Source of the DNA: Desertivirga xinjiangensis
GTDB lineage: Bacteria; Bacteroidota; Bacteroidia; Sphingobacteriales; Sphingobacteriaceae
Length of the DNA: 64,000 nucleotides
Direction: 5' to 3'
Assembly: GCF_024436435.1 (NCBI RefSeq)
Contig: NZ_JAFMZP010000002.1
Span: 62,001-126,000, forward strand
Both the position numbers and the translations under genes were made by a program. Each line of letters opens with the position of its first letter. Within the stretch, counting starts at the first letter, position 1. Below are positions 1 to 64,000 of the stretch, piece after piece. Below the pieces are notes generated by a model that had not been told where the DNA came from, searched no databases, and saw only the letters and a list, made by a program, of their open reading frames with translations.

Positions 1-700
1 GATGAAGCGTCTGGGCTTGTGCATGTCTAAAGTTAAGGCAATTGTAGTTTCTCATGAACACTCAGACCATATAAGGGGAATCGCCACTCTGGCTAAAAAG
101 CACAGACTTCCGGTTTATATTACTGAGCGCACTTACCTTAACGGAGGCCTAAGTATTGATAAAGAGCTGTTACGGTCATTTGAAGCCTATCAGAACATCC
201 GTGTAGGACAGCTCAAGATCTCTGCTTTTCCGAAGTTTCATGACGCTGCCGACCCGCATAGTTTTATAATTGCATTTAATGATATTAAAGTCGGGGTTTT
301 TACAGATATAGGTAGCCCTTGCGAACATCTTATTGATCATTTTCAGCAGTGTCATGCAGCCTTTTTGGAGGCTAATTATGATGAGGAAATGCTTGAAAAC
401 GGACGGTATCCCTGGTTTTTAAAAAGACGCATATCAGGTGGTCACGGGCATTTGTCCAATGCGCAGGCTTTAAAGCTCTTTAAAGATTACAAACCTCAGC
501 ATATGAGCCATCTGTTATTATCCCATTTATCAAAAGATAATAACTGTCCGCAATTGGTTTATGAATTATTTAGTAGATGTGCCGATCACACGAAAGTGAT
601 TGTGGCTTCCAGGTATGAAGAAACCGAAGTGTATCATATAGGGGAGCCAGGCAAAAGAAGAGAGAGGCAAATCGCCGGCGTTCAAACCGCACTATTTTAA
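1..700 (+). CDS. MBL-fold metallohydrolase, YycJ/WalJ-like (5' end missing)
   Basis: This is a beta-lactamase-fold metal-dependent hydrolase of the YycJ/WalJ type, a family linked to nuclease or cell-wall-associated roles. The zinc motif SHEHSDH is near visible residue 20, followed by FTDIG near 100, an FLEANYD segment near 120 and a late metal-ligand histidine in LLLSHLS near 174. Full family members have about 30 more residues before this point, with a first strand of the type SGSxGN, so the ATG at position 2 is internal and the gene begins outside the window. A terminator-like hairpin follows the stop. Fold assignment is firm; the substrate is unknown. Confidence 0.85.
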   Translation, partial: MKRLGLCMSKVKAIVVSHEHSDHIRGIATLAKKHRLPVYITERTYLNGGLSIDKELLRSFEAYQNIRVGQLKISAFPKFHDAADPHSFIIAFNDIKVGVFTDIGSPCEHLIDHFQQCHAAFLEANYDEEMLENGRYPWFLKRRISGGHGHLSNAQALKLFKDYKPQHMSHLLLSHLSKDNNCPQLVYELFSRCADHTKVIVASRYEETEVYHIGEPGKRRERQIAGVQTALF

Positions 701-714
701 TCGCAACAGATAAT

Positions 715-750
715 AAAAAAGCCCTGAAGTTTTATCTTCAGAGCTTTTCT
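715..750 (+). terminator. Intrinsic terminator after the MBL hydrolase
   Basis: The stem GCCCTGAAG (721-729) pairs with CTTCAGAGC (736-744) apart from one mismatch, around a 6-base loop. An A-run lies before it and TTTTCT after it, so it could act in both directions. It starts about 15 bases after the hydrolase stop codon. Confidence 0.75.
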
Positions 751-845
751 AACCAATCATGGCATTTTTGATCTCAGATTGGTTTTCAGGTATTTTTGTG
801 GTTTTAGTGTTACTTAATCATCCAAATCTTTTTACAATTCAATTG

Positions 846-1037
846 TTAACAAACATTTACATTCCAGGTCATACCGTTCGATCCTTTTATCTGCTGAGCA
901 ATCAAAACTATTTTTTTGTCGTTAACCGACAGTTCCTTTTGATAAACAGATTGAGGACTACGAGTAGCATCTGGTAACTCTTTTAAAAATACGTTGATTT
1001 TTGAATCAAGATCGTGTTGGATAGTTTTTTTCGGCAT
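846..1037 (-). CDS. Small hypothetical protein, 63 aa
   Basis: A 63-residue reading frame with an ATG start lies alone on the minus strand between the hydrolase terminator and the outer-membrane protein gene. The product is polar and lysine-rich with no signal peptide, membrane segment or motif that I recognise. Amino-acid composition looks like a soluble protein rather than a random frame, and the competing plus-strand frame (759-977) is phenylalanine/leucine-rich and less protein-like. No Shine-Dalgarno or promoter box stands out. It is kept as a possible gene at low confidence. Confidence 0.38.
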   Translation of the reverse strand: MPKKTIQHDLDSKINVFLKELPDATRSPQSVYQKELSVNDKKIVLIAQQIKGSNGMTWNVNVC

Positions 1038-1173
1038 TGTTTATTGATTGAGTGACAAGACAACGCACCATTTACAACTTTGTTTTAGTTTTTTTTTTAA
1101 AATATATATCAGAGGAAATATGTTAACATTTCAGCGGCAGATTTTTAATCTTCAAACATTTGACCGAAATAAT

Positions 1174-1181
1174 TATCTTTG
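1174..1181 (+). promoter_or_regulatory. -7 promoter box for the outer-membrane barrel gene
   Basis: TATCTTTG matches the Bacteroidota -7 consensus TAnnTTTG exactly. It would place transcription start near 1188, about 37 bases before the ATG at 1225. The -33 region is only T-rich and does not contain a clean TTTG at the usual spacing. Confidence 0.5.
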
Positions 1182-1224
1182 CCGCAACACACTCATACAC
1201 ACACTTATAAATCGCTCTACATTC

Positions 1225-3858
1225 ATGAGGAATTTCCAAATTCTTCCAGCACTACTCATACTGTTTTTGGCAAAGAATTCTTTCGCCCAAAGCACACCAT
1301 ATACGGTTCGAGGATTAGTACAAGACACCTCAGGGGCTTCTTTGCCTGGCGCGATTGTTAAACTGGTATCTGGCGTAGACAGCTTATCCAGCTCTGTAAG
1401 ACCCGATGGAACCTATATTTTTAATAATGTAAAATATGCGGCTTTTAATTTAAAGGTTGCATTTCTCGGTTTTAAAAATCACGTCAGTAAGCATAAACAT
1501 AACAACGAAAAAGTACTTCAGCTGCCGGTGGTCAAGCTCAGTGAAAGCTCTAATGCTTTAAAGGAGGTAGTAGTCTCGGGTATTACGCCGGTAAGGGTAA
1601 TGGAAGATACAATTCAGTTTAGCGCGGCAGCTTATAAAGTTAGGGAAGGTGATGCTGTAGAGGAAGTGATCAAAAAACTCCCTGGCGTAACGGTCGATAA
1701 AGATGGCAATGTAACCACCCAGGGTAAGCCCATCACTAAGATTAGAGTGAATGGTAAAGACTTCTTTGGCTCCGATGTGGCTACTGCAATCCAAAATTTA
1801 CCAGCTGATGTTGTTCAGAACCTTCAGATAATTGATGACTATGGCGATCAGGCAAAGCTTACCGGGATAAAAACAGGCGAGCCTGAAAAAGTATTGAACA
1901 TAAATATTCAACCAGATAAGAAAAAAGGGTACTTCATCCGCGGAACAGGCGGAATGGGAAATGAAGACCGGTATATTTCCAGTATACGGGGGAATACTTT
2001 TAAAGGTGACCGCCAGCTTTCATTCGACGCATCTCTTAATAATACCAATATGCGTGGTGGCGGTGGCGATGGTATCACTAACAATAGGGACGCAAGCTTC
2101 AACTATCGCAATCAGTGGAGCGAAAAGATCTCTGCAGATGGTGGTTATCAGTTTCGAAACCGTGATAATAAAACCATAAGCAGCCGTTATGGACAAACTT
2201 TTTATACCGACTCCCTTACACGCTTTGTAAACGATGACACTAACAATAGCAGCAGGAGCGACAACCACAATTTTTGGGGTAACCTCGAATTGAACCTAGA
2301 TACTTTGAATTTTCTTAAGATATCACCAAATCTATCTTATAGTAATTCAGAAAACGGCTCTATAGGTTTAAACAATACGCTTATTAATAAAGCAATTTCT
2401 ATTCGTAACAGCGAATCTTTTAATAATTCGCTTTCGGGCAATGCAGGTACAAATGTCTTCTATAATCATAAATTCTTAAGAAAGGGCCGTAACTTCAGTA
2501 TCTGGAGCAGTATAAATTATTCTAAAGGTGAGAGCGACAGGGATTCAAGAAATAACTATAATGATACGGATACGCTTGGTTTTACCAGCAGCAGGAAACA
2601 GTACCAGCTTTCAGAAAGCTTCAATGATAACTTCCGTACCATAGCAAACTTCTCATACATTGAGCCTCTGGGAAAGGCTGCTTATCTGGAATTAAATTAT
2701 AACTGGAACCGTACGGAAACAAAATCCAGCCGCGAGTTAAATGAGCTTGACACGATAACAAATAATTACCAGTTTAATCAGAACCAGAGTAACAATTACC
2801 AATATCAATTCGTTACCAACCGGCTTGGACTGAATTATCGCAAATTACATGAGAAATACAATTATTCTTTTGGATTAAGCGCTCAACCAGCAAAACTCAA
2901 GGGGCAGGATATAAGCCGTAACCTCAACACTGAAAAAGAAACCTTTAACTGGATTCCAAACGCCCGGCTTGTCTATCGTTTCAGCAAGCAAAAAAGCCTG
3001 ACCGCAAACTATAACGGACGAAGTAGTCAGCCCGGCTTTACTCAGTTACAGCCTATTACTGATAGTACCAATCTTCAGAACATCGTTATAGGTAACCCTG
3101 ACCTGAAACCTGAATTTACTCATGGTCTAAATGTAGAATACAATCAATCAGACTGGAGTTCCGGTTATATCCTGCTCGGAAGTTTATCTTTTAGTCAAAC
3201 TGCAAATAAAATAGTAACCAGCAGAACTCTCGATCCGGTAAGGGCTCGTCAGGTAACTAATTACCTGAACACCGATGGTTTTTACAATCTGCGTGGGAAC
3301 TATTCCTTTTCAAAGCCCTTTGACGAACGAAAATTCACATTAACTTACCAGGGTGGCGCCAATTACAGCAACAATATTGCCTTTTCAAACGGCGAGCGCA
3401 ACACCGGAAAGAACATAACCTTAGATCAGGGATTACTGTTCAGAGTAGATATCAAAGATATTGTAGACACAGAGATCAGCACCAGGTACTCCATAAACAA
3501 AACACAGTATACTCTTTCGTCGTTTAGCGATCGTCAGACCGACCGCCTGGTAATGGGACTGAACGGACGAAATTATTTCTTTAAAGACCTGACCGTAGGT
3601 TACGACTTCTCCAAAACCATAAACAAAGGCTTTAACAGTGCTGATATGGCCAACCCAACCATTCTCAACGTATTTATGGAATACCGTTTCCTAAAAGGGA
3701 ACCGGGGATCATTAAGACTGCATGGATTTGACCTCTTCAATGAAAATACAGGGATATCCAGAGATGTTTTCGATAATGAAATTGTCGACAGCCAGGTAAA
3801 CCGCCTGGGGCGTTATTTTATGTGTTCCTTTAATTTACGTCTGAGGAAGTTCGGCTAA
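1225..3858 (+). CDS. Outer-membrane beta-barrel protein with carboxypeptidase-regulatory and plug domains
   Basis: An 877-residue outer-membrane protein of the TonB-receptor-like barrel family common in Bacteroidota. Residues 1-21 form a signal peptide ending in NSFA before Gln. Residues about 25-110 are a CarboxypepD-regulatory-like beta sandwich starting at YTVRGLVQD. About 115-225 resemble a plug domain, including the VEEVIKKLPGVTVD segment, and the rest is aromatic-rich beta-barrel strand. The reading frame extends upstream to a TTG at 1048, but ATG 1225 gives a proper signal peptide and sits below a -7 box. No SusD partner or TonB gene is adjacent, so it looks like a stand-alone OMP_b-brl_3-type protein. 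Ligand unknown. Confidence 0.85.
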   Translation: MRNFQILPALLILFLAKNSFAQSTPYTVRGLVQDTSGASLPGAIVKLVSGVDSLSSSVRPDGTYIFNNVKYAAFNLKVAFLGFKNHVSKHKHNNEKVLQLPVVKLSESSNALKEVVVSGITPVRVMEDTIQFSAAAYKVREGDAVEEVIKKLPGVTVDKDGNVTTQGKPITKIRVNGKDFFGSDVATAIQNLPADVVQNLQIIDDYGDQAKLTGIKTGEPEKVLNINIQPDKKKGYFIRGTGGMGNEDRYISSIRGNTFKGDRQLSFDASLNNTNMRGGGGDGITNNRDASFNYRNQWSEKISADGGYQFRNRDNKTISSRYGQTFYTDSLTRFVNDDTNNSSRSDNHNFWGNLELNLDTLNFLKISPNLSYSNSENGSIGLNNTLINKAISIRNSESFNNSLSGNAGTNVFYNHKFLRKGRNFSIWSSINYSKGESDRDSRNNYNDTDTLGFTSSRKQYQLSESFNDNFRTIANFSYIEPLGKAAYLELNYNWNRTETKSSRELNELDTITNNYQFNQNQSNNYQYQFVTNRLGLNYRKLHEKYNYSFGLSAQPAKLKGQDISRNLNTEKETFNWIPNARLVYRFSKQKSLTANYNGRSSQPGFTQLQPITDSTNLQNIVIGNPDLKPEFTHGLNVEYNQSDWSSGYILLGSLSFSQTANKIVTSRTLDPVRARQVTNYLNTDGFYNLRGNYSFSKPFDERKFTLTYQGGANYSNNIAFSNGERNTGKNITLDQGLLFRVDIKDIVDTEISTRYSINKTQYTLSSFSDRQTDRLVMGLNGRNYFFKDLTVGYDFSKTINKGFNSADMANPTILNVFMEYRFLKGNRGSLRLHGFDLFNENTGISRDVFDNEIVDSQVNRLGRYFMCSFNLRLRKFG

Positions 3859-3884
3859 GTACAGATATGGTGCTAAACGGCTTC

Positions 3885-4104
3885 TCGTCATGCGATCCTG
3901 AATCAAGTTCGGGCGGTCGTCCTGCCGAATTCATTTCGGCACCTCTTGAACTATGTTTAGCTCAAGGGGTCCTGAAACAAGTTCAGGATGACGAAGAAAC
4001 GAATGTTTGAGCGCGGATCGTCCTGCCGAATTCATTTCGGCACCTCTTGGACTATGTTTAGCTCAAGGGGTCTGAAACAAGTTCAGGATGACGAAGAAAC
4101 GAAT
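3885..4104. repeat. Palindromic intergenic repeat (CGTCAT family), partial copy plus 101-bp tandem duplication
   Basis: Two near-identical units start at 3918 and 4019 (period 101); over about 86 shared bases they differ by one substitution and one deletion. Each has a hairpin GCCGAA/TTCGGC, a second hairpin TCCTGAA/TTCAGGA and outer CGTC...GACG ends. A degenerate piece of the same family precedes them (3885-3915). Related elements are at 35795-35891 and 59731-59816. The array fills the gap between the convergent barrel-protein and kdsB genes and may also serve as a transcription end. Confidence 0.85.
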
Positions 4105-4128
4105 GGCGATTCTTCGCCTTCAACATCT

Positions 4129-4914
4129 TTATTGCTTTTGAAGTAAAACTTTGGCAAGATCCTCCGGTGTATCAATCGCTACCGTTTCAATATCTGTAAC
4201 TGCAGCCTTAATTTTATACCCATTTTCTATCCAGCGGAGCTGCTCGAGCGCTTCTGTGCTTTCGAGTATTGATACCGGCAGCTGAGTAATAGCCAGTAAG
4301 GTATCTATACGGTAACCATAAATACCAATGTGTTTGTAAAAAATATGGTTTTTAAGCCAATCCTGAGGCTCTCTGCCCCGAACATACGGAATAGTGGCCC
4401 GGCTGAAAAATATAGCTTCTGAGAACTTGTTCAAAACTACCTTTGGCGAATTCGGGTTATTTAACTCTTCTTCGGTAAGGATGGGTTTTACCAAGGTGGC
4501 CAGGTTCGTTTCTACTGAAGCAAAACAGGCAGAAACGATATCTATCTGCCTCGGATCGATGAATGGTTCATCTCCCTGAATATTTATGATCACATCAAAG
4601 CCGGGTAGCTTTTTTGATACCTCTGCACAACGATCTGTGCCGCTTTGATGCGTATCGGCAGTAAGAACTGCTCTTCCACCAAAGGCATGCACGTGCAGGA
4701 GAATACGTTCGTCGTCTGTAGCAACAACTACTTCATCAAGCTTTTCGGCTTTCATAGCCTGTTCATACACCCTTTGGATCATGCTTTTGCCATCGATATC
4801 CACGAGCGGCTTTCCGGGGAAACGAGTTGATGCATAGCGTGCTGGTATTACGCCTAAAATCCGACTTGGAATGTTCTCTCTTGAGAGCTCTGGAGTATTG
4901 CTGGCAGTGTTCAT
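4129..4914 (-). CDS. kdsB: 3-deoxy-manno-octulosonate cytidylyltransferase
   Basis: KdsB activates Kdo with CTP to give CMP-Kdo for lipopolysaccharide inner-core synthesis in the cytoplasm. The protein has the family signature IPARYASTRFPGKPL near residues 23-37, ATDDERI, the HQSGTDRCAE segment, the INIQGDEPFI metal/nucleotide motif and KHIGIYGYR. Length is 261 aa against about 245-250 usual; the extra residues are at the N terminus before ILGVIPARY, and no closer ATG exists. It lies 16 bases downstream of the deoxynucleoside kinase on the same strand, probably in one transcript. Confidence 0.95.
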   Translation of the reverse strand: MNTASNTPELSRENIPSRILGVIPARYASTRFPGKPLVDIDGKSMIQRVYEQAMKAEKLDEVVVATDDERILLHVHAFGGRAVLTADTHQSGTDRCAEVSKKLPGFDVIINIQGDEPFIDPRQIDIVSACFASVETNLATLVKPILTEEELNNPNSPKVVLNKFSEAIFFSRATIPYVRGREPQDWLKNHIFYKHIGIYGYRIDTLLAITQLPVSILESTEALEQLRWIENGYKIKAAVTDIETVAIDTPEDLAKVLLQKQ

Positions 4915-4930
4915 CCTTTTTACTTTATTT

Positions 4931-5545
4931 TTAAAACAGACCGTTTATTTCCCGCTCAATGCTCTGGATTATAAAACCCAGGTCTTCCGGATTGTTTGCA
5001 AAATCAAGCTTATCCTTGTCCAGGATCAAAAGTTTTCCCTCCTTATATCCACCGATCCATTTTTGGTATTTATCGTTCAGCTTTGACAAATAATCCAGTC
5101 TTATCCCGGCTTCATATTCACGTCCTCTCCGCTGGATATTATTAACGAGGGTAGGTACTGAAGCTTTCAAATAGATCAATAAATCCGGAGCTTTGATAAA
5201 TGAAGTCATGTTATCAAATATCGCCCGGTAGTTTTCATAATCCCTGGAGGTCATCAGTCCCATGTCATGAAGATTCTCAGCGAAAATGTAAGCATCCTCA
5301 TATATCGTCCTGTCCTGCACAATGTTTTTATTATTGCTCGTTATTTCCCTGATCTGGTTGAAACGACTGTTAAGAAAGTAGATCTGCAGATTGAAGCTCC
5401 AGCGCTTCATGTCATTATAAAAATCTTCCAGGTACGGGTTATGCTCAACCGCCTCGAAATGTGGTTCAAACGCTAAATGCTTGGCTAACAATTCAGTCAG
5501 GGTAGTTTTACCTGCTCCAATATTTCCTACAATGGCAATGTGCAT
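4931..5545 (-). CDS. Deoxynucleoside kinase (dAK/dGK family)
   Basis: This 204-aa protein is a deoxynucleoside salvage kinase that phosphorylates deoxyadenosine/deoxyguanosine-type nucleosides. It shows the P-loop GNIGAGKTT at residues 7-15, an acidic substrate-pocket segment (EAVEHNPYL), the DRTIYEDAYIF motif in place of the classic DRS, and an arginine-rich lid (RRGREYE). It begins with a clear ATG and is followed after 16 bases by kdsB. Exact nucleoside preference cannot be read from sequence. The first 14 bases of the gene are duplicated upstream at 5594-5607. Confidence 0.9.
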   Translation of the reverse strand: MHIAIVGNIGAGKTTLTELLAKHLAFEPHFEAVEHNPYLEDFYNDMKRWSFNLQIYFLNSRFNQIREITSNNKNIVQDRTIYEDAYIFAENLHDMGLMTSRDYENYRAIFDNMTSFIKAPDLLIYLKASVPTLVNNIQRRGREYEAGIRLDYLSKLNDKYQKWIGGYKEGKLLILDKDKLDFANNPEDLGFIIQSIEREINGLF

Positions 5546-5629
5546 GATATGATCTTTATGTAAGGGATTAAAAATTCTTAAATCTAGTTAATATGGCAAT
5601 GTGCATACTTTCTATATTATGAAAAAGAC

Positions 5630-6625
5630 CTAAAAATGTTTAAATCCGATTATTTCACGCACTTCTTTTATTGTTTTTGATGCGCTTTCTCTCGCTTTCT
5701 CAGCACCCAGCTGGGAAACCTTGCGAAGGTAGGAAGTATCTGCAGCAATCTCATTGATACGCTCGCGCATCGGTGCTGTGGCAATCACCATATCTTCAGC
5801 CAATTGCTTTTTAAAGTCGCCATACCGGATCTGGCATTTATTGTACAGACTATCAAAGTGCATAAATGTGTCTTCCGTGGAAACGATCTTCATCAGGTCA
5901 AAAAGGTTCTGAATAGCTTCGGGTTTTTCCTGGTCTTCTTCGGTAGGTCCGCTGTCGCTTACTGCACGCATCACTTTTTTACGTATTACCTCTTCGCTGT
6001 CCGAAAGGTACACCGCATTGCCTTCACCCTCAGATTTTCCCATCTTCCCTTTTCCATCTAAACCTGGCACTTTAACTAGTTTGTCGCTAAAGCTGAAGGC
6101 ATAAGGCTCCGGAAAATATTCGGTTTTATATAACCTGTTGAAACGGTTGCCAAAAGTTCTCGCCATTTCCAGGTGTTGTTCCTGGTCTTTTCCCACCGGC
6201 ACTTTTGTGGCTTTGTGTATAATAATATCAGCAGCCATTAAGACAGGGTAGGTCAGCAGGCCGGCGTTAACGTTATCCGGATGTGCTCTGACCTTATCTT
6301 TGAAGGAAGCGCTTCTTTCCAGTTCGCCCAGATAAGCGTTCATATTAAGGTAAAGGTAAAGCTCTGCTATCTGCGGAACATCCGACTGTACGTAAATAGT
6401 AGCTCTTTCCGGGTCAATACCGGCTGCCAGATATTCAATTAATACCTGTTTTACATTTCCGTGGAGATTTTCCGGGGTAGGATGGGTTGTTAATGAGTGA
6501 TAATCAGCAATGAAAAAAAAGCAATTATATTCATGCTGCATTTTTACAAAATTCTGAACAGCTCCATAGTAATTTCCCAAATGGAGCTTACCGGTGCTTC
6601 GTATACCGCTTACAACTGTTTCCAT
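5630..6625 (-). CDS. trpS: Tryptophanyl-tRNA synthetase
   Basis: TrpS is a class I aminoacyl-tRNA synthetase that charges tRNA-Trp. The 331-residue protein carries a HIGH-like motif (GKLHLGNYYG) near residue 15 and a KMSKS-like loop (GKMGKSEG) near 200, with the usual N-terminal VVSGIRSTG. A longer frame reaches 6730, but the ATG at 6625 gives the standard family start and avoids overlap with the divergent acyltransferase. Only 40 bases separate the two divergent starts. Confidence 0.95.
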   Translation of the reverse strand: METVVSGIRSTGKLHLGNYYGAVQNFVKMQHEYNCFFFIADYHSLTTHPTPENLHGNVKQVLIEYLAAGIDPERATIYVQSDVPQIAELYLYLNMNAYLGELERSASFKDKVRAHPDNVNAGLLTYPVLMAADIIIHKATKVPVGKDQEQHLEMARTFGNRFNRLYKTEYFPEPYAFSFSDKLVKVPGLDGKGKMGKSEGEGNAVYLSDSEEVIRKKVMRAVSDSGPTEEDQEKPEAIQNLFDLMKIVSTEDTFMHFDSLYNKCQIRYGDFKKQLAEDMVIATAPMRERINEIAADTSYLRKVSQLGAEKARESASKTIKEVREIIGFKHF

Positions 6626-6651
6626 AAAGTGACGAAAGTAAGGAATTTTTA

Positions 6652-6659
6652 TATTTTTG
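6652..6659 (+). promoter_or_regulatory. Possible -7 box directly before the acyltransferase start
   Basis: TATTTTTG fits TAnnTTTG and ends six bases before the ATG at 6666. If used, transcription would start at or next to the start codon, giving a leaderless mRNA. The T-rich context makes a chance match possible. Confidence 0.3.
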
Positions 6660-6665
6660 GATTGA

Positions 6666-7403
6666 ATGAAAAGATTTTTAAAGAGAATACACCTCCTGCT
6701 GTATACAGCTTGCGTGGTGCTGTCCTTCACAATTTTTTATCCCTTTTTATACTACTTTACGCGAAAGCCAGCCAGATACAGTACCTTGAACTCCTTCAGG
6801 TATATGTTTGCCATATTGCCATCATTGCTTACCGGTATCTTTTACCGGTTTAAATTTAAGCAGTGTATTGACTGGTCCAAAACCTATGTGATCTGCGCCA
6901 ATCACTCCTCAAACCTTGACCCTACGGTGTTGTCGCTGCTGATCAAAACCAAATTTGCCTTCCTTGGGAAACAGGATCTGCTCGAAAACCCGGTTACAGC
7001 CTTGTTCTTTAAAACGATCGATATACCTGTAAATCGCGACAGCAAGATTGCGTCATTTAAAGCGTTTAAGAGGGCAGCCGAATACCTCGAACAAGGTATA
7101 AGTTTGGCTATATTTCCCGAAGGAAAGATAGGAGAGGACTATCCGCCGGTAATGCATGAATTTAAGAACGGGCCCTTTCGTCTGGCGATAGAAAAAAAAG
7201 TGGCTATAATACCGGTAACAATAGGCGATTCCTGGAAGAAAATGTGGGATGATGGAACAAAATATGGAAGTAGTCCGGGAATTTGCCATATTTGCGTTCA
7301 CGCTCCTGTGGAAACCAGCGGAATGGATATTGCCGACGCTGATCTCCTTCGGGACAATATTTATAACATAATACACGCCGATTTAGCGCAATATGAATCT
7401 TGA
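6666..7403 (+). CDS. 1-acyl-sn-glycerol-3-phosphate acyltransferase family (PlsC-like)
   Basis: A membrane-associated acyltransferase that moves an acyl chain to lysophosphatidic acid or a related lipid acceptor. It has one or two N-terminal membrane segments (about residues 8-30 and 45-60), the catalytic HX4D box in NHSSNLDP, a downstream PVNRDS segment and the substrate motif FPEGKIGE. Length, 245 aa, is normal. It is divergent from trpS and overlaps gatC by 11 bases, which suggests translational coupling. Family assignment is strong; the acyl acceptor is inferred. Confidence 0.9.
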   Translation: MKRFLKRIHLLLYTACVVLSFTIFYPFLYYFTRKPARYSTLNSFRYMFAILPSLLTGIFYRFKFKQCIDWSKTYVICANHSSNLDPTVLSLLIKTKFAFLGKQDLLENPVTALFFKTIDIPVNRDSKIASFKAFKRAAEYLEQGISLAIFPEGKIGEDYPPVMHEFKNGPFRLAIEKKVAIIPVTIGDSWKKMWDDGTKYGSSPGICHICVHAPVETSGMDIADADLLRDNIYNIIHADLAQYES

Positions 7404-7686
7404 TAACGAAACCATTGTAAGAATTGCTCATTTAGCACGGCTAGAAGTAAACGAATCCGAAAAAGAATCTTTGCTAAAGGATATGAACAACATCCTTCAT
7501 TTTATGGAGAAGTTGAATGAACTTGATACAACTGATGTAGAGCCGCTGATATACCTTACCGATGAGATCAATGTGTTGCGTGAAGATGTGGTGAAACAAG
7601 AGATCACTGCCGAAGCTGCCCTGTTAAATGCGCCACTTCATGACGGTACTTATTTTAAAGTGTCGAAAGTGATTGATAAGGGCTAA
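7393..7686 (+). CDS. gatC: Asp-tRNA(Asn)/Glu-tRNA(Gln) amidotransferase subunit C
   Basis: GatC is the small linker subunit of the GatCAB amidotransferase that makes Gln-tRNA or Asn-tRNA by transamidation. The 97-residue product has the typical helical N-terminal half (IAHLARLEVNESE), the DMNNILHFMEKLNELD segment and the late LREDVV motif. It overlaps the end of the acyltransferase gene by 11 bases. gatA and gatB are not in this window, so the complex is encoded at scattered sites, as is common in this phylum. Confidence 0.93.
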   Translation: MNLDNETIVRIAHLARLEVNESEKESLLKDMNNILHFMEKLNELDTTDVEPLIYLTDEINVLREDVVKQEITAEAALLNAPLHDGTYFKVSKVIDKG

Positions 7687-7715
7687 GGCGCGTTAATCTT
7701 TATAAACCCATAGTA

Positions 7716-8747
7716 ATGACTTCTAATCCAGATACTACCTCCATTTTGCCGCCAGTGATTTTCGGTACGAGCGGTTTGGGTAACTTGTTTGTGGCCCTTG
7801 ATGACGCGATAAAATTGGAAATTGTAAAAGAATGTTTTGCCCATTCAAACGGCCCTGTGGTTTTTGACTCAGCGGGGAAGTATGGAGCGGGACTGGCACT
7901 CGAATCGCTGGCAAAATGTCTGAAACAACTAAATGTTCCTCATTCGGATGTGATCATAAGCAATAAATTAGGCTGGTATCGCACTGAATTGACCACCCCC
8001 GAACCTACTTTTGAGATAGGAGTATGGAAAGATATTCAGCATGATGCGGTGCAAAAGATCAGCTATCAGGGCATCCTCGATTGTTTTTACCAGGGAAATG
8101 AGCTGTTAGGACAGTACGCCCCGCAAATGGTTTCAGTGCACGATCCTGATGAGTACCTCGCTACTGCGAAGTCTGAAGAACATCGTAAAGAATTATACAA
8201 CGATATACTGGAGGCATATAAAGCTCTTGCTTTGCTGAAGGAACAAGGCAAAGTGGAGTCGGTAGGAGTAGGAGCGAAAAATTGGAAAGCCATTGAAGAA
8301 ATAGCCGCAGATGTGAAACTCGACTGGGTAATGATTGCCAACAGCATGACTATTCATGACCATCCGGCAGATCTGCTTGCTTTCATGGAACAGCTAAAAG
8401 CAGAAGGTATACAGATCATCAATTCAGCTGTTTTCAATGCCGGCTTCCTGATCGGAGGAGATTTCTATAATTATAAACTTATCGATCCGCTGCTTCCTGA
8501 GAATCAGCATTTGTTCAAGTGGAGAGAGGAGTTCTTTAATACCTGCCATGATTTTGGCGTTAAACCTGCGGAAGCTTGTGTTTACTTCGGTTTGCATGCT
8601 CCAGGAGTAAGCAGTATTGCGTTAAGCACTACAAACCCGAAACGAGTGAAGGAGAATATAGAAATGGCGTATAAGGAAATTCCGGCTGCCTTCTGGGCAG
8701 CTTTGAAAGAAAAAGGACTTATTGAGAAGGAATATTCTTACCTGTAG
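7716..8747 (+). CDS. Aldo/keto reductase family oxidoreductase
   Basis: A 343-aa NAD(P)-dependent oxidoreductase of the AKR superfamily, closest in appearance to the D-threo-aldose/L-fucose 1-dehydrogenase or L-galactose dehydrogenase group. The catalytic tetrad can be placed as Asp and Tyr in FDSAGKYGAG, Lys in ISNKLGW and His in SVHDPDEY. An N-terminal FGTSGLGN strand opens the barrel and the cofactor-binding segment SSIALSTTNPKRVKEN is near the C terminus. It starts 29 bases after gatC. The natural sugar substrate is not evident from neighbours. Confidence 0.88.
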   Translation: MTSNPDTTSILPPVIFGTSGLGNLFVALDDAIKLEIVKECFAHSNGPVVFDSAGKYGAGLALESLAKCLKQLNVPHSDVIISNKLGWYRTELTTPEPTFEIGVWKDIQHDAVQKISYQGILDCFYQGNELLGQYAPQMVSVHDPDEYLATAKSEEHRKELYNDILEAYKALALLKEQGKVESVGVGAKNWKAIEEIAADVKLDWVMIANSMTIHDHPADLLAFMEQLKAEGIQIINSAVFNAGFLIGGDFYNYKLIDPLLPENQHLFKWREEFFNTCHDFGVKPAEACVYFGLHAPGVSSIALSTTNPKRVKENIEMAYKEIPAAFWAALKEKGLIEKEYSYL

Positions 8748-8958
8748 GAGCTGAAAGAGCACATTGCTGAACTCTAAGCACTGCTTGTAATTCCTTAAGG
8801 AAGAACTTATATAGGGACTGTAAATTTTACGCAGCTTGAGGGCAGCTCAACCCCACTTTAACCGCACCTTGACCGCTAGAAATGCGATTGGAGTGTGTTA
8901 AGCATGCGGCTCAGGTAAGCTTTATTTGAACTTTAATTGATTCCGCTTCCCCGGCGTT

Positions 8959-9993
8959 TTATATCCAAAATGCCTCGCTTCCAGGTTCAAGATTTTTGAA
9001 AATAGAGAAAGCCTGCTTGCTTCTTTTTCCGCTGTTGCAATAGAATAAGATTTTTTTACCGGAAGCCACAAGTTTTTCGATCTCGTCCGGTATTTCAGAT
9101 AAAGGGATGTTTATTCCATTCAGGCTGCCATCGGCTTCAAACTCGATGGGTTCCCGTACATCTACCAGTAAAACAGAATCCTGATTGTTTTCCAGGAAAA
9201 GGTCCAAGTCTTCTGGTAATAGCCTGTTTTTATCGTCTGTAGTGTTAGGTGCAGACTCCGGACGTTCAGTTGTCGTAACCGGAGCAAGCCTTGATACCTT
9301 AAACAGGTTAAATGTATTTTCCAGAACGTTCATGATCAGCAGTTTTCCGGATAAAGATTCACCAGTGCTCAGGATGATCTTAAGTGCTTCATTAGCCATG
9401 AACGATCCTATGATTCCTGGAAGCACTCCTAATACACCGTTTTCGGCGCAATTGGGACTCTCTCCGGCTTCGGGAAACACGCAGCGAAAGGTGGGGCCGT
9501 TCCGGTAGTTAAATACCGATACCTGGCCTTCAAATCCGAAAATGGAGCCAAATACCAGAGGCTTGCCTAGTCTGACGCAAGTGTCGTTCACGAGATACCG
9601 GGTAGCAAAGTTGTCGGACCCATCAACCACAAGTTCGTAGCCTGAAAACAGATCTTCAGCATTATCAGCTTGTAAACGGACAGGGTAGGAGCTGATATTA
9701 ACAAAAGGATTAAGGCTTCTGAGTTTCTCAGCAGCCACTTCTGCTTTGCTTTTTCCAATGTCGGCACTCGAATAAAGGATCTGCCGGTGCAGGTTGCTTT
9801 CATCTACCTTGTCATCGTCTACAATGCCAATATTTCCAACACCAGCAGCCGCGAGGTATTGTAGGAGCGGACATCCCAGTCCTCCCGCTCCAATAACAAG
9901 CACTTTTGCTGTTTTAAGTCTTTTTTGTCCCTCCAGACCTATTTCTGAAAGGATTATCTGGCGCTGATATCGTTTTAGTTCTTCTTTTTGCAT
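8959..9993 (-). CDS. thiF: ThiF/MoeB-type adenylyltransferase with C-terminal rhodanese domain
   Basis: The protein adenylates the C-terminal Gly-Gly of a small sulfur carrier, here most likely ThiS, before thiocarboxylate formation for the thiazole of thiamine. Residues 1-235 form the E1-like domain with the nucleotide loop GAGGLGCP, NLHRQ, SDNFATRYLVND and the NCAENGVLGVLPG cysteine segment. Residues about 245-344 are a rhodanese domain with active-site loop FYCNSGKRS, so sulfur transfer is built in. The paired zinc CxxC motifs of MoeB/ThiF are not obvious. It is the last gene of the thiamine operon, separated from thiH by 294 bases of repeats. A MoeB role cannot be excluded. Confidence 0.88.
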   Translation of the reverse strand: MQKEELKRYQRQIILSEIGLEGQKRLKTAKVLVIGAGGLGCPLLQYLAAAGVGNIGIVDDDKVDESNLHRQILYSSADIGKSKAEVAAEKLRSLNPFVNISSYPVRLQADNAEDLFSGYELVVDGSDNFATRYLVNDTCVRLGKPLVFGSIFGFEGQVSVFNYRNGPTFRCVFPEAGESPNCAENGVLGVLPGIIGSFMANEALKIILSTGESLSGKLLIMNVLENTFNLFKVSRLAPVTTTERPESAPNTTDDKNRLLPEDLDLFLENNQDSVLLVDVREPIEFEADGSLNGINIPLSEIPDEIEKLVASGKKILFYCNSGKRSKQAFSIFKNLEPGSEAFWI

Positions 9994-10000
9994 GTTCTTT

Positions 10001-10084
10001 AACCACAGAGGGCACAGCGATTTTTATATAAAGTTTTAACCACAGAGAGCCACAGAGTAATAATATTTCTCCGTGTTTTCTGTG
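10001..10084. repeat. AACCACAGAG intergenic repeat with hairpin
   Basis: AACCACAGAG occurs at 10001-10010 and again at 10038-10047. The second copy extends to a CACAGAG pair that folds against CTCCGTG and TTCTGTG at 10069-10084. Short repeats of this type are scattered in many bacterial genomes. It lies between thiF and the larger structured repeat, inside the transcribed thiamine operon. Confidence 0.6.
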
Positions 10085-10091
10085 TCGAATA

Positions 10092-10255
10092 CTGTCCTTA
10101 GAGTTCGCGAAGCGGCTTTAAGGATTCACCAATGAAAAAGAGTCTCTGACTCGTTAAAGCGCTATGTTTGGGCGTGTGGTCGAGTCGGAGACTCTCATTT
10201 ATTGAATAATCCGTAGTCTGCTTGCCCGCTTCCCATCCCACAACACTACGGACAG
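10092..10255. repeat. Structured 164-bp repeat, copy 1 (thiH-thiF gap)
   Basis: Ends CTGTCCTTAG and CTACGGACAG are inverted repeats with one mismatch. Inside are three hairpins: H1 TCCTTAGAG/CTTTAAGGA (one wobble), H2 GAGTCTCTGACTCG/CGAGTCGGAGACTC (one wobble) and H3 TCCGTAGT/ACTACGGA. Copies 2 and 3 at 16141 and 43289 keep the same order and strand. A 60-codon frame inside (10098-10280, minus) is a by-product of the repeat, not a gene. Confidence 0.85.
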
Positions 10256-10287
10256 CCCCCGCAGGACATTCATAATTCATAGCTCAT

Positions 10288-11406
10288 TTACCCTTCCATA
10301 ATCACTCTGTCCCAATCCTTCCAAACCGCCTCGTAGCCTTGCTTCCTGATCATTTCAGCAATCACTGCTGGACTGCGTTCATCTGAAATTTCAAACTGTT
10401 CCAGCGATTCTGGTTCAACCACATAGCCACCAGGATTGGTCTTTGAGCCCGCACTGATGGAGGTGATGCCTAATTTAATAACATTATTTCTGAATTGTTC
10501 AGATTCGCGTGTAGAAAGAGATATTTCAACTTCCTCATTACATAAGCGATAGGCACAGATGAGTTGTACCAACTCCCGGTCGCTCATTTCAACTTTCGGC
10601 TCTAAGCCACCCGAAAACGGCCTTAAGCGGGGAAAAGACAAGCTGTAGCGTGTTTTCCAGTAAGTTTTTTCGAGATAGTTCAGGTGCAGAGCGGTAAAAA
10701 AGGAATCCGTTCGCCAGTCTTCCAGTCCGATCAGTACTCCAAGCCCCATTTTATGAATACCTGCTCGTCCAAGCCTGTCGGGTGTTTCAAGCCGGTACTG
10801 AAAGTTTGATTTTTTTCCTTTTGGGTGATGCTTTTTATAGTCCTCTTTATGATACGTTTCCTGGTAGATCAATACGGTATTTAACCCGCAGGGAATAAGC
10901 TCCAGGTAATCTTCTTCGTCCAGCGGTTGTACTTCCATTGAGATATGAGAGAAATGCGGGCGCAGCATGTTCAATGCCTGCCTGAAATAATCCACATGAA
11001 CGGTTTGATTAGCTTCGCCGCTAACCAGTAGTACATGATCGTAACCGAGCTGTTTTATGGCGGCAGCTTCCTGCATAATTTCTATCGGATTCAGGGTCCT
11101 GCGTTTTACTTTGTTATCGAGGCTGAAGCCGCAATAAGTACATATGTTATTGCACTCGTTTGAGAGATACAATGGTATGTACATCTGGATGGTTTTTCCG
11201 AAACGTTTTTGCGTGGCCTGTTGACTTAATTGAGCCATAGGCTCGAGGTAAGGGACGGCTGCCGGAGAAACAAGAGCCATGAAATCGTCGAGATTTCTTT
11301 TCGATGAATTTAAAGCCAGCTCAACGTCCGCACTGGTTTTACTATAGATCTGATGTCTAACATCATCCCAGTTATATCTTTCAAAAATATCAGAAAAGTT
11401 ACTCAT
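10288..11406 (-). CDS. thiH: 2-iminoacetate synthase
   Basis: ThiH is a radical-SAM tyrosine lyase that makes dehydroglycine (2-iminoacetate) for the thiazole ring. The 372-aa protein shows the CX3CX2C cluster motif as CNNICTYC near residue 85, and family segments [27 protein letters not shown] and [11 protein letters not shown]. Its ATG overlaps the end of thiG by 8 bases, which suggests coupled translation and a 1:1 partnership with ThiG. The ThiH route is the usual alternative to the glycine oxidase ThiO in anaerobes and many Bacteroidota. Confidence 0.96.
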
Positions 11407-12163
11407 CTAAAAAGGCGGTTAAAGGACTGGTTGCTACTGCGTGATTGAATGGTTTGGCCAGGCGAGCATCGTAGGCCATTCTTCCTGCTTCACACGCTAA
11501 CCTGAAGGCTCTGGCCATTTGTACCGGATCGCCGGCAACAGCAATAGCAGTGTTAACAAGTACTGCATCCGCTCCAATTTCAAAAGCCTTTGCTGCGTCG
11601 GACGGTGAACCTATACCAGCATCGACCACTACCGGGATAGTACTTTGTTCAATAATAATCTCTAAAAAGTCGATTGTTTTTAATCCTTTGTTGCTGCCAA
11701 TGGGAGAGCCCAAAGGCATCACTGCAGATGCTCCTGCTTCTTCCAGTCGTTTACATAAAACCGGATCGGCGTGTATATAGGGAAGGATAATAAAACCCAA
11801 CTTTACAAGTTCTTCAGTGGCTCGTAAAGTCTCTATCGGATCAGGCATCAGGTATTTTGGATCCGGGTGGATTTCAAGTTTAAGCCAGTTTGTTTCCAGC
11901 GCTTCCCGGGCTAGTTGTGCAGCAAAGATTGCTTCTTTGGCTGTTCGCACACCAGAAGTGTTTGGCAATAAATTCATATTCGGATGTTTGAGATGAATGA
12001 GAAGATCATCATTCCGGTCATTCATATCTACTCGTTTCAACGCAACTGTCACCAACTCAGTTCCTGATGCGAGTAAAGCTTCTTCCATTTGTATTGCCGA
12101 ATTGAACTTCCCTGTCCCGGTGAACAAACGGGAATGAAATGTTTTGTCTGCTATCTTTAACAT
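11399..12163 (-). CDS. thiG: Thiazole synthase
   Basis: ThiG condenses deoxyxylulose 5-phosphate, dehydroglycine and ThiS-thiocarboxylate to form the thiazole phosphate. The 254-residue TIM barrel shows FTGTGKF at the start, the Schiff-base region [27 protein letters not shown] and the phosphate-binding [16 protein letters not shown]. It lies 11 bases after thiE and overlaps thiH. All neighbours on the strand are thiamine genes. Confidence 0.97.
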
Positions 12164-12174
12164 AGTAATTAGTT

Positions 12175-12819
12175 TTAATTATTTATCATTTCAGTTCTTT
12201 CAAGTGCTGTGTAGAATTCCTCTATGGTTGTTTTTTGATCGTCTGCAAAAGTGATAGCTGCGGATACGGCGACGCCGTGGACTCCCAGGCCTCTCAGTTG
12301 ACTGACGTCCTGGAGCGTAATGCCCCCGATCGCTATCAGAGGGATTTTGATATTTAAGATCTTTAGGTTATTCACAATGGATGTGTATCCTTCAAACCCT
12401 AATACCGGGCTCAATTTTTCTTTGGTAGGTGTATATCTAAAAGGCCCTAAGCCAACGTAGTCTGCTCCGGATTTTACTCTTCCAAGGATATCTTCAAGGG
12501 TGTTTGCAGTGCCGCCTATAATCAATTTGTTACCGGCTATTTTTTTTGCTTCTTCAATAGACATATCAGACAATCCGAGATGAATTCCGTATGCTGATAC
12601 TTCCTTTCCAATATGAGGATAGTCATTTATAATAAGCTTTGCCCGGTATTTGTCGCAGACTTTTTTTGCTTCATAAGCGTACGAAAGAACCGTTGAATCC
12701 GATTCGTTTTTTACCCGTAGCTGAATCCACTTGCAGCCTGAAATAAGAGCATTCTCGATACCATCAAGATGGTCATTTGTTGTTGTCTTTTGCGAGATGA
12801 AGTGAAGCCTATCTATCAT
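12175..12819 (-). CDS. thiE: Thiamine phosphate synthase
   Basis: ThiE joins HMP pyrophosphate and thiazole phosphate to make thiamine phosphate. The 214-aa barrel contains the full catalytic set: [41 protein letters not shown] and PLIAIGGIT. Compared with the second ThiE-like protein at 13565-14203 this copy keeps the IND and GP(F)..T..K motifs, so it is the better candidate for the synthase. Its first 11 bases overlap the end of thiD. Confidence 0.93.
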
Positions 12820-13555
12820 GTTTATGGTATCCTAGAAGTGATGTGTTAGTGTTTAAAAATGTTTCAATATAAGTCTTGGAAAGTTGGCAGCTTTCTGCCA
12901 AGTCGATGCCTTTAGCAAGGTTTGATAATATGGCTGATGACAGTACACAACCGGATCCGTGTTTGGGATAAACATCCGTGGTTTTAGCTTTAATTTCTAA
13001 TTCTTGTCCTTTATAAAACAGAACGTCTGTGCCTTGTTTTTCCGGGTGATGACCGCCTTTAAGAAGCACGTTTGTAAATTCAGTCAGACGTTTATTTCCG
13101 AGCATTTTTTCAAGCGCAAGGAACTCGTGGTAATTGGGAGTAAGTAGTGTTATAAGCCTTAACACGTCAGCCAGTTGATTTGCATTGAAAGATGTATGAA
13201 AGGTAAATCCGGCACTGGCATGGAGAACGGGATCGAGGACGATCTTTATTAACGGAAATTTTGACCTTATAAAAACTATTACTTCATTCAAAGTTTGTAA
13301 GTCCTTGACAATCCCCACCTTTATGCCAGAAATTGCGAATTTCGCAATCAATGGTTTTATTTGATTTATGATCTGCTCTGCACCGATCCAGTCGACTGCC
13401 GTGAGTTCAGAATCGTTTTGCTGCGTCAATGCAGTACAGACGGCGAAGCCATACACTTCATGCTGTTCAAAAGTTTTTATATCTGCCAGGATACCGGCAC
13501 CCGCGCTGGGATCGAAACCTGCAACACTGAGCACAAAAGGACGTTTTTTTATCAT
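12809..13555 (-). CDS. thiD: Hydroxymethylpyrimidine/phosphomethylpyrimidine kinase
   Basis: ThiD phosphorylates HMP and HMP-phosphate to the pyrophosphate used by ThiE. The ribokinase-fold protein (248 aa) has the N-terminal SVAGFDPSAGAG substrate motif, TPNYHEF, KGGHHP and the anion-hole loop KHGSGCVLSSAI near the C terminus (GSGC in place of the common GTGC). It overlaps thiE by 11 bases and begins 9 bases after the TenI-like gene. Confidence 0.95.
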   Translation of the reverse strand: MIKKRPFVLSVAGFDPSAGAGILADIKTFEQHEVYGFAVCTALTQQNDSELTAVDWIGAEQIINQIKPLIAKFAISGIKVGIVKDLQTLNEVIVFIRSKFPLIKIVLDPVLHASAGFTFHTSFNANQLADVLRLITLLTPNYHEFLALEKMLGNKRLTEFTNVLLKGGHHPEKQGTDVLFYKGQELEIKAKTTDVYPKHGSGCVLSSAILSNLAKGIDLAESCQLSKTYIETFLNTNTSLLGYHKHDR

Positions 13556-13564
13556 AGTCTTGAA

Positions 13565-14203
13565 TTAAGCGGAAGTTTGCATGTGCCGCTTAGGGCTATA
13601 GATTTTATCTATATCAGCTTTAAGAGCTTTAAATTCCCTTACAGCATTTTTTGGGCGATTCCACAAGGCACCGAGCACCGCAATTCCGTGGAACCCATGT
13701 TTTAATAAGATGTTGTAATTCTGTATTTTAATTCCTCCTAATGCAATTACTTGTATAGGTAAATAGACCCTTTGGAAGTCAAAATTTGGATCAAAAATAC
13801 CTTTATAGCCCTTTTTTGAAATACTGTCAAAAACCGGACTTAAAAAAGAATAGTTAAAAATGGCGTTGATGGTGCTTAAAGATGAAATGTTATGTACAGA
13901 TGTGCTCAATACAAAACCTTCCGATTTGAGCTTTGTCAAATCCATACTCCCGATACCTGCCCTGCCCTCCTCAGTAATGTGTAAACGATTTATACCATAG
14001 TCTTTTGCAAGACTATGGTGTTGGTGAAGTGCTATCTTTGAATGATATTCCGGCCTGATCAAATCAAGAAATTGTTTCGTATCGTCAATGGTTTTTCCGG
14101 GTTTTCTCAGGTGAAAATATTCCATGTGATTGTCGAATAGTTGATTAACTATCTCCGCTTCATTCGCAATATTTTCCTGGTGACTTATAACAATTAGTTT
14201 CAT
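13565..14203 (-). CDS. Second ThiE-like protein, probably TenI-type thiazole tautomerase
   Basis: A 212-aa thiamine-phosphate-synthase superfamily protein that differs from the ThiE at 12175-12819. It keeps YFHLRKP, a TSVHNISSL segment and VIALGGI, but the INDY motif is replaced by IALHQHHS and the diphosphate-binding GPxxxTxxK region reads SPVFDSISKKGYKG. B. subtilis TenI, which shares such losses, aromatises the thiazole carboxylate rather than joining the two halves; the same role is inferred here. It is packed between thiC (1 base gap) and thiD (9 bases). A weak synthase activity remains possible. Confidence 0.8.
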   Translation of the reverse strand: MKLIVISHQENIANEAEIVNQLFDNHMEYFHLRKPGKTIDDTKQFLDLIRPEYHSKIALHQHHSLAKDYGINRLHITEEGRAGIGSMDLTKLKSEGFVLSTSVHNISSLSTINAIFNYSFLSPVFDSISKKGYKGIFDPNFDFQRVYLPIQVIALGGIKIQNYNILLKHGFHGIAVLGALWNRPKNAVREFKALKADIDKIYSPKRHMQTSA

Positions 14204-14204
14204 G

Positions 14205-16299
<2,095 letters not shown>

Positions 16300-16329
16300 A
16301 CGGCTTCTTTCGATTTCATTAACTCCCGT

Positions 16330-16533
16330 TTATCCCCCCTGTGTGGCTTTTATAAGCATCACATTATCGTCGGCATGGAGTTTATGACTCTGCCATTCTG
16401 AGCGTGAAATAATGTTGTGATTAATTGCCACTGCAATGCCGGCTTCGGTACCGGGCATCAAAAATGTTAGTAGCTCACTGACAGAATAATCGTCAGGGAT
16501 GCTGTGTTGCTGCTGGTTGATTGTAATTTCCAT
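16330..16533 (-). CDS. thiS: Sulfur carrier protein ThiS
   Basis: ThiS is the ubiquitin-like carrier whose C-terminal Gly-Gly becomes the thiocarboxylate sulfur donor for ThiG. The protein is 67 residues, ends in ATQGG, and shows the family VAINHNIISRSEW strand-turn. It is the first gene of the operon, 72 bases below the TPP aptamer, and its start codon is part of a perfect 8-bp hairpin (16531-16563). ThiF at the far end of the operon is the expected activating partner. Confidence 0.95.
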   Translation of the reverse strand: MEITINQQQHSIPDDYSVSELLTFLMPGTEAGIAVAINHNIISRSEWQSHKLHADDNVMLIKATQGG

Positions 16534-16563
16534 TCCTGTTTTTTTAGAAATACTTCAGGAATG
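16531..16563 (-). promoter_or_regulatory. Hairpin sequestering the thiS ribosome-binding site and start codon
   Basis: In mRNA sense CATTCCTG (16563-16556) pairs perfectly with CAGGAATG (16538-16531) across a 17-base A/U-rich loop. The 3' arm contains AGGA and the thiS ATG, so folding would block initiation. It sits immediately downstream of the riboswitch and could be part of its expression platform or set a low basal level. Confidence 0.6.
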
Positions 16564-16581
16564 CCTTATAGAAAAGGACAT

Positions 16582-16681
16582 AGAAAGGCACTGGAGTGCC
16601 TCGCACTTTTCCCTTCGGCAGTACTAACTGCATCAGGTTCAAAGGGTATTATCTCAGTCCGTATCCGGACACCCCTAAAGT
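16582..16681 (-). promoter_or_regulatory. TPP riboswitch (THI element) with alternative hairpins
   Basis: Read on the minus strand the segment contains AGGGGTG, CTGAGA, TGAACCTGATGCAGTTAG and CTGCCGAAGGGAA, the conserved TPP aptamer core. P1 is ACTTT (16681-16677) with AAAGT (16609-16605). After it, AGTGC/GCACT (16607-16595) would compete with P1, while AGGCAC/GTGCCT with a TCCA loop (16601-16586), followed by TTTCTATG, can form when P1 is closed. This fits a ligand-driven switch, weakly terminator-like. Confidence 0.95.
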
Positions 16682-16685
16682 ATTA

Positions 16686-16693
16686 CAAACATA
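16686..16693 (-). promoter_or_regulatory. -7 promoter box of the thiamine operon
   Basis: On the minus strand TATGTTTG matches TAnnTTTG exactly. It ends five bases before the P1 stem of the TPP aptamer, so the transcript would begin at the riboswitch. A T-rich tract (CTTTTTAA) lies about 19 bases upstream at the -33 position. Confidence 0.65.
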
Positions 16694-16883
16694 GGTAAAA
16701 TATTCTGCGTTAAAAAGACGAAAACTTTCGAAACATCAGACGGGAACGATCAACCCGGTTACCAAGTACGAAAAGCTACCTTTTAATATTCCGCATTATA
16801 CAGAGGTACTTACGACGTTTTTAGCATTTAAGCACACAATTACCTGGGCGTTCTGTTCTATTAGGAATTTGAAATGCTTCAGT

Positions 16884-18656
16884 ATGCAACCTTTAAATGA
16901 TTTCAATAATCTTCAGGTCGCTGCACTCCCATCATACCTAAAACAATATGTTGTGGAGCAGCAATATGAACATTATACACCCGTTGATCAGGCTGTATGG
17001 CGTTATATTATGCGTCAGAACTATGCTCACTTAAAGGATACAGCATATTACCCCTACATTCCTGGTTTAAAGGCCGCCGGATTGACCATCGAGCGAATTC
17101 CTGATCTGCAGGAAATGAATGACGCCCTTGGCAGGATCGGATGGGGAGCTGTAACGGTCGATGGTTTTATTCCCCCGGCTGCCTTTATGGATTTTCAGGC
17201 GCACCGGGTTCTTGTTATCGCTGCAGATATCCGTCAGTTGGAACACATTCAATATACTCCGGCGCCCGACATTATTCATGAATCTGCCGGACATGCACCC
17301 ATCATCGCTGATAAGGCCTATCATGAATATCTTAGTTATTTTGGTTCCATAGGAGCAAAAGCAATGTATTCGGCTGAAGACTTCAGATTGTATGAAGCGA
17401 TCAGGGAATTATCTGTTCTTAAAGAGACACCCGGTGCCTCCGGAGATGACATAAAGGCTGCCGAAGAGCGAGTGACACAATGCCAGGCCGCTATTGCTGA
17501 GCCTTCAGAAATGGCTTTGCTGAGCCGGCTTCACTGGTGGACAGTAGAATATGGCCTGATCGGTACGCTGGAAAATCCTAAAATATTTGGAGCTGGTTTG
17601 CTGTCCTCCATCGGCGAAAGCGCTTCCTGCATGGATGCAGGCATACCAAAGTTATGGTACAGTATTGACGCGATAAACTATCCTTTCGACATCACAAAGG
17701 AACAACCCCAGCTTTTTGTTACTCCTTCATTTGCAAGGCTGACAGAGGTTCTCGAAGAATTTGCGTCAGGAATGGCATTCAGGCGCGGAGGAAAGGAAGG
17801 TGTGCTGAAAGCCATAACCTCAGGTAACGTCTGTACCGTGGTCTTCAGTTCAGGACTGCAGGTAAGTGGATTGTTTGAAAACCTGATTTGTGACAGCAAT
17901 GATGAACCTGCATTTATAAAAGCCAAGGGACCCTGTGCTTTAAGTTTAGAAGGCAGTCAACTTCCTGGCCACGGAAAAGATTATCACAAAGCAGGCTATT
18001 CTTCGCCTGTGGGCCGTCTTAAAAATTATTCTGAACCTCTGGAAGATTTTAATGACCGCGACTTAGAGATAGCCGGTATTAGGGAAGATCACGTAGTTGA
18101 GCTTGCCTTTGAAAGTGGCATTACACTTTCCGGAAAACTTGCTTCAATAACGAGAAATTATTCCAAAATACTGCTTCTAACTTTCAGTTTTTGCGAAATG
18201 CACGCAGCTGACGGCTCTTTGTTATATTCGCAGGATTGGGGGCCATTCGATATGGCAGTCGGTGAGAAGATTGTATCTGTTTTCAACGGAGCTGCGGACA
18301 AAGATGCTTATGAAAATACCGTCAAACCAGCCGTTCCGCCACCACCACTTCCGGTTTATGATGAAAAGACGCTCGCTTACCATCACCTCTTTGCAACGGT
18401 TCGCCGGATAAGGGAAGCTGAAAACGGATATTATCAATTAGCGGAGGTTTGGTATTCACTAAAGAAAGATTTTCCTGAAGACTGGCTTTGCAGTCTGGAG
18501 ATCCTGGAATTACTTGAAAAAAGGAACCTGTTTTTTAACCTTACTTCTGAGATCAGGGCAGCACTGATACACAAAGAGTATACGGAACCACAGCTCAGCA
18601 AACTGATCCGCGATGGCTTTAATCTCGTCAGTCACCCTGTGCACGAACTGGTTTAA
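16884..18656 (+). CDS. Aromatic amino acid hydroxylase (phenylalanine 4-monooxygenase-like), long form
   Basis: A pterin-dependent, iron(II) monooxygenase that would convert phenylalanine to tyrosine. The non-haem iron site is visible: His132 and His137 in HESAGHAP and Glu222 in WWTVEYGL. The family catalytic domain covers roughly residues 15-330; the remaining 260 residues have no motif I recognise, making this a 590-aa long form instead of the 260-300-aa bacterial type. Start is ATG 16884; the frame extends only to a TTG five codons earlier. PPK2 and a DNA glycosylase follow at 22 and 32 bases on the same strand. Confidence 0.88.
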   Translation: MQPLNDFNNLQVAALPSYLKQYVVEQQYEHYTPVDQAVWRYIMRQNYAHLKDTAYYPYIPGLKAAGLTIERIPDLQEMNDALGRIGWGAVTVDGFIPPAAFMDFQAHRVLVIAADIRQLEHIQYTPAPDIIHESAGHAPIIADKAYHEYLSYFGSIGAKAMYSAEDFRLYEAIRELSVLKETPGASGDDIKAAEERVTQCQAAIAEPSEMALLSRLHWWTVEYGLIGTLENPKIFGAGLLSSIGESASCMDAGIPKLWYSIDAINYPFDITKEQPQLFVTPSFARLTEVLEEFASGMAFRRGGKEGVLKAITSGNVCTVVFSSGLQVSGLFENLICDSNDEPAFIKAKGPCALSLEGSQLPGHGKDYHKAGYSSPVGRLKNYSEPLEDFNDRDLEIAGIREDHVVELAFESGITLSGKLASITRNYSKILLLTFSFCEMHAADGSLLYSQDWGPFDMAVGEKIVSVFNGAADKDAYENTVKPAVPPPPLPVYDEKTLAYHHLFATVRRIREAENGYYQLAEVWYSLKKDFPEDWLCSLEILELLEKRNLFFNLTSEIRAALIHKEYTEPQLSKLIRDGFNLVSHPVHELV

Positions 18657-18678
18657 TATTTAACATTAAGACTTCAAT

Positions 18679-19554
18679 ATGAGGATAGATACAGATGCGT
18701 TTAAAGCAGAGGCCGGAAGAAAGATAGATTTAAAGGATTTCAGTACAAAGCCAACGGTCAATCTGGAAAAAGAAGAATCCCTGGAACTTCTTAATCATTT
18801 AAAGCGTGAACTGTCTGAACTGCAGGAAAAGCTGTATGCAGATGACCGTAAATCTTTACTCATCATATTTCAGGCTATGGACGCTGCCGGTAAAGACAGC
18901 GCCATTAAACATGTGATGAGTGGTTTGAATCCGCAAGGCTGCCAGGTTTATAGTTTCAAACAGCCAACTTCGGAAGAGCTGGATCATGATTTCCTGTGGC
19001 GCCATTATAAAGCCCTGCCGGAGAGAGGACGAATAGGTATCCACAACCGCTCGCATTATGAAAATGTCCTGATATGTAAGGTTCATCCTAAGTTTGCAGC
19101 AAATGAGAGCCATTTACCTTTGGCCGAAATTAATGAAGCTTTTTGGGAAAGCCGTTATAACAGCATTCGTAATTTCGAAGAACATCTGACTGCGAACGGC
19201 ACAGTTGTTCTGAAATTTTTCCTGAACATTTCTAAAAAGGAACAAAAAGAGCGCTTCCTGAAACGTATAGAGGATCCTGCAAAAAACTGGAAGTTCTCTG
19301 CGGGAGATATTGTTGAACGTGAACAATGGGAAAAATACATGCAGGCATACGAGGACGCTTTTTCAAAGACGAGTACCGATTCATCACCCTGGTACATCAT
19401 CCCGGCTGATAAAAAGTGGTTTGGTCGCCTGGCGATCTGTCAAATCATCGTTGATAAGCTGCAATCGATGAACCTTAACTTTCCGGTTTTACCGCCAGAT
19501 GAAGTTGCAGCTCTGGAAGAAAGTAAACGACAGCTGTTATCAGAAGATAAATGA
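18679..19554 (+). CDS. Polyphosphate kinase 2 family protein
   Basis: A PPK2-type polyphosphate:nucleotide phosphotransferase, which uses polyphosphate to phosphorylate AMP, ADP or GDP. The 291-aa product has the Walker A sequence QAMDAAGKDS at about residues 65-74, the GRIGIHNRSHYENVL substrate segment, the KEQKERFLKRIEDPAKNWKF lid and a terminal DKKWFGRLAI motif. It begins 22 bases after the hydroxylase. Length fits single-domain class I/III PPK2; nucleotide preference cannot be assigned. Confidence 0.9.
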   Translation: MRIDTDAFKAEAGRKIDLKDFSTKPTVNLEKEESLELLNHLKRELSELQEKLYADDRKSLLIIFQAMDAAGKDSAIKHVMSGLNPQGCQVYSFKQPTSEELDHDFLWRHYKALPERGRIGIHNRSHYENVLICKVHPKFAANESHLPLAEINEAFWESRYNSIRNFEEHLTANGTVVLKFFLNISKKEQKERFLKRIEDPAKNWKFSAGDIVEREQWEKYMQAYEDAFSKTSTDSSPWYIIPADKKWFGRLAICQIIVDKLQSMNLNFPVLPPDEVAALEESKRQLLSEDK

Positions 19555-19586
19555 CCGGAATACAAGTATCCTGAAAAAAACATAAT

Positions 19587-20321
19587 ATGCCTGAAGGACC
19601 CTCCATTGTAATACTCAAAGAAGCTCTGACCCAATTCAAAGGAAAGACCATTCTGGCCGCAGAGGGTAATTCGCAGGCGCTTGATCTAAATCTGCTCCTC
19701 AATAAAACTGTAATTGACTTTAAAAGCTGGGGTAAACACTTTCTCATCTGCTTTGAAGGGTTCTCCCTTCGAATCCACTTCATGTTGTTCGGTACTTACC
19801 GGATAAACGAGCGAAAAACAAACCCCGCCAGGCTATCGCTGATATTTGAAGATGGAGAGATAAACTTCTACGCCTGTTCAATAAAAGTGATAGAAGAAGA
19901 TCTGGATGAAGTTTACGACTGGTCGGCAGACGTGCTAAGCATACACTGGGATCCGGCAAAAGCAATCGAAAAACTTAAGTCTCAGCCCAAATTGCTGGTT
20001 TGCGATGCCCTGCTCGATCAGAATATTTTTGCCGGTTCCGGAAACATCATAAAGAACGAAGTACTGTTCAGAATCCAGGTCCATCCCCTCAACACCATTG
20101 GCGCTCTGCCGCAGCAAGCCCTGGAAGCTCTGGTGTTCGAAGCCGCAAACTATAGCTACGACTTTTTAAGATGGAAAAAAGAGTTCACCTTAAAACAGCA
20201 CTGGTTAGCCCACACCAAAAAGACCTGTCCACGCGACGATGTTCCCTTCATAAAGGAATATCTCGGCCGTACCAACAGAAGGACTTACTACTGCAACCTT
20301 TGCCAGAGGTTGTTTGCATAA
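19587..20321 (+). CDS. Fpg/Nei-family DNA glycosylase with atypical zinc finger
   Basis: A base-excision glycosylase/AP-lyase for oxidised bases. The N terminus MPEGP supplies the catalytic Pro2 and Glu3, KSWGKHF carries the conserved lysine, and the LLVCDALLDQNIFAGSGNI stretch is the H2TH region. The C-terminal zinc finger has CNLC as its second cysteine pair but the first pair reads CPRD, so one of four ligands is missing or replaced by Asp. Length is 244 aa, slightly short for Nei. It closes the hydroxylase-PPK2-glycosylase run and is followed by a strong terminator. Confidence 0.88.
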   Translation: MPEGPSIVILKEALTQFKGKTILAAEGNSQALDLNLLLNKTVIDFKSWGKHFLICFEGFSLRIHFMLFGTYRINERKTNPARLSLIFEDGEINFYACSIKVIEEDLDEVYDWSADVLSIHWDPAKAIEKLKSQPKLLVCDALLDQNIFAGSGNIIKNEVLFRIQVHPLNTIGALPQQALEALVFEAANYSYDFLRWKKEFTLKQHWLAHTKKTCPRDDVPFIKEYLGRTNRRTYYCNLCQRLFA

Positions 20322-20372
20322 GTAGATTATAAGCTCGAAAATAAAACGTCTGAATTATCGAAAAGCTTAAAT

Positions 20373-20407
20373 AGAAAAAGGGCGCCTTTCGGGCGCCCTT
20401 TTTCTAT
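20373..20407. terminator. Strong bidirectional terminator
   Basis: The stem AAAAAGGGCGCC / GGCGCCCTTTTT surrounds a TTTCG loop, with U-runs on both strands. It sits between the convergent glycosylase and OmpA-type genes. Confidence 0.93.
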
Positions 20408-20425
20408 TTAGAAACAATTTCTGCT

Positions 20426-21733
20426 TTAGTAAAGCGTAAACTCTACTCGTCTGTTTTGTTTGCGGCCTTCCGGCGTATCGTTAGTGGTTATTGGCTGGAA
20501 TTCGCCATAACCTGTTGCCTCGATGTTTGAAACTGTTGCTCCTTTACCTACCAGGTAAGTTTTCACTGCTTCGGCACGGTCTTTAGATAACTTCAGGTTG
20601 AACTTATCAGATCCTATGTTATCTGTATGTCCGGATATCTTTAAGCTGAAACCATGGTCTACTATTAACTGCGCAAGCTTATCGAGAGTAGGGTATGAGC
20701 TTGGCAGTATCCTTGACTTTCCAAATTCAAACTCAAGATTGTTAAAGGCATCCTTTAAGACCTTTTGAGCAAACTCAGGAAGTGGGCAGCCTGATCCGTC
20801 GACTTTCACGCCGGCAGGAGTTCCTGGACATTTATCAAACTTATTGGCCACACCGTCATTATCTTCGTCTCCTAACTCGCGGTCGTACCTGGCCCTGTCT
20901 TCTTTCTGAAGGCTATCTAGTCGGGCTACAGCTCTTCTAAGTTCCGTGTCGTCGTATTCTGCACTTCTGCCTCCGGGGTTGTATGCAGCCAATTGATACT
21001 TGCTTCTTTTCCCGATGGCAAATTCAAGTCCGGCATACCCGTAAGTGAACCTGTCGTAAGAGGTTCCATAGTCGTAGCCATCAAACCTGTCGGTTTTCAT
21101 GAAACTTACCTTATAGCCCATATCCAGGTTAATTCCCCTTGTAAGACCGATCTTAAATCCAAGACCAACCGGAATGTAGAAACCATCCTTGGTGCCATCG
21201 GTGGTATTACCCGAGTTTTCCGAAGTCGGATCAAATGACATAAATCCTATACCTGAATTAAGGTATGGACCTAAAAGGCCAAATTCTTTATGCATTTTGA
21301 AGTTAGCGATAGTATAGGTCGCTGTTAAACTTCCTCCATTTTTTATCCTGGTTGAATAACGTGAATCCGGTAGAGTTCCCGAAGGAGATATCGCGTCTAT
21401 ACCTCTTACCTTACCAGCGAAAAAGTCTGCCTGCAATCCAAACGAAGGGATTAATTGTTTTTTAATATACACACCATACCCAAAACTTTCGGTTGGTGTG
21501 GTATAGTCGTTGTTTTTATTCGACCAGAATAGCGTGTGTGGCGTAGCAACACCCGCGGTAACTCCTATAGACCAGGTCCTGAAGTCTCTGACTCTGTAAT
21601 TTTTAGTACTGTCAGCCCCCGTGAGGCTTTGTCCCATAAGTTGGGATGATGACAAGAAGATCAGGCCTCCTAAGAGGACTTTTTTTAACGAAATAGAATT
21701 TTTAAGTTCTGTGTCAGGTATATTTGTATTCAT
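20426..21733 (-). CDS. OmpA-family outer-membrane protein with TSP3 linker
   Basis: A 435-aa outer-membrane protein that probably links the outer membrane to peptidoglycan. A hydrophobic segment at about residues 17-34 ending in MGQ is the likely signal peptide, after an unusually polar first 16 residues. Residues 50-260 look like an eight-stranded OmpA-type barrel. A calcium-binding thrombospondin-3 repeat follows (DEDNDGVANKFDKCPGTPAG) near 290, then the OmpA C-terminal domain with ISGHTDNIGSDKFN and RRVEFTLY at the end. It is monocistronic, with a terminator on its 3' side. Confidence 0.92.
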   Translation of the reverse strand: MNTNIPDTELKNSISLKKVLLGGLIFLSSSQLMGQSLTGADSTKNYRVRDFRTWSIGVTAGVATPHTLFWSNKNNDYTTPTESFGYGVYIKKQLIPSFGLQADFFAGKVRGIDAISPSGTLPDSRYSTRIKNGGSLTATYTIANFKMHKEFGLLGPYLNSGIGFMSFDPTSENSGNTTDGTKDGFYIPVGLGFKIGLTRGINLDMGYKVSFMKTDRFDGYDYGTSYDRFTYGYAGLEFAIGKRSKYQLAAYNPGGRSAEYDDTELRRAVARLDSLQKEDRARYDRELGDEDNDGVANKFDKCPGTPAGVKVDGSGCPLPEFAQKVLKDAFNNLEFEFGKSRILPSSYPTLDKLAQLIVDHGFSLKISGHTDNIGSDKFNLKLSKDRAEAVKTYLVGKGATVSNIEATGYGEFQPITTNDTPEGRKQNRRVEFTLY

Positions 21734-22129
21734 AGATCTTGCAATTTAAATCTTTTTAAATGTTTTGGTGAAATAAATGCTCCGTTGTATAACCGGGTTT
21801 ACAATTATTTGTTTGAACCTATTATAAGCTTATTTTTTTTGTTCATTTTTTTGAGATTATTGCTTGTTATAAAAATTATAGTCAAGAAACGTTAGGTTAA
21901 TATCCTACAATGCTGTATTCGTAAACTGCTGTTTGTTAACGAATTCAATTTAAGAAAAAAAAACGTGAAATAGGAAAGTCAGAAGACAGGTCTTTAATAT
22001 TTTGGCACTTAGCTCCGATTAGGATTGCGAGTATTGTTTTTCTTTAAAAATATATTCAAAAAAAAGATTGTAAACAAATAAAAAGTACAGGCGTTGATTG
22101 ATAGTTAAACAAGCTAATTATTAATAAAA
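21734..22129. other. AT-rich divergent intergenic region, no gene found
   Basis: The 396-base gap separates the divergent OmpA-type and YciF-like genes. It is very A/T-rich with several T- and A-runs. No exact TAnnTTTG box, hairpin or credible small reading frame was found on either strand, but both genes must take their promoters from here. Confidence 0.6.
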
Positions 22130-22693
22130 ATGCCAAATACAAAAACAAGCACCGCGAAAAAGAGCGGTAACACGAAACAACGTACAGTAGAACAGGAAAG
22201 CGCTCTGAAAGAATTATTTGTTGACGGATTGAAAGATCTGCTTTGGGCCGAGAAACAATTAGTTAAAAGTCTGAAGACTTTTGTGAAAGCAGCTACATCC
22301 GACGAATTGAAGAGTGCCTTTGATACGCACCGTGTAGAAACAGAAGGTCAGATAGAACGCCTAAACCAGGTGTTTGAGGCTGTAGGCGAAAAGGCTACGG
22401 CAAAGAAATGTGATGCCATGGAAGGTCTTGCTAAAGAAGCCGAGGGTTTGATAGAAGAAACGGAAGATGGTACAGAGGTTAGGGACGTTGCCCTGATTTC
22501 GGCAGCCCAAAAGGTAGAACATTATGAGATTGCGTCTTATGGTACTCTTAAAACACTTGCTGGTGTACTGGGCTTTACAGAAGCACAAACGTTACTGGAG
22601 CAGACACTTGAAGAAGAGAAGAAAACCGACGTTCTGCTGACTGAAATTGCAGAAGGCTTTGTGAATGAAGCTGCTAAAGACGAAACTAAGTAA
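22130..22693 (+). CDS. YciE/YciF-like ferritin-fold protein (DUF892)
   Basis: A 187-residue four-helix ferritin-like protein of the YciE/YciF family, associated with osmotic and oxidative stress in other bacteria. After a Lys/Thr-rich N-terminal tail (about 20 residues, resembling a DNA-binding or disordered tail), the helices carry DGLKDLLWAEKQL, ETEGQIERL, QKVEHYEIASYG and LEQTLEEEKKTD, with Glu and His positioned for a di-metal site. It is followed by a hairpin and then by manganese catalase, suggesting a joint oxidative-stress role. Confidence 0.9.
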   Translation: MPNTKTSTAKKSGNTKQRTVEQESALKELFVDGLKDLLWAEKQLVKSLKTFVKAATSDELKSAFDTHRVETEGQIERLNQVFEAVGEKATAKKCDAMEGLAKEAEGLIEETEDGTEVRDVALISAAQKVEHYEIASYGTLKTLAGVLGFTEAQTLLEQTLEEEKKTDVLLTEIAEGFVNEAAKDETK

Positions 22694-22700
22694 TCAATGG

Positions 22701-22740
22701 AATATTTACCGGACTTCAGATGCCGGTAAATATTTTTTCT
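22701..22740 (+). terminator. Terminator or attenuator between YciF-like and catalase genes
   Basis: A perfect 12-bp stem, AATATTTACCGG/CCGGTAAATATT, encloses a 10-base loop and is followed by TTTTTCTTT. The catalase ATG is only 23 bases downstream, so partial read-through is likely if the catalase lacks its own promoter. Confidence 0.85.
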
Positions 22741-22762
22741 TTCATCTACCTAATTAAAGAAC

Positions 22763-23722
22763 ATGTTTTACCACGTAAAAGAACTACAATTTAACGCCCG
22801 GGTGTCAAAACCAGATCCTCGTTTTGCCCGGCTGCTTTTAGAGCAATTTGGAGGGGGCAACGGCGAGTTGAAAGCCGCTATGCAGTACTTTGTACAGGCC
22901 TTCGGCTGTAAAAATCCATATCCGGATAAATATGATCTGCTGATGGATATTGCTACGGAAGAATTTAGCCATCTTGAAATAGTTGGAGCAACTATTCAGA
23001 TGCTTTTAAGTGGCGTTAACGGCGAGCTTAAAGACGCAGCTGATAGTGAAGAGATCATGCAGATGCTCAACGGAACTACGGCTAAAGAAGGATTCATCCA
23101 TGAAGCAATGGTGAACCCGCAATTTGGGGTGCTTTCTGGCGGAGGACCAATGCTGACTGACAGCAACGGCGTGCCCTGGACAGCAGCCTACGTGAATGCA
23201 AATGGTGATCTTACAGTTGATCTCCGTTCAAATATAGCAGCTGAATCGAGGGCTAAGATCGTTTATGAATATCTTTTAAAATTCACCGACGATCCGTATG
23301 TTAAAGAAACTCTTCGTTTCCTTATGACTCGCGAGGTAGCACACTATCAACAGTTTGAAGCTGCCTTAAACACCATTCAGCCAAACTTTCCTCCCGGAAT
23401 CCTGCAAAGCGACCCGAGGTATAGTAACAGATATTACAATATGTCTTTTGGTGCTGAGGCTCGCGGTCCATGGAATGATGGAACCAGCACTCAATTAGGC
23501 GAAGCCTGGCAGTATGAGGCAGATCCCTTGCAGCAAGTGAAGGAAACTAACGGTTTGATCGACCTGAAGCCGGAAGGTACCGACCGTACCGAAAAATCGG
23601 TTTCAAAAACAAACCAGGCTCTGGGTAAGGAGCGCAGCACAGAAGTAAAAAGTGCAACTCCCGAAACTGATATACAGTGGAGTGCATATGCCGACACGGT
23701 TAAAGTTGTTAAAAAGAAGTAA
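22763..23722 (+). CDS. Manganese catalase
   Basis: A non-haem dimanganese catalase that disproportionates hydrogen peroxide. The 319-aa ferritin-fold enzyme has metal ligands placed as Glu35 (NGELKAAM), Glu67 and His70 (EEFSHLE), a later Glu in ESRAKIVYEYL and the REVAHYQQF pair. The C terminus after residue 270 is a low-complexity Lys/Thr/Ser tail. The last 35 bases overlap the start of the DsbA-like gene. Together with the YciF-like and YtxH genes it forms a stress group. Confidence 0.94.
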   Translation: MFYHVKELQFNARVSKPDPRFARLLLEQFGGGNGELKAAMQYFVQAFGCKNPYPDKYDLLMDIATEEFSHLEIVGATIQMLLSGVNGELKDAADSEEIMQMLNGTTAKEGFIHEAMVNPQFGVLSGGGPMLTDSNGVPWTAAYVNANGDLTVDLRSNIAAESRAKIVYEYLLKFTDDPYVKETLRFLMTREVAHYQQFEAALNTIQPNFPPGILQSDPRYSNRYYNMSFGAEARGPWNDGTSTQLGEAWQYEADPLQQVKETNGLIDLKPEGTDRTEKSVSKTNQALGKERSTEVKSATPETDIQWSAYADTVKVVKKK

Positions 23723-24416
23723 ACCGGTGGACTTAGTTAATGATGCGGATCGGGTACAAGTAGTTTATTACACCGATCCGCTTTGCTGCTGGAGCTGGGC
23801 TTTTGAGGAACAGTGGCAGCGCTTGATAAAAGAATACTCTGAATTTTTTGACCGGACTTACTGCATGGGAGGGCTAATTCCTGACTGGAAAACTTTCAGC
23901 GATCCCATGAATGCAATAAGTCGTCCCCTGCAGATGGGTCCTCTTTGGTATGAAATCCAACAGCTTACAAGCTGTGAGGTAAACGATAATATTTGGATCG
24001 ACGATCCGCCCTCATCGTCGTATCCCGCTTGTATTGCAGTGAAAACTGCAGGACTTCAGTCTGCAGCTGCTGCTGAAAGATACTTGTACCTGATTAGAAA
24101 AGCTGTGATGGCAGAGGGAAGAAATATCGCGCGCCCGGAGGTGCTTGCTGAAGTGGCCGAACAACTTTCAGAGCTTTATCCAGATTTTGATGCATCCCTG
24201 TTTAAACGCCAATACAATTGCCAGGAAGCCAGGGATGCTTTCAGGAACGACCTGAATCAGGTGAAGATACATAAGATCGGACGATTTCCCACCTTAATTT
24301 TCAATAAATCGGGAAGGGGATTGATGATCACTGGCTTCAGACCCTACGATGCCTTAGAAAAAGTTTTGTTGCAATTAATAAATCCTCAACCTGAGAAGAA
24401 CTATTCTGAAATATAA
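23688..24416 (+). CDS. DsbA-like thioredoxin-fold protein (Thioredoxin_5/YjbH-like)
   Basis: A 242-aa thioredoxin-fold protein with a CxW-type N-terminal site, DPLCCWSWAFE, instead of CxxC, and GRFPTLIFNKSG as the cis-Pro segment. This matches the DsbA-like group to which Firmicutes YjbH (an adaptor for Spx degradation) belongs; no Spx gene is visible here, so the role is open. No signal peptide is present, so it is cytoplasmic. ATG 23688 overlaps the catalase end by 35 bases; a GTG at 23727 would avoid the overlap and is an alternative start. Confidence 0.8.
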   Translation: MPTRLKLLKRSKPVDLVNDADRVQVVYYTDPLCCWSWAFEEQWQRLIKEYSEFFDRTYCMGGLIPDWKTFSDPMNAISRPLQMGPLWYEIQQLTSCEVNDNIWIDDPPSSSYPACIAVKTAGLQSAAAAERYLYLIRKAVMAEGRNIARPEVLAEVAEQLSELYPDFDASLFKRQYNCQEARDAFRNDLNQVKIHKIGRFPTLIFNKSGRGLMITGFRPYDALEKVLLQLINPQPEKNYSEI

Positions 24417-24453
24417 GTGTTACACTTTTAACGACGAATTTAAACACATTCAA

Positions 24454-24783
24454 ATGAAGAACTATAAAGATTTAATTCAGGATGCTGAATCATTGTTTAA
24501 AGATGTAACCAGCGAACATGCTAGTAATGGCAATGGAAAAATTATTGCCGCGGCAGCTATTGGCTTAGCAGCAGGCGCTATACTGGGTATTCTTCTGGCT
24601 CCTGCAAGCGGAACTGAAACAAGGAGCACTATTGTTGACGGTTTAGGAGGAGCAGGAGCTAATTTAAAAGAAAAAGCAAGGCAGGGAATGGATAAACTGG
24701 CGGATTTGAAAGATCAGGCAGTTGATGCTGTAAAAAGCAAGGTTCAAAGTACAGGCTCTGCTGATCCAAACCCAACAGTATAA
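24454..24783 (+). CDS. YtxH-domain small stress protein
   Basis: A 109-residue protein with one glycine/alanine-rich membrane-like helix (about residues 27-50, IGLAAGAILGILLAPASGTE) followed by an amphipathic Lys/Ala helix with repeated DxxK pattern. This is the YtxH-type arrangement found in general-stress proteins. It starts 37 bases after the DsbA-like gene and ends at a bidirectional terminator. Molecular function is not known for the family. Confidence 0.8.
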   Translation: MKNYKDLIQDAESLFKDVTSEHASNGNGKIIAAAAIGLAAGAILGILLAPASGTETRSTIVDGLGGAGANLKEKARQGMDKLADLKDQAVDAVKSKVQSTGSADPNPTV

Positions 24784-24789
24784 GTGATG

Positions 24790-24834
24790 AACTTCTGACA
24801 GGTTTATTCTGGTGTAAGCCTGTCAGAAGTTTTA
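24790..24834. terminator. Bidirectional terminator after the YtxH gene
   Basis: AACTTCTGACAGG (24790-24802) pairs perfectly with CCTGTCAGAAGTT (24819-24831), a 13-bp stem with a 16-base loop, followed by TTATTA. It separates the YtxH gene from the convergent unknown gene; the last bases overlap the latter's stop region. Confidence 0.88.
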
Positions 24835-25362
24835 TTACGATCCTTTTTCACCCACAAACTGATCTTCTTTATATTTAAACAACACGTTGAACGTTGTTAA
24901 ACTACCGTAAATACGCGTTATATACTGCTGAAGGTTAATTTTCTCCTCATTATCAATATTACTGCTGTTCACTCTTTGTTCAAGCACCCTTAACCTGTCG
25001 CGCACCATTACAATTTTATTAAAAAACTGATCGATCGGAATTTCTTTTATTGCTAGGCCGGTGCTGCCTGGTTGAAGAATCATCTTTCCATTCTTCCATT
25101 TATCACCTAAGGGTACCACTTCAGAAACATCAGACCATCGTTGCAATAATTTTTTAAGGGTCTGTTCCACTTCCCAGGCACTAACCATATCTGTATCAGG
25201 CGCCATGTCATCCAGAACTTCCAAAGGCTCTGTTATTGGAAGCTCCTTGTATCCACTTTCAATAAAGGTTACCAGCAAAGCATTAGAGCGTACATTAATA
25301 ACAACTCCCTTGCCATAAGTATCATGTTTAACCCGCGAGCCGATTCCTATATTGTCTTGCAT
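24835..25362 (-). CDS. Hypothetical protein with N-terminal tudor/SH3-like segment
   Basis: A 175-aa soluble protein that I do not recognise as a named family. The N terminus (GSRVKHDTYGKGVVINV, residues 8-24) resembles the small beta-barrel at the C terminus of UvrD/PcrA helicases, which contacts RNA polymerase. The middle is acidic, and residues 90-165 are predicted helical with KIVMVRDRLRVLEQRVN and IYGSLTTFNVLF. It is monocistronic and convergent with the YtxH gene. Function cannot be assigned. Confidence 0.75.
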   Translation of the reverse strand: MQDNIGIGSRVKHDTYGKGVVINVRSNALLVTFIESGYKELPITEPLEVLDDMAPDTDMVSAWEVEQTLKKLLQRWSDVSEVVPLGDKWKNGKMILQPGSTGLAIKEIPIDQFFNKIVMVRDRLRVLEQRVNSSNIDNEEKINLQQYITRIYGSLTTFNVLFKYKEDQFVGEKGS

Positions 25363-25587
25363 GTTTTACGAATTTGCAGGCTAAAATATATTTTTCTCTT
25401 TTAAGTTTCATTATTTTATATATTTATCACCGTCGAGTGCCCCCGTAAGGGCGTTTATTCCTAACCTTTTTGAGATGCTTGCGTACAAGGACTTTTTTGA
25501 GGGTCTTGCGAAAATTTTATGCCCGGAGATGAGGGGTTTGTCGACAAATTTGATAATTTGATTTATAATTAAAACGCAAAGATATTA

Positions 25588-26397
25588 ATGGAAACTGGTT
25601 TAAGTAAGGAAAAGCCCGAAGTGAGATTACGGGTGTTCAGGGCGATTGACGATCCTGAAGCTTGCAGATTGTTCTTAGAAGGGCATGCCCATGTATTAAC
25701 CAGTATAGGGATAACAAAGGTAACTTCATCGAAAAATGAGTGGACTACGAATCCGGCGGCCTTTGTTCTTATCGTGGAATCGCTGGATGGCAAAAAAGTT
25801 TATGGAGGCGCACGTGTACATGTAGCGGGGGGGAGTCAGCCTTTGCCTATTGAAGAGGCGACCGGGGCATTGGATCCTGCTATTTTTGACCTGGTATATA
25901 AACATGCCATGCATGGAACCGGTGAGCTGTGTGGTTTGTGGAATTCAAGAGAGATTGCGGGTTATGGAATCGGCAGTATTTTTTTGATCAGGGCGGCAGT
26001 TGCAATCTCACACCAGATCGGTTTAAGTACTCTTTTTGCATTATGCGCCCCTTACACCATTAAGCCGGTGGAGAGTTGTGGTATGGATCATGAAACCAGT
26101 ATCGGAAACCAGGGAACATTTTATTATCCGAAACTAGACCTGGTTGCCACCACCATGTTATTAAGAGATGTACCTGTGCTAAGTAAGGCACATGAGGAAG
26201 ACAAAGAGGCTATTCTTAAAATAAGGGAACTTCCTGATGTGATCCGGGTTGAAGAACTTCGAAAAAAAGAAATTACAATACATTATCAGACAGGTATTCC
26301 GCATCTGAGTGAGTGGAGTTTGAATGATACTATTGAGTCTGCAAAAACGAATTACCTTAAATATAAAATTGACCAGGAAAATATAAATTTCCTTTAA
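25588..26397 (+). CDS. Putative GNAT-fold acyltransferase, unknown substrate
   Basis: A 269-aa protein without a clear named family. The order of elements suggests an acyl-CoA N-acyltransferase: a strand with KVYGGARVHV, then a strand-loop-helix AGYGIGSIFLIRAAV resembling the GNAT cofactor loop, then STLFALCAPYTIKPVESCGM resembling the GNAT beta5-alpha4 end. Residues 200-269 are an added charged helical tail. Autoinducer- or N-acyl-amino-acid synthase-like proteins share this general layout, but I cannot show that. It is the first gene of a run with a methyltransferase (22 bases later) and three signalling genes. Confidence 0.6.
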   Translation: METGLSKEKPEVRLRVFRAIDDPEACRLFLEGHAHVLTSIGITKVTSSKNEWTTNPAAFVLIVESLDGKKVYGGARVHVAGGSQPLPIEEATGALDPAIFDLVYKHAMHGTGELCGLWNSREIAGYGIGSIFLIRAAVAISHQIGLSTLFALCAPYTIKPVESCGMDHETSIGNQGTFYYPKLDLVATTMLLRDVPVLSKAHEEDKEAILKIRELPDVIRVEELRKKEITIHYQTGIPHLSEWSLNDTIESAKTNYLKYKIDQENINFL

Positions 26398-26419
26398 ATA
26401 CAAACAGATACAATTACTT

Positions 26420-27187
26420 ATGGCTGATAAACATTACGATATTACTTATTTGCAAAACACGGTTAGGTTGCTGAAAAGCCTAAAAGACCATTCTTATACT
26501 TTTTTTCAGGATATAGACAGTGGTTCTATTGTTGACCTGGGATGCGGGGCAGGTAACGATGTGATCGAGTTGTCAAAAATGCTAGGGGAACAGGTGAAAG
26601 TGATCGGTGTTGATCATGATCCTGTAATGCTTGAGCAAGGTCGTGCTCAATCACAGGCTGCCGCTACCAACACAGAATTTATCTTATCTGAAGCTTTTCC
26701 TTTGCCATTCCAAAACGGAGCAATTGCTGGTTTAAGGAGCGAACGACTGATTCAGCATCTTCACAATCCCGAGAAAGTGTTTGCAGATATCCACCGCATA
26801 CTGGCTGATGGAGCTCCGCTTGCAATTATTGAAACAGACTGGCATAGCCTGTCTTTTTATACTGAGTTTGTGGATACGGGCAAAAAGATCAATGCCTATC
26901 TTACCGATGTTAAGGTGAAAAACGGTTTTGCAGCGCGCAAATTAACGACCTATCTGCAGACCCTTAATTTCAGGAACATCCAGTTTGAAATTCATCCATT
27001 TGTAGTAAATAGCCTTGAAGAGGCCAATGAATATTTCTGGATTGACCGGATCGTTAAAGAGGCGGCTGAACTCGGATATATTACAGAGGCAGAGCGTAAT
27101 GACTTTTACCATGCAATGCAGTCTTCCAACGATAGATCTTACTTTTCTTGCTCAATAAACCTCGTTGTAGCCTCCTGTATCAAATAG
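26420..27187 (+). CDS. Class I SAM-dependent methyltransferase
   Basis: A 255-aa Rossmann-fold methyltransferase. Motif I is VDLGCGAGND near residue 38, motif II VIGVDHDP near 65, and motif IV-like GLRSERLIQHLHNPEKVF near 110, a pattern of the UbiE/type-11 small-molecule group. The acceptor is unknown. It lies 22 bases after the GNAT-like gene and only 7 bases before the histidine kinase, so the three are probably transcribed together. Confidence 0.88.
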   Translation: MADKHYDITYLQNTVRLLKSLKDHSYTFFQDIDSGSIVDLGCGAGNDVIELSKMLGEQVKVIGVDHDPVMLEQGRAQSQAAATNTEFILSEAFPLPFQNGAIAGLRSERLIQHLHNPEKVFADIHRILADGAPLAIIETDWHSLSFYTEFVDTGKKINAYLTDVKVKNGFAARKLTTYLQTLNFRNIQFEIHPFVVNSLEEANEYFWIDRIVKEAAELGYITEAERNDFYHAMQSSNDRSYFSCSINLVVASCIK

Positions 27188-27194
27188 TATCAAA

Positions 27195-29354
27195 ATGATT
27201 AAATCGTTATTTTCCTTAGGCTTTGGTATTTTACTGTTATTGTTCAGTTTGAACGTAAAGGCCGATATTTTTATCACCGATTCTACAGACAGGATTATGG
27301 TGGGTAAGCAGCTTTCGGTTTTGCAGGCTGATAAGGAACTGACTTTCGGGCAGGTGCTGAATTCTAACGCATTTAAACCTAATAACTCGGAGGTGCCAAA
27401 TTTGGGAATCTCACCTGTAAGTACGTGGCTGAAGTTCACGATAACGAATAAAACCAGCAGCCAGCGGCTTCTGCTGGATGTGGCATATCCCATGCTGGAT
27501 GAAGTGGAGCTGTTTGTGCCTGATACTGGCAATACTTATTCAAGCATATTATTGGGTGAGGTTAAGAAATTCAATACCAGGAAATACAAACATCCTGACT
27601 ATATTTTTGACATCAATGTGCCTCAAAATAGTAGTAAGACGTATTATTTGAGGATCAAAGGCGCCGAACAACTGATCATTCCCATATCAGTGAACAAGCC
27701 GGATACCCTCTGGCAGACCCTGACAACAGAAAACCTTCTTTCAGGAATTTACTGGGGAGCGGTGCTTATCATGTTCTTGTATAACCTCTTTGTTTATTTC
27801 TCTGTTAAAGACAAGAGTTATATTTATTATGTAATTTACGTAGCTTCGGTTGGCCTTACGCAGCTGGGAATCAAAGGATTTACGTTTCAGTTTCTTTTCG
27901 GAAACTATCCGGATTTCGAACAAAAAAGCATTGTCATATTTGCCAGTGTTGGGGGCATAGCTGCTTTGATGTTCACTAAGAGTTTTGTGTTAACTGCACA
28001 AAAAGCACCGAAGTCTGATAAAGTTCTTTCGGCCATTATCGTCTTTTTGTTTATAGCAATAGGACTCACCCTGATTGGAGAGATCCAGGCTGGATTCCAG
28101 GTAATGCAGGTATCAACCACGGCTTTCTCCATAGCTATTATTGCCGTTTCGGCAATTGTAATGCGAGATGGGTACGGCCCTGCTAAGTTTGTTTTTGTTT
28201 CCTGGTCAATCTTTTTTATTGGCGCCATCATTTTTGCGCTGAAAGATTATGGGATCCTGCCGTTCAATAATTACACGAGTTACACCATGCAGGGAGCTTC
28301 TGCCATTGAGATGGCGCTTCTGTCTTTCGGACTTGCAGACAAAATCAACGTACTTAAGAAAGAAAAAGAAGCTTCTCAGGCCGAAGCTCTCCGGATAGCA
28401 ACTGAAAACGAGCGGATCATCCGTGAACAGAATGTGGTTTTGGAAGCCAAAGTGAGTGAAAGGACGTTTGAATTAAAAGAAGCGAATACTGAACTTTATA
28501 AAACGCTCGACGATTTGAAGCAGGCGCAGACGCAACTGGTAGAGTCTGAGAAGATGGCTTCGCTGGGTCAGCTTACCGCCGGTATTGCTCACGAGATCAA
28601 TAACCCGATAAACTTTGTGACCTCGAATGTAAATCCTCTTCAGCGGGATGTTGATATACTATTTGACGCACTGGAAGCTATTGAGGAAACAGGAATGTCG
28701 GATGCACCGGTAGCCGATAAACAAAAGAAAATTGAAGAATATAAAGAGGAGATCGACCTGGATTACCTGAAGATCGAAATTTCTCACTTACTTAAGGGTA
28801 TCAGGGAAGGGGCTGGCCGGACTGCCGAGATCGTCAAAGGTCTGCGTGTGTTCTCCCGCCTGGATGAGGACGATCTCAAACTTGCCGACATCAATGATTG
28901 TCTTGAGTCAACCATGGTGATTGCAAACAATTTGCTGCAAGATAACATTAAAGTAGTGAAAGATCTGGATGAATTACCGCTCGTGGAGTGCTATCCTGGT
29001 AAATTAAACCAGGTATTCCTGAATATAATTTCAAATGCTATACATGCGATCGGTAAAAAGCATAATGGAGCAGGCGGTGGAGAACTGAAAATATCGACGC
29101 GGAAAGAAGAAGACAACGTGTTCATCTCGATTTCTGACAATGGTGTCGGTATGGACGACAATACGACTAAAAAGATATTTGAACCTTTTTTTACTACCAA
29201 AGAGGTCGGTGAGGGAACCGGATTAGGAATGTCGATTGCCTATAATACCATCAAAAAACATAATGGTATCATTCACATAAACACAGAACCCGGAAAAGGA
29301 ACTGAATTTATTATAGAATTGCCCGTATTGCACAGGATTAGTGCAGCGGTCTAG
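27195..29354 (+). CDS. 7TMR-DISM sensor histidine kinase
   Basis: A 719-aa membrane kinase. Residues 1-23 are a signal peptide, 25-165 a 7TMR-DISM extracellular jelly-roll domain (ligand-sensing, often carbohydrate-like), and 180-390 seven membrane helices. A coiled coil (about 390-450) joins the dimerisation domain with the phosphoacceptor His466 in GIAHEINNPINF. The ATPase domain has NIISNAIHAI (N box), ISDNGVGMDD (G1) and GTGLGMSIAY (G2). It starts 7 bases after the methyltransferase and is followed by a REC-kinase and a REC protein, its likely phosphorelay partners. Confidence 0.95.
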   Translation: MIKSLFSLGFGILLLLFSLNVKADIFITDSTDRIMVGKQLSVLQADKELTFGQVLNSNAFKPNNSEVPNLGISPVSTWLKFTITNKTSSQRLLLDVAYPMLDEVELFVPDTGNTYSSILLGEVKKFNTRKYKHPDYIFDINVPQNSSKTYYLRIKGAEQLIIPISVNKPDTLWQTLTTENLLSGIYWGAVLIMFLYNLFVYFSVKDKSYIYYVIYVASVGLTQLGIKGFTFQFLFGNYPDFEQKSIVIFASVGGIAALMFTKSFVLTAQKAPKSDKVLSAIIVFLFIAIGLTLIGEIQAGFQVMQVSTTAFSIAIIAVSAIVMRDGYGPAKFVFVSWSIFFIGAIIFALKDYGILPFNNYTSYTMQGASAIEMALLSFGLADKINVLKKEKEASQAEALRIATENERIIREQNVVLEAKVSERTFELKEANTELYKTLDDLKQAQTQLVESEKMASLGQLTAGIAHEINNPINFVTSNVNPLQRDVDILFDALEAIEETGMSDAPVADKQKKIEEYKEEIDLDYLKIEISHLLKGIREGAGRTAEIVKGLRVFSRLDEDDLKLADINDCLESTMVIANNLLQDNIKVVKDLDELPLVECYPGKLNQVFLNIISNAIHAIGKKHNGAGGGELKISTRKEEDNVFISISDNGVGMDDNTTKKIFEPFFTTKEVGEGTGLGMSIAYNTIKKHNGIIHINTEPGKGTEFIIELPVLHRISAAV

Positions 29355-29395
29355 ATTAAGGCATATAATTGGAATCTATCAACCAGAAAGGCACC

Positions 29396-30481
29396 ATGCC
29401 AGAGAAAATAAAAATATTATACGTCGATGATGAGCAAAATAACCTGATAGGATTTAAAGCCTCTTTTAGGATAGATTATGCTATTTTCATAGCCAATAAC
29501 ACAACGGAAGCAAAGAAAATACTTGAACAGCATCCTGATATCAGAATTATCTTCTGTGATCAGCGGATGCCGGACAAAACAGGGGTAGAGTTCTTTGAAG
29601 AGATCCGTCTGGATCATCCGCATCCTATCCGGATATTACTGACTGGATATACCGATATAGAGTCGGTTATTGACGCGATAAATCGTGGGAATATTTACAG
29701 ATATGTCAAAAAACCATGGGGAAATGAAGACATTCGCGCTGCCATTGAAGAGTCTAATAAATTTTACCTGGCAAATTCCATGCTTGCAATAAAAAATACA
29801 GAATTACAGAAAGCCTATACCGAGCTGGATAAATTTGCATATAGCGTAAGCCACGATATCCGAGGTCCCTTATCGGGTATACTTGGAGCTATCAGGGTAG
29901 TGAAACATCTTGATACTATCGAAGATATGAAAGAGATGCTTTTTTTAATGGAGAACTCTGTTAAAAAGCTGGATACCTTTATCTTGAGCGTTCACGATTA
30001 TTATAACATACAAAGGGGCGATCTAAAGATTTCCGAAATCGACCTGAATACCATTGCCGCCGATCTCGGTGACATGTATAGTATGTATACCAATGCTAAA
30101 AACGTCAGCTTTTCTGCAACTGTTAATCAGAACGAAGGGTTTAGAAGTGATGAAATTTCCGTGAAACTGGTGCTGAATAATTTGCTGTCGAATGCCTTTA
30201 AATACCAAAGGAAAGATAGCCCGAATAAATCCGTCAGCTTAGAAATGGAAGTTGACAAGGGGATCGCCACTTTCTATGTTAAAGATAATGGTATCGGTAT
30301 CGACGATAAATATCGATCAGAAATATTTAACTTGTTCTTCCGCGCTACATCTCAGGAGGCAGGTTCTGGATTTGGCCTGTACAATGTAAAAGATGCCCTG
30401 CTAAAATTAAACGGCAACATTGAGGTGAATTCTGTAGTAGGAGAGGGCACAATTTTTAAGGTTACAATTCCAAGTAAATAA
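29396..30481 (+). CDS. Response regulator-histidine kinase hybrid (REC at N terminus)
   Basis: A 361-aa cytoplasmic protein with an N-terminal receiver domain (residues 5-120: DD pair at 11-12, phosphoacceptor Asp55 in IIFCDQRMPD, T83 in LLTGY, Lys106 in KKPW). A short coil leads to a histidine kinase core with His153 in YSVSHDIRGPL, N box NNLLSNAFKY and G boxes DNGIGIDD and GSGFGLYNV. The frame reaches a TTG at 29369, but ATG 29396 places the first strand correctly. It ends 3 bases before the next REC gene. The REC-first order suggests it is driven by the upstream 7TM kinase and passes phosphate on. Confidence 0.93.
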   Translation: MPEKIKILYVDDEQNNLIGFKASFRIDYAIFIANNTTEAKKILEQHPDIRIIFCDQRMPDKTGVEFFEEIRLDHPHPIRILLTGYTDIESVIDAINRGNIYRYVKKPWGNEDIRAAIEESNKFYLANSMLAIKNTELQKAYTELDKFAYSVSHDIRGPLSGILGAIRVVKHLDTIEDMKEMLFLMENSVKKLDTFILSVHDYYNIQRGDLKISEIDLNTIAADLGDMYSMYTNAKNVSFSATVNQNEGFRSDEISVKLVLNNLLSNAFKYQRKDSPNKSVSLEMEVDKGIATFYVKDNGIGIDDKYRSEIFNLFFRATSQEAGSGFGLYNVKDALLKLNGNIEVNSVVGEGTIFKVTIPSK

Positions 30482-30484
30482 TAA

Positions 30485-30877
30485 ATGAGCAAATACAATT
30501 TTATTGTTATTGACGATTCTGCCCTGGATTGTTTCATTGCAGAGAAAATGATCGTGCATACCGGCCTGTGCGAAACGGTCAGGTGTTTTACACAGGCTAG
30601 TGATGCTTTAGAGTATATACAGGCCAGTTCGCTTGAGGCAGCTACGCTTCCTACGGTGGTTATACTGGATGTTTTAATGCCAATGATGAGTGGTTTCGCA
30701 TTTGTAGAAGCATTTGAGGATCTTCCCGAAGATGTAAAGGAGCGATACACGATTGTGGCGCTCACTTCTTCAATGAACAAAACTGATATGGAAAAGATCG
30801 TCAGTTACCAGGTGGTAAAAAAGTTGCTGGACAAACCTATCACTTCCGAAACGATCATAACGCTTTTAGAACGCTAA
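30485..30877 (+). CDS. Single-domain response regulator
   Basis: A 130-aa CheY-like receiver. Acidic pair D10-D11, phosphoacceptor Asp62 in VVILDVLMP, Thr/Ser in ALTSS and Lys in LLDKPI are all present; no output domain. It starts 3 bases after the hybrid kinase and its stop codon is part of a terminator hairpin, so it ends the five-gene run that begins with the GNAT-like gene. It probably serves as a phosphate shuttle or a protein-interaction output. Confidence 0.93.
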   Translation: MSKYNFIVIDDSALDCFIAEKMIVHTGLCETVRCFTQASDALEYIQASSLEAATLPTVVILDVLMPMMSGFAFVEAFEDLPEDVKERYTIVALTSSMNKTDMEKIVSYQVVKKLLDKPITSETIITLLER

Positions 30878-30943
30878 GGCTTTTTTCAAAGCCTTTACGC
30901 AAGCAGACTTTTGACAAAGCCTTTACGAAAGCAGGCTTTGTCT
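30876..30943. terminator. Terminator hairpin and 28-bp direct repeat between convergent REC genes
   Basis: AAGGCTTT (30876-30883) pairs with AAAGCCTT (30888-30895) around TTTC, directly at the stop of the plus-strand REC gene. CAAAGCCTTTACG occurs at 30887 and again at 30915 (period 28), and the second unit can fold AAAGCC/GGCTTT. The second unit also encodes the last residues of the minus-strand REC gene. Confidence 0.75.
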
Positions 30944-31387
30944 TACCAGGAACTCAAGCTGGTCGTTAGAAACGGCCAGTTTGCTATTCATTTCGACAAT
31001 TTCTTTCTTTTCCTTATAAACCTCGTAAGCACGTTCGATAGATTGGGTAAGCTCTTCTTCATTCCAGGGCTTAGCAAGATAATGAAAGATCTTTCCCTTA
31101 TTTACAGCATCTACCACGGCTCCCATATCTGCATAACCAGTTAAAAGAATTCGCATAGGGTCTGGAGTAGTTTCCAGAACTTTTTCTAAAAATTGAACAC
31201 CAGTCATGTTTGGCATTCTCTGATCCGTAATAATAACATCTACATGCTTTTGTTTAAGGATCTCCATAGCTTCATCACCACTTAGAGCTATCAAAACATT
31301 GTACTTCAACCTGAAAGTTGCCTTGAAAGACATCAGATTGTTGTGTTCATCATCTACGTACAAAACTGTTATTTTATCCTTCGACAT
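30923..31387 (-). CDS. Response regulator, REC domain with helical tail
   Basis: A 154-aa receiver protein closely similar to the N-terminal REC of the hybrid kinase at 29396 (shared YVDDExNNL, TDQRMPxxTGV, ILLTGY and KPWxxE). Phosphoacceptor is Asp55. After the REC fold, a helix (about 112-150) aligns with the linker of the hybrid and stops just where that protein's kinase domain begins. It could be a truncated relative of the hybrid or a genuine REC-coil adaptor. It is convergent with the five-gene run and separated by the hairpin repeat. Confidence 0.9.
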   Translation of the reverse strand: MSKDKITVLYVDDEHNNLMSFKATFRLKYNVLIALSGDEAMEILKQKHVDVIITDQRMPNMTGVQFLEKVLETTPDPMRILLTGYADMGAVVDAVNKGKIFHYLAKPWNEEELTQSIERAYEVYKEKKEIVEMNSKLAVSNDQLEFLVRQSLLS

Positions 31388-31568
31388 AATTAATTCATTT
31401 AATCATTACCATTTACAAATGCGATTCATAGATGAGCCAAGTGTATTACGAAAAACCGGACAAAATGTTATATAAATGTACTTTATCTTTTCATTTATTC
31501 CAATATCCATAAATTGCAAACTTAGCGCTTCGATGCTTGTTATCAAAATGCACAATTATGGAAATATT

Positions 31569-31703
31569 ATGGCAGAAATTCATGTACAGCGAAAACGTAA
31601 AAGTTCATGGTGGCTTTGGCTAATCATTATTCTTATTCTGGCAGTGGTACTTTATTTGTTGTATAATTATTATTACGGTGGGACGGTAAGTCCGGCTATG
31701 TAA
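31569..31703 (+). CDS. Small single-pass membrane protein, 44 aa
   Basis: The 44-residue product has a basic N terminus (HVQRKRKSSWW), one hydrophobic helix rich in Leu/Ile and a short Tyr/Gly-rich end. The frame extends upstream to 31476, but ATG 31569 gives the normal positive-inside topology. It lies 35 bases before the PRC-barrel stress gene and may be co-transcribed with it. No named family is recognised. Confidence 0.6.
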   Translation: MAEIHVQRKRKSSWWLWLIIILILAVVLYLLYNYYYGGTVSPAM

Positions 31704-31738
31704 TTATACTTCAGTAAGATATCATAAAAAAATAAACT

Positions 31739-32677
31739 ATGTCTGACAATAATCCCATTAACAACCATCTCAAAGAGTTAGGTAAAAGCGACTATGAAAT
31801 TTCCGAGGGCCAGTCTGATATCAGGGGCTGGCTTGTGAAAAATGAAAAAGGTCAGCTTCTTGGAAAAGTAAATGATCTTATTCTTGATACCCAGTCAAAG
31901 AAAATAAAATACCTGATCTTAGATATGGATGGCAACGAGTTGTACCTGCAAGTAAGAAAGGTATTGCTGCCGCTCAATATTACTGAACTGGACGAGGTTT
32001 ATAAAAATGTAATTTGCCCTGGGCTGCTCGCAAACGAAATAAGTTCCTTACCATCATACGAGAAAGGCAAAATTACTTCTAATGTGGAAGATATTACTGC
32101 TTCTGTGTTTGCATCGGGAAATACGCTAAAGAGCAGGCAGGCAGCGTCGCCCTCTTCTGAGACCCCAGTCACACCTGTGACCTCGGGCACTTACAGCCAG
32201 ATGCCCGGCTATGCGCATGCCAGTACCTCTGCCGAAAGCCAGGTTAAGAAACAGGTGGTTGTTGGACTATTTGAGTATACCAGTGAAGCGCAGTCGGCTG
32301 TAGCTTACCTCAAGGAAAGTGGTTTTGACAACAAGAATATTGAAATTACCTACCGGGATCGTAACGACTTTGAACATGGAGACGAAAATAACAGTATGAG
32401 CGGTTTCTTTAGTCGCTTGTTTAGTTGGGAGGAATCTAACTGGTTAAATTCTGAAGAAGCAAAGTTCTACTCCGTTGTTGCAGTTGATCATCTGTCGATG
32501 GCGGAGGCCGAGAGGGCCGCTGAAATACTCGACCGGCACGGAGCTATAAATATTGATGACGAGTTTAAAGCGTATCGTTCGAAATATCTGGCCGAAAATA
32601 CTGAAAGACGGAATCAAAAATATCGCAGCAGAATAATCAGCAATCCGGAAAATAACAGCAAAACAAACGGTATTTAA
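31739..32677 (+). CDS. PRC-barrel protein with general-stress-like C-terminal domain
   Basis: A 312-aa cytoplasmic protein. Residues about 20-75 are a PRC barrel (DIRGWLVKNEKGQLLGKVND, then IKYLILDMDGNE). A Ser/Thr/Pro-rich linker follows (about 130-165). Residues 170-275 form an alpha/beta domain, VVVGLFEYTSEAQSAVAYL...MAEAERAAEILDRHGAINID, resembling the heat-inducible/general stress protein 17M type domain. The gene at 43526-44269 is a shorter paralogue with the same domain order. Neighbouring small membrane protein and stress genes suggest a stress role; molecular function unknown. Confidence 0.82.
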   Translation: MSDNNPINNHLKELGKSDYEISEGQSDIRGWLVKNEKGQLLGKVNDLILDTQSKKIKYLILDMDGNELYLQVRKVLLPLNITELDEVYKNVICPGLLANEISSLPSYEKGKITSNVEDITASVFASGNTLKSRQAASPSSETPVTPVTSGTYSQMPGYAHASTSAESQVKKQVVVGLFEYTSEAQSAVAYLKESGFDNKNIEITYRDRNDFEHGDENNSMSGFFSRLFSWEESNWLNSEEAKFYSVVAVDHLSMAEAERAAEILDRHGAINIDDEFKAYRSKYLAENTERRNQKYRSRIISNPENNSKTNGI

Positions 32678-32763
32678 GCATCCCTGCACTGGTCCATTGC
32701 GCGTGTATAAGTTTTTAGTGTAGCTTTTAAATAAATAAGCGTACTTAGCGCTTTTATTTTACA

Positions 32764-33819
32764 ATGATATTTTCTTTTGAAGCTTCACTTGCACAAATCT
32801 CTGTACACAAGGTTGGCAATAAGTTACAGGATGAGTTTTATGTTTTGTCTGACGAGCCTTTGCAGATCGAAGATGAGCTGCTGGCAAAATTGCTGATGCA
32901 GTATTTTCTGAATCCATTTGAAAAGGTCAATGAAGTGTTCCGCCTTTTTCATCCAAATGATGATCTCAATCTGAACGAGGTATTTCACTTCGTTTCGCGA
33001 ATGTTTGAGGATGCTCAGAGTTTTCATGAAAACAGCCAGCAGCTGGCGAAACACTTATACAATATATCCGGCCACCCCAAAATCAAGTCGGGCGAACTTT
33101 ATATCGTAGGTTTTAATAATGTGCAGATAGAAGGTGAGATGATGGACGCTATCGGTATTTTCAAGTCTGAGACGAAAGAAACGTATCTTAAGGTGTATCC
33201 CGAACAGGCAGGCTTTAAGCTTGAATACGAAGAAGAAGCAATTAATATTCAGAAGTTAGATAAGGGCTGTCTAATATTTAATACTGAAAAAGAGGAAGGA
33301 TACAAGGTTGCTGTTATAGATCAAACTAATCGCAGTGCTGAGGCCGTTTACTGGAAGGATGAATTTTTAAAGCTAAAGGTTAGGAACGATAATTTTAACC
33401 AGACGCAAAATACCCTAAGTATTTACAAAAGCTTTGTTACTGAAAAGCTCGACGAAGATTTTGAAATGAATAAGGCAGATAAGATCGATCTCTTAAACCG
33501 GTCAATGAAGTACTTCAAGGAAAAAGAAACCTTCGATATGGAGGAGTTTTCGAATGAGGTTATTGGCAACGAAAAAGGGATCGAATCGTTTAAGAACTAT
33601 AAAAAGAGTTACGAGGAAGAGTTTGATACTGTAATTGCTGACTCGTTCGATATCTCGGATGCTGCTGTAAAGAAACAGGCCAGGACCTTTAAAAGCGTAC
33701 TTAAACTTGATAAAAACTTTCATATTTATATCCACGGCGACCGGGAGCTGATAGAGAAGGGTTATGATGATGGTAAAACCATGAACTATTATAAGGTGTT
33801 CTTCAAGGAGGAACAGTAA
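32764..33819 (+). CDS. Nucleoid-associated protein (NdpA/YejK family)
   Basis: A 351-aa member of the 37-kDa nucleoid-associated protein family. Recognisable segments are the N-terminal ISVHKVGNK, the LxxYFLNPFEKVNE stretch, LYIVGFNNVQIEGEMMDAIGIFK, the KxGCLIFNTEKEEGYKVAVID strand pair and a long charged C-terminal half. E. coli YejK binds DNA and interacts with topoisomerase IV; a similar role is inferred. It stands alone, followed by a GC-rich hairpin repeat and the convergent hexosaminidase. Confidence 0.85.
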   Translation: MIFSFEASLAQISVHKVGNKLQDEFYVLSDEPLQIEDELLAKLLMQYFLNPFEKVNEVFRLFHPNDDLNLNEVFHFVSRMFEDAQSFHENSQQLAKHLYNISGHPKIKSGELYIVGFNNVQIEGEMMDAIGIFKSETKETYLKVYPEQAGFKLEYEEEAINIQKLDKGCLIFNTEKEEGYKVAVIDQTNRSAEAVYWKDEFLKLKVRNDNFNQTQNTLSIYKSFVTEKLDEDFEMNKADKIDLLNRSMKYFKEKETFDMEEFSNEVIGNEKGIESFKNYKKSYEEEFDTVIADSFDISDAAVKKQARTFKSVLKLDKNFHIYIHGDRELIEKGYDDGKTMNYYKVFFKEEQ

Positions 33820-33858
33820 TAGAGGTTTCATCCACATAAAAAACTTTATGACCCAACC

Positions 33859-33890
33859 TGCTGGCGCACGCGTGCCCGCGTGTGCCTCGA
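33859..33890. repeat. GC-rich hairpin repeat, first copy
   Basis: GGCGCACGCG (33863-33872) pairs with CGCGTGTGCC (33877-33886) over a TGCC loop, 10 bp with one wobble. The sequence GCTGGCGxACGCGTGCC recurs at 51485-51559. It lies between the convergent NdpA-like and hexosaminidase genes. Confidence 0.7.
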
Positions 33891-33903
33891 ATCCGAATAC
33901 AGG

Positions 33904-35715
33904 TTATTGGTTTTTCAAAATCGTTGTTACCACAACACTTCTTCTTCCCGACGGAGTTATAACCACGCTTTTCAGGGTTCTTTCTTCTCCTTTGGGTACT
34001 TGTATTTTAATACCATCCTTATATTCACGATCAAAGTCATTGGGGATCTTTCCATCTATGGTGTAATAAATAGAAGCTCCCTCTACCGGTACTGTATACT
34101 GCAGGTTGAAACTCTCGCCAAGCAGTGTAGTGTCTTTTGCGCCTATGGGTTCCGGCACCCGGTAAATCACTCCATTTTTATCCAGGTTACCGAGATGCAG
34201 CGGTACCCTCTTTTCCGAAAAGTCTTCCCATTTCTTATTTTCAAGGGGGGTCCATGCTATTTCAGATAGTGCGAAAATACGAGGGTATACCAAATAATTT
34301 ACTTTGCCCGGGGTCTTCATATATTCTGTCCACATATTTGCCTGCACGCCAATAATATATTTCTTTTCGTCAGCCGTCAGTTCTTCAGGGACCGGGTTAT
34401 AAGCATAAACTTTCGATAAAGGCAAAAGACCGCCAATTGTTAATGGCTCTTCAGCAGATTTACTTTCCCTTTTGTCGAAGTAGAGATAAGGGCCAGGCGT
34501 CATAATGACATCGTGGGACAGCCTTGCTGCTGCAATACCACCTTTGGTTCCTCTCCAGCTCATTACAGTTGCATCCGGAGCCAATCCGCCTTCCAGGATC
34601 TCATCCCATCCGATAATTCTTCTTCCTTTTTTATTTAAATATTTTTCTATTCTTTGAATGAAATAAGATTGTAACTCGTGTTCGTCTTTCAGTTTTTCTT
34701 TCTTTATCCTTTTTTGGCAGAATTCGCAGGTCTTCCATTTGGTTTTTGGACATTCATCTCCCCCAATATGTATGTACGTTGAGGGAAATAAAGGCAATAC
34801 TTCGTCCAGAACATTTTGCAGAAATTTGAAAGTATTCTCTTTCCCGGCACAGAAAACATCATCGAAAACACCCCATTCATAAGTAGCTTTAAATGGCCCT
34901 GGGTTTTTGCCACAGGCTAATTCCGGATAAGCAGACAAGGCAGCCAAAGCATGACCAGGCATTTCAATTTCTGGTACCACAGTAATATATTTTGAAGCTG
35001 CATAGGCGACTACCTCTTTGACTTCTTCCTGCGTATAAAAACCACCGTACCGTTCATTGTCGTATTGTTTTGGCTTATCTCTTAAGTAACCTATCAAAGT
35101 TTGGTCTCTGAATCCTCCAATAGAAGTTAGCTTAGGGTATTTCTTGATCTCTATTCTCCAGCCCTGATCTTCGGTCAAATGCCAGTGAAAAGTATTCAGC
35201 TTATAATAGGCCATCATGTCAATATATTCCTTAATAAAACTCACGGGAAACATATGGCGACCAACGTCCAGATGTAAACCTCTGTAGGCAAATCTAGGAT
35301 AATCAGTTATTTCGAGGAATGGGATCTGGGTTGATGACGAGTTCACAATCTGTAACAAGGTTTGAATGCCGTAGAAAGTTCCCCGCTCTGAAGATGACTT
35401 AATGGTTACACCTTCCTTCGCAACAATTAAACTGTATGCTTCCTCTTTGGCTGCATTTTTCTTATCTAAAACTAATCTTAAACCTTGCTTTTGGTTTATA
35501 TCTATAAACGGCACTTCTTTTAGTAATTTGTTGAAGTTGTCAACATTGCTGAACCCTGCATACTGTACTCCTAATTTTGCAGGTATACTATAGCTTCCTT
35601 TACCAATGTTCATGATGGCAGGGGCTGGAATTATACCAAGCGAGTTTTTGTTCTGAGCACTCAGGTTTGCTAAAGCTCCAAAGAAAAGCGAAACTAAAAT
35701 TATTATTCTCTTCAT
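33904..35715 (-). CDS. Beta-N-acetylhexosaminidase, GH20
   Basis: A 603-aa secreted exo-hexosaminidase that removes terminal GlcNAc/GalNAc from chitooligosaccharides or glycans. It has a signal peptide (residues 1-20, ending NLSA before Gln), a GH20b N-terminal domain (about 25-140), the TIM-barrel from YRGLHLDVGRHMFP on, the catalytic Asp-Glu pair in HIGGDECPK, and WDEILEGG further on. Residues 520-603 form a chitobiase-type C-terminal segment (YYTIDGKIPNDF). Location is probably periplasmic. It is monocistronic. Confidence 0.95.
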   Translation of the reverse strand: MKRIIILVSLFFGALANLSAQNKNSLGIIPAPAIMNIGKGSYSIPAKLGVQYAGFSNVDNFNKLLKEVPFIDINQKQGLRLVLDKKNAAKEEAYSLIVAKEGVTIKSSSERGTFYGIQTLLQIVNSSSTQIPFLEITDYPRFAYRGLHLDVGRHMFPVSFIKEYIDMMAYYKLNTFHWHLTEDQGWRIEIKKYPKLTSIGGFRDQTLIGYLRDKPKQYDNERYGGFYTQEEVKEVVAYAASKYITVVPEIEMPGHALAALSAYPELACGKNPGPFKATYEWGVFDDVFCAGKENTFKFLQNVLDEVLPLFPSTYIHIGGDECPKTKWKTCEFCQKRIKKEKLKDEHELQSYFIQRIEKYLNKKGRRIIGWDEILEGGLAPDATVMSWRGTKGGIAAARLSHDVIMTPGPYLYFDKRESKSAEEPLTIGGLLPLSKVYAYNPVPEELTADEKKYIIGVQANMWTEYMKTPGKVNYLVYPRIFALSEIAWTPLENKKWEDFSEKRVPLHLGNLDKNGVIYRVPEPIGAKDTTLLGESFNLQYTVPVEGASIYYTIDGKIPNDFDREYKDGIKIQVPKGEERTLKSVVITPSGRRSVVVTTILKNQ

Positions 35716-36134
35716 ATATGGTGTAAAAATATCGGTATTAATAGTGGGCGGTGTTGCTGGATCAAGCGGAAAAGTTGGGGGATGTTCTTTCCTTCGTCAT
35801 CCTGAACTTGTTTCAGGACCTCTTGCTTAAGCATGTCCTTTATAATCCTGGAGTTGCCGAATCCTGAACTTGATTCAGGATCGGCATGACGACCGTTTTA
35901 AAAAGTTTGGCACTAATGCGCTTAGCCGCCCCAACTTTTCCACTTGATCCGTGTTGCTCGGCTACGTTTTTAAAAACCTTAAAAAAAAAGGCCCGTTCAA
36001 AATTAGAATATTATCTAATTCCTGACGAGTCTTTTTAATTATCTATTGATACACGATTACCCTGGGCATCACCAGCCGTATCAGAAAAGTTGATTAGAGG
36101 GATTCCTTCGGCTTGAAAATATTCTTAGCTAATT
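35716..36134. other. Intergenic region holding a palindromic repeat, no gene
   Basis: The 419-base gap lies upstream of the hexosaminidase and downstream of a small unknown gene. It contains the CGTCAT-family repeat at 35795-35891. No protein-like reading frame, tRNA or riboswitch motif was found, and no exact -7 box for the hexosaminidase was seen. Confidence 0.65.
35795..35891. repeat. Palindromic intergenic repeat, CGTCAT family
   Basis: Outer ends CGTCAT and ATGACG enclose two hairpins, TCCTGAA/TTCAGGA near the left end and ATCCTGAA/TTCAGGAT near the right, with the ACCTCTTGCTT core seen in the other copies. Same family as 3885-4104 and 59731-59816. Confidence 0.8.
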
Positions 36135-36350
36135 TTATGCTGACAGCTGCGCATCAATATACTGGCCGATCAGTTCTACGGGCAGGTCCAAAGTAGGATT
36201 TACCTGTGTTTCAATGATCCACTTCTTGTCTTTATCTTTTGCGATGCAGAACGTGCCTTTTTTCCGGTTGACATAGAAAATGTCATAATCCTTACTTGGT
36301 TGTTCGACAATATAATGCTGATTGTTTATTTCGATATTGAAAATTTTCAT
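36135..36350 (-). CDS. Small hypothetical protein, 71 aa
   Basis: A 71-residue soluble protein beginning MKIFNIEINNQHYIVEQ, with alternating hydrophobic residues that suggest a small beta-rich fold followed by a helix (LIGQYIDAQL). No signal peptide, cysteine or named motif. The clean ATG, isolated position and protein-like composition support a real gene. Function unknown. Confidence 0.65.
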   Translation of the reverse strand: MKIFNIEINNQHYIVEQPSKDYDIFYVNRKKGTFCIAKDKDKKWIIETQVNPTLDLPVELIGQYIDAQLSA

Positions 36351-36613
36351 GGTTGAATATTTTGTTTAAATATATAAATTATTTTACAACGAATATGAAG
36401 TTTTATTGTAAAATGATAAATAAATAATTGCTATTGTTAATAAATTAACAAATAATGTCCCGTTGTGTTTTAAAGGGCTTTTTATTCCTGAAATATTTTG
36501 TACACAGATGTTCACATGCTGACACAATTTTAATTGTTTGGCTCATTCATTATTAAATTTCTTTCAAAGTGGTTTCATATTTGCGTATCTTGTATGAAAC
36601 AATATGATTTATT

Positions 36614-36811
36614 ATGATTCGATTCAATGATATTCATAAGAGACAGTGTTCTGGCTGCAAATCGCGCGATTTTGAGAGGGTTAAGAAGCCGGTCATCTTC
36701 AGATTATTGGGATTTGGATCATCCCTGAAAAGATACCAGTGCGCGAAATGCTTTAAAATTTTCTACGTTGTGGGGAAGAAAACCTCAGAATCCCAGCTTC
36801 TCAGTCACTAG
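36614..36811 (+). CDS. Small zinc-ribbon-like protein, 65 aa
   Basis: A 65-residue basic protein with two CxxC knuckles, CSGCKS near residue 12 and CAKCFK near 43, spaced like a zinc ribbon. Between them are KKPVIFRLLGFGSSLKRYQ. Such a fold could bind nucleic acid or protein, but no family is recognised. It lies alone in front of the exonuclease gene (98-base gap). TATCTTG at about 36585 resembles a -7 box missing one T. Confidence 0.6.
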   Translation: MIRFNDIHKRQCSGCKSRDFERVKKPVIFRLLGFGSSLKRYQCAKCFKIFYVVGKKTSESQLLSH

Positions 36812-36909
36812 TTGCCGGTAAATAATCCGAATGAAAATATCATATTCTGTTGCCTGAATTCTATCTTTGAGGATATGTAAGGATATTCTTGCGTACCACT
36901 ATTTGACTT

Positions 36910-37605
36910 GTGAACCAATATTTATTGTTTATTGATACAGAGGGTTCCGGCTTGCCGAAAAAATGGAATGAGCCTTATTCGAAAGAGGGGAATTGGCCAT
37001 ATGCTGTTCAGGTTTCCTGGCTTGTGTATACCAGGGATGGCAGGGAACTGAAACGCGAGGACCATTATATTAAAAATGATGATTTCAAAATTACAAAAGG
37101 CTCCATAAAAATTCATGGAATTACCCGTGATCTTCTTGATCAGAAAGGGGAAGACCGGGCTTATGTGATGCAGCTTTTAGCAGATGATCTCAATGCCTAT
37201 AAACCATTAGTCGTTGGACATTTTATAGAGCTCGATTATCATGTTCTTGCCGCTGATTTTTTGAGGGCAGACGTAGAAAATCCCATACCTAAACTCAATC
37301 TTCCTGCCTTCTGTACCATGCTGGCAAGTACCCCATTTGTTCGCAATCCGCAAGCGAGTTTTTTAAAGCTCGGACAGTTATATGATACGTTGTTTAATAC
37401 AGCACTTCTTAATCCGCATAATGCTATTGTGGATGCTAAAGCAACAGCCGACTGCTTTTTTGAAATGTTGAAAAGGGGAGACCTTACCGAAGACGCTGTT
37501 GCGCAGCAAAAACCGGATCTTAGTATCAAACTGGCAGGTGATAAGAAGTCCGCCTGGGCGTTTTTTTTATTTCTTTGTATAGTAATAGCAGCTTTTTGGA
37601 TATGA
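36910..37605 (+). CDS. DnaQ-like 3'-5' exonuclease with C-terminal membrane anchor
   Basis: A 231-aa DEDD-type exonuclease. The first acidic motif is FIDTEGSG near residue 8, the second GHFIELDYHVL near 96, and HNAIVDAKAT near 170 supplies the last His/Asp. The final 20 residues (AWAFFLFLCIVIAAFWI) are a hydrophobic tail ending at the stop, so the enzyme appears tail-anchored with its active site in the cytoplasm. The only start that includes the first motif is GTG 36910. Its stop overlaps the ATG of the DUF294 gene (ATGA), indicating coupled translation. Confidence 0.85.
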   Translation: MNQYLLFIDTEGSGLPKKWNEPYSKEGNWPYAVQVSWLVYTRDGRELKREDHYIKNDDFKITKGSIKIHGITRDLLDQKGEDRAYVMQLLADDLNAYKPLVVGHFIELDYHVLAADFLRADVENPIPKLNLPAFCTMLASTPFVRNPQASFLKLGQLYDTLFNTALLNPHNAIVDAKATADCFFEMLKRGDLTEDAVAQQKPDLSIKLAGDKKSAWAFFLFLCIVIAAFWI

Positions 37606-39509
37606 ATTCACGCTTCGACATATTAAAAAAAGTAAAACCCTTTAATTTACTTCCTGAAAAAGTACTTCATACCGTATCTGAACTGCTGGTTGAAGTCAAG
37701 TACAATAAGGATATCCTTATTTACCAGCAGGAAATAACCAAAATGAAAGGAGTGGACATCATTGTTGAGGGTGAGTATGAATCCTTTTTCTATGATAGTG
37801 CCCACAATAAACGCCTCGTCGAACATCACCAGGAGGGTTATTGTTATGGAGGTGTCTCCGTTTTATTAAACCGTAAAAAGTCTTTGCGGACGGTGATTGC
37901 GAAAAAAGGGACGTTGGTGTTCTCCCTTCCGAGAAAAGACTTCAGGGCCCTTTGTCAGGCTTATGAAGAGTTCTTCCATTACTTTACGAGGGAATTTGGC
38001 AGGCGGATGTTTAATGAAGACTTTGCTCATTTCGCCAAAAATCCCGCATCATTCGAGGAAAGTTATATTGCTTCCGAACAGTTGTATTCCCGAAAGATTG
38101 AAAGTTTAGAACCACGCGAAATCATCTCGTGTTACCCCGAGACTCCAGTTTACCAGGTTGCCCGGCTTATGGCCGACAAGAAACTGAGCTGCTTGTTTGT
38201 TAAGGATCATCAGGAACAGATCATAGGTTATGTAACTGACATTACGCTGCGGGATAAGATAGTCGCCCGGATGCAGGATGCTTCCCTGCCGGTGTCTGAG
38301 ATAATGGATAATCCAATAATATCGATCAGCGGTCAGGCCTATATGTATGAGGCCTTGCTGATGATGTTCCGTACCAAGACTCGTTATCTGCTTATTGAAG
38401 ATAATGGAAAGTTCAAGGGTTTTATCACCCGGAACAGGTTATTGAGCGAGCAGGCTCAGTCGCCGCTGGTTTTCATTCAGTCGGTGAAACTGGCACTTTC
38501 TACGGAAGAACTCAAGACCAAATGGGAGATGGTGCCGCAATTTGTGACTCAGCTTTTGGGCAGGGGAGTTAATGCGGAGATCGCTAACGATGTCATTACC
38601 ACAGTAGCCGATACCATAGCGGTAAAGGTGATTGAAAACGTTATCGAAGAGATCGGACAGCCACCGGCGAAATTCGTATTTATGGTTTTGGGAAGTGAGG
38701 GCAGAAAGGAACAGACCTTAAAAACCGACCAGGACAATGCGATCATTTATGAGGATAAGGCCAATGAACACCGCGAGCTTGTAAGGGAATATTTCTTAAA
38801 CTTTGCCACTATCGTTTCCGACCGCCTTAATTACATTGGCTTTAGTTATTGCACAGGAGGATTTATGGCCAGCAATCCAAATTGGACACACTCTCTGTCG
38901 CATTGGAAACGCAACTATCTCAGCTGGATGCAGGAATCCCTTCCGGAAACGGTGATCAAGTTCTCTACATTTTTCGATTGCAGGTTTATCTATGGGGAGG
39001 AAAAGATCATGAGCGAGCTGAAAGAGTTCCTTGATGAAGAACTCCAAAAGCCTATGGAAAAACTTTTTGTCAATATGGTTAAAAATGCATTGCAGTACGA
39101 GCCGCCACTAACCTTCTTTAAGAATATCAAGACCATAACCATTGGAAAGCAGGAGGTTTTTGATGTCAAAAAAACGATGACCCCAATAGTTGACCTCGTC
39201 AGGGTGTATGCCTTAAAGAACAGGGTTTTTAAGGTGAATACTGGTGAACGTTTAAAAGCTCTGAAGGCGCTTGAGGTGTTTTCGGATGTAGAATATATGG
39301 CCCTTATGCAGTCGTATTATTATCTGATGAGCCTCCGTCTGAAAAAGCAGGCAGCACAGCTGATCCATGATAATACTGAGCCCGACAACTATATTGACCC
39401 AAGCAGCCTCACCAAAATTGAACGGGTTACGCTGATCGAGATCTTCCGCACGATCGAGAACTTCCAGTCAAAAATAAAACTCGAATTTACCAATAACCTG
39501 TTTGGATAG
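37602..39509 (+). CDS. cNMP-binding/CBS/DUF294 nucleotidyltransferase-like protein
   Basis: A 635-aa cytoplasmic protein with a cyclic-nucleotide-binding-like beta roll (about residues 10-130), a CBS pair (about 155-275), a DUF294 nucleotidyltransferase-like domain with the GSEGRKEQTLKTDQDNA signature (near 375) and the DUF294 C-terminal helical domain. The substrate is not known for the family; GlnD/GlnE-like nucleotidyl transfer is a general inference. It overlaps the exonuclease by 4 bases; the same pair occurs in other bacteria. A TTG at 37575 is in frame but ATG 37602 is preferred. Confidence 0.9.
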   Translation: MNSRFDILKKVKPFNLLPEKVLHTVSELLVEVKYNKDILIYQQEITKMKGVDIIVEGEYESFFYDSAHNKRLVEHHQEGYCYGGVSVLLNRKKSLRTVIAKKGTLVFSLPRKDFRALCQAYEEFFHYFTREFGRRMFNEDFAHFAKNPASFEESYIASEQLYSRKIESLEPREIISCYPETPVYQVARLMADKKLSCLFVKDHQEQIIGYVTDITLRDKIVARMQDASLPVSEIMDNPIISISGQAYMYEALLMMFRTKTRYLLIEDNGKFKGFITRNRLLSEQAQSPLVFIQSVKLALSTEELKTKWEMVPQFVTQLLGRGVNAEIANDVITTVADTIAVKVIENVIEEIGQPPAKFVFMVLGSEGRKEQTLKTDQDNAIIYEDKANEHRELVREYFLNFATIVSDRLNYIGFSYCTGGFMASNPNWTHSLSHWKRNYLSWMQESLPETVIKFSTFFDCRFIYGEEKIMSELKEFLDEELQKPMEKLFVNMVKNALQYEPPLTFFKNIKTITIGKQEVFDVKKTMTPIVDLVRVYALKNRVFKVNTGERLKALKALEVFSDVEYMALMQSYYYLMSLRLKKQAAQLIHDNTEPDNYIDPSSLTKIERVTLIEIFRTIENFQSKIKLEFTNNLFG

Positions 39510-39603
39510 AATGTAAAAAGATGTTAAAAGTTAGCTGTTCATGCTCATCTTGATGGCTATTATGAATATATTTAGCGGACTACGATTGTTTTTTATGTGT
39601 TAT

Positions 39604-42303
39604 ATGCGGTTTTTGCTTTCTTCTGTTATATTGTTTTTTGTTCTGCCCTTTACTGCTTTTTCACAACGCGATAGTGTGGGTCTGAATGCCATAATTGAAA
39701 AAACGGTGAAGTTTTCAACCGACCGGCCAATTGAAAAAGCCTACCTGCATTTTGATAAACCTTATTATGCCCTGGGCGACACCGTGTGGTTTAAGGCCTA
39801 TTTAACCGTAGATAACCATCTTCCTTCGCCTTTAAGTAAGATTATATATGTGGATGTTCTCGCTGGTAAAGATTCAGTGGTTAAATCGTTGAAGCTGCCT
39901 GTAAATAGCGGTTCGGCAAGTGGAAGTCTGGTTCTGGCACATTTGTCATTTAAACAAGGGAATTACCGTGTAAGAGCCTACACTAACTGGATGTTCAATT
40001 TTAAAGACGATTATTTTTTCTATAAAAACCTTGTGGTAGGAGATGCGATAGAAAAACAGCTGGTAACACACATCTCGTTTACTTCAACAGCAAAATCTTC
40101 TAAACTGGGTACAAATATTTCGTTTAAAGATCCAAAAGGCCGTCCCTATATTGATAGAAAGGTAAGCTGGAAATTAATGGACGGATATGATGTAGTTAGT
40201 AAAGGACGAGGCACAACTGATGCGAAAGGGGTCTTGAACCTCAATATTGAACGTTCGAAAGGTGATCCTGATAAGGCTGCTTTGGTAACAGTAATGGAAC
40301 TTACTAGTGAGAAGAACATCAGCACCACTTTTCCGCTGCTATCCGTTTCCGAGAAGAAGGATGTCCAGTTTTTCCCTGAAGGAGGGATGCTGATCGACGG
40401 GCTGCCTTCAAAGCTTGCATTCAAAGCGATAAGAGCCAACGGCCTCGGAATAGATGTAAAGGGTACTATTGTCGATAATGCAGGTAATACGATAAGTGAC
40501 TTTGCTTCAGGGCACGCCGGCATGGGGGTTTTAACCATTGTACCTCAATTGAATAAAAGCTATAAAGCCAATGTTGTTTTTCCGGATGGTTCTAAAGGAG
40601 TGTTTCCCCTTCCGGTTGTCAGGGAGGAAGGAATAGCCATGATCGTAAACAATAGCGATACCGGGTCTGTAAACATCAGGATTGCAGCTAACAATAAGTT
40701 CTTTGAAAAATTTAAGGGAAAGACCTTTTACATTATTGGTAAAAGTTCAGGGATTGTTTGTTATGCAGCACAGGCACGCTTACAAAACCAGGTGTTCACA
40801 GCCAAAATTGAAAAAGACAAGTTCCCTTCAGGAATCACTCAATTAACCCTGATGTCATCGGCAGTGGAGCCACTAAGCGAGCGTCTTATATTCATTCATA
40901 AACCCACTGAGCTTTCAGGAATTGTAAAAACCGATAAGGCCTCATATCTGGCCAAACAAAAGGTGAAGATGGACTTTAACCTCAAAGCCGGAAGCCTTCC
41001 ATCACAGGGGAATTTTTCAGTAGCTGTCGTCAACGAATCAAAAGTTCCTTTCGATGAAAATGCTGAGACAACCATATTGACCAGCCTGCTCTTAAACTCA
41101 GATCTTAAAGGTTATATCGAAAAGCCTAACTACTACTTCAATAAAACGAACAGTAAAAAACTTCAGGACCTGGATGTCTTACTGCTGACTCAGGGTTACC
41201 GTACTTTCTCTTACCCAGAAATAATGACAAGCAGCTATCCTGCATTATCGTTCGTCCCCGAGCAGGGAATAGAGATCTCTGGGAAGCTGAGAATGAAGAA
41301 CGGCATGCCGGTGTATAAGGGCAATGTACGTTTGATCATACCCGATAAAAGCTTTTCGGCAAGCGCTATAACTGATGCCGAGGGTCAATTCCGTTTTACC
41401 AACATTTCCTTTAACGATTCGTCCAAGGTGACATTAAGCGCTGTCAACAATGTCAACTCCAAAAATATGATGTTTATGGTAGACGGCACCGCTTTCCCTT
41501 CTGTCAAAGAAAATATAAATGCTGCAGAAGATGTGCTGAATATTGACAGCGCGCTCAGCGTGTATCTGGAAAACAGCAAAAGTCAGTACTTTGATTTTCG
41601 TACCCTACAGGAAGTTGTTATTAAAGCGAGAGCCGAGAAGAAGCCAAGTCACGCTGACTACCCGGCTCTCTCAGGTTTAAGTATGATGGCCGACCAGGAA
41701 ATTTCGGGAGAGCGCTTGTCGGGTTGCAATAACCTGATCCAGTGTTTACCCGGGCTGGCTATGGGATTGACCTATATTGATAACAATTTGTATCTCACCA
41801 GGTCATACAACCAGGGCGATAGAACGCCTGTACAGGTCTATATTCAGGATATGCCTGTGGATGTGAGTTTCCTTGCTACACTTAACCCTCGTGAGATTGA
41901 ATCTATTGAGGTGTTTTACAAGGATGGCTTAAGTGGCATAAATCGCAGAAATAACACAAACGGTGTCGTCGTGTTCAATAAAAGAGAAGTGAAAACAGTG
42001 GCTTTAAAAGCAGATCAGATAAAGGAATTGTTTCCGGAATCAAATAAGCTTACGTTCACTCCTCAGGGATACTCCAAAGTGCGTCAGTTCTATTCTCCAA
42101 AATATGATGTTCCGGCTTCCGCAAAGGTTAAAGATCTGCGTACAACTATTTACTGGAACCCGGCGCTTTTACCTGATGAAATAGGGAATGCAAGTTTTGA
42201 ATTTTATAATTCGGACGGGAAAGGTACCTATCGCGCCGTTATCGAGGGAATTGACAATGAAGGCCGACTCGGTCGTTTTGTTCAGCGCTTCACTGTAAAA
42301 TAA
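39604..42303 (+). CDS. Secreted MG2-like/plug-domain protein
   Basis: An 899-aa exported protein. Residues 1-20 form the signal peptide (ending TAFS before Gln). Repeated beta sandwiches follow, beginning with AYLHFDKPYYALGDTVWFKAYL, which is like the MG2 domain of alpha-2-macroglobulins; then a carboxypeptidase-regulatory-like unit near 560-640. A TonB-receptor plug-like domain lies at about 670-800 (LQEVVIKARAEKK ... NPREIESIEVFYKD). No beta-barrel follows, so it is not a complete receptor. Several in-frame ATGs lie upstream (39541, 39595); 39604 gives the best signal peptide. Such proteins are common and uncharacterised in Bacteroidota. Confidence 0.8.
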   Translation: MRFLLSSVILFFVLPFTAFSQRDSVGLNAIIEKTVKFSTDRPIEKAYLHFDKPYYALGDTVWFKAYLTVDNHLPSPLSKIIYVDVLAGKDSVVKSLKLPVNSGSASGSLVLAHLSFKQGNYRVRAYTNWMFNFKDDYFFYKNLVVGDAIEKQLVTHISFTSTAKSSKLGTNISFKDPKGRPYIDRKVSWKLMDGYDVVSKGRGTTDAKGVLNLNIERSKGDPDKAALVTVMELTSEKNISTTFPLLSVSEKKDVQFFPEGGMLIDGLPSKLAFKAIRANGLGIDVKGTIVDNAGNTISDFASGHAGMGVLTIVPQLNKSYKANVVFPDGSKGVFPLPVVREEGIAMIVNNSDTGSVNIRIAANNKFFEKFKGKTFYIIGKSSGIVCYAAQARLQNQVFTAKIEKDKFPSGITQLTLMSSAVEPLSERLIFIHKPTELSGIVKTDKASYLAKQKVKMDFNLKAGSLPSQGNFSVAVVNESKVPFDENAETTILTSLLLNSDLKGYIEKPNYYFNKTNSKKLQDLDVLLLTQGYRTFSYPEIMTSSYPALSFVPEQGIEISGKLRMKNGMPVYKGNVRLIIPDKSFSASAITDAEGQFRFTNISFNDSSKVTLSAVNNVNSKNMMFMVDGTAFPSVKENINAAEDVLNIDSALSVYLENSKSQYFDFRTLQEVVIKARAEKKPSHADYPALSGLSMMADQEISGERLSGCNNLIQCLPGLAMGLTYIDNNLYLTRSYNQGDRTPVQVYIQDMPVDVSFLATLNPREIESIEVFYKDGLSGINRRNNTNGVVVFNKREVKTVALKADQIKELFPESNKLTFTPQGYSKVRQFYSPKYDVPASAKVKDLRTTIYWNPALLPDEIGNASFEFYNSDGKGTYRAVIEGIDNEGRLGRFVQRFTVK

Positions 42304-42392
42304 AGAATAGAGGTTGTCCCGTAAGGATTTTGCTAGTAAATAAGGTTTGCGTAATTTCTTTGAGAGAAACTTGCTGACAAATTCTATTCTTT
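42302..42392. repeat. 91-bp imperfect inverted repeat spanning the MG2-like gene's stop codon
   Basis: AAAGAATAGA (42302-42311) is the exact reverse complement of TCTATTCTTT (42383-42392); next to these, TTGTC and GACAA continue the stem after a 2-base internal loop. T-rich sequence follows. It may be a long-range terminator or the remains of a small inverted-repeat element; the stop codon of the upstream gene lies at its left edge. Confidence 0.5.
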
Positions 42393-42422
42393 TTAATTTT
42401 CGGGTCATTACTTAAGCTGAAC

Positions 42423-43223
42423 ATGATTTTAATTGTTGATGATATCCCTGAAAATGTATTCTCACTGAAAAAAGTTCTCGAACATCACGGCTTTGCCGTT
42501 GATTCGGCCTTTTCAGGTGAAGAGGCACTCAAAAAGATCCTGACAAGATCTTATATCCTGGTGATTCTCGATGTACAGATGCCTGGTATTGATGGTTTTG
42601 AAGTAGCCGAAAATATTAAAGGATATAAAAAAGCTAAGGACACTGCTATCATTTTCCTTTCAGCAAATTCTACCGACACCAACCTGATCATTCAGGGATA
42701 CAAACAGGGTGCGAGGGATTATATCACCAAACCTGTTGACACAAATATTCTTTTATTAAAGGTGAAATCTTTGTATGAGCTGTATGAGTCAAGACAGGCC
42801 ACTACAAAACAACAGCTTGAAATAAGCGCCTTATATGAAAAGGAAAAAGAGCTGAATCTCCTATTGTCGAAAAAGGTTGAAATACTGGAAGACTCCCTCC
42901 GACTTGCTAAGATTGCAGGCTGGGAACATAATGTAGATACGCAGCAAACTTATGCATCGCCTGAAGCCTATCATTTGCTGGACCTTAATCCGGAAAAGGA
43001 TGCGTTTAACCTGGACCTGATCCTGGCGAGTCTGAAACCTGAAGACAGGAAACGCCTGATGGGTTCAAACGATAAGGCAACCTTTGAGTTTGCCCTTCTT
43101 TACGCCGGGGCAAATGGTCAGGAAAAACAACTCAAGTATTTTATCCGGGTAGATGAAAACGACGGTCAGAAAAAGATCAAAGGGGTGGTTCAGGAAGTAG
43201 GGTTAAATTCTGCCGGCTTATAA
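42423..43223 (+). CDS. Response regulator with C-terminal PAS-like domain
   Basis: A 266-aa protein with an N-terminal REC domain (D6-D7, phosphoacceptor Asp50 in VILDVQMPGIDG, Lys103 in ITKPVD), a coiled coil from about 120 to 160, and a C-terminal PAS-like fold (SLRLAKIAGWEHN ... IKGVVQEVG) of the PAS_3 type. There is no kinase, DNA-binding or cyclase output, so it probably interacts with a partner kinase. It is separated from both neighbours and followed by the structured repeat copy 3. Confidence 0.85.
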   Translation: MILIVDDIPENVFSLKKVLEHHGFAVDSAFSGEEALKKILTRSYILVILDVQMPGIDGFEVAENIKGYKKAKDTAIIFLSANSTDTNLIIQGYKQGARDYITKPVDTNILLLKVKSLYELYESRQATTKQQLEISALYEKEKELNLLLSKKVEILEDSLRLAKIAGWEHNVDTQQTYASPEAYHLLDLNPEKDAFNLDLILASLKPEDRKRLMGSNDKATFEFALLYAGANGQEKQLKYFIRVDENDGQKKIKGVVQEVGLNSAGL

Positions 43224-43288
43224 GCCTTCTGATAAAGAGTGGCCTGGCGAAGCTTAGAGCTTAGCGTGCTTAAACGCACTCTCATTGT

Positions 43289-43453
43289 CTGTCCTTAGGA
43301 GTTTCGGAGGAGCTCTAAGAATTCAAAAATAAAAAGGAGTCTTGGACTCCGTTAAAGCGCTATACAAAACGCCTAAGGAGTTGGAGACTCTCTTTTATCG
43401 GTTGATCCTTAGTCCCTGGGCGCGCCTAAGCCCCGGCTACAGACTAAGGACAG
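43289..43453. repeat. Structured 165-bp repeat, copy 3
   Basis: Ends CTGTCCTTAG and CTAAGGACAG are a perfect 10-bp inverted pair. H1 is TCCTTAGGAG with CTCTAAGAA (one bulge and one mismatch), H2 GAGTCT...GACTCC with GGAGT...AGACTC, and H3 TCCTTAGTC/GACTAAGGA. Relative to copies 1 and 2, H3 changes G-C to T-A on both arms. It sits between the 3' ends of the convergent REC-PAS and PRC-barrel genes. Confidence 0.85.
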
Positions 43454-43525
43454 CGGCCGCACTTTAAACTTTGACTCTCCAGTTTCTCCGCTTAGAACTT
43501 ATCCCTTATTACTTAAAACTCCGCT

Positions 43526-44269
43526 CTAGTGCTCATATACCGAAACACTCCCATTCTTATCAAGAATTTCTGAAACCCGCAGTGCTTCCGTTTCTGTGCT
43601 GATCTTTACCGAAACAACAGATCCGCTGCCGGAAACCTCCATAGCCGGTTCTTCTTTCTCTGAACGAGGGGAAGAAACTTCGATGGTGTCTTTACTGAAG
43701 CCGTTGCTTAACAGTTCGCTTATCGAATTCTGAGCCTCCAGACTGTCATCAAAAACTCCGCTCACAGTTTTAAAGCTTTCAGCATCTCTTTTTTCAAAGA
43801 TCTCATTCAGGGTGAAGTGAGAGTGACTGTAAAAATGTTCACCTTCCGCTAATATTTCATTGCCTGTAAGACCAGAACAATCCGCATCTTCCGTTTGGCC
43901 AGCGTATGCAAGCCGGACCATATTCTCCACTCCCGGATTCACTTCGCCGGGTATATAGTCAGGGAGAGAGTTGATCAGTTTCGTATTTAATGCAGATATT
44001 ATAAGGAAATTTCCAGGTTCATAACAGTCGACCATGCCAACCGGAGCAAGGATCTCCCTTGAGGCAAGCCCTTCCTGATCGTTCAGCCGGATAACCAGGT
44101 AACGAACCTTTCTCGATTGTGTGTCATATAAGAGATCTGTTACCCTGCCAATTTCAACTTCCTCTTCGCTTTTTACCATGTAATTTCGCAAATCATGTGG
44201 TGCTTCAATGGTTTCGATGTCTTTACCTCCTAGTTCTTCAAGGCGGGTCAAGTGTTGATTTTCCAGCAT
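43526..44269 (-). CDS. PRC-barrel stress-type protein (paralogue of 31739-32677)
   Basis: A 247-aa protein with a PRC barrel at about residues 20-80 (DLRNYMVKSEEEVEIGRVTDLLYD, KVRYLVIRLNDQ), a variable linker and a C-terminal alpha/beta domain (VSGVFDDSLEAQNSISELL ... EALRVSEILDKNGSVSVYE). Domain order matches the longer paralogue at 31739. It lies 71 bases downstream of the DACNV gene on the same strand and may share its transcript. Function unknown; stress association inferred from family members. Confidence 0.8.
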   Translation of the reverse strand: MLENQHLTRLEELGGKDIETIEAPHDLRNYMVKSEEEVEIGRVTDLLYDTQSRKVRYLVIRLNDQEGLASREILAPVGMVDCYEPGNFLIISALNTKLINSLPDYIPGEVNPGVENMVRLAYAGQTEDADCSGLTGNEILAEGEHFYSHSHFTLNEIFEKRDAESFKTVSGVFDDSLEAQNSISELLSNGFSKDTIEVSSPRSEKEEPAMEVSGSGSVVSVKISTETEALRVSEILDKNGSVSVYEH

Positions 44270-44340
44270 AATATTTTTTCTATATTGTTCTATAACAATA
44301 ATATTCTGCTGATTGTTGACCTTGCTACTATTTAAAATAA

Positions 44341-45480
44341 CTATAACAATAGTGAATCAACCCTGTGCGCATGCACCATTCCTTCGCATGGCGACCATGC
44401 AAATATGGTGAACTTGCCGTCCTGGGAAGCTACCAGGGCAATAGAATCCCTCTGGTCGTGCACGAACTGGGCGGCTGAAAGATGCCTGGTTCCGCCGTTC
44501 TGACTGGGATGTATTACAGAGGCTTCACCTCCAATAATAGGTTCTGTGGTAATAACCTGCTCTATTTGCTGGCTGCCTTTTGCACGCTGGATCTTTGCTC
44601 CGAAAGCGAGAAGCTCATGTTTATTTGTCATGATGGTGGCCCCGTCTACCGCTGTGAGCCCGGCCATATGTTCGATTTCCCGGTTGAGAGCATTCTGCCA
44701 TAGAGTTTTATCGCTTTCTTGTTCGCTCTTCTGAACCAGCTCGCTGAGGCCGCTAAAGGGCGGCTCCACCGGATAAGATATGGGATGAACGATGGAGCCT
44801 CGCCATTTGTCTGAATCGGGTGGGACGATCAGTAATGTTCCCCCGCGCCCATGCGCGCGCATCGAGGCTGCCAGTTGTACAAGGACGTTCACCGAATCGG
44901 TCCATGGAGTAGATGAAGTGAGGCCCAAAAGGGAAGTCAAAAGATCCGGGCAGTCAGGTATGTCTGCAGTCTCTTCCAGAACAATTTTTACCTGGTCACC
45001 TTCAAGGATTGCTACATTTACAAACTTTCCAAAGCCTCCTTTTCGCCGGTGCTTTACTACTAAAAGGCCCGGCTCAAAAACCTCGAGAATAAAACACAAT
45101 GGCGGAACAGAGCGGGTTGTTCCCCATAAATATAATTCATCATTTTCCTGCCAGACACCAATATGAATGCCGGCTCGTTCGACCCCCGGCGCAATTTTTT
45201 TAAGTACCCGTGACCTCAGGGGCAGCCGGCGTTCGAATATAAGTGGAGAGCCAGCTTTCTCAGGAGGAAGGAATGCCAGGGATATTTTGGGCGAATGCCC
45301 CTCTTCTTTAAGAAGACTTGCCCAAAAACCTGCATCTATGATAGCCTCAATAGTCTTCACATCGGGTTGAGGCGCCGGATCAAGGCCTACTGACTCTTTA
45401 AGACCCTCGAGATGATTTAGAAAATGCGTTGCAACTGCTGCCGATACTGTGCGTGCAGCCTGATAAGCTGATTCAGGCAT
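44341..45480 (-). CDS. DACNV-type protein with DisA_N/diadenylate-cyclase-like domain
   Basis: A 379-aa protein whose layout matches proteins described as carrying a DACNV sensor domain joined to a diadenylate-cyclase-like domain. Residues about 1-250 would be the sensor region. The DAC-like part has the signature D279-G280-A281 (AVDGATIM) and G-T-R332-H333 (GGTRHLSAAQ), corresponding to DGA and RHR of DisA/CdaA; the third residue of RHR is Leu. It may make cyclic di-AMP or a related nucleotide, but activity is not certain. No signal peptide or membrane helix is visible. A PRC-barrel gene follows. Confidence 0.78.
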   Translation of the reverse strand: MPESAYQAARTVSAAVATHFLNHLEGLKESVGLDPAPQPDVKTIEAIIDAGFWASLLKEEGHSPKISLAFLPPEKAGSPLIFERRLPLRSRVLKKIAPGVERAGIHIGVWQENDELYLWGTTRSVPPLCFILEVFEPGLLVVKHRRKGGFGKFVNVAILEGDQVKIVLEETADIPDCPDLLTSLLGLTSSTPWTDSVNVLVQLAASMRAHGRGGTLLIVPPDSDKWRGSIVHPISYPVEPPFSGLSELVQKSEQESDKTLWQNALNREIEHMAGLTAVDGATIMTNKHELLAFGAKIQRAKGSQQIEQVITTEPIIGGEASVIHPSQNGGTRHLSAAQFVHDQRDSIALVASQDGKFTIFAWSPCEGMVHAHRVDSLLL

Positions 45481-45648
45481 AATAATATTTTGTAAAGCTA
45501 AAATAGGGAAATATTAACAGGCAACGATCTGTTAATGTGAATAGCTGCTGGGAGCCAGCAATTTTGTGATTTTAATTACCTCCATTTTACATTTCAAGTC
45601 ACGGCTGGAGTTTCTCATTAGCCAATTTTGTTTAATTTTACCTGTCTT

Positions 45649-46737
45649 ATGTCCTTATCGTATAATCGTATAGTAATTAAAATAGGTTCCAATGTATTAA
45701 CAAAGGAAAACGGCCTGCCGGATCTTGAACGAATAGCACATTTGGTGGAGCAGATTTCAGCAATAAAAAAGCAGGGTAAGGAAGTGATCCTGGTGTCGTC
45801 AGGGGCTGTTGCTTCGGGCAGAAGCGTACTTAGTGTATCTGACAAGTTTGATGCAGTGGCTACCAGGCAGCTTTTTGCTTCGATAGGGCAGGTGAAGCTG
45901 ATCAATACCTATTCTGCTTTATTTGAAAAGCAGGGACTCATTTGTGCGCAGGTGCTTGTTACCAAAGAAGATTTTCGTGACAGGCTTCATTACCTGAACA
46001 TGAAGAACTGTTTCAGCATCTTATTCCAGCATAACGTTATTCCTGTGGTAAACGAAAATGATGTTATTTCGGTCACAGAGTTAATGTTCACTGACAACGA
46101 CGAACTGGCTGGTTTGATAGCGTCTATGTTAAATGCAGATGCTTTGATAATTCTTTCAAATGTAAACGGCATTTATAACGGTGATCCGAAGAATCCGGAA
46201 TCAAAAGTGATAGAGGAAATCGGCGATTCAGTAACTGGATTCTCATCATTTATATCAGCTCAAAAATCTCAGTTTGGCCGGGGCGGCATGATGACTAAGT
46301 TCCATATGGCGCATAAGGTGGCCCAGTTAGGTATAGCGGTACATATAGCCAATGGTAAAACGGAGAATATTTTGCTCAAGCTTTTGAAAGAAGAAGTGGT
46401 AAACACCCGCTTCATTCCAACCCGGAATGCTTCAAACAAAAAACGCTGGATAGCTCACTCTGAGAATTATGCAAAAGGTATTGTAAAAATAAATGAAGGG
46501 GCCAAAGCAGCGCTCAACTCTTCAAAAGCAAGTAGTCTGCTTCCCGTAGGGGTGACAGCTATTATTGAAGAATTTCAAAAGGGCGACATCATTAAGCTCG
46601 TTGATGAAAAAGAGAAACTTGTGGGCCTGGGCATCGCCGAATATGGTTCCGACAAAGCTGCCGAACGCTTAGGGCAGAGCAAGCAAAAAGCGTTGGTTCA
46701 TTATGATTATTTATTTTTAAATCCTGACACCTATTAA
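45649..46737 (+). CDS. proB: Glutamate 5-kinase
   Basis: ProB phosphorylates glutamate, the first step of proline synthesis. The 362-aa protein has the amino-acid kinase fold with [40 protein letters not shown] and [12 protein letters not shown], then a C-terminal PUA domain (about 275-362, LPVGVTAI...FQKGDII). Start is ATG 45649; the frame extends to a TTG at 45628. proA follows with one base between stop and start. Confidence 0.96.
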
Positions 46738-46738
46738 G

Positions 46739-47989
46739 ATGGATCTTACAACAATCTTTCAAAATACTCAAAAAGCAAGCAGGGCGCTTGCTATATTAAG
46801 TGCAGACCGTATTAACGCTATATTAATTGATCTTGCCAGAGCCGCTGTTGCGAATGCTCCCATGCTTATAGCCGAAAATGAAAAAGATCTGGCCAGGATG
46901 GATTCTTCAGATCCAAAGTTTGACAGGCTGAAACTTAGCGAAAGCCGTATTTCGGATATTGCAAAAGATATCGAAAACGTCGCCCGTCTTGATTCGCCTT
47001 TAGGCCGGCTATTGCTTGAAAAGGAACTCGCAAACGGGCTAAACCTTAAAAAAGTAAGTGTACCTCTGGGCGTGGTGGGGGTTATTTATGAGGCCCGGCC
47101 GAATGTTACCTTCGATGTTTTTGCTTTATGCTTAAAAACGGGAAATGCTTCTGTTTTGAAGGGTGGGAGCGATGCTTCTTATTCAAACGAGGCTATTATT
47201 GCATTGATCCACGATGTGCTGAAAAAACATGGGGTGGATGTAAATTCAGCTACCTTATTGCCTTCGGACAGGAAAGCTACCGAGGCCCTGTTGACGGCTA
47301 TAGAATATGTGGATGTAATTATTCCACGGGGTAGTCAGCAACTGATCAACTTTGTGCGCCAGAATGCAAAAGTTCCTGTAATTGAGACCGGCGCTGGGAT
47401 AGTTCATACATATGTAGATGCTAATGCCAGCCTTGAGAAGGGAAGGGCTATTATCAATAACTCAAAGACTCGCAGGGTAAGTGTGTGTAATTCCCTGGAT
47501 TGCCTCCTTGTTAATCAAAATCAGCTTGTTAATCTCAGGCAACTTGTGGCACCACTCGTTGAATCAAATGTGCAGCTTTTTGCGGATGCGCGTTCTCATG
47601 CAGTGCTTAAAGGAAGCTATCCTCAAGAGCTTTTAAGCGAGGCAAGGGAAGAACATTTTGGTACCGAGTTTCTCGATTATAAAATGGCTATCAAGACAGT
47701 TGATAGCCTGGACGAAGCGCTTGATCATATCGCCGGCCACAGCTCTAAACACAGCGAAGCGATTATATCGGAAGATGAACAAAATATTGAGCGGTTTTTG
47801 AATTCAGTAGATGCTGCAGCGGTTTACGCCAATAGTTCGACTGCATTTACGGATGGGGCACAGTTTGGCCTTGGCGCAGAGATTGGTATCAGCACCCAAA
47901 AGCTTCATGCCCGCGGCCCGATGGGCCTCGAAGAACTGACAAGTTATAAGTGGATTGTGAGAGGGAACGGACAGGTAAGACCGGCGTAA
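46739..47989 (+). CDS. proA: Gamma-glutamyl phosphate reductase
   Basis: ProA reduces gamma-glutamyl phosphate to the semialdehyde using NADPH. The 416-aa aldehyde-dehydrogenase-fold enzyme shows [23 protein letters not shown], the [12 protein letters not shown] motif and the catalytic Cys in [14 protein letters not shown]. It forms an operon with proB (1-base gap) and ends at a terminator. The third enzyme, ProC, is not nearby. Confidence 0.97.
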
Positions 47990-48048
47990 ATTAAATAATT
48001 AACTTTACGTGCTCCTACATAACTTCTGATAAGAACCGCCTTAAAAAC

Positions 48049-48084
48049 AAAAGCCTTTGCAAAAATACTTTGCAAAGGCTTTAA
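48049..48084. terminator. Bidirectional terminator after proBA
   Basis: AAAGCCTTTGCAAA pairs with TTTGCAAAGGCTTT (14 bp) over a short loop, flanked by A-runs and TTTAA. It lies between convergent proA and the DUF6580 gene. Confidence 0.92.
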
Positions 48085-48104
48085 CGAGGCAATAATGTCT
48101 TTAT

Positions 48105-48659
48105 TTAGTTATTCGTTGCTGTGTCTCTTACATGAATACTAGCAAGAGACGGGAAACGTTTTTCGAGGAAATAAAAACCTCCAAACAATAACACTCCGTA
48201 AATAACATCAGCAATCAGCATATTTCTTAAGAAAGGTAATCCCATGATATACGACTCAACAATACCATGAACGTTACGTGGGTACCATGAGTAAAGGAAA
48301 GCAAAATTGGTGATCAGAAAGAACACTACAGCTCCTGCAATAGAAGCCAATGCTATGTTAGCCGGGTTTACCTTATTTCTGATAAAAACGCCGCAGGCCA
48401 CCATGGCTACAAAGCCTGTATAAACCGCCAGGTTAAAACCATTTCCTATAAATACATCCGACAAAGCCATCGCCGCCAGAGGTATTATAAAGGCCAGACT
48501 CTTGTTGTTAAATTGTGAACCCGCAAATATGGCCAGTGCGCCAACCGCAGTGAAATTCCAGATATTAGGTAGCAGTAATGGAAGGGCACGGGTAGCCGCA
48601 GCAACCACAACCAGTAAGCATAACACTAAAAAACGAGTAGATTGCACTTGTTTGATCAT
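48105..48659 (-). CDS. DUF6580-type integral membrane protein
   Basis: A 184-aa membrane protein with five or six hydrophobic helices (about residues 8-28, 34-52, 55-72, 76-92, 100-122, 145-165). The early WNFTAVGALAIFAGSQF and MALSDVF segments are typical of the DUF6580 family, which resembles substrate-binding S components of ECF transporters. No ECF ATPase or T component is adjacent and no riboswitch was found upstream, so a vitamin substrate cannot be proposed. It is monocistronic. Confidence 0.8.
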   Translation of the reverse strand: MIKQVQSTRFLVLCLLVVVAAATRALPLLLPNIWNFTAVGALAIFAGSQFNNKSLAFIIPLAAMALSDVFIGNGFNLAVYTGFVAMVACGVFIRNKVNPANIALASIAGAVVFFLITNFAFLYSWYPRNVHGIVESYIMGLPFLRNMLIADVIYGVLLFGGFYFLEKRFPSLASIHVRDTATNN

Positions 48660-48935
48660 AATACAAAATTAAAAAAAAACTCTATTGTTTAAGCTATTTT
48701 CTAAATATTAGTCAGTAAAGGTGGATCAGGAGATATCTAAATTTGCCTTCTTTGAGCTGCTACCTTGGTCCAGTCCACTATCGGGAGAAAAACGAGGGAA
48801 AGCTAAGCCCCCGGAGATTTCACAAAAAAAACAAAACAAATCGGGGCTTAAGTGTTTTATAATTAATTGACAGCTAAATGTTTATATCATGTATGTTGTC
48901 AATCTCAGACTGCCTAATTTAAAACAATATAAACT

Positions 48936-49043
48936 ATGAAAACAACTACTTTTGTATCCGGCGTTGCAAGGTTTGTGGTTCTGATTGAACTGCTTGCTCT
49001 ATTATTGGCGGTCTTTTTAGGAATACAACTCCTATCCAGATAA
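48936..49043 (+). CDS. Small single-pass membrane protein, 35 aa
   Basis: A 35-codon frame with ATG 48936 encodes a short polar start (MKTTTFVSGVARF), one Leu-rich hydrophobic helix with an internal Glu, and a basic end (LLSR). It is followed 19 bases later by a strong terminator hairpin, which supports independent expression. An imperfect promoter region with inverted ATTGACA/TGTCAAT lies upstream (48866-48903). No family is recognised. Confidence 0.5.
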   Translation: MKTTTFVSGVARFVVLIELLALLLAVFLGIQLLSR

Positions 49044-49060
49044 GATCATTCCCAACAAAA

Positions 49061-49088
49061 AAGGCGCTATATGAAATAGCGCCCTTTA
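49061..49088. terminator. Terminator between the 35-aa gene and mqo
   Basis: GGCGCTAT (49063-49070) pairs perfectly with ATAGCGCC (49076-49083) over ATGAA, flanked by A6 on the left and CTTTAAA on the right. It serves convergent transcription of the small gene and mqo. Confidence 0.85.
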
Positions 49089-49114
49089 AACGTTTAATAT
49101 TATCAGTCTGGATT

Positions 49115-50644
49115 TTACAAGGCCACCTCGGCCTCATGTTCCTTGTTTAACTTAAGAACATCTCCGGTCCAGGTACGGATCTCTTTACAAAGCTCCGGAT
49201 TGGTACTTAGTGGTTTTCCATGAGAAGGAACCATTTGTTTGATCTTTTCCTGCCATTCCTCTGAACTGAATTTTTCTTTAAAACAGCGTTGAAGCAGGTT
49301 GAGCATGATCGAGATTGCTGTTGAGGCTCCAGGAGAAGCTCCTAACAAGGCTGCAATGGAGCCATCGGCAGCACTGACTACCTCTGTGCCGAATTCGAGG
49401 ATTCCCCCATGTTTTTCGTCTTTTTTGATCACTTGAACACGTTGTCCTGCTATTTCCAGCTCCCAGTCCTCCATTTTCGCTTCAGGGAAATATTCACGTA
49501 AAGCTTCAACTCGCTCTTCAGGCGATTGTCTCACTTGTTCGATAAGGTATTTAGTCAGAGCCATATTGTCAAGCCCTGCAGCAAGCATGGGCCTGATATT
49601 GCTGATCTTAACTGATTTGAAGAGGTCAAGAGCAGAGCCTTCTTTTAAGAATTTTGTAGTGAATCCGGCGTAAGGACCAAAAAGCAATGCTTTTTTGCCG
49701 TTAATAAAGCGTGAATCCAAATGAGGAACAGACATAGGAGGAGAGCCTACAGAAGCCTTCCCATATACTTTTGAATGATGTTTTTCTATAATAGCCGGAT
49801 TGGTGCATTTGAGCCACTGCCCGCTTACCGGAAAACCTCCATATCCCTTACCCTCCGGAATGCCCGACTTGATAAGCAATGGTAAAGATCCACCTCCCGC
49901 TCCGATGAACACAAACTTAGCCTTCACCATAGTTTTTTCACCGGAAGTTAGGTTCTTCATTTTTAGGTTCCAAACGCCATTTTTATCCTGCTTCAATTTT
50001 TCAACTTCTTCATTGAAATACAGGTTAACTCCAGACATGGCCTTTAGTTGCTTAAACATGCAGCGCGTAAGTGAACCGAAGTTTACATCAGTTCCGATAA
50101 GCATCCTGGTAGCGGCAACTTTAGTCAAGGGATCGCGTCCCTCCATTACCAGGGGAATCCATTCCTTAAGTTCTTCTATATTATCAGAAAATTCCATCCC
50201 TTTGAATAAAGGGTTTTGAGTTAATGCAGCATAACGTTTCCTAAGAAAATCAACGTTTTCATTCCCCCATACAAAACTAATATGGGGAATAGATTTGATG
50301 AACGTTTCCGGTTTATCCAAAACACCTTTATCCACCAGGTAAGACCAGAATTGTCTTGACTCTTCAAACGACTCGGCAACTTTTATTGCCTTGCTGATAT
50401 TAATTGATCCGTTTTCCAGTTCAGGAGTATAGTTAAGTTCACAGAAAGCTGCATGCCCGGTACCCGCATTATTCCATGCATCCGAGCTTTCTGCTGCCGC
50501 AACGTCGAGTCTTTCGTAAATATCAATCTTAACAGCAGGATCGAGTTCTTTAAGCATCACGCCAAGAGTAGCGCTCATAATACCAGCCCCAATCAATACC
50601 ACATCCGGGCCGTCGTGAGAAATTTTATCGTGTTTCTTTGTCAT
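49115..50644 (-). CDS. mqo: Malate:quinone oxidoreductase
   Basis: Mqo is a peripheral membrane FAD enzyme that oxidises malate to oxaloacetate and reduces quinone. The 509-aa protein has the dinucleotide loop [14 protein letters not shown] near the N terminus, [43 protein letters not shown] and GASPGAST near the end. The frame extends to a TTG at 50680, but ATG 50644 is the standard start. It is divergent from the DUF4202 gene. Confidence 0.96.
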
Positions 50645-50875
50645 TGTTGTTTTTTGAGCTTTCAAAGCTTGTATAAACAAATACCGTGCGCTTTTATCAG
50701 GAATGTAAAAGGTATAGCATGTATTTGTAATATCATCATTCTTCGCATAATCTGATTAATACATCTACAGAATATTCCCCAGTTAAATATGACTGGGTGC
50801 GGAGCCGCAAAGATAAAAAAGTATTATTATTGTTTTTGAAAATAAGCCGGTAGATTTATAAAAGAACAGACAAAA

Positions 50876-51469
50876 ATGGCACAAAACAGACTATTAAACG
50901 CTTTCGAACTCTTCGATGCATACAATAAAAAGGATCCTAATAAAATTACATGGGAGGGAGTGCTTTATCCGGCCGAATACTTCTATGCCATAAAGCTTTA
51001 CGACTGGGTTCAGAAACTTCAGCCTGAAGCTGGTGAAGCACTTTTACTGGCTTCCCGCTGTCAGCATATCGGCAGATGGGAAGTGCCCCGCGATACCTAC
51101 CCTCAAAACAAGGCAGGTTACCTGAACTGGAGGTCTAATTTAGGACGCTACCATGCCCAGAAAGCAGCACAATTGCTTTTTGAAGCAGGCTATTCAGAAA
51201 CCGAGATTGAAGAAGTAAAGACTATTGTTTTAAAACAGCAGATCAAGACTGATCCGCGTGTGCAGACAATAGAAGATGCCTTGTGCCTGGTTTTTCTTGA
51301 GTTTCAATATGAGGAGTTTATTGGAAAACACGAAGATGCAAAGGTGGTCAGGATACTTCAGAAAACCTGGGCGAAAATGAGCGAAGCCGGACATCATGCC
51401 GCTCTAGGACTTAAATATTCTGATAAAGGTTTCAGTCTGATTAAAGAAGCGCTGGGACTTACTGAGTAG
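50876..51469 (+). CDS. DUF4202 domain protein
   Basis: A 197-aa soluble, mostly helical protein of the DUF4202 family. Characteristic segments are LLASRCQHIGRWEVPRDTYP (residues about 56-75) with an HD-like His/Asp pattern, and VLKQQIKTDPRVQTIEDALCLVFLE (about 117-141), which suggest an HD-hydrolase-like fold. No substrate is established. It is divergent from mqo and followed by the GC-rich hairpin repeat. Confidence 0.85.
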   Translation: MAQNRLLNAFELFDAYNKKDPNKITWEGVLYPAEYFYAIKLYDWVQKLQPEAGEALLLASRCQHIGRWEVPRDTYPQNKAGYLNWRSNLGRYHAQKAAQLLFEAGYSETEIEEVKTIVLKQQIKTDPRVQTIEDALCLVFLEFQYEEFIGKHEDAKVVRILQKTWAKMSEAGHHAALGLKYSDKGFSLIKEALGLTE

Positions 51470-51484
51470 TTTGCAGTAATTGTC

Positions 51485-51559
51485 GAGAGCACACGCGGCA
51501 CGTGTGCGCTAGTATACGTTTACTTGCTGGCGTACGCGTGCCGTGTGTGTCGTGTTCTC
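51485..51559. repeat. GC-rich inverted repeat, second copy
   Basis: An imperfect inverted repeat extends from GAGAGCACACGCGGCACG to CGTGTGTGTCGTGTTCTC. Its left arm alone folds GCACACG (51489-51495) with CGTGTGC (51501-51507). The right arm contains GCTGGCGTACGCGTGCC, matching the element at 33859-33890. Confidence 0.7.
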
Positions 51560-51706
51560 TGTGACAAAATCACTGAGAAATTAATTCTCGAATTTGTGTA
51601 TACTTGTTAAGCTTTTTAAACAGCTCTACTATATGATACTTAAGAAGAAAAAAAATGTAACCAGAGTTTTCCTTTTCCGTACAAGCAAGTATCTATTTAA
51701 AACACT

Positions 51707-51829
51707 ATGTATCTAATCACATCGCCAATGTTCAGCTTTCTTTCTGTCTTATTGATCTTAAGTCTTATCTATATGGTGTATACTGTAGTGTATGCAAAAC
51801 CGGTTGATAAAGACGATGAAGATTTTTAG
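51707..51829 (+). CDS. Small single-pass membrane protein with acidic tail, 40 aa
   Basis: A 40-codon frame from ATG 51707 encodes one hydrophobic helix (about residues 9-29) and an acidic end (KPVDKDDEDF). Its stop lies 4 bases before the convergent WcaJ-like gene's stop. Composition is typical of small membrane proteins; there is no clear ribosome-binding site and no recognised family. Confidence 0.42.
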   Translation: MYLITSPMFSFLSVLLILSLIYMVYTVVYAKPVDKDDEDF

Positions 51830-51833
51830 CTGA

Positions 51834-53222
51834 TCAGTACGCGCTTTCTTCTCCCTTTAGCATGTTAATTATAGTTAAAAAAACTATTTTAACATCAAGC
51901 ATTGCCGACCAGTTCTCCAGGTACCAGATGTCGTGCTCGACACGTTTTTCCATCAGCTCCAGATTTATGGTCTCGCCTCTGAATCCATTTACCTGCGCCC
52001 ATCCGGTGATCCCGGGTTTCAGGTAATGTCTCACCATATACTTATCGATAATTGCACGATATTGTTCAGTATGTTTTAGCATATGGGGACGTGGACCAAC
52101 AACGCTCATATTACCCAGTAATACATTAAAAAACTGGGGCAGCTCATCCAGGCTTGTTTTTCGCATGAAGCGTCCGATACGGGTTACACGGTCGTCATTT
52201 TTAGTAGCTTGCTTCGCATCACTGTCCTTGTTCATTTTCATGCTTCTAAACTTGTAGCACCAGAACATTTCATTGTTCCGGCCGCTCCTTAGTTGCTTGA
52301 ACAATACGGGACCAGGACTTTGCAGCTTAATGATGATAGCCAGGATAGGGTATAACCAGCTCAAAACAAAAATGATCACTGCTGAACTGAACAAAATGTC
52401 GGCCAGGCGCTTGCGAAAGCGGCTATGCATTTGCTCCAGCGGCTCTTTCCGCATACTGATCACCGGGAACTCTCCCATATAATTGATAGTAAAAGGAGAA
52501 GCTATTGATTGGCTGAAGTCGGGCACGAATTTTAATCGCACACACTGACGTTCTGCCTCCTGCATCAGGCTTCCGGCTTCCGACAACTTATCGGCTGTAA
52601 GTGAGACATAGACTTCTTTGATGCCATTATCTGCAGCTCTTTTTATCTGTTCGCAGGCCGCGGGGAGCAATTGTCCATTGTTATCTACAAACATATAGTC
52701 GTCCTGATCAAGGAAACCTTCAAAGTTATAGTGTGTGTCTTTTTCAAAGAAGGTAGCTAATCTGAGGCTTGTATTGTTCCTGCCCATAACAGCAACGGGC
52801 TTTCTTATTTTGAAATGTTTACTCAGTATATTCTCAATTACAGTAAGTAAAAACCGGCTGATCAGGAGATTAACTGCAAAAAATGTATAAAATAAACCGA
52901 GGAACACCCTTGAGATCTGCTGGTCTTTGGAAAAGGAAAGGAAAAATACCCAAAACACCATATGTAAGAACATACTTTTCCAGCTCGCCCGGTACACATT
53001 TTCCAGACTCATGATAGTCTTTTTCGAGTACAGTGTGAGCATATTAGAACTCAGCAGCCATAAAATATTAATATTGATCAGATATTGACGATAATGATCA
53101 AAAAACAGGGCTTTGTCCAGATTATTGCCCATGTAAAAGGCAAGAAAAAAAGAAAAATTGAGTATAAGTAAATCAGTGCCTCCTAACAAGAGGCGCAGAG
53201 AGTATAGGTAGCGACTTTGCAT
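51834..53222 (-). CDS. Undecaprenyl-phosphate sugar phosphotransferase (WcaJ-like)
   Basis: The initiating enzyme of the polysaccharide repeat unit, moving a sugar-1-phosphate to undecaprenyl phosphate. Residues 1-130 hold four membrane helices, followed by a cytoplasmic CoA-binding-like region (about 140-240), a fifth membrane segment near 275-300, and the C-terminal bacterial sugar-transferase domain with [22 protein letters not shown] and [10 protein letters not shown]. Length (462 aa) is standard. Although initiating, it is the most distal gene of the locus, 250 bases after the WecG-type gene, and may have its own promoter. Confidence 0.93.
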
Positions 53223-53461
53223 AATAATTCCTTGTTAGGTAAAAAGTTTAACAATTTTGATTTAAAGCCTAAGCTTCAACCGGGATGTTATAGCTTACCT
53301 CACTTCGGAATCGCGACTGATAGTTGAGTAAATAGTTTGCTTTTCATAGATGTAGATTTTAAAAGTAGATGTTCGAATACAGGTAGAATAAGGTAGATAG
53401 AGTATTTTATTTTTTTCGTTATTTCATAAATAAAATGTTATCATTTTGTTTTGTTTTTTGC

Positions 53462-53469
53462 CAAAAGTA
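53462..53469 (-). promoter_or_regulatory. Possible -7 box upstream of the WcaJ-like gene
   Basis: On the minus strand TACTTTTG matches TAnnTTTG at the very end of the WecG-type gene. It would give a leader of about 230 bases before the WcaJ-like ATG at 53222. The -33 match is poor. Confidence 0.3.
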
Positions 53470-53473
53470 TACA

Positions 53474-54223
53474 TTATTTCTGGATTTGTTGAAATTTCTT
53501 ATTTACCAGGATGTATGCAAATAGCGGGCCATAATATAAATATCTTTTCCACATTCGCTTCGGTTCGTTAAAAAGTCGAACAAACCATTCCAATCCCATC
53601 TTTATCCAGAACTGGTGAGGCCTTTTTACGGTTCCTGCATAAAAATCAAAGACAGCACCAATAGAACATATAATCGTTGCATTGAGGCTGGCCTTATGCG
53701 CATGCGCCCATTTCTCCTGTTTAGGAGCAGTCATTCCTACAAATAGGACATCGGGTGAAAATCTGTTCACCATTTCAATCATACGGTTGTTGTCTGCTTC
53801 TGTGAATTCTTTCTTAAAGGGCGGCGAATATGATCCCACGCTGATTCCAGGGTATTCTTTATTTACCCTTGCTTTGATTTTTTCAAGGGTGCTTTCTGAG
53901 GCCCCAAGATAAAAACAGCTGCCTTTCTCTCTGTCTAATTTTTCCAGAAGATGTTTGTGAAGATCTGCCCCGGCAATCTTTTGAATACTCCGGCCCGTAA
54001 GAAATTTAGACGCCAAAGTGATCCCTATACCGTCGGGCAGTAAGATATCCGACTCTGCCAGAGCTTTTTTGAAGGCATCGTCTTTTTTAGTTACAATATA
54101 TGAGTATTGATTGATCGTATTGATCAGTGTTTTTTTGCTTAAATCAAGCTGCTCTAGTCCTTGATTATATACAGGAAAGTCTAACACTTCAGTTTGAGCC
54201 TTATTTGTAATATCTTGTTTCAT
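53474..54223 (-). CDS. WecG/TagA/CpsF-family glycosyltransferase
   Basis: A 249-aa GT26 enzyme that adds ManNAc, ManNAcA or a similar sugar to the lipid-linked intermediate. Family signatures are LPDGIGITLASKFL (near residue 55), AGADLHKHLLEK, GASESTLEKIK, the VGMTAPKQEKWAHAH motif and the terminal GLEWFVRLFNEPKRMWKRYL. It lies in the polysaccharide locus 32 bases after a GT4 gene. The acceptor and sugar are not defined by sequence. Confidence 0.93.
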   Translation of the reverse strand: MKQDITNKAQTEVLDFPVYNQGLEQLDLSKKTLINTINQYSYIVTKKDDAFKKALAESDILLPDGIGITLASKFLTGRSIQKIAGADLHKHLLEKLDREKGSCFYLGASESTLEKIKARVNKEYPGISVGSYSPPFKKEFTEADNNRMIEMVNRFSPDVLFVGMTAPKQEKWAHAHKASLNATIICSIGAVFDFYAGTVKRPHQFWIKMGLEWFVRLFNEPKRMWKRYLYYGPLFAYILVNKKFQQIQK

Positions 54224-54255
54224 ATGTAATCGTTTTTATCATTGATAATTGAAAT

Positions 54256-55452
54256 TTAAGCCACAGGACGGGCGTATTCCTCCTCCTTATGTACATGGCG
54301 GGCTTTAATAATAGCTGAATTATAAATAGCCAATTGCGTGCTCAGGTTAATATTAGGAGTATATTTATCTTCATAAGTTTCCCGGGCATTAAAAAAGAAA
54401 TTGTCCTTCGACTCCAGCGAGTTCCAGTGGTCCAGCTTATCTCTCAGGTCATTGTGATTGCCTGCTTCAAAGAATAATCCATTATGGTGATCCTTGATCA
54501 ATGTTTCCATGGCGCCCAGTTTACTTGAAATTACAGGGGTACCCGTCGAAAAGGCTTCATGAATGGTCATGGGCATGCCCTCATACCACATAGAAGGGAA
54601 GATGAGTGCTGTCGATCTTTTTAAGATGCTGATGATCTGATTGTTTGATCTTAATCCGAGGTATTTGATGTTGGGATTTTCTTTTTCCGCTTTTAGAACT
54701 TTTCCCTTAAGTGGGCCGTCTCCGATGATCTGTAACTGGTGCTCTGTACCCGCAAAAGCCTTTAGTAAAACCTCTATACCCTTATCCTGAGTTAGGCGGC
54801 CGACATATAGAAATTGCGTGCTCCGGTTTTTTAGGTTGTAACCTTTATCTTCTACGAAGTTTGGTTTAACACTTATCTGGTCGGCCCTGAGGTTTAATGC
54901 CGAATTCAAAAAGAGGTTGCGGGCAAAGGGGGTGAGGGCAATATACTGGTCTACGGCGTTCCATGTTTTAAGCAACTTGTGAAAGTATACCGTAAAAGCC
55001 AGCCAGAATGTTTGGACAGCTGAGTTTCTGTAAACTTTGTTTACTACGGCTTTCCATGGGAAACCGGGTTTTAAACTTTCCTCAAAGATACGTCCTTTAT
55101 GAAATAAGGTACCCGAAGGACATAGAAGGCGGTAATTGTGCAGCGTGAGCACCAGGGGAACTCCCAGTTTTTTTACCACCCGGATAAGGAGGGGAGAGCC
55201 GCCAAAATACCAGTTATGAATGTGTACAACATCTGGCTTATGTTGAATGATCAGCTTTTTCAAGCGGGCAGCAGCGCTGAAGTTCCAGGGTGCCAGTAAG
55301 AACTTCAATGCTGTTTTGAATTTGTTGCCGCCATTACTGAAGCTTACTTTATGTATGTCGGTATGCGACGACAAAAGTTCATACTCATTGTGGAAGACTG
55401 AATCTTCACCGCCTCGTTCGGTGTAGGCCGTATGCACAAAAAGTATTTTCAT
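54256..55452 (-). CDS. GT4 family glycosyltransferase
   Basis: A 398-aa retaining GT-B enzyme. The N terminus MKILFVHTAYTERGGEDSV is typical of GT4; VVHIHNWYFGGSP follows near residue 85, and the C-terminal half has the nucleotide-sugar region YVGRLTQDKGIEVLLKAF and the EX7E motif in MPMTIHEAFSTGTPVISS. ATG 55452 is chosen over ATG 55488 because it begins exactly at the first Rossmann strand. Part of the polysaccharide operon. Confidence 0.92.
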   Translation of the reverse strand: MKILFVHTAYTERGGEDSVFHNEYELLSSHTDIHKVSFSNGGNKFKTALKFLLAPWNFSAAARLKKLIIQHKPDVVHIHNWYFGGSPLLIRVVKKLGVPLVLTLHNYRLLCPSGTLFHKGRIFEESLKPGFPWKAVVNKVYRNSAVQTFWLAFTVYFHKLLKTWNAVDQYIALTPFARNLFLNSALNLRADQISVKPNFVEDKGYNLKNRSTQFLYVGRLTQDKGIEVLLKAFAGTEHQLQIIGDGPLKGKVLKAEKENPNIKYLGLRSNNQIISILKRSTALIFPSMWYEGMPMTIHEAFSTGTPVISSKLGAMETLIKDHHNGLFFEAGNHNDLRDKLDHWNSLESKDNFFFNARETYEDKYTPNINLSTQLAIYNSAIIKARHVHKEEEYARPVA

Positions 55453-55511
55453 GTCAGCGTTTTTATGCTTGGAGATATATACTTCCATTTATTAAGGGCG
55501 GAGAATTAGTA

Positions 55512-56414
55512 TTAATTAAACAGATAGCCCATGGCTTTATATTTAAGCCTGGTTAAAATGCTGTATCTGCTCACAAATTGTTTTATAATAGCCGGGCTGA
55601 TCGACACTTCCCCATTAAAATGGAAGTTGTCTTTATTCGATCCGTCCAATTCTGTTGCAAAACGGGATTTCATTACCGCGCTGGTGTGCGTTGCTGCGGT
55701 ACCGAAACCGATATTTTGAATCTTGGATATTACCGGGAATGCGGTGAATGTTTTTGTTTTGAACTGGTGGTAACACCATCGGATTGCCCAGGAATTTATT
55801 TTGCCGTTCATCTGGCGAATCAGCATTCCTGACAGGTCGCTTCCCATACGGTTAAAATCTTTTTGAATTCGCGTGCTTTTCGAAAATTCATGATAATCAG
55901 ACACTGTCCAGTCAACATGTTCCCATCTGTCGCGCCAGGTAGCCCATCCCCAGGAGGAGGCTCTTTGTGTAAAATAGTTGTCGAAATGATACTGCGACGG
56001 CAGATTTATCGGGAAGGAATAACCTGAAATCGAAAATACCTTATGATTATCCCTGTAAAATCTCAGAGAGTCGTTCATATAACTAAGAAAGTTCGTGCTG
56101 GTGATCAGGTCGTCTTCCAGCACAATGGCAGCTTCGTGAACTTTAAGGACATCAGTCACCCCCTCAATAATGGAGCGGGCAAGGCCTTTATTTTTTTCGG
56201 CTTTAATAACAGATACGGTTTTAAAACCGCTGATGGTCTTAAGGTAAGCTCTCACATCCAGGATATCCTGTTCATCAGAGGGCTTTCCGGCAGCGTCCGA
56301 GTAAATATACAGATCGGTTGAGCCGGCCAGAAAGTTTTTACTGAGGTGTTCTACTGTCTCTTTTAAATGATCAAGCCTCTTATAACAAAATAATATAACG
56401 GGGTAATAATCCAT
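55512..56414 (-). CDS. GT2-like sugar transferase
   Basis: A 300-aa GT-A protein. The N-terminal strand PVILFCYKRLDHLKETVEHL, the LYIYSDAAGKPSDE segment and the VLEDDLITSTNFL DxD-type motif (near residue 98) are clear. The C-terminal half contains RASSWGWATWRDRWEHVDW, typical of a subgroup annotated as hemolysin/sugar transferases. Gaps to neighbours are 25 and 59 bases. Donor sugar unknown. Confidence 0.88.
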   Translation of the reverse strand: MDYYPVILFCYKRLDHLKETVEHLSKNFLAGSTDLYIYSDAAGKPSDEQDILDVRAYLKTISGFKTVSVIKAEKNKGLARSIIEGVTDVLKVHEAAIVLEDDLITSTNFLSYMNDSLRFYRDNHKVFSISGYSFPINLPSQYHFDNYFTQRASSWGWATWRDRWEHVDWTVSDYHEFSKSTRIQKDFNRMGSDLSGMLIRQMNGKINSWAIRWCYHQFKTKTFTAFPVISKIQNIGFGTAATHTSAVMKSRFATELDGSNKDNFHFNGEVSISPAIIKQFVSRYSILTRLKYKAMGYLFN

Positions 56415-56439
56415 AAATAACCTTTAAAAACGTGAAGAT

Positions 56440-57276
56440 TTACTTTTTAAAAGTCGTCCAGATTACCGGGAAAAAGGTTTTAAGCCATAACTTGCAAAAA
56501 GCGGCCGGGTAATACAGCGGAAAGTGGTATTTGATAAAACCCAGGTATTCGTGATAGGCGAGACCTTTGGGGCTCATCAAATACTTTATGCGGTCTTTCA
56601 GGGAAACATCCGATGTTTTCCAGTTTTTACCGTGGTCATGAATACAGGTGCCCAGAAAACCAGGGGCTGTCACCACTTTAAAGCCTGCTTTCTTAGCTTT
56701 TAGGGTATAGTCGTAATCTGCTATTCCATGCGTAAATGAGTCGGACAGGATACCAATTTTCCGCACTACTTCCGCGGGAACCAGCATGATGTTGGCGTTT
56801 CCCAGGTCGCAGTCGAGAAAGTCACTGTCGCTATGGATGGTCTGGCTTTTAAGGAACAGGCGAGACCGTAACTTCTTTCCACCGTAGGTGATCTTCCCGT
56901 TTTCATCACAGGTAGCGCCAACACAAATTGCCGGCGATGCACTGTTTTCGTTGTATTGTAACAAGGTGGTTAACGCGCCGTCTTTCAAAACGGTGTCATC
57001 ATTCAGAAGCAGGTAATAGTCGTAATCGCCAGCAAGTGCTTTTCTCCAGGAATTGCGCATGCCCCCTGCCCAAAACAAGGATCCGGTTCCATGATATACA
57101 TGTACTGCCGGATAATGAAATTTAACGGCCTCTGCAGTCCTGTCAGCCGATCCATCATCTGTAAGGTGAATATCAAAGCTAACGTTGGCGGGTAGTTTTT
57201 GCCGATATATACTGTTCAGGCAGCTTAGTGTCTTTTGTTTTCGGTTAAAGGTGGTGAGTAAAATTCCAAGTTTCAT
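56440..57276 (-). CDS. GT2 family glycosyltransferase
   Basis: A 278-aa inverting GT-A enzyme. MKLGILLTTFNRKQKTLSCL, HLTDDGSADRT and the metal motif LLLNDDTVL (near residue 92) define GT2; FWAGGMRNSWRKAL is reminiscent of rhamnosyl-type members. The frame extends to 57309, but ATG 57276 begins the first strand and avoids overlap with the preceding gene. Confidence 0.92.
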   Translation of the reverse strand: MKLGILLTTFNRKQKTLSCLNSIYRQKLPANVSFDIHLTDDGSADRTAEAVKFHYPAVHVYHGTGSLFWAGGMRNSWRKALAGDYDYYLLLNDDTVLKDGALTTLLQYNENSASPAICVGATCDENGKITYGGKKLRSRLFLKSQTIHSDSDFLDCDLGNANIMLVPAEVVRKIGILSDSFTHGIADYDYTLKAKKAGFKVVTAPGFLGTCIHDHGKNWKTSDVSLKDRIKYLMSPKGLAYHEYLGFIKYHFPLYYPAAFCKLWLKTFFPVIWTTFKK

Positions 57277-57301
57277 AGTAAGCAGATTTATGAGCGGCAG
57301 G

Positions 57302-58360
57302 TCATCCAACCGGCCTCAGTTTGAAATTTACATTCTTTATTTTTTTGATAATTGCCTTATAGCAGCTTGTGGTATAGTAGTTAAACTGACGCACAACAGG
57401 CAGGGCAGGAATCCCGGCAAAATCTTTCAGGCGTTCAACAAATTCGGTTGAAGGCATATCTTGTCCATAGTCCTTGCATTCATTGATCAGGTAATTATAC
57501 ATACCTGCGATGCCATAGGTTTTTTCCGCCGGCAAATGCCAAATGGTAAGGTCTACATCCTCAGGCTTCACGTTTCTATAAAATAGGGGATTTGTCCATA
57601 TTCTTTTAATAAACGAATTATCCTGGGAGGCATGAAGCCCATTTTTATAGTACAGGTAACTCAGAGTATGGGCCTCTTCGTTCAGCTTCTTTAAACCCAG
57701 AGCATGTCTTTCAAGTAGTTTAGGCCATAGCTCCTGGAAATCGGCAAAAATCTTTTTTATGTTCTCTACGCTGCATAGGAGGAATTCGCCAAGGTGGTAG
57801 GAAGGGATATCGTTAACGGGCTTTTCCAGCAGCTCCTCGAACAGGGTCTTCATCTCCAGTCGCGATAAGCCATTAATGTCGTAATTAACCGGGCTATCAA
57901 TTTCAAACGATATAAATCCATTCTTCTCTGCCTCAGCGAACAAACGCTGAGCCGGTTTGATAAATACGCAGTCAGAATCCAGGATCAGGTATTTATGATC
58001 TGCGTTTGGATTGTTTTGCGAGATATGCTCGAGAATAGAAAACTCGTAGAACTGATTTTGAAATAGTCCATAATATCCCTTAGGTGTTTTGTATTTGAAA
58101 TCCGTGTGAATTATTTCAACTTCCAGATCTGCTAATATATCTCTTACGGACCTTCCGTCTATTTTCGGCAGATGTTGGACGTTCGTAAAAAGCACATGCT
58201 TTTCATTTCTGTTGAAACGCTTGCTGGTGATGAAAAAAACAATCAGGCAGCGCCAGTAAATATTTTGATGAGCCTGGCTGGAAGACTTTTGGCCAGACTG
58301 CGGAAATAAACTTTCTTCGCCTTTTTTATCGGCGCATAGCCAGGTACAGATGTGATTCAT
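57302..58360 (-). CDS. Unrecognised GT-A-like protein of the polysaccharide locus
   Basis: A 352-aa soluble protein with no named family that I can assign. YLILDSDCVFIKPAQRLF (near residue 125) is a convincing DxD nucleotide-sugar motif, and VLFTNVQHLPKIDG before it fits a GT-A first half. Residues 170-300 are helical with a Trp-rich LTIWHLPAEKTYG segment. The first 40 residues look poorly ordered, so the true start may be further in. Context within the locus supports a glycosyltransferase role. Confidence 0.75.
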   Translation of the reverse strand: MNHICTWLCADKKGEESLFPQSGQKSSSQAHQNIYWRCLIVFFITSKRFNRNEKHVLFTNVQHLPKIDGRSVRDILADLEVEIIHTDFKYKTPKGYYGLFQNQFYEFSILEHISQNNPNADHKYLILDSDCVFIKPAQRLFAEAEKNGFISFEIDSPVNYDINGLSRLEMKTLFEELLEKPVNDIPSYHLGEFLLCSVENIKKIFADFQELWPKLLERHALGLKKLNEEAHTLSYLYYKNGLHASQDNSFIKRIWTNPLFYRNVKPEDVDLTIWHLPAEKTYGIAGMYNYLINECKDYGQDMPSTEFVERLKDFAGIPALPVVRQFNYYTTSCYKAIIKKIKNVNFKLRPVG

Positions 58361-58411
58361 AGGATACGTTTTACAGTTAATCTTTTGTTTTATTGTTAAA
58401 TTATTGACGAA

Positions 58412-59689
58412 TCAATCTTCCTTAAGGATTAATTCGTCTGAGCCTTTTTCATAGTAATAAACCATATCTTTCTTCTCCAGGTAATAAAGGCACATGCCTA
58501 CATGACCCCAAAAAATAAGAGGTAACGTATAATTAAAGGAGAATAGTAACCCACTGATACAAAAAGGTATTAGCACTACGGCTTCTTTCCGCAGGTTTTT
58601 ACTGAATGCCTTATAGATCAGGTAGAACAGGAATGAATATTTTAACAGCAAGCCGGCGATCCCATGGTAGAACAGGATTTCAATAAATCCCTGGTGAAAG
58701 TGGTGCCCAGTGCCCGATTCCCACCAGTCTACATAGGGGTTTTCCATCTGATAGCCTTCAAACGTCCATCCCATAAACGGTTTCTCAACGATATAACCCA
58801 GATAGATAGCAGTTTGTTCTAAACGAAAACCACCTGTGCTCCCTTCTTTGGCCGGATTGAGAATCTCACTGAACCTGTCTGAAAAAAAACTAACCAGTTC
58901 AGGAGACGTGCTTGATATGATTGTAACGGCAAAAAGCAGCATAGAAACGCTTATAACAAGGAAAGCGCTCAATCCACTCATTGCCTTTCTATTAGTTCTA
59001 ACCAGTAAAATGAAAAACACAAGAGATGCGAAGATTGCGCAACTCCACACAGATCTGTGTTGATGGATTACAATAATTGTAAAGCACAGCACAAACAGAA
59101 AAAATGCATTTGCTCTTTGCGTGGTAATGAATCTATGCAGATACCATAAGAATGGAATAATCATCATGTAAATAGAATGAGCATGTATTATTCTGCTGTC
59201 GCCGGAGAAAGGTCCTGTATTATAGGACGTAAAACTCAAACTGAAGGAAAACTCGTGTCCAAAAAGGGCCATGAACACCAGGTACATGATCAGGTAAAAG
59301 CCCGCTACGAATTCTAGTATATCGGCATTCAGCTTTCTGAAAAGACTCTTTATGAAAATAGTATAGATCACGGGGAAGATCACCGTAAAGACCTCGAAGT
59401 ATTTGAAAGGAGCCTTAAAGTAGGTCAATGATTCAAATACGAGTTTGGCCATCAAAATAGTAAATAAGCCGACAAAGATCTTTTCGGATACTTTCAGACT
59501 CTTAAAGTCGGTTAAAACATATGCATAGATTCCAATGCAAATAGCCTTAACAGTAACATTGTTAAGGTAAGCATTTTGGGTAAAGATCCATGATAAGCAT
59601 TGCTCAAAGAAAAGGTAACAAAAGAAGATCGTCAAAAATTCTTTGAGGTATATACGATAGTTAAATAGTTTTACTGATGATCTCAACAT
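58412..59689 (-). CDS. O-antigen ligase/polymerase-like membrane protein (Wzy-type)
   Basis: A 425-aa polytopic protein with about ten to eleven membrane helices. The large periplasmic loop near residues 270-330 ends with GTGHHFHQGFIEILFYHGIAG, the His-containing motif of the O-antigen ligase/Wzy superfamily, and VIHQHRSVWSCAIF (near 195) is the preceding conserved segment. In a Wzx-dependent locus it would polymerise repeat units in the periplasm. The assignment rests on topology and these motifs. Confidence 0.85.
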   Translation of the reverse strand: MLRSSVKLFNYRIYLKEFLTIFFCYLFFEQCLSWIFTQNAYLNNVTVKAICIGIYAYVLTDFKSLKVSEKIFVGLFTILMAKLVFESLTYFKAPFKYFEVFTVIFPVIYTIFIKSLFRKLNADILEFVAGFYLIMYLVFMALFGHEFSFSLSFTSYNTGPFSGDSRIIHAHSIYMMIIPFLWYLHRFITTQRANAFFLFVLCFTIIVIHQHRSVWSCAIFASLVFFILLVRTNRKAMSGLSAFLVISVSMLLFAVTIISSTSPELVSFFSDRFSEILNPAKEGSTGGFRLEQTAIYLGYIVEKPFMGWTFEGYQMENPYVDWWESGTGHHFHQGFIEILFYHGIAGLLLKYSFLFYLIYKAFSKNLRKEAVVLIPFCISGLLFSFNYTLPLIFWGHVGMCLYYLEKKDMVYYYEKGSDELILKED

Positions 59690-59730
59690 GTAAATAATTA
59701 AATATAATTACCAATAGCAAAGTCGTGGGC

Positions 59731-59816
59731 CGTCATGCCGAATTCTTTCGGCATCTCTTGAGTATGTATGAAGCCCTTGCTTCAACAAGAGATCCTGAAA
59801 CAAGTTCAGGATGACG
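59731..59816. repeat. Palindromic intergenic repeat, CGTCAT family
   Basis: CGTCAT...ATGACG ends enclose GCCGAA/TTCGGC and TCCTGAA/TTCAGGA hairpins, plus ATCTCTTG with CAAGAGAT. It is the most symmetrical copy of the family found at 3885-4104 and 35795-35891, and lies within the polysaccharide operon just after the GT-D-like gene. Confidence 0.85.
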
Positions 59817-59820
59817 AGGG

Positions 59821-60792
59821 TTACCAATAGCATCCACCTTCAATACTTTTAATACCTTGTGGAGTTTCGGTACTTTGTGGCCTGGTCCAGTGCTCGTTCA
59901 TCATTGATGCAACGATCTGGTGTTCCTTTTTTTCTTCCCACCTTTTTCCCTTTATTCCGAAAAGAGTTTGGGTTGCTCCGCCCAGATGAACAGCTTTTTT
60001 ACCCAATCTTTTTACATAAGCAGCAAGCGGAAAACCATACGCACCACAACCAATGATGGCAACATCAAAGTCGGTAGCTGTTATCTGCTCTTTCATATGA
60101 TCCAGTGCCTCAAACCAGTCCTTGAATCCTGTCTCGTTATTAGCAATGGATTGTATAGCTCTTATTGTTTTCAATTCAAATTGTGGAAGTATGTTTTCAT
60201 TAGGGAACAACTTGTCCCTCTTTTTGTACTGTTCTTTAATGCTTTGTACAAAGGGATGAATAACCAGAACTTTTTTGCCTTCAAGGGCGGCGCTCCAGGG
60301 TCTTTCATGATTGTAGGGTTCCAGGTCGAACAAGCTTATTTTTTCGGCCCGGGCCAGCTCTTTCTCAAATAATCGTTCATGCCACAGCCATGATCCGAGT
60401 ATATCAACCTGCTTCATATCCTGGATCATCATCTCAGCAAACTTTTCAAGCATCTGTGGGGTAGAGGGAAAAAAGCCGGCATTGTTAGCCATCAGATTAA
60501 TGGTGTTTTTGTCCCACCAGAAGGCTTCTGATTTAAATTTAATGTAGTTAACGAAATTTGCTTTATGGTTTTTTACACTCACGTAATTGGCGATACATGA
60601 AAGCTCCACAGCGCCTAGCCGTGCTACCATTAAAGGCCTGGAGGCCCGCAGTTTTTGTTCAATCAGAGATCCGGCCGCCTGGTCTGGATAAAAGGGTTTG
60701 TCGGTAGCAATGGTGTTTTCGGCAAAGAGTTTGCCGTAAACCTTTCTAGCTAACTTAAGAGCGTATATGGTAGGGGTATTTATCGCAATCAT
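59821..60792 (-). CDS. Polysaccharide-locus protein, possible GT-D-like glycosyltransferase
   Basis: A 323-aa soluble protein of unknown function. LMVARLGAVELSCIANYV near residue 54 resembles the opening motif of GT-D glycosyltransferases (usually RFGDGE), but the first acidic residue is replaced, reading GAVE. Further on are ILGSWLWHERLF, KKVLVIHPFVQSIKEQY and VAIIGCGAYGFPLAAYVKRLGK, a Rossmann-like second half. Position between a GT2 gene (21 bases) and the Wzy-like gene supports a role in sugar transfer or modification. Confidence 0.65.
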   Translation of the reverse strand: MIAINTPTIYALKLARKVYGKLFAENTIATDKPFYPDQAAGSLIEQKLRASRPLMVARLGAVELSCIANYVSVKNHKANFVNYIKFKSEAFWWDKNTINLMANNAGFFPSTPQMLEKFAEMMIQDMKQVDILGSWLWHERLFEKELARAEKISLFDLEPYNHERPWSAALEGKKVLVIHPFVQSIKEQYKKRDKLFPNENILPQFELKTIRAIQSIANNETGFKDWFEALDHMKEQITATDFDVAIIGCGAYGFPLAAYVKRLGKKAVHLGGATQTLFGIKGKRWEEKKEHQIVASMMNEHWTRPQSTETPQGIKSIEGGCYW

Positions 60793-60813
60793 TTTAGTAA
60801 AAATTACCCGAAC

Positions 60814-61722
60814 TTACTCGGCCAGTTGAAAGTTGAATCCATCCCTCACCGCTTTTCCGATGGCTGAAACATGTTTCGGAAAATCTGCAAAGGTTTTTTT
60901 TCTTAAAGAAAGTTTTACCACGGCTCCAACCCGTTTAACATTGCTGAATAAAGCTCTCGACACGGTGATAAAAGGGTTGCCAAACTTACGGTCTATGATT
61001 ATCTGATTCCGGATCTGGTAATAAAGCTTCCAGTCTACGGATATACCCATTGCCGGATTATTTATCTTTTTGGTCATGATGGCACTTTTAACAAATCCCA
61101 CTTTAAACCCTGCATTGAATACCCGGGCCGAATAATCTGTATCGTCATACAGAATAAAATACCTTTTATCTGCGAATCCTACTTTTTCAATTACGTGCCG
61201 GGAAAACATAGGGCCTTCAAAGGGAAAGGACACGATCTGTTTGATCTTCTCGTCTCTGAAGTCGGAAGACCGGATGGGGTTTATAGCTTCTGGTTTGAAA
61301 GGGTTGCTGAAATTGAATTTAGAACCGTAACGCCATTCAGAATCCGAGTTGTAAAATTTCCTGTCGGGTTGGAGAACATCGAACTCGTTATGATGTTCAG
61401 CATTCGAGCTTAACATCTCTTCCAGGCAAGTGATCAGTGGCTCCACATCATCATCCATCATCCAGATCCAGTCGTAACCTTTGTTGTAGGCTTCTTTCAT
61501 TCCCCTGTAAAATCCCAGAGCGCCTCCGCCATTTTCCTGTTTGATCACATGAAGGTCGGATTGTGTGTTTAACCACTCTTCAGTACCGTCGGTACTGCTA
61601 TTATTGATTACGAATATAGCATCTAATTTATAAGTCTGGTGTCTTAGGGCCTCAATACAATCTTTTAATAAGGCGAGTCGATTGTATGTTACCACAACAG
61701 CGGCGATAGTTTTCATAGGCAT
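60814..61722 (-). CDS. GT2 family glycosyltransferase
   Basis: A 302-aa GT-A enzyme with AAVVVTYNRLALLKDCIEAL at the start, NNSSTDGTEEWL, and the metal motif WMMDDDVEPL near residue 92. The FILYDDTDYSARVFNAGF segment later in the protein is typical of galactofuranosyl- or rhamnosyl-transferase-like GT2 members. An ATG two codons in (61716) is an alternative start. The Wzx gene precedes it by 59 bases. Confidence 0.92.
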   Translation of the reverse strand: MPMKTIAAVVVTYNRLALLKDCIEALRHQTYKLDAIFVINNSSTDGTEEWLNTQSDLHVIKQENGGGALGFYRGMKEAYNKGYDWIWMMDDDVEPLITCLEEMLSSNAEHHNEFDVLQPDRKFYNSDSEWRYGSKFNFSNPFKPEAINPIRSSDFRDEKIKQIVSFPFEGPMFSRHVIEKVGFADKRYFILYDDTDYSARVFNAGFKVGFVKSAIMTKKINNPAMGISVDWKLYYQIRNQIIIDRKFGNPFITVSRALFSNVKRVGAVVKLSLRKKTFADFPKHVSAIGKAVRDGFNFQLAE

Positions 61723-61781
61723 TTTCTATTTAATATTTTGGTAGATGAATTAAAAGTTCCAGGTTATATTTAAAAGTTTTT

Positions 61782-63134
61782 TTAGGTTGAGCTTTTGATG
61801 ACTTTTTGTTTCAGCATATATACAAAGGGCCTTGCCACGTCTGATAAGTATTTGTACTTAAAATAATTAAGATCAATAAGGTGAATCTGCTGAAAGTACA
61901 GGAATATCCACATGGTTGTGGTGATGATCAGCTCGGTGATCAGCCAGGCCCAGGCTGTGCCAGTGGCCCCCATTTCACGGGATAAAAAGTAGTTCAGCAC
62001 TAAGCCTGTTGCGGCACCCATCAGAGTAATCCTGAAAAAAGGCTTGTCCATTTTCAGGTTGATCATTGTTTGAATACCGAAAAGATCTCCTAAAGCCAGT
62101 ATCAGCGGTACAAAACATAAAATTCGCAACACTACTGTAGCTTCAGAAAACTGAGGTCCATACAAAGCAAGAATAAGCCAGGGGGCCAAAACCCATATGC
62201 CTATACCGGCTATAAGTGTGAATATCGTAATAAAGGGAGCCAGCTGCTTTACTTTAGATACGCCCTCTTGTTTTCCCTTTCCAAAGCTTTCGCCGATAAA
62301 TGGAAACAGGGACAGTCTCAGCGGAAGCGAAACGAAAGTCTGAAGGATCATGATCAGCTTCCAGCCCGCAGTGTAGAATGCAACATCTTTGTTGGTTTGA
62401 ACCAGGCCAAGGATAATAGTATTTGTGGTGGTATATAGTGTCACCACGATCATGGAGAAAAAAATCATTTTTTCAGTCCATAAAAGCTTAAAGATGTTCG
62501 GTATTGCAATGGGCTGAATTTTAATTTTATAACGTTTTATGGCCCATAAGAATGAACCTATTCCTACCACAATTTGAGATAAGCTGGTTAACAGAGGCTG
62601 AAGGATATAATCCTCCTGCTGTCTGATAAAGAAGATTAACGAGATCGTAAAAAGCAGCTTGGCAATGAAGTTAAAAATTGCCATTTGATGCAGCTCCTGC
62701 ATTCCCTGGTAAAGCCAGTTAGGTGTGATTACCATGGAGAAACAGGCGAGGTAGGTATAAATAAAGAGCTTCTTTTCTGAGGCCATTTGCGGGATATAGA
62801 AAAGAGTGATAACGAATATACCTGCCGAAAGCAGCAGTAATAAAGCTTTTGCAAAAAGGATCTTACTAAATATCCGGCTCCTTTCTTCTTCATCTTCACT
62901 ATTAGCCGCAATTGCCCTGGTAGCTGTAAGGTCGAACCCGTAATTTATCAGCAGGCTGAAATACGTAACTATAGCTCCTGCGAAATTAATTACTCCGAAT
63001 TTGTCGGGCCCGATGATGCGGGCGATTATAGGTACAGCCAGTAAGGGCAAAAAGTTATTGGCGAATTGAACCAGACTCAAGGAAAAAAAGTTCCTGGCTA
63101 AGTTTTTTACCGGACTTGTTTTTCTAGCACTCAT
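61782..63134 (-). CDS. Wzx-type oligosaccharide flippase
   Basis: A 450-aa polytopic protein with about twelve to fourteen membrane helices, starting with the family pattern NFFSLSLVQFANNFLPLLAV and IIGPDKFGVINFAGAIV. It belongs to the polysaccharide-transport branch of the MATE/MOP superfamily and would flip lipid-linked repeat units to the periplasm for the Wzy-like protein. It is preceded by the 38-bp palindrome and the BY-kinase gene. Confidence 0.92.
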   Translation of the reverse strand: MSARKTSPVKNLARNFFSLSLVQFANNFLPLLAVPIIARIIGPDKFGVINFAGAIVTYFSLLINYGFDLTATRAIAANSEDEEERSRIFSKILFAKALLLLLSAGIFVITLFYIPQMASEKKLFIYTYLACFSMVITPNWLYQGMQELHQMAIFNFIAKLLFTISLIFFIRQQEDYILQPLLTSLSQIVVGIGSFLWAIKRYKIKIQPIAIPNIFKLLWTEKMIFFSMIVVTLYTTTNTIILGLVQTNKDVAFYTAGWKLIMILQTFVSLPLRLSLFPFIGESFGKGKQEGVSKVKQLAPFITIFTLIAGIGIWVLAPWLILALYGPQFSEATVVLRILCFVPLILALGDLFGIQTMINLKMDKPFFRITLMGAATGLVLNYFLSREMGATGTAWAWLITELIITTTMWIFLYFQQIHLIDLNYFKYKYLSDVARPFVYMLKQKVIKSST

Positions 63135-63148
63135 ATGTTAGAATAGTT

Positions 63149-63186
63149 ATGAATTATGAGTTATGAATTCATAACTCATAATTCAT
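63149..63186. repeat. 38-bp perfect palindrome between BY-kinase and Wzx genes
   Basis: The sequence is self-complementary around the GAATTC centre (63165-63170), made of ATGAATTATGAG and TTATGAATT units. It fills most of the 62-base gap. It would form a long AU-rich hairpin in the transcript and could weaken expression of downstream genes. Confidence 0.85.
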
Positions 63187-63196
63187 TATTCATAAT

Positions 63197-64000
63197 TCAA
63201 TTCGAAATAGCGAGTCTTCTTGACATATCTTTCATAACGGATTTGAAAGATGTTTTTTGGTTGTCAACATAATAACCGTATCCGTAACGATGCTCGCCCT
63301 TCATATGAACACCATTAAACACGATCTTCATTTTAGGCATTTTCTGTTCCTTACGCAGTTGCTCTATAAACTCAAGGTGAACCTTGTATGTATAATCCTG
63401 CCTTACCAGGTAGAGTGAGGCATCTGATAATCTGGATAGTATCAGGGCATCGGTTACCAGGTAAATAGGAGGTGTATCGATCAGAATATCATCGTATTCG
63501 GTACGTAACCATGCAATTAGTTCGTCGAGTTCGATCTGCTCAAGCAATTCAGAAGGATTGTCAGGCAAAGAACCAGTCCCAATCACAGACAATCCGGGAT
63601 GGATATCTGATGGCTGGATAATTTCATGTTTGTCTGCGCGACCTTGCAGATAGTCGCTCAAACCCTTGCTCTCATGCAAATTAAAGTTTTGTGCAATTTT
63701 TGGCTTACGCATGTCAAGTTCAAGGATAATGGTCTTTCTTCCTGATGCAGCTAATGTTACACCCAGGTTACTGGTTACAAAACTTTTTCCTTCGCTTGCA
63801 ATACTGGAAGTGATCAGGGTAACCCGGCCTTTATCTTTTTTATTGTGCAGATACTGGAGGTCAGTCCTGAGCGACCTGAACTGTTCACCCACCATATAAC
63901 CGCTTTTAGGCTGGATTACGATAGGAGAGTCGGATTCTTCATAAAATAATTCTGTAGAAATAGGTACATTGGTTAATATTTCAATGTCCTTGCTCGAGGT
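63197..64000 (-). CDS. Tyrosine-protein kinase of the Wzc/CpsD type, C-terminal part (runs off window)
   Basis: The C-terminal kinase portion of a bacterial tyrosine kinase that controls polysaccharide chain length and export. Walker A is ITSSIASEGKS, Walker A' ILELDMRKP and Walker B ILIDTPPIYL. A Tyr-rich segment near the C terminus (HRYGYGYYVDNQ) is the autophosphorylation cluster. The frame stays open past the ATG at 63895 to the window edge, with sequence typical of the linker before the kinase (ILTNVPIS ... GYMVGEQFRSLR), so the N-terminal Wzz domain and start lie outside. Confidence 0.92.
   Translation of the reverse strand, partial: TSSKDIEILTNVPISTELFYEESDSPIVIQPKSGYMVGEQFRSLRTDLQYLHNKKDKGRVTLITSSIASEGKSFVTSNLGVTLAASGRKTIILELDMRKPKIAQNFNLHESKGLSDYLQGRADKHEIIQPSDIHPGLSVIGTGSLPDNPSELLEQIELDELIAWLRTEYDDILIDTPPIYLVTDALILSRLSDASLYLVRQDYTYKVHLEFIEQLRKEQKMPKMKIVFNGVHMKGEHRYGYGYYVDNQKTSFKSVMKDMSRRLAISN

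Follow-up and report, generated by a model that had tools for sequence, protein, structure and literature searches.

We have found that five neighbouring genes in Desertivirga xinjiangensis have the appearance of a complete chemical-signalling unit of soil bacteria, comprising an enzyme predicted to attach a fatty acid to an amino acid, an enzyme that would modify the product and a membrane receptor that probably detects it. The modifying (tailoring) enzyme and the sensing half of the receptor have been exchanged together between species. The strongest evidence is phylogenetic: on the tree of the sensor half of the receptor, all 36 loci with a methyltransferase form one clade among 161, whilst the same label needs 13 changes on the trees of the synthase and of the kinase half of the same protein. 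That the product is the ligand is inferred from this joint exchange, and co-transfer by simple adjacency is not fully excluded. The genes lie in a window of 64,000 nucleotides (contig NZ_JAFMZP010000002.1, positions 62,001 to 126,000), the whole stretch of DNA that was analysed, and the features are as follows.

25588–26397 (+), SYN, acyltransferase of predicted FeeM/LuxI fold, predicted N-acyl amino acid synthase (269 aa)
26420–27187 (+), MT, class I SAM methyltransferase, the putative tailoring enzyme in the variable slot (255 aa)
27195–28394 (+), sensor half of the 7TMR-DISM histidine kinase (gene 27195–29354), DISMED2 extracellular domain and 7TM domain (residues 1–400)
28422–29354 (+), kinase half of the same protein, coiled coil, HisKA (AHEINNP at residue 465) and HATPase
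29396–30481 (+), REC-HK, receiver plus histidine kinase (361 aa), PhcR-like domain order
30485–30877 (+), REC, stand-alone receiver (130 aa), PhcQ-like domain make-up
30876–30895 (no strand assigned), hairpin between the convergent REC and REC2 genes, possible shared terminator
30923–31387 (−), REC2, convergent RpfG-type receiver (154 aa), conserved next to the block

The five-gene run described in the first-pass annotation was confirmed: all five open reading frames lie on the forward strand with gaps of 22, 7, 41 and 3 bases. REC-HK is taken to start at the ATG at 29396, although its longest reading frame starts at a TTG at 29369. Domain searches identified Methyltransf_25 in MT (58 bits), DISMED2 (PF07696, 108 bits, cut-off 22, residues 40–166) and the DISM 7TM domain (PF07695, 164 bits, cut-off 29, residues 179–383) followed by HisKA and HATPase (PF02518, 86 bits) in the kinase, a receiver (PF00072, 59 bits), HisKA (27 bits) and HATPase (74 bits) in REC-HK, and receivers in REC (41 bits) and REC2 (79 bits). 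The phosphoacceptor motifs are all present, including the Asp and His motifs of REC-HK and the LDVLMP Asp motif of REC. The annotation had the run ending at one terminator, for which the evidence is weaker; two hairpins, at 30876–30895 (−10.6 kcal/mol) and 30913–30942 (−14.3 kcal/mol), lie between REC and REC2, but a pattern-based terminator scan does not list the site. Promoter matches were at chance level (18 found, 17.5 expected). The sixth conserved member, REC2, had been missed.

SYN has no match to any Pfam or NCBIfam family, and searches against PDB sequences also found nothing; no Pfam family was returned up to E 10, and neither the FeeM family (PF21926) nor the acyl-homoserine-lactone (AHL) synthase families were found for its counterparts in 21 relatives. 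Only the fold search was informative. AlphaFold2, run on an alignment of 58 relatives, gave a confident model (pLDDT 89.4, pTM 0.89) whose best structural matches are FeeM (2g0b_A, Z 15.8 over 177 aa at 2.7 Å) and the CoA-dependent AHL synthases BjaI and RpaI (Z 14–15; BjaI Z 14.8 over 197 aa), ahead of ordinary GNATs. The same two structures, FeeM and BjaI, are reported as the closest to TyzA, the N-acyltyrosine-forming enzyme of the tyrazolone pathway, which was assayed as an amino acid N-acyltransferase (PMC10404671). The annotation had considered the resemblance to autoinducer-type synthases to be one of general layout only, whereas the predicted fold itself matches that of N-acyl amino acid synthases. 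Fold alone does not prove the activity, however, and SYN shows no secure sequence similarity to FeeM or to actinobacterial acyltransferases. Direct homology to the actinobacterial acyltransferases found next to Rv1355c-type genes rests on one weak HMM match (12 bits, locus L188) that was not confirmed by hhalign.

SYN is present in one copy per genome and the block is conserved across the class Bacteroidia. In the first 20 relatives examined, SYN is followed by a DISM kinase and, in nearly all, a REC-HK. Of 80 named loci, the DISM kinase neighbours SYN in 78, the other two being cut by contig ends, REC-HK is present in 74 and REC2 is found within 8.5 kb of SYN in 73, so that the run is not a chance arrangement. 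In the wider class, SYN occurs in 54 of 295 genomes, and one genome of another class of the phylum has it; plasmid and phage records hold no SYN. Fifty-five loci, mostly from deeper branches, show the same block, commonly with ThiF upstream of SYN. Among 60 relatives, REC-HK at E ≤ 1e-60 occurs in 27 genomes, all SYN-positive, and in none of the 29 SYN-negative ones. A non-GNAT fold, or a lack of synteny of the first two genes with the kinases, had been set beforehand as grounds for rejecting the interpretation, and neither was observed.

The methyltransferase is not a fixed part of the block but one of several alternatives in a variable slot. In most relatives the slot holds a ThiF cyclase, often fused to a flavin oxidase (ThiF-FDO), of the Rv1355c/TrzS family that makes N-acyl oxazolones; one of the ThiF genes (locus L089) lies just upstream of SYN. 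Among cultured environmental strains, Pedobacter arcticus A12 and Paradesertivirga mongoliensis have MT, and Pedobacter puniceum and Arcticibacter svalbardensis have ThiF-FDO. The ThiF-FDO beside SYN in locus L052 scores 786 bits against the Rv1355c-family equivalog model NF005901 (cut-off 476), and ThiF-only proteins reach 449–474 bits over the first half of the model. Rv1355c is TrzS, shown by assay to cyclise and desaturate N-acyl tryptophan to an oxazolone (PMC12856293). In the 60 relatives, 11 are above the cut-off, and all 24 strong hits to the model lie beside SYN with none in SYN-free genomes. The best hit in the window's own genome is a general ThiF-type match of 41.7 bits; MT stands in for the cyclase, and we therefore do not regard this system as an oxazolone pathway. 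In one further family of loci (f36), the slot holds an ICMT-family (isoprenylcysteine carboxyl methyltransferase) gene in seven loci, counting L142, an FAD-binding oxidase in one (L228) and nothing in nine. The nine enzyme-less loci were checked for a decayed ICMT gene and none was found. Outside this family, locus L152 also lacks an enzyme.

The AlphaFold2 model of MT (pLDDT 92.8) has a class I methyltransferase fold. Sequence and fold searches return general class I methyltransferases, among which the carboxyl methyltransferase LahSB (E 5e-8, Z 20.4) does not stand out, and do not indicate which atom is methylated. ICMT enzymes methylate a carboxyl group of a lipidated amino acid, and ThiF also acts on the carboxylate; this is why we favour the carboxylate as the target of MT, but the step is an inference.

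To determine which genes follow the tailoring enzyme, trees of each gene were compared for 72 loci with the enzyme type (MT or ThiF) as a label. The label needs 1 change on the sensor half of the DISM kinase (1 on the extracellular domain alone and 1 on the 7TM domain alone), but 12 on the kinase half of the same protein, 11 on SYN, 14 on REC-HK and 11 on REC2, compared with about 23 for shuffled labels. In its tree, the kinase half follows SYN and the relay genes and not the tailoring enzyme. The result holds with 161 loci (one genome entering twice, as L120 and L190), where the 36 MT sensors form one clade with support 0.998 (1 change). AU tests reject a single MT clade for SYN (p 2e-36) and for the kinase half (p 5e-79), whilst the sensor half gives it with support 100. 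Narrow windows along the protein place the switch at residues ~381–410, just after the 7TM domain and before HisKA. Thus, enzyme and sensor are exchanged together.

Some of the exchanges are recent. The two congeners of the window's species carry ThiF; against them, SYN is 67–68% and the kinase half 71–73% identical, but the sensor is only 33–34% identical. Against an MT locus of Mucilaginibacter (L112), the sensor is 63% and the MT 65% identical. Within Mucilaginibacter itself, L112 (MT) and L115 (ThiF) share 76% of SYN and 84% of the kinase half but 34% of the sensor, and L075 (ThiF) and L079 (ThiF-FDO) share 84%, 84% and 28%, respectively. At a kinase identity of 70–80%, MT–MT pairs have 62% identical sensors (minimum 49) and MT–ThiF pairs 33% (maximum 40).

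From these data, we consider it more likely than not, though well short of certain, that the operon makes and senses its own small molecule. In this view, SYN joins an acyl group to the amino group of an amino acid, as inferred from its fold and from the enzymes beside its relatives. MT would then methylate the product, most likely at the free carboxylate, giving a neutral N-acyl amino acid methyl ester, whereas in most relatives a ThiF cyclase would seal the same carboxylate into an oxazolone. The product would leave the cell or membrane and bind the extracellular/7TM half of the DISM kinase, whose kinase half would phosphorylate the receivers of REC-HK, REC and perhaps REC2, as in the Phc system. 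None of these proteins has a DNA-binding domain and the output would lie elsewhere. The predicted fold, the conserved block, the alternation of tailoring enzymes and the joint exchange of enzyme and sensor half are established by the analysis; the acylation and its substrate, the site of methylation, the release, identity and binding of the ligand, the order of phosphotransfer and the output are inferred. The proposal in the first-pass annotation that the first two products make a small molecule sensed by the DISM receptor is thus largely supported, with the correction that the methyltransferase is one of several alternatives, most often an oxazolone-type ThiF cyclase.

Joint exchange is what is expected if the sensor reads the product of the enzyme, but it could also arise by hitch-hiking. 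SYN and the tailoring enzyme might make a lipid (a membrane constituent, surfactant or antibiotic), with the DISM kinase controlling the cluster in response to an unrelated cue such as envelope stress or a carbohydrate, and the sensor half moving with the enzyme only because the two lie side by side between conserved, recombination-prone flanks. MT and the sensor-coding half are indeed adjacent in all of the MT loci seen, and N-acyl amino acids with antimicrobial roles are known (PMC12856293, PMC12479983). However, the break falls at the domain junction inside one gene rather than at scattered places, and there is no mismatched MT/ThiF sensor in the 36 MT loci. In addition, the distances of enzyme and sensor agree beyond those of SYN, kinase, REC-HK and REC2 for MT (partial r 0.46) and ThiF-FDO (0.75), with 0 of 2000 permutations each; the agreement for ThiF alone is less (0.30, 61 of 2000). 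The loci in which ThiF lies upstream of SYN, and is separated by it from the kinase, provided a control for adjacency but gave a mixed answer. The agreement persists for ThiF-FDO (partial r 0.36, 0 of 1000, while SYN in between gives −0.02) but is absent for ThiF alone (0.11, 163 of 1000) and for all together (0.03), and overall the association of enzyme and sensor in these loci is no better than with SYN or kinase. ICMT-type and enzyme-less loci also share one sensor clade. On balance, we consider hitch-hiking unlikely but not excluded.

It is also possible, though we think it improbable, that the kinase does recognise the product but only to adjust its own production or to detect competitors, rather than for cell–cell signalling. 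The same data support this reading, nothing here distinguishes self-sensing from quorum sensing, and no output regulator is encoded; nevertheless, a three-protein relay with no DNA-binding member and a wide conservation suggests a broader regulatory output, as in Phc (PMC8578825). That SYN is an ordinary GNAT acting on a protein or an antibiotic, unrelated to the kinases, is very unlikely. GNAT folds are common and sequence families give no match, but the ranking of FeeM and the AHL synthases as best structural matches and the strict co-occurrence with oxazolone-type cyclases and the DISM relay disfavour it.

The individual parts are of known kinds. The OxzAB, TyzACB and TrzAS oxazolone pathways of Pseudoalteromonas and Mycobacterium (PMC10404671, PMC12856293) have a FeeM/LuxI-fold acyltransferase beside a ThiF cyclase, alone or fused to a flavin oxidase; the window has a methyltransferase in place of the cyclase, and the published clusters have no linked receptor kinase, Mycobacterium tuberculosis trzAS being only near c-di-GMP genes (PMC12856293). 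The stieleriacine and thalassotalic acid N-acyl tyrosine clusters (PMC12479983) contain an N-acyl amino acid synthase with ThiF, nitroreductase and methyltransferase genes. There the methyltransferase occurs beside ThiF, while here the two exclude each other, and no receptor kinase is mentioned in the description consulted. The LuxI-type AHL synthases and FeeM share the predicted fold of SYN (Z 14–16), although SYN is partnered with a membrane kinase and not with LuxR. Genes 2–5 repeat the domain order of the phcBSRQ quorum-sensing operon of Ralstonia (methyltransferase, sensor kinase, REC-HK, REC), whose relay also lacks DNA-binding domains (PMC8578825); this is a likeness of layout only. In the window, an additional synthase of predicted FeeM fold comes first, the sensor is of the 7TMR-DISM kind, and the substrate would be an N-acyl amino acid, not a 3-hydroxy fatty acid. 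What appears to be new, relative to known pairings of an autoinducer synthase with a receptor kinase, is the combination of a synthase of predicted FeeM fold with exchangeable cassettes of tailoring enzyme and receptor sensor that would feed a 7TMR-DISM kinase; no description of it was found in the papers searched, which did not include subscription papers and preprints.

In its broadest form, which we regard as only slightly more likely than not, this would be a cell–cell signalling system spread through the class Bacteroidia that uses N-acyl amino acid derivatives (oxazolones, methylated or free forms) as signals and 7TMR-DISM kinases as receptors, and in which species change signal dialect by swapping a cassette made of the tailoring enzyme and the sensor half of the receptor. 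N-acyl oxazolones are made by mycobacteria and proteobacteria, and a 2025 study calls their role a major unresolved question (PMC12856293). In Bacteroidia the same kind of cluster is tied to a membrane receptor kinase, the sensor half of which changes with the tailoring enzyme, making a signalling role for these poorly understood lipids testable. If the product is the ligand, this gives oxazolone-type lipids a receptor, gives Bacteroidota a LuxI-fold signalling system of their own, and offers a natural set of swapped enzyme–sensor pairs for working out ligand specificity in 7TMR-DISM receptors, a large group with few known ligands.

Two features were found in the window just upstream of the locus, which begins with the gene for SYN, the predicted N-acyl amino acid synthase:
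22130-24783, a run of genes including a DUF892 protein, with likenesses, judged by eye only, to a manganese-catalase-like, a DsbA/FrnE-like and a YtxH-like protein.
24835-25362, - strand, a small protein with a weak match to the PcrA/UvrD tudor domain.
The second of these is conserved next to SYN in the two congeneric genomes (loci L074 and L084), with 82-86% identity.

Variation was also seen in the synthase and in the tailoring slot of related loci. In locus L200 (contig C4 of genome G662, 69313-71271), two tandem SYN genes lie between the ThiF-FDO gene and that of the DISM kinase, a possible recent duplication of the synthase. In locus L228, the tailoring slot (8078-9685) holds a 535-aa FAD_binding_4 oxidase, a further kind of modifying enzyme that was seen once. 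Two actinobacterial plasmids carry Rv1355c-type genes. In that of Streptomyces sp. NBC_01431 (locus L187, 5155-7023), a single 622-aa protein fuses a weak FeeM/GNAT-like domain (PF21926, 14.3 bits, below the cut-off) to an Rv1355c-type ThiF domain and is followed by a KAS III gene, making it a possible one-polypeptide oxazolone synthase. In that of Rhodococcus sp. AQ5-07 (locus L188, 2881-6974), an Rv1355c-family gene lies beside a 259-aa protein that weakly matches the SYN profile and a GGDEF gene, echoing the c-di-GMP neighbours of trzAS in M. tuberculosis.

The phosphorelay genes differ from those of the window in three sets of loci. In the Pedobacter loci L052, L061 and L062, REC2 sits between the DISM kinase and a divergent REC-HK, about 40% identical to that of the window, so the relay was rearranged or replaced. 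In the group f9 genomes (loci L165, L166, L168, L170 and L173-L175), REC-HK is replaced by a longer protein; the one scanned, that of L165, is REC-PAS-HK, suggesting an added sensory input in the relay. In the two Taibaiella loci, L109 and L120, REC-HK was not found and REC2 is turned to read in the same direction as the operon, so that REC2 may be the direct phosphate acceptor there.
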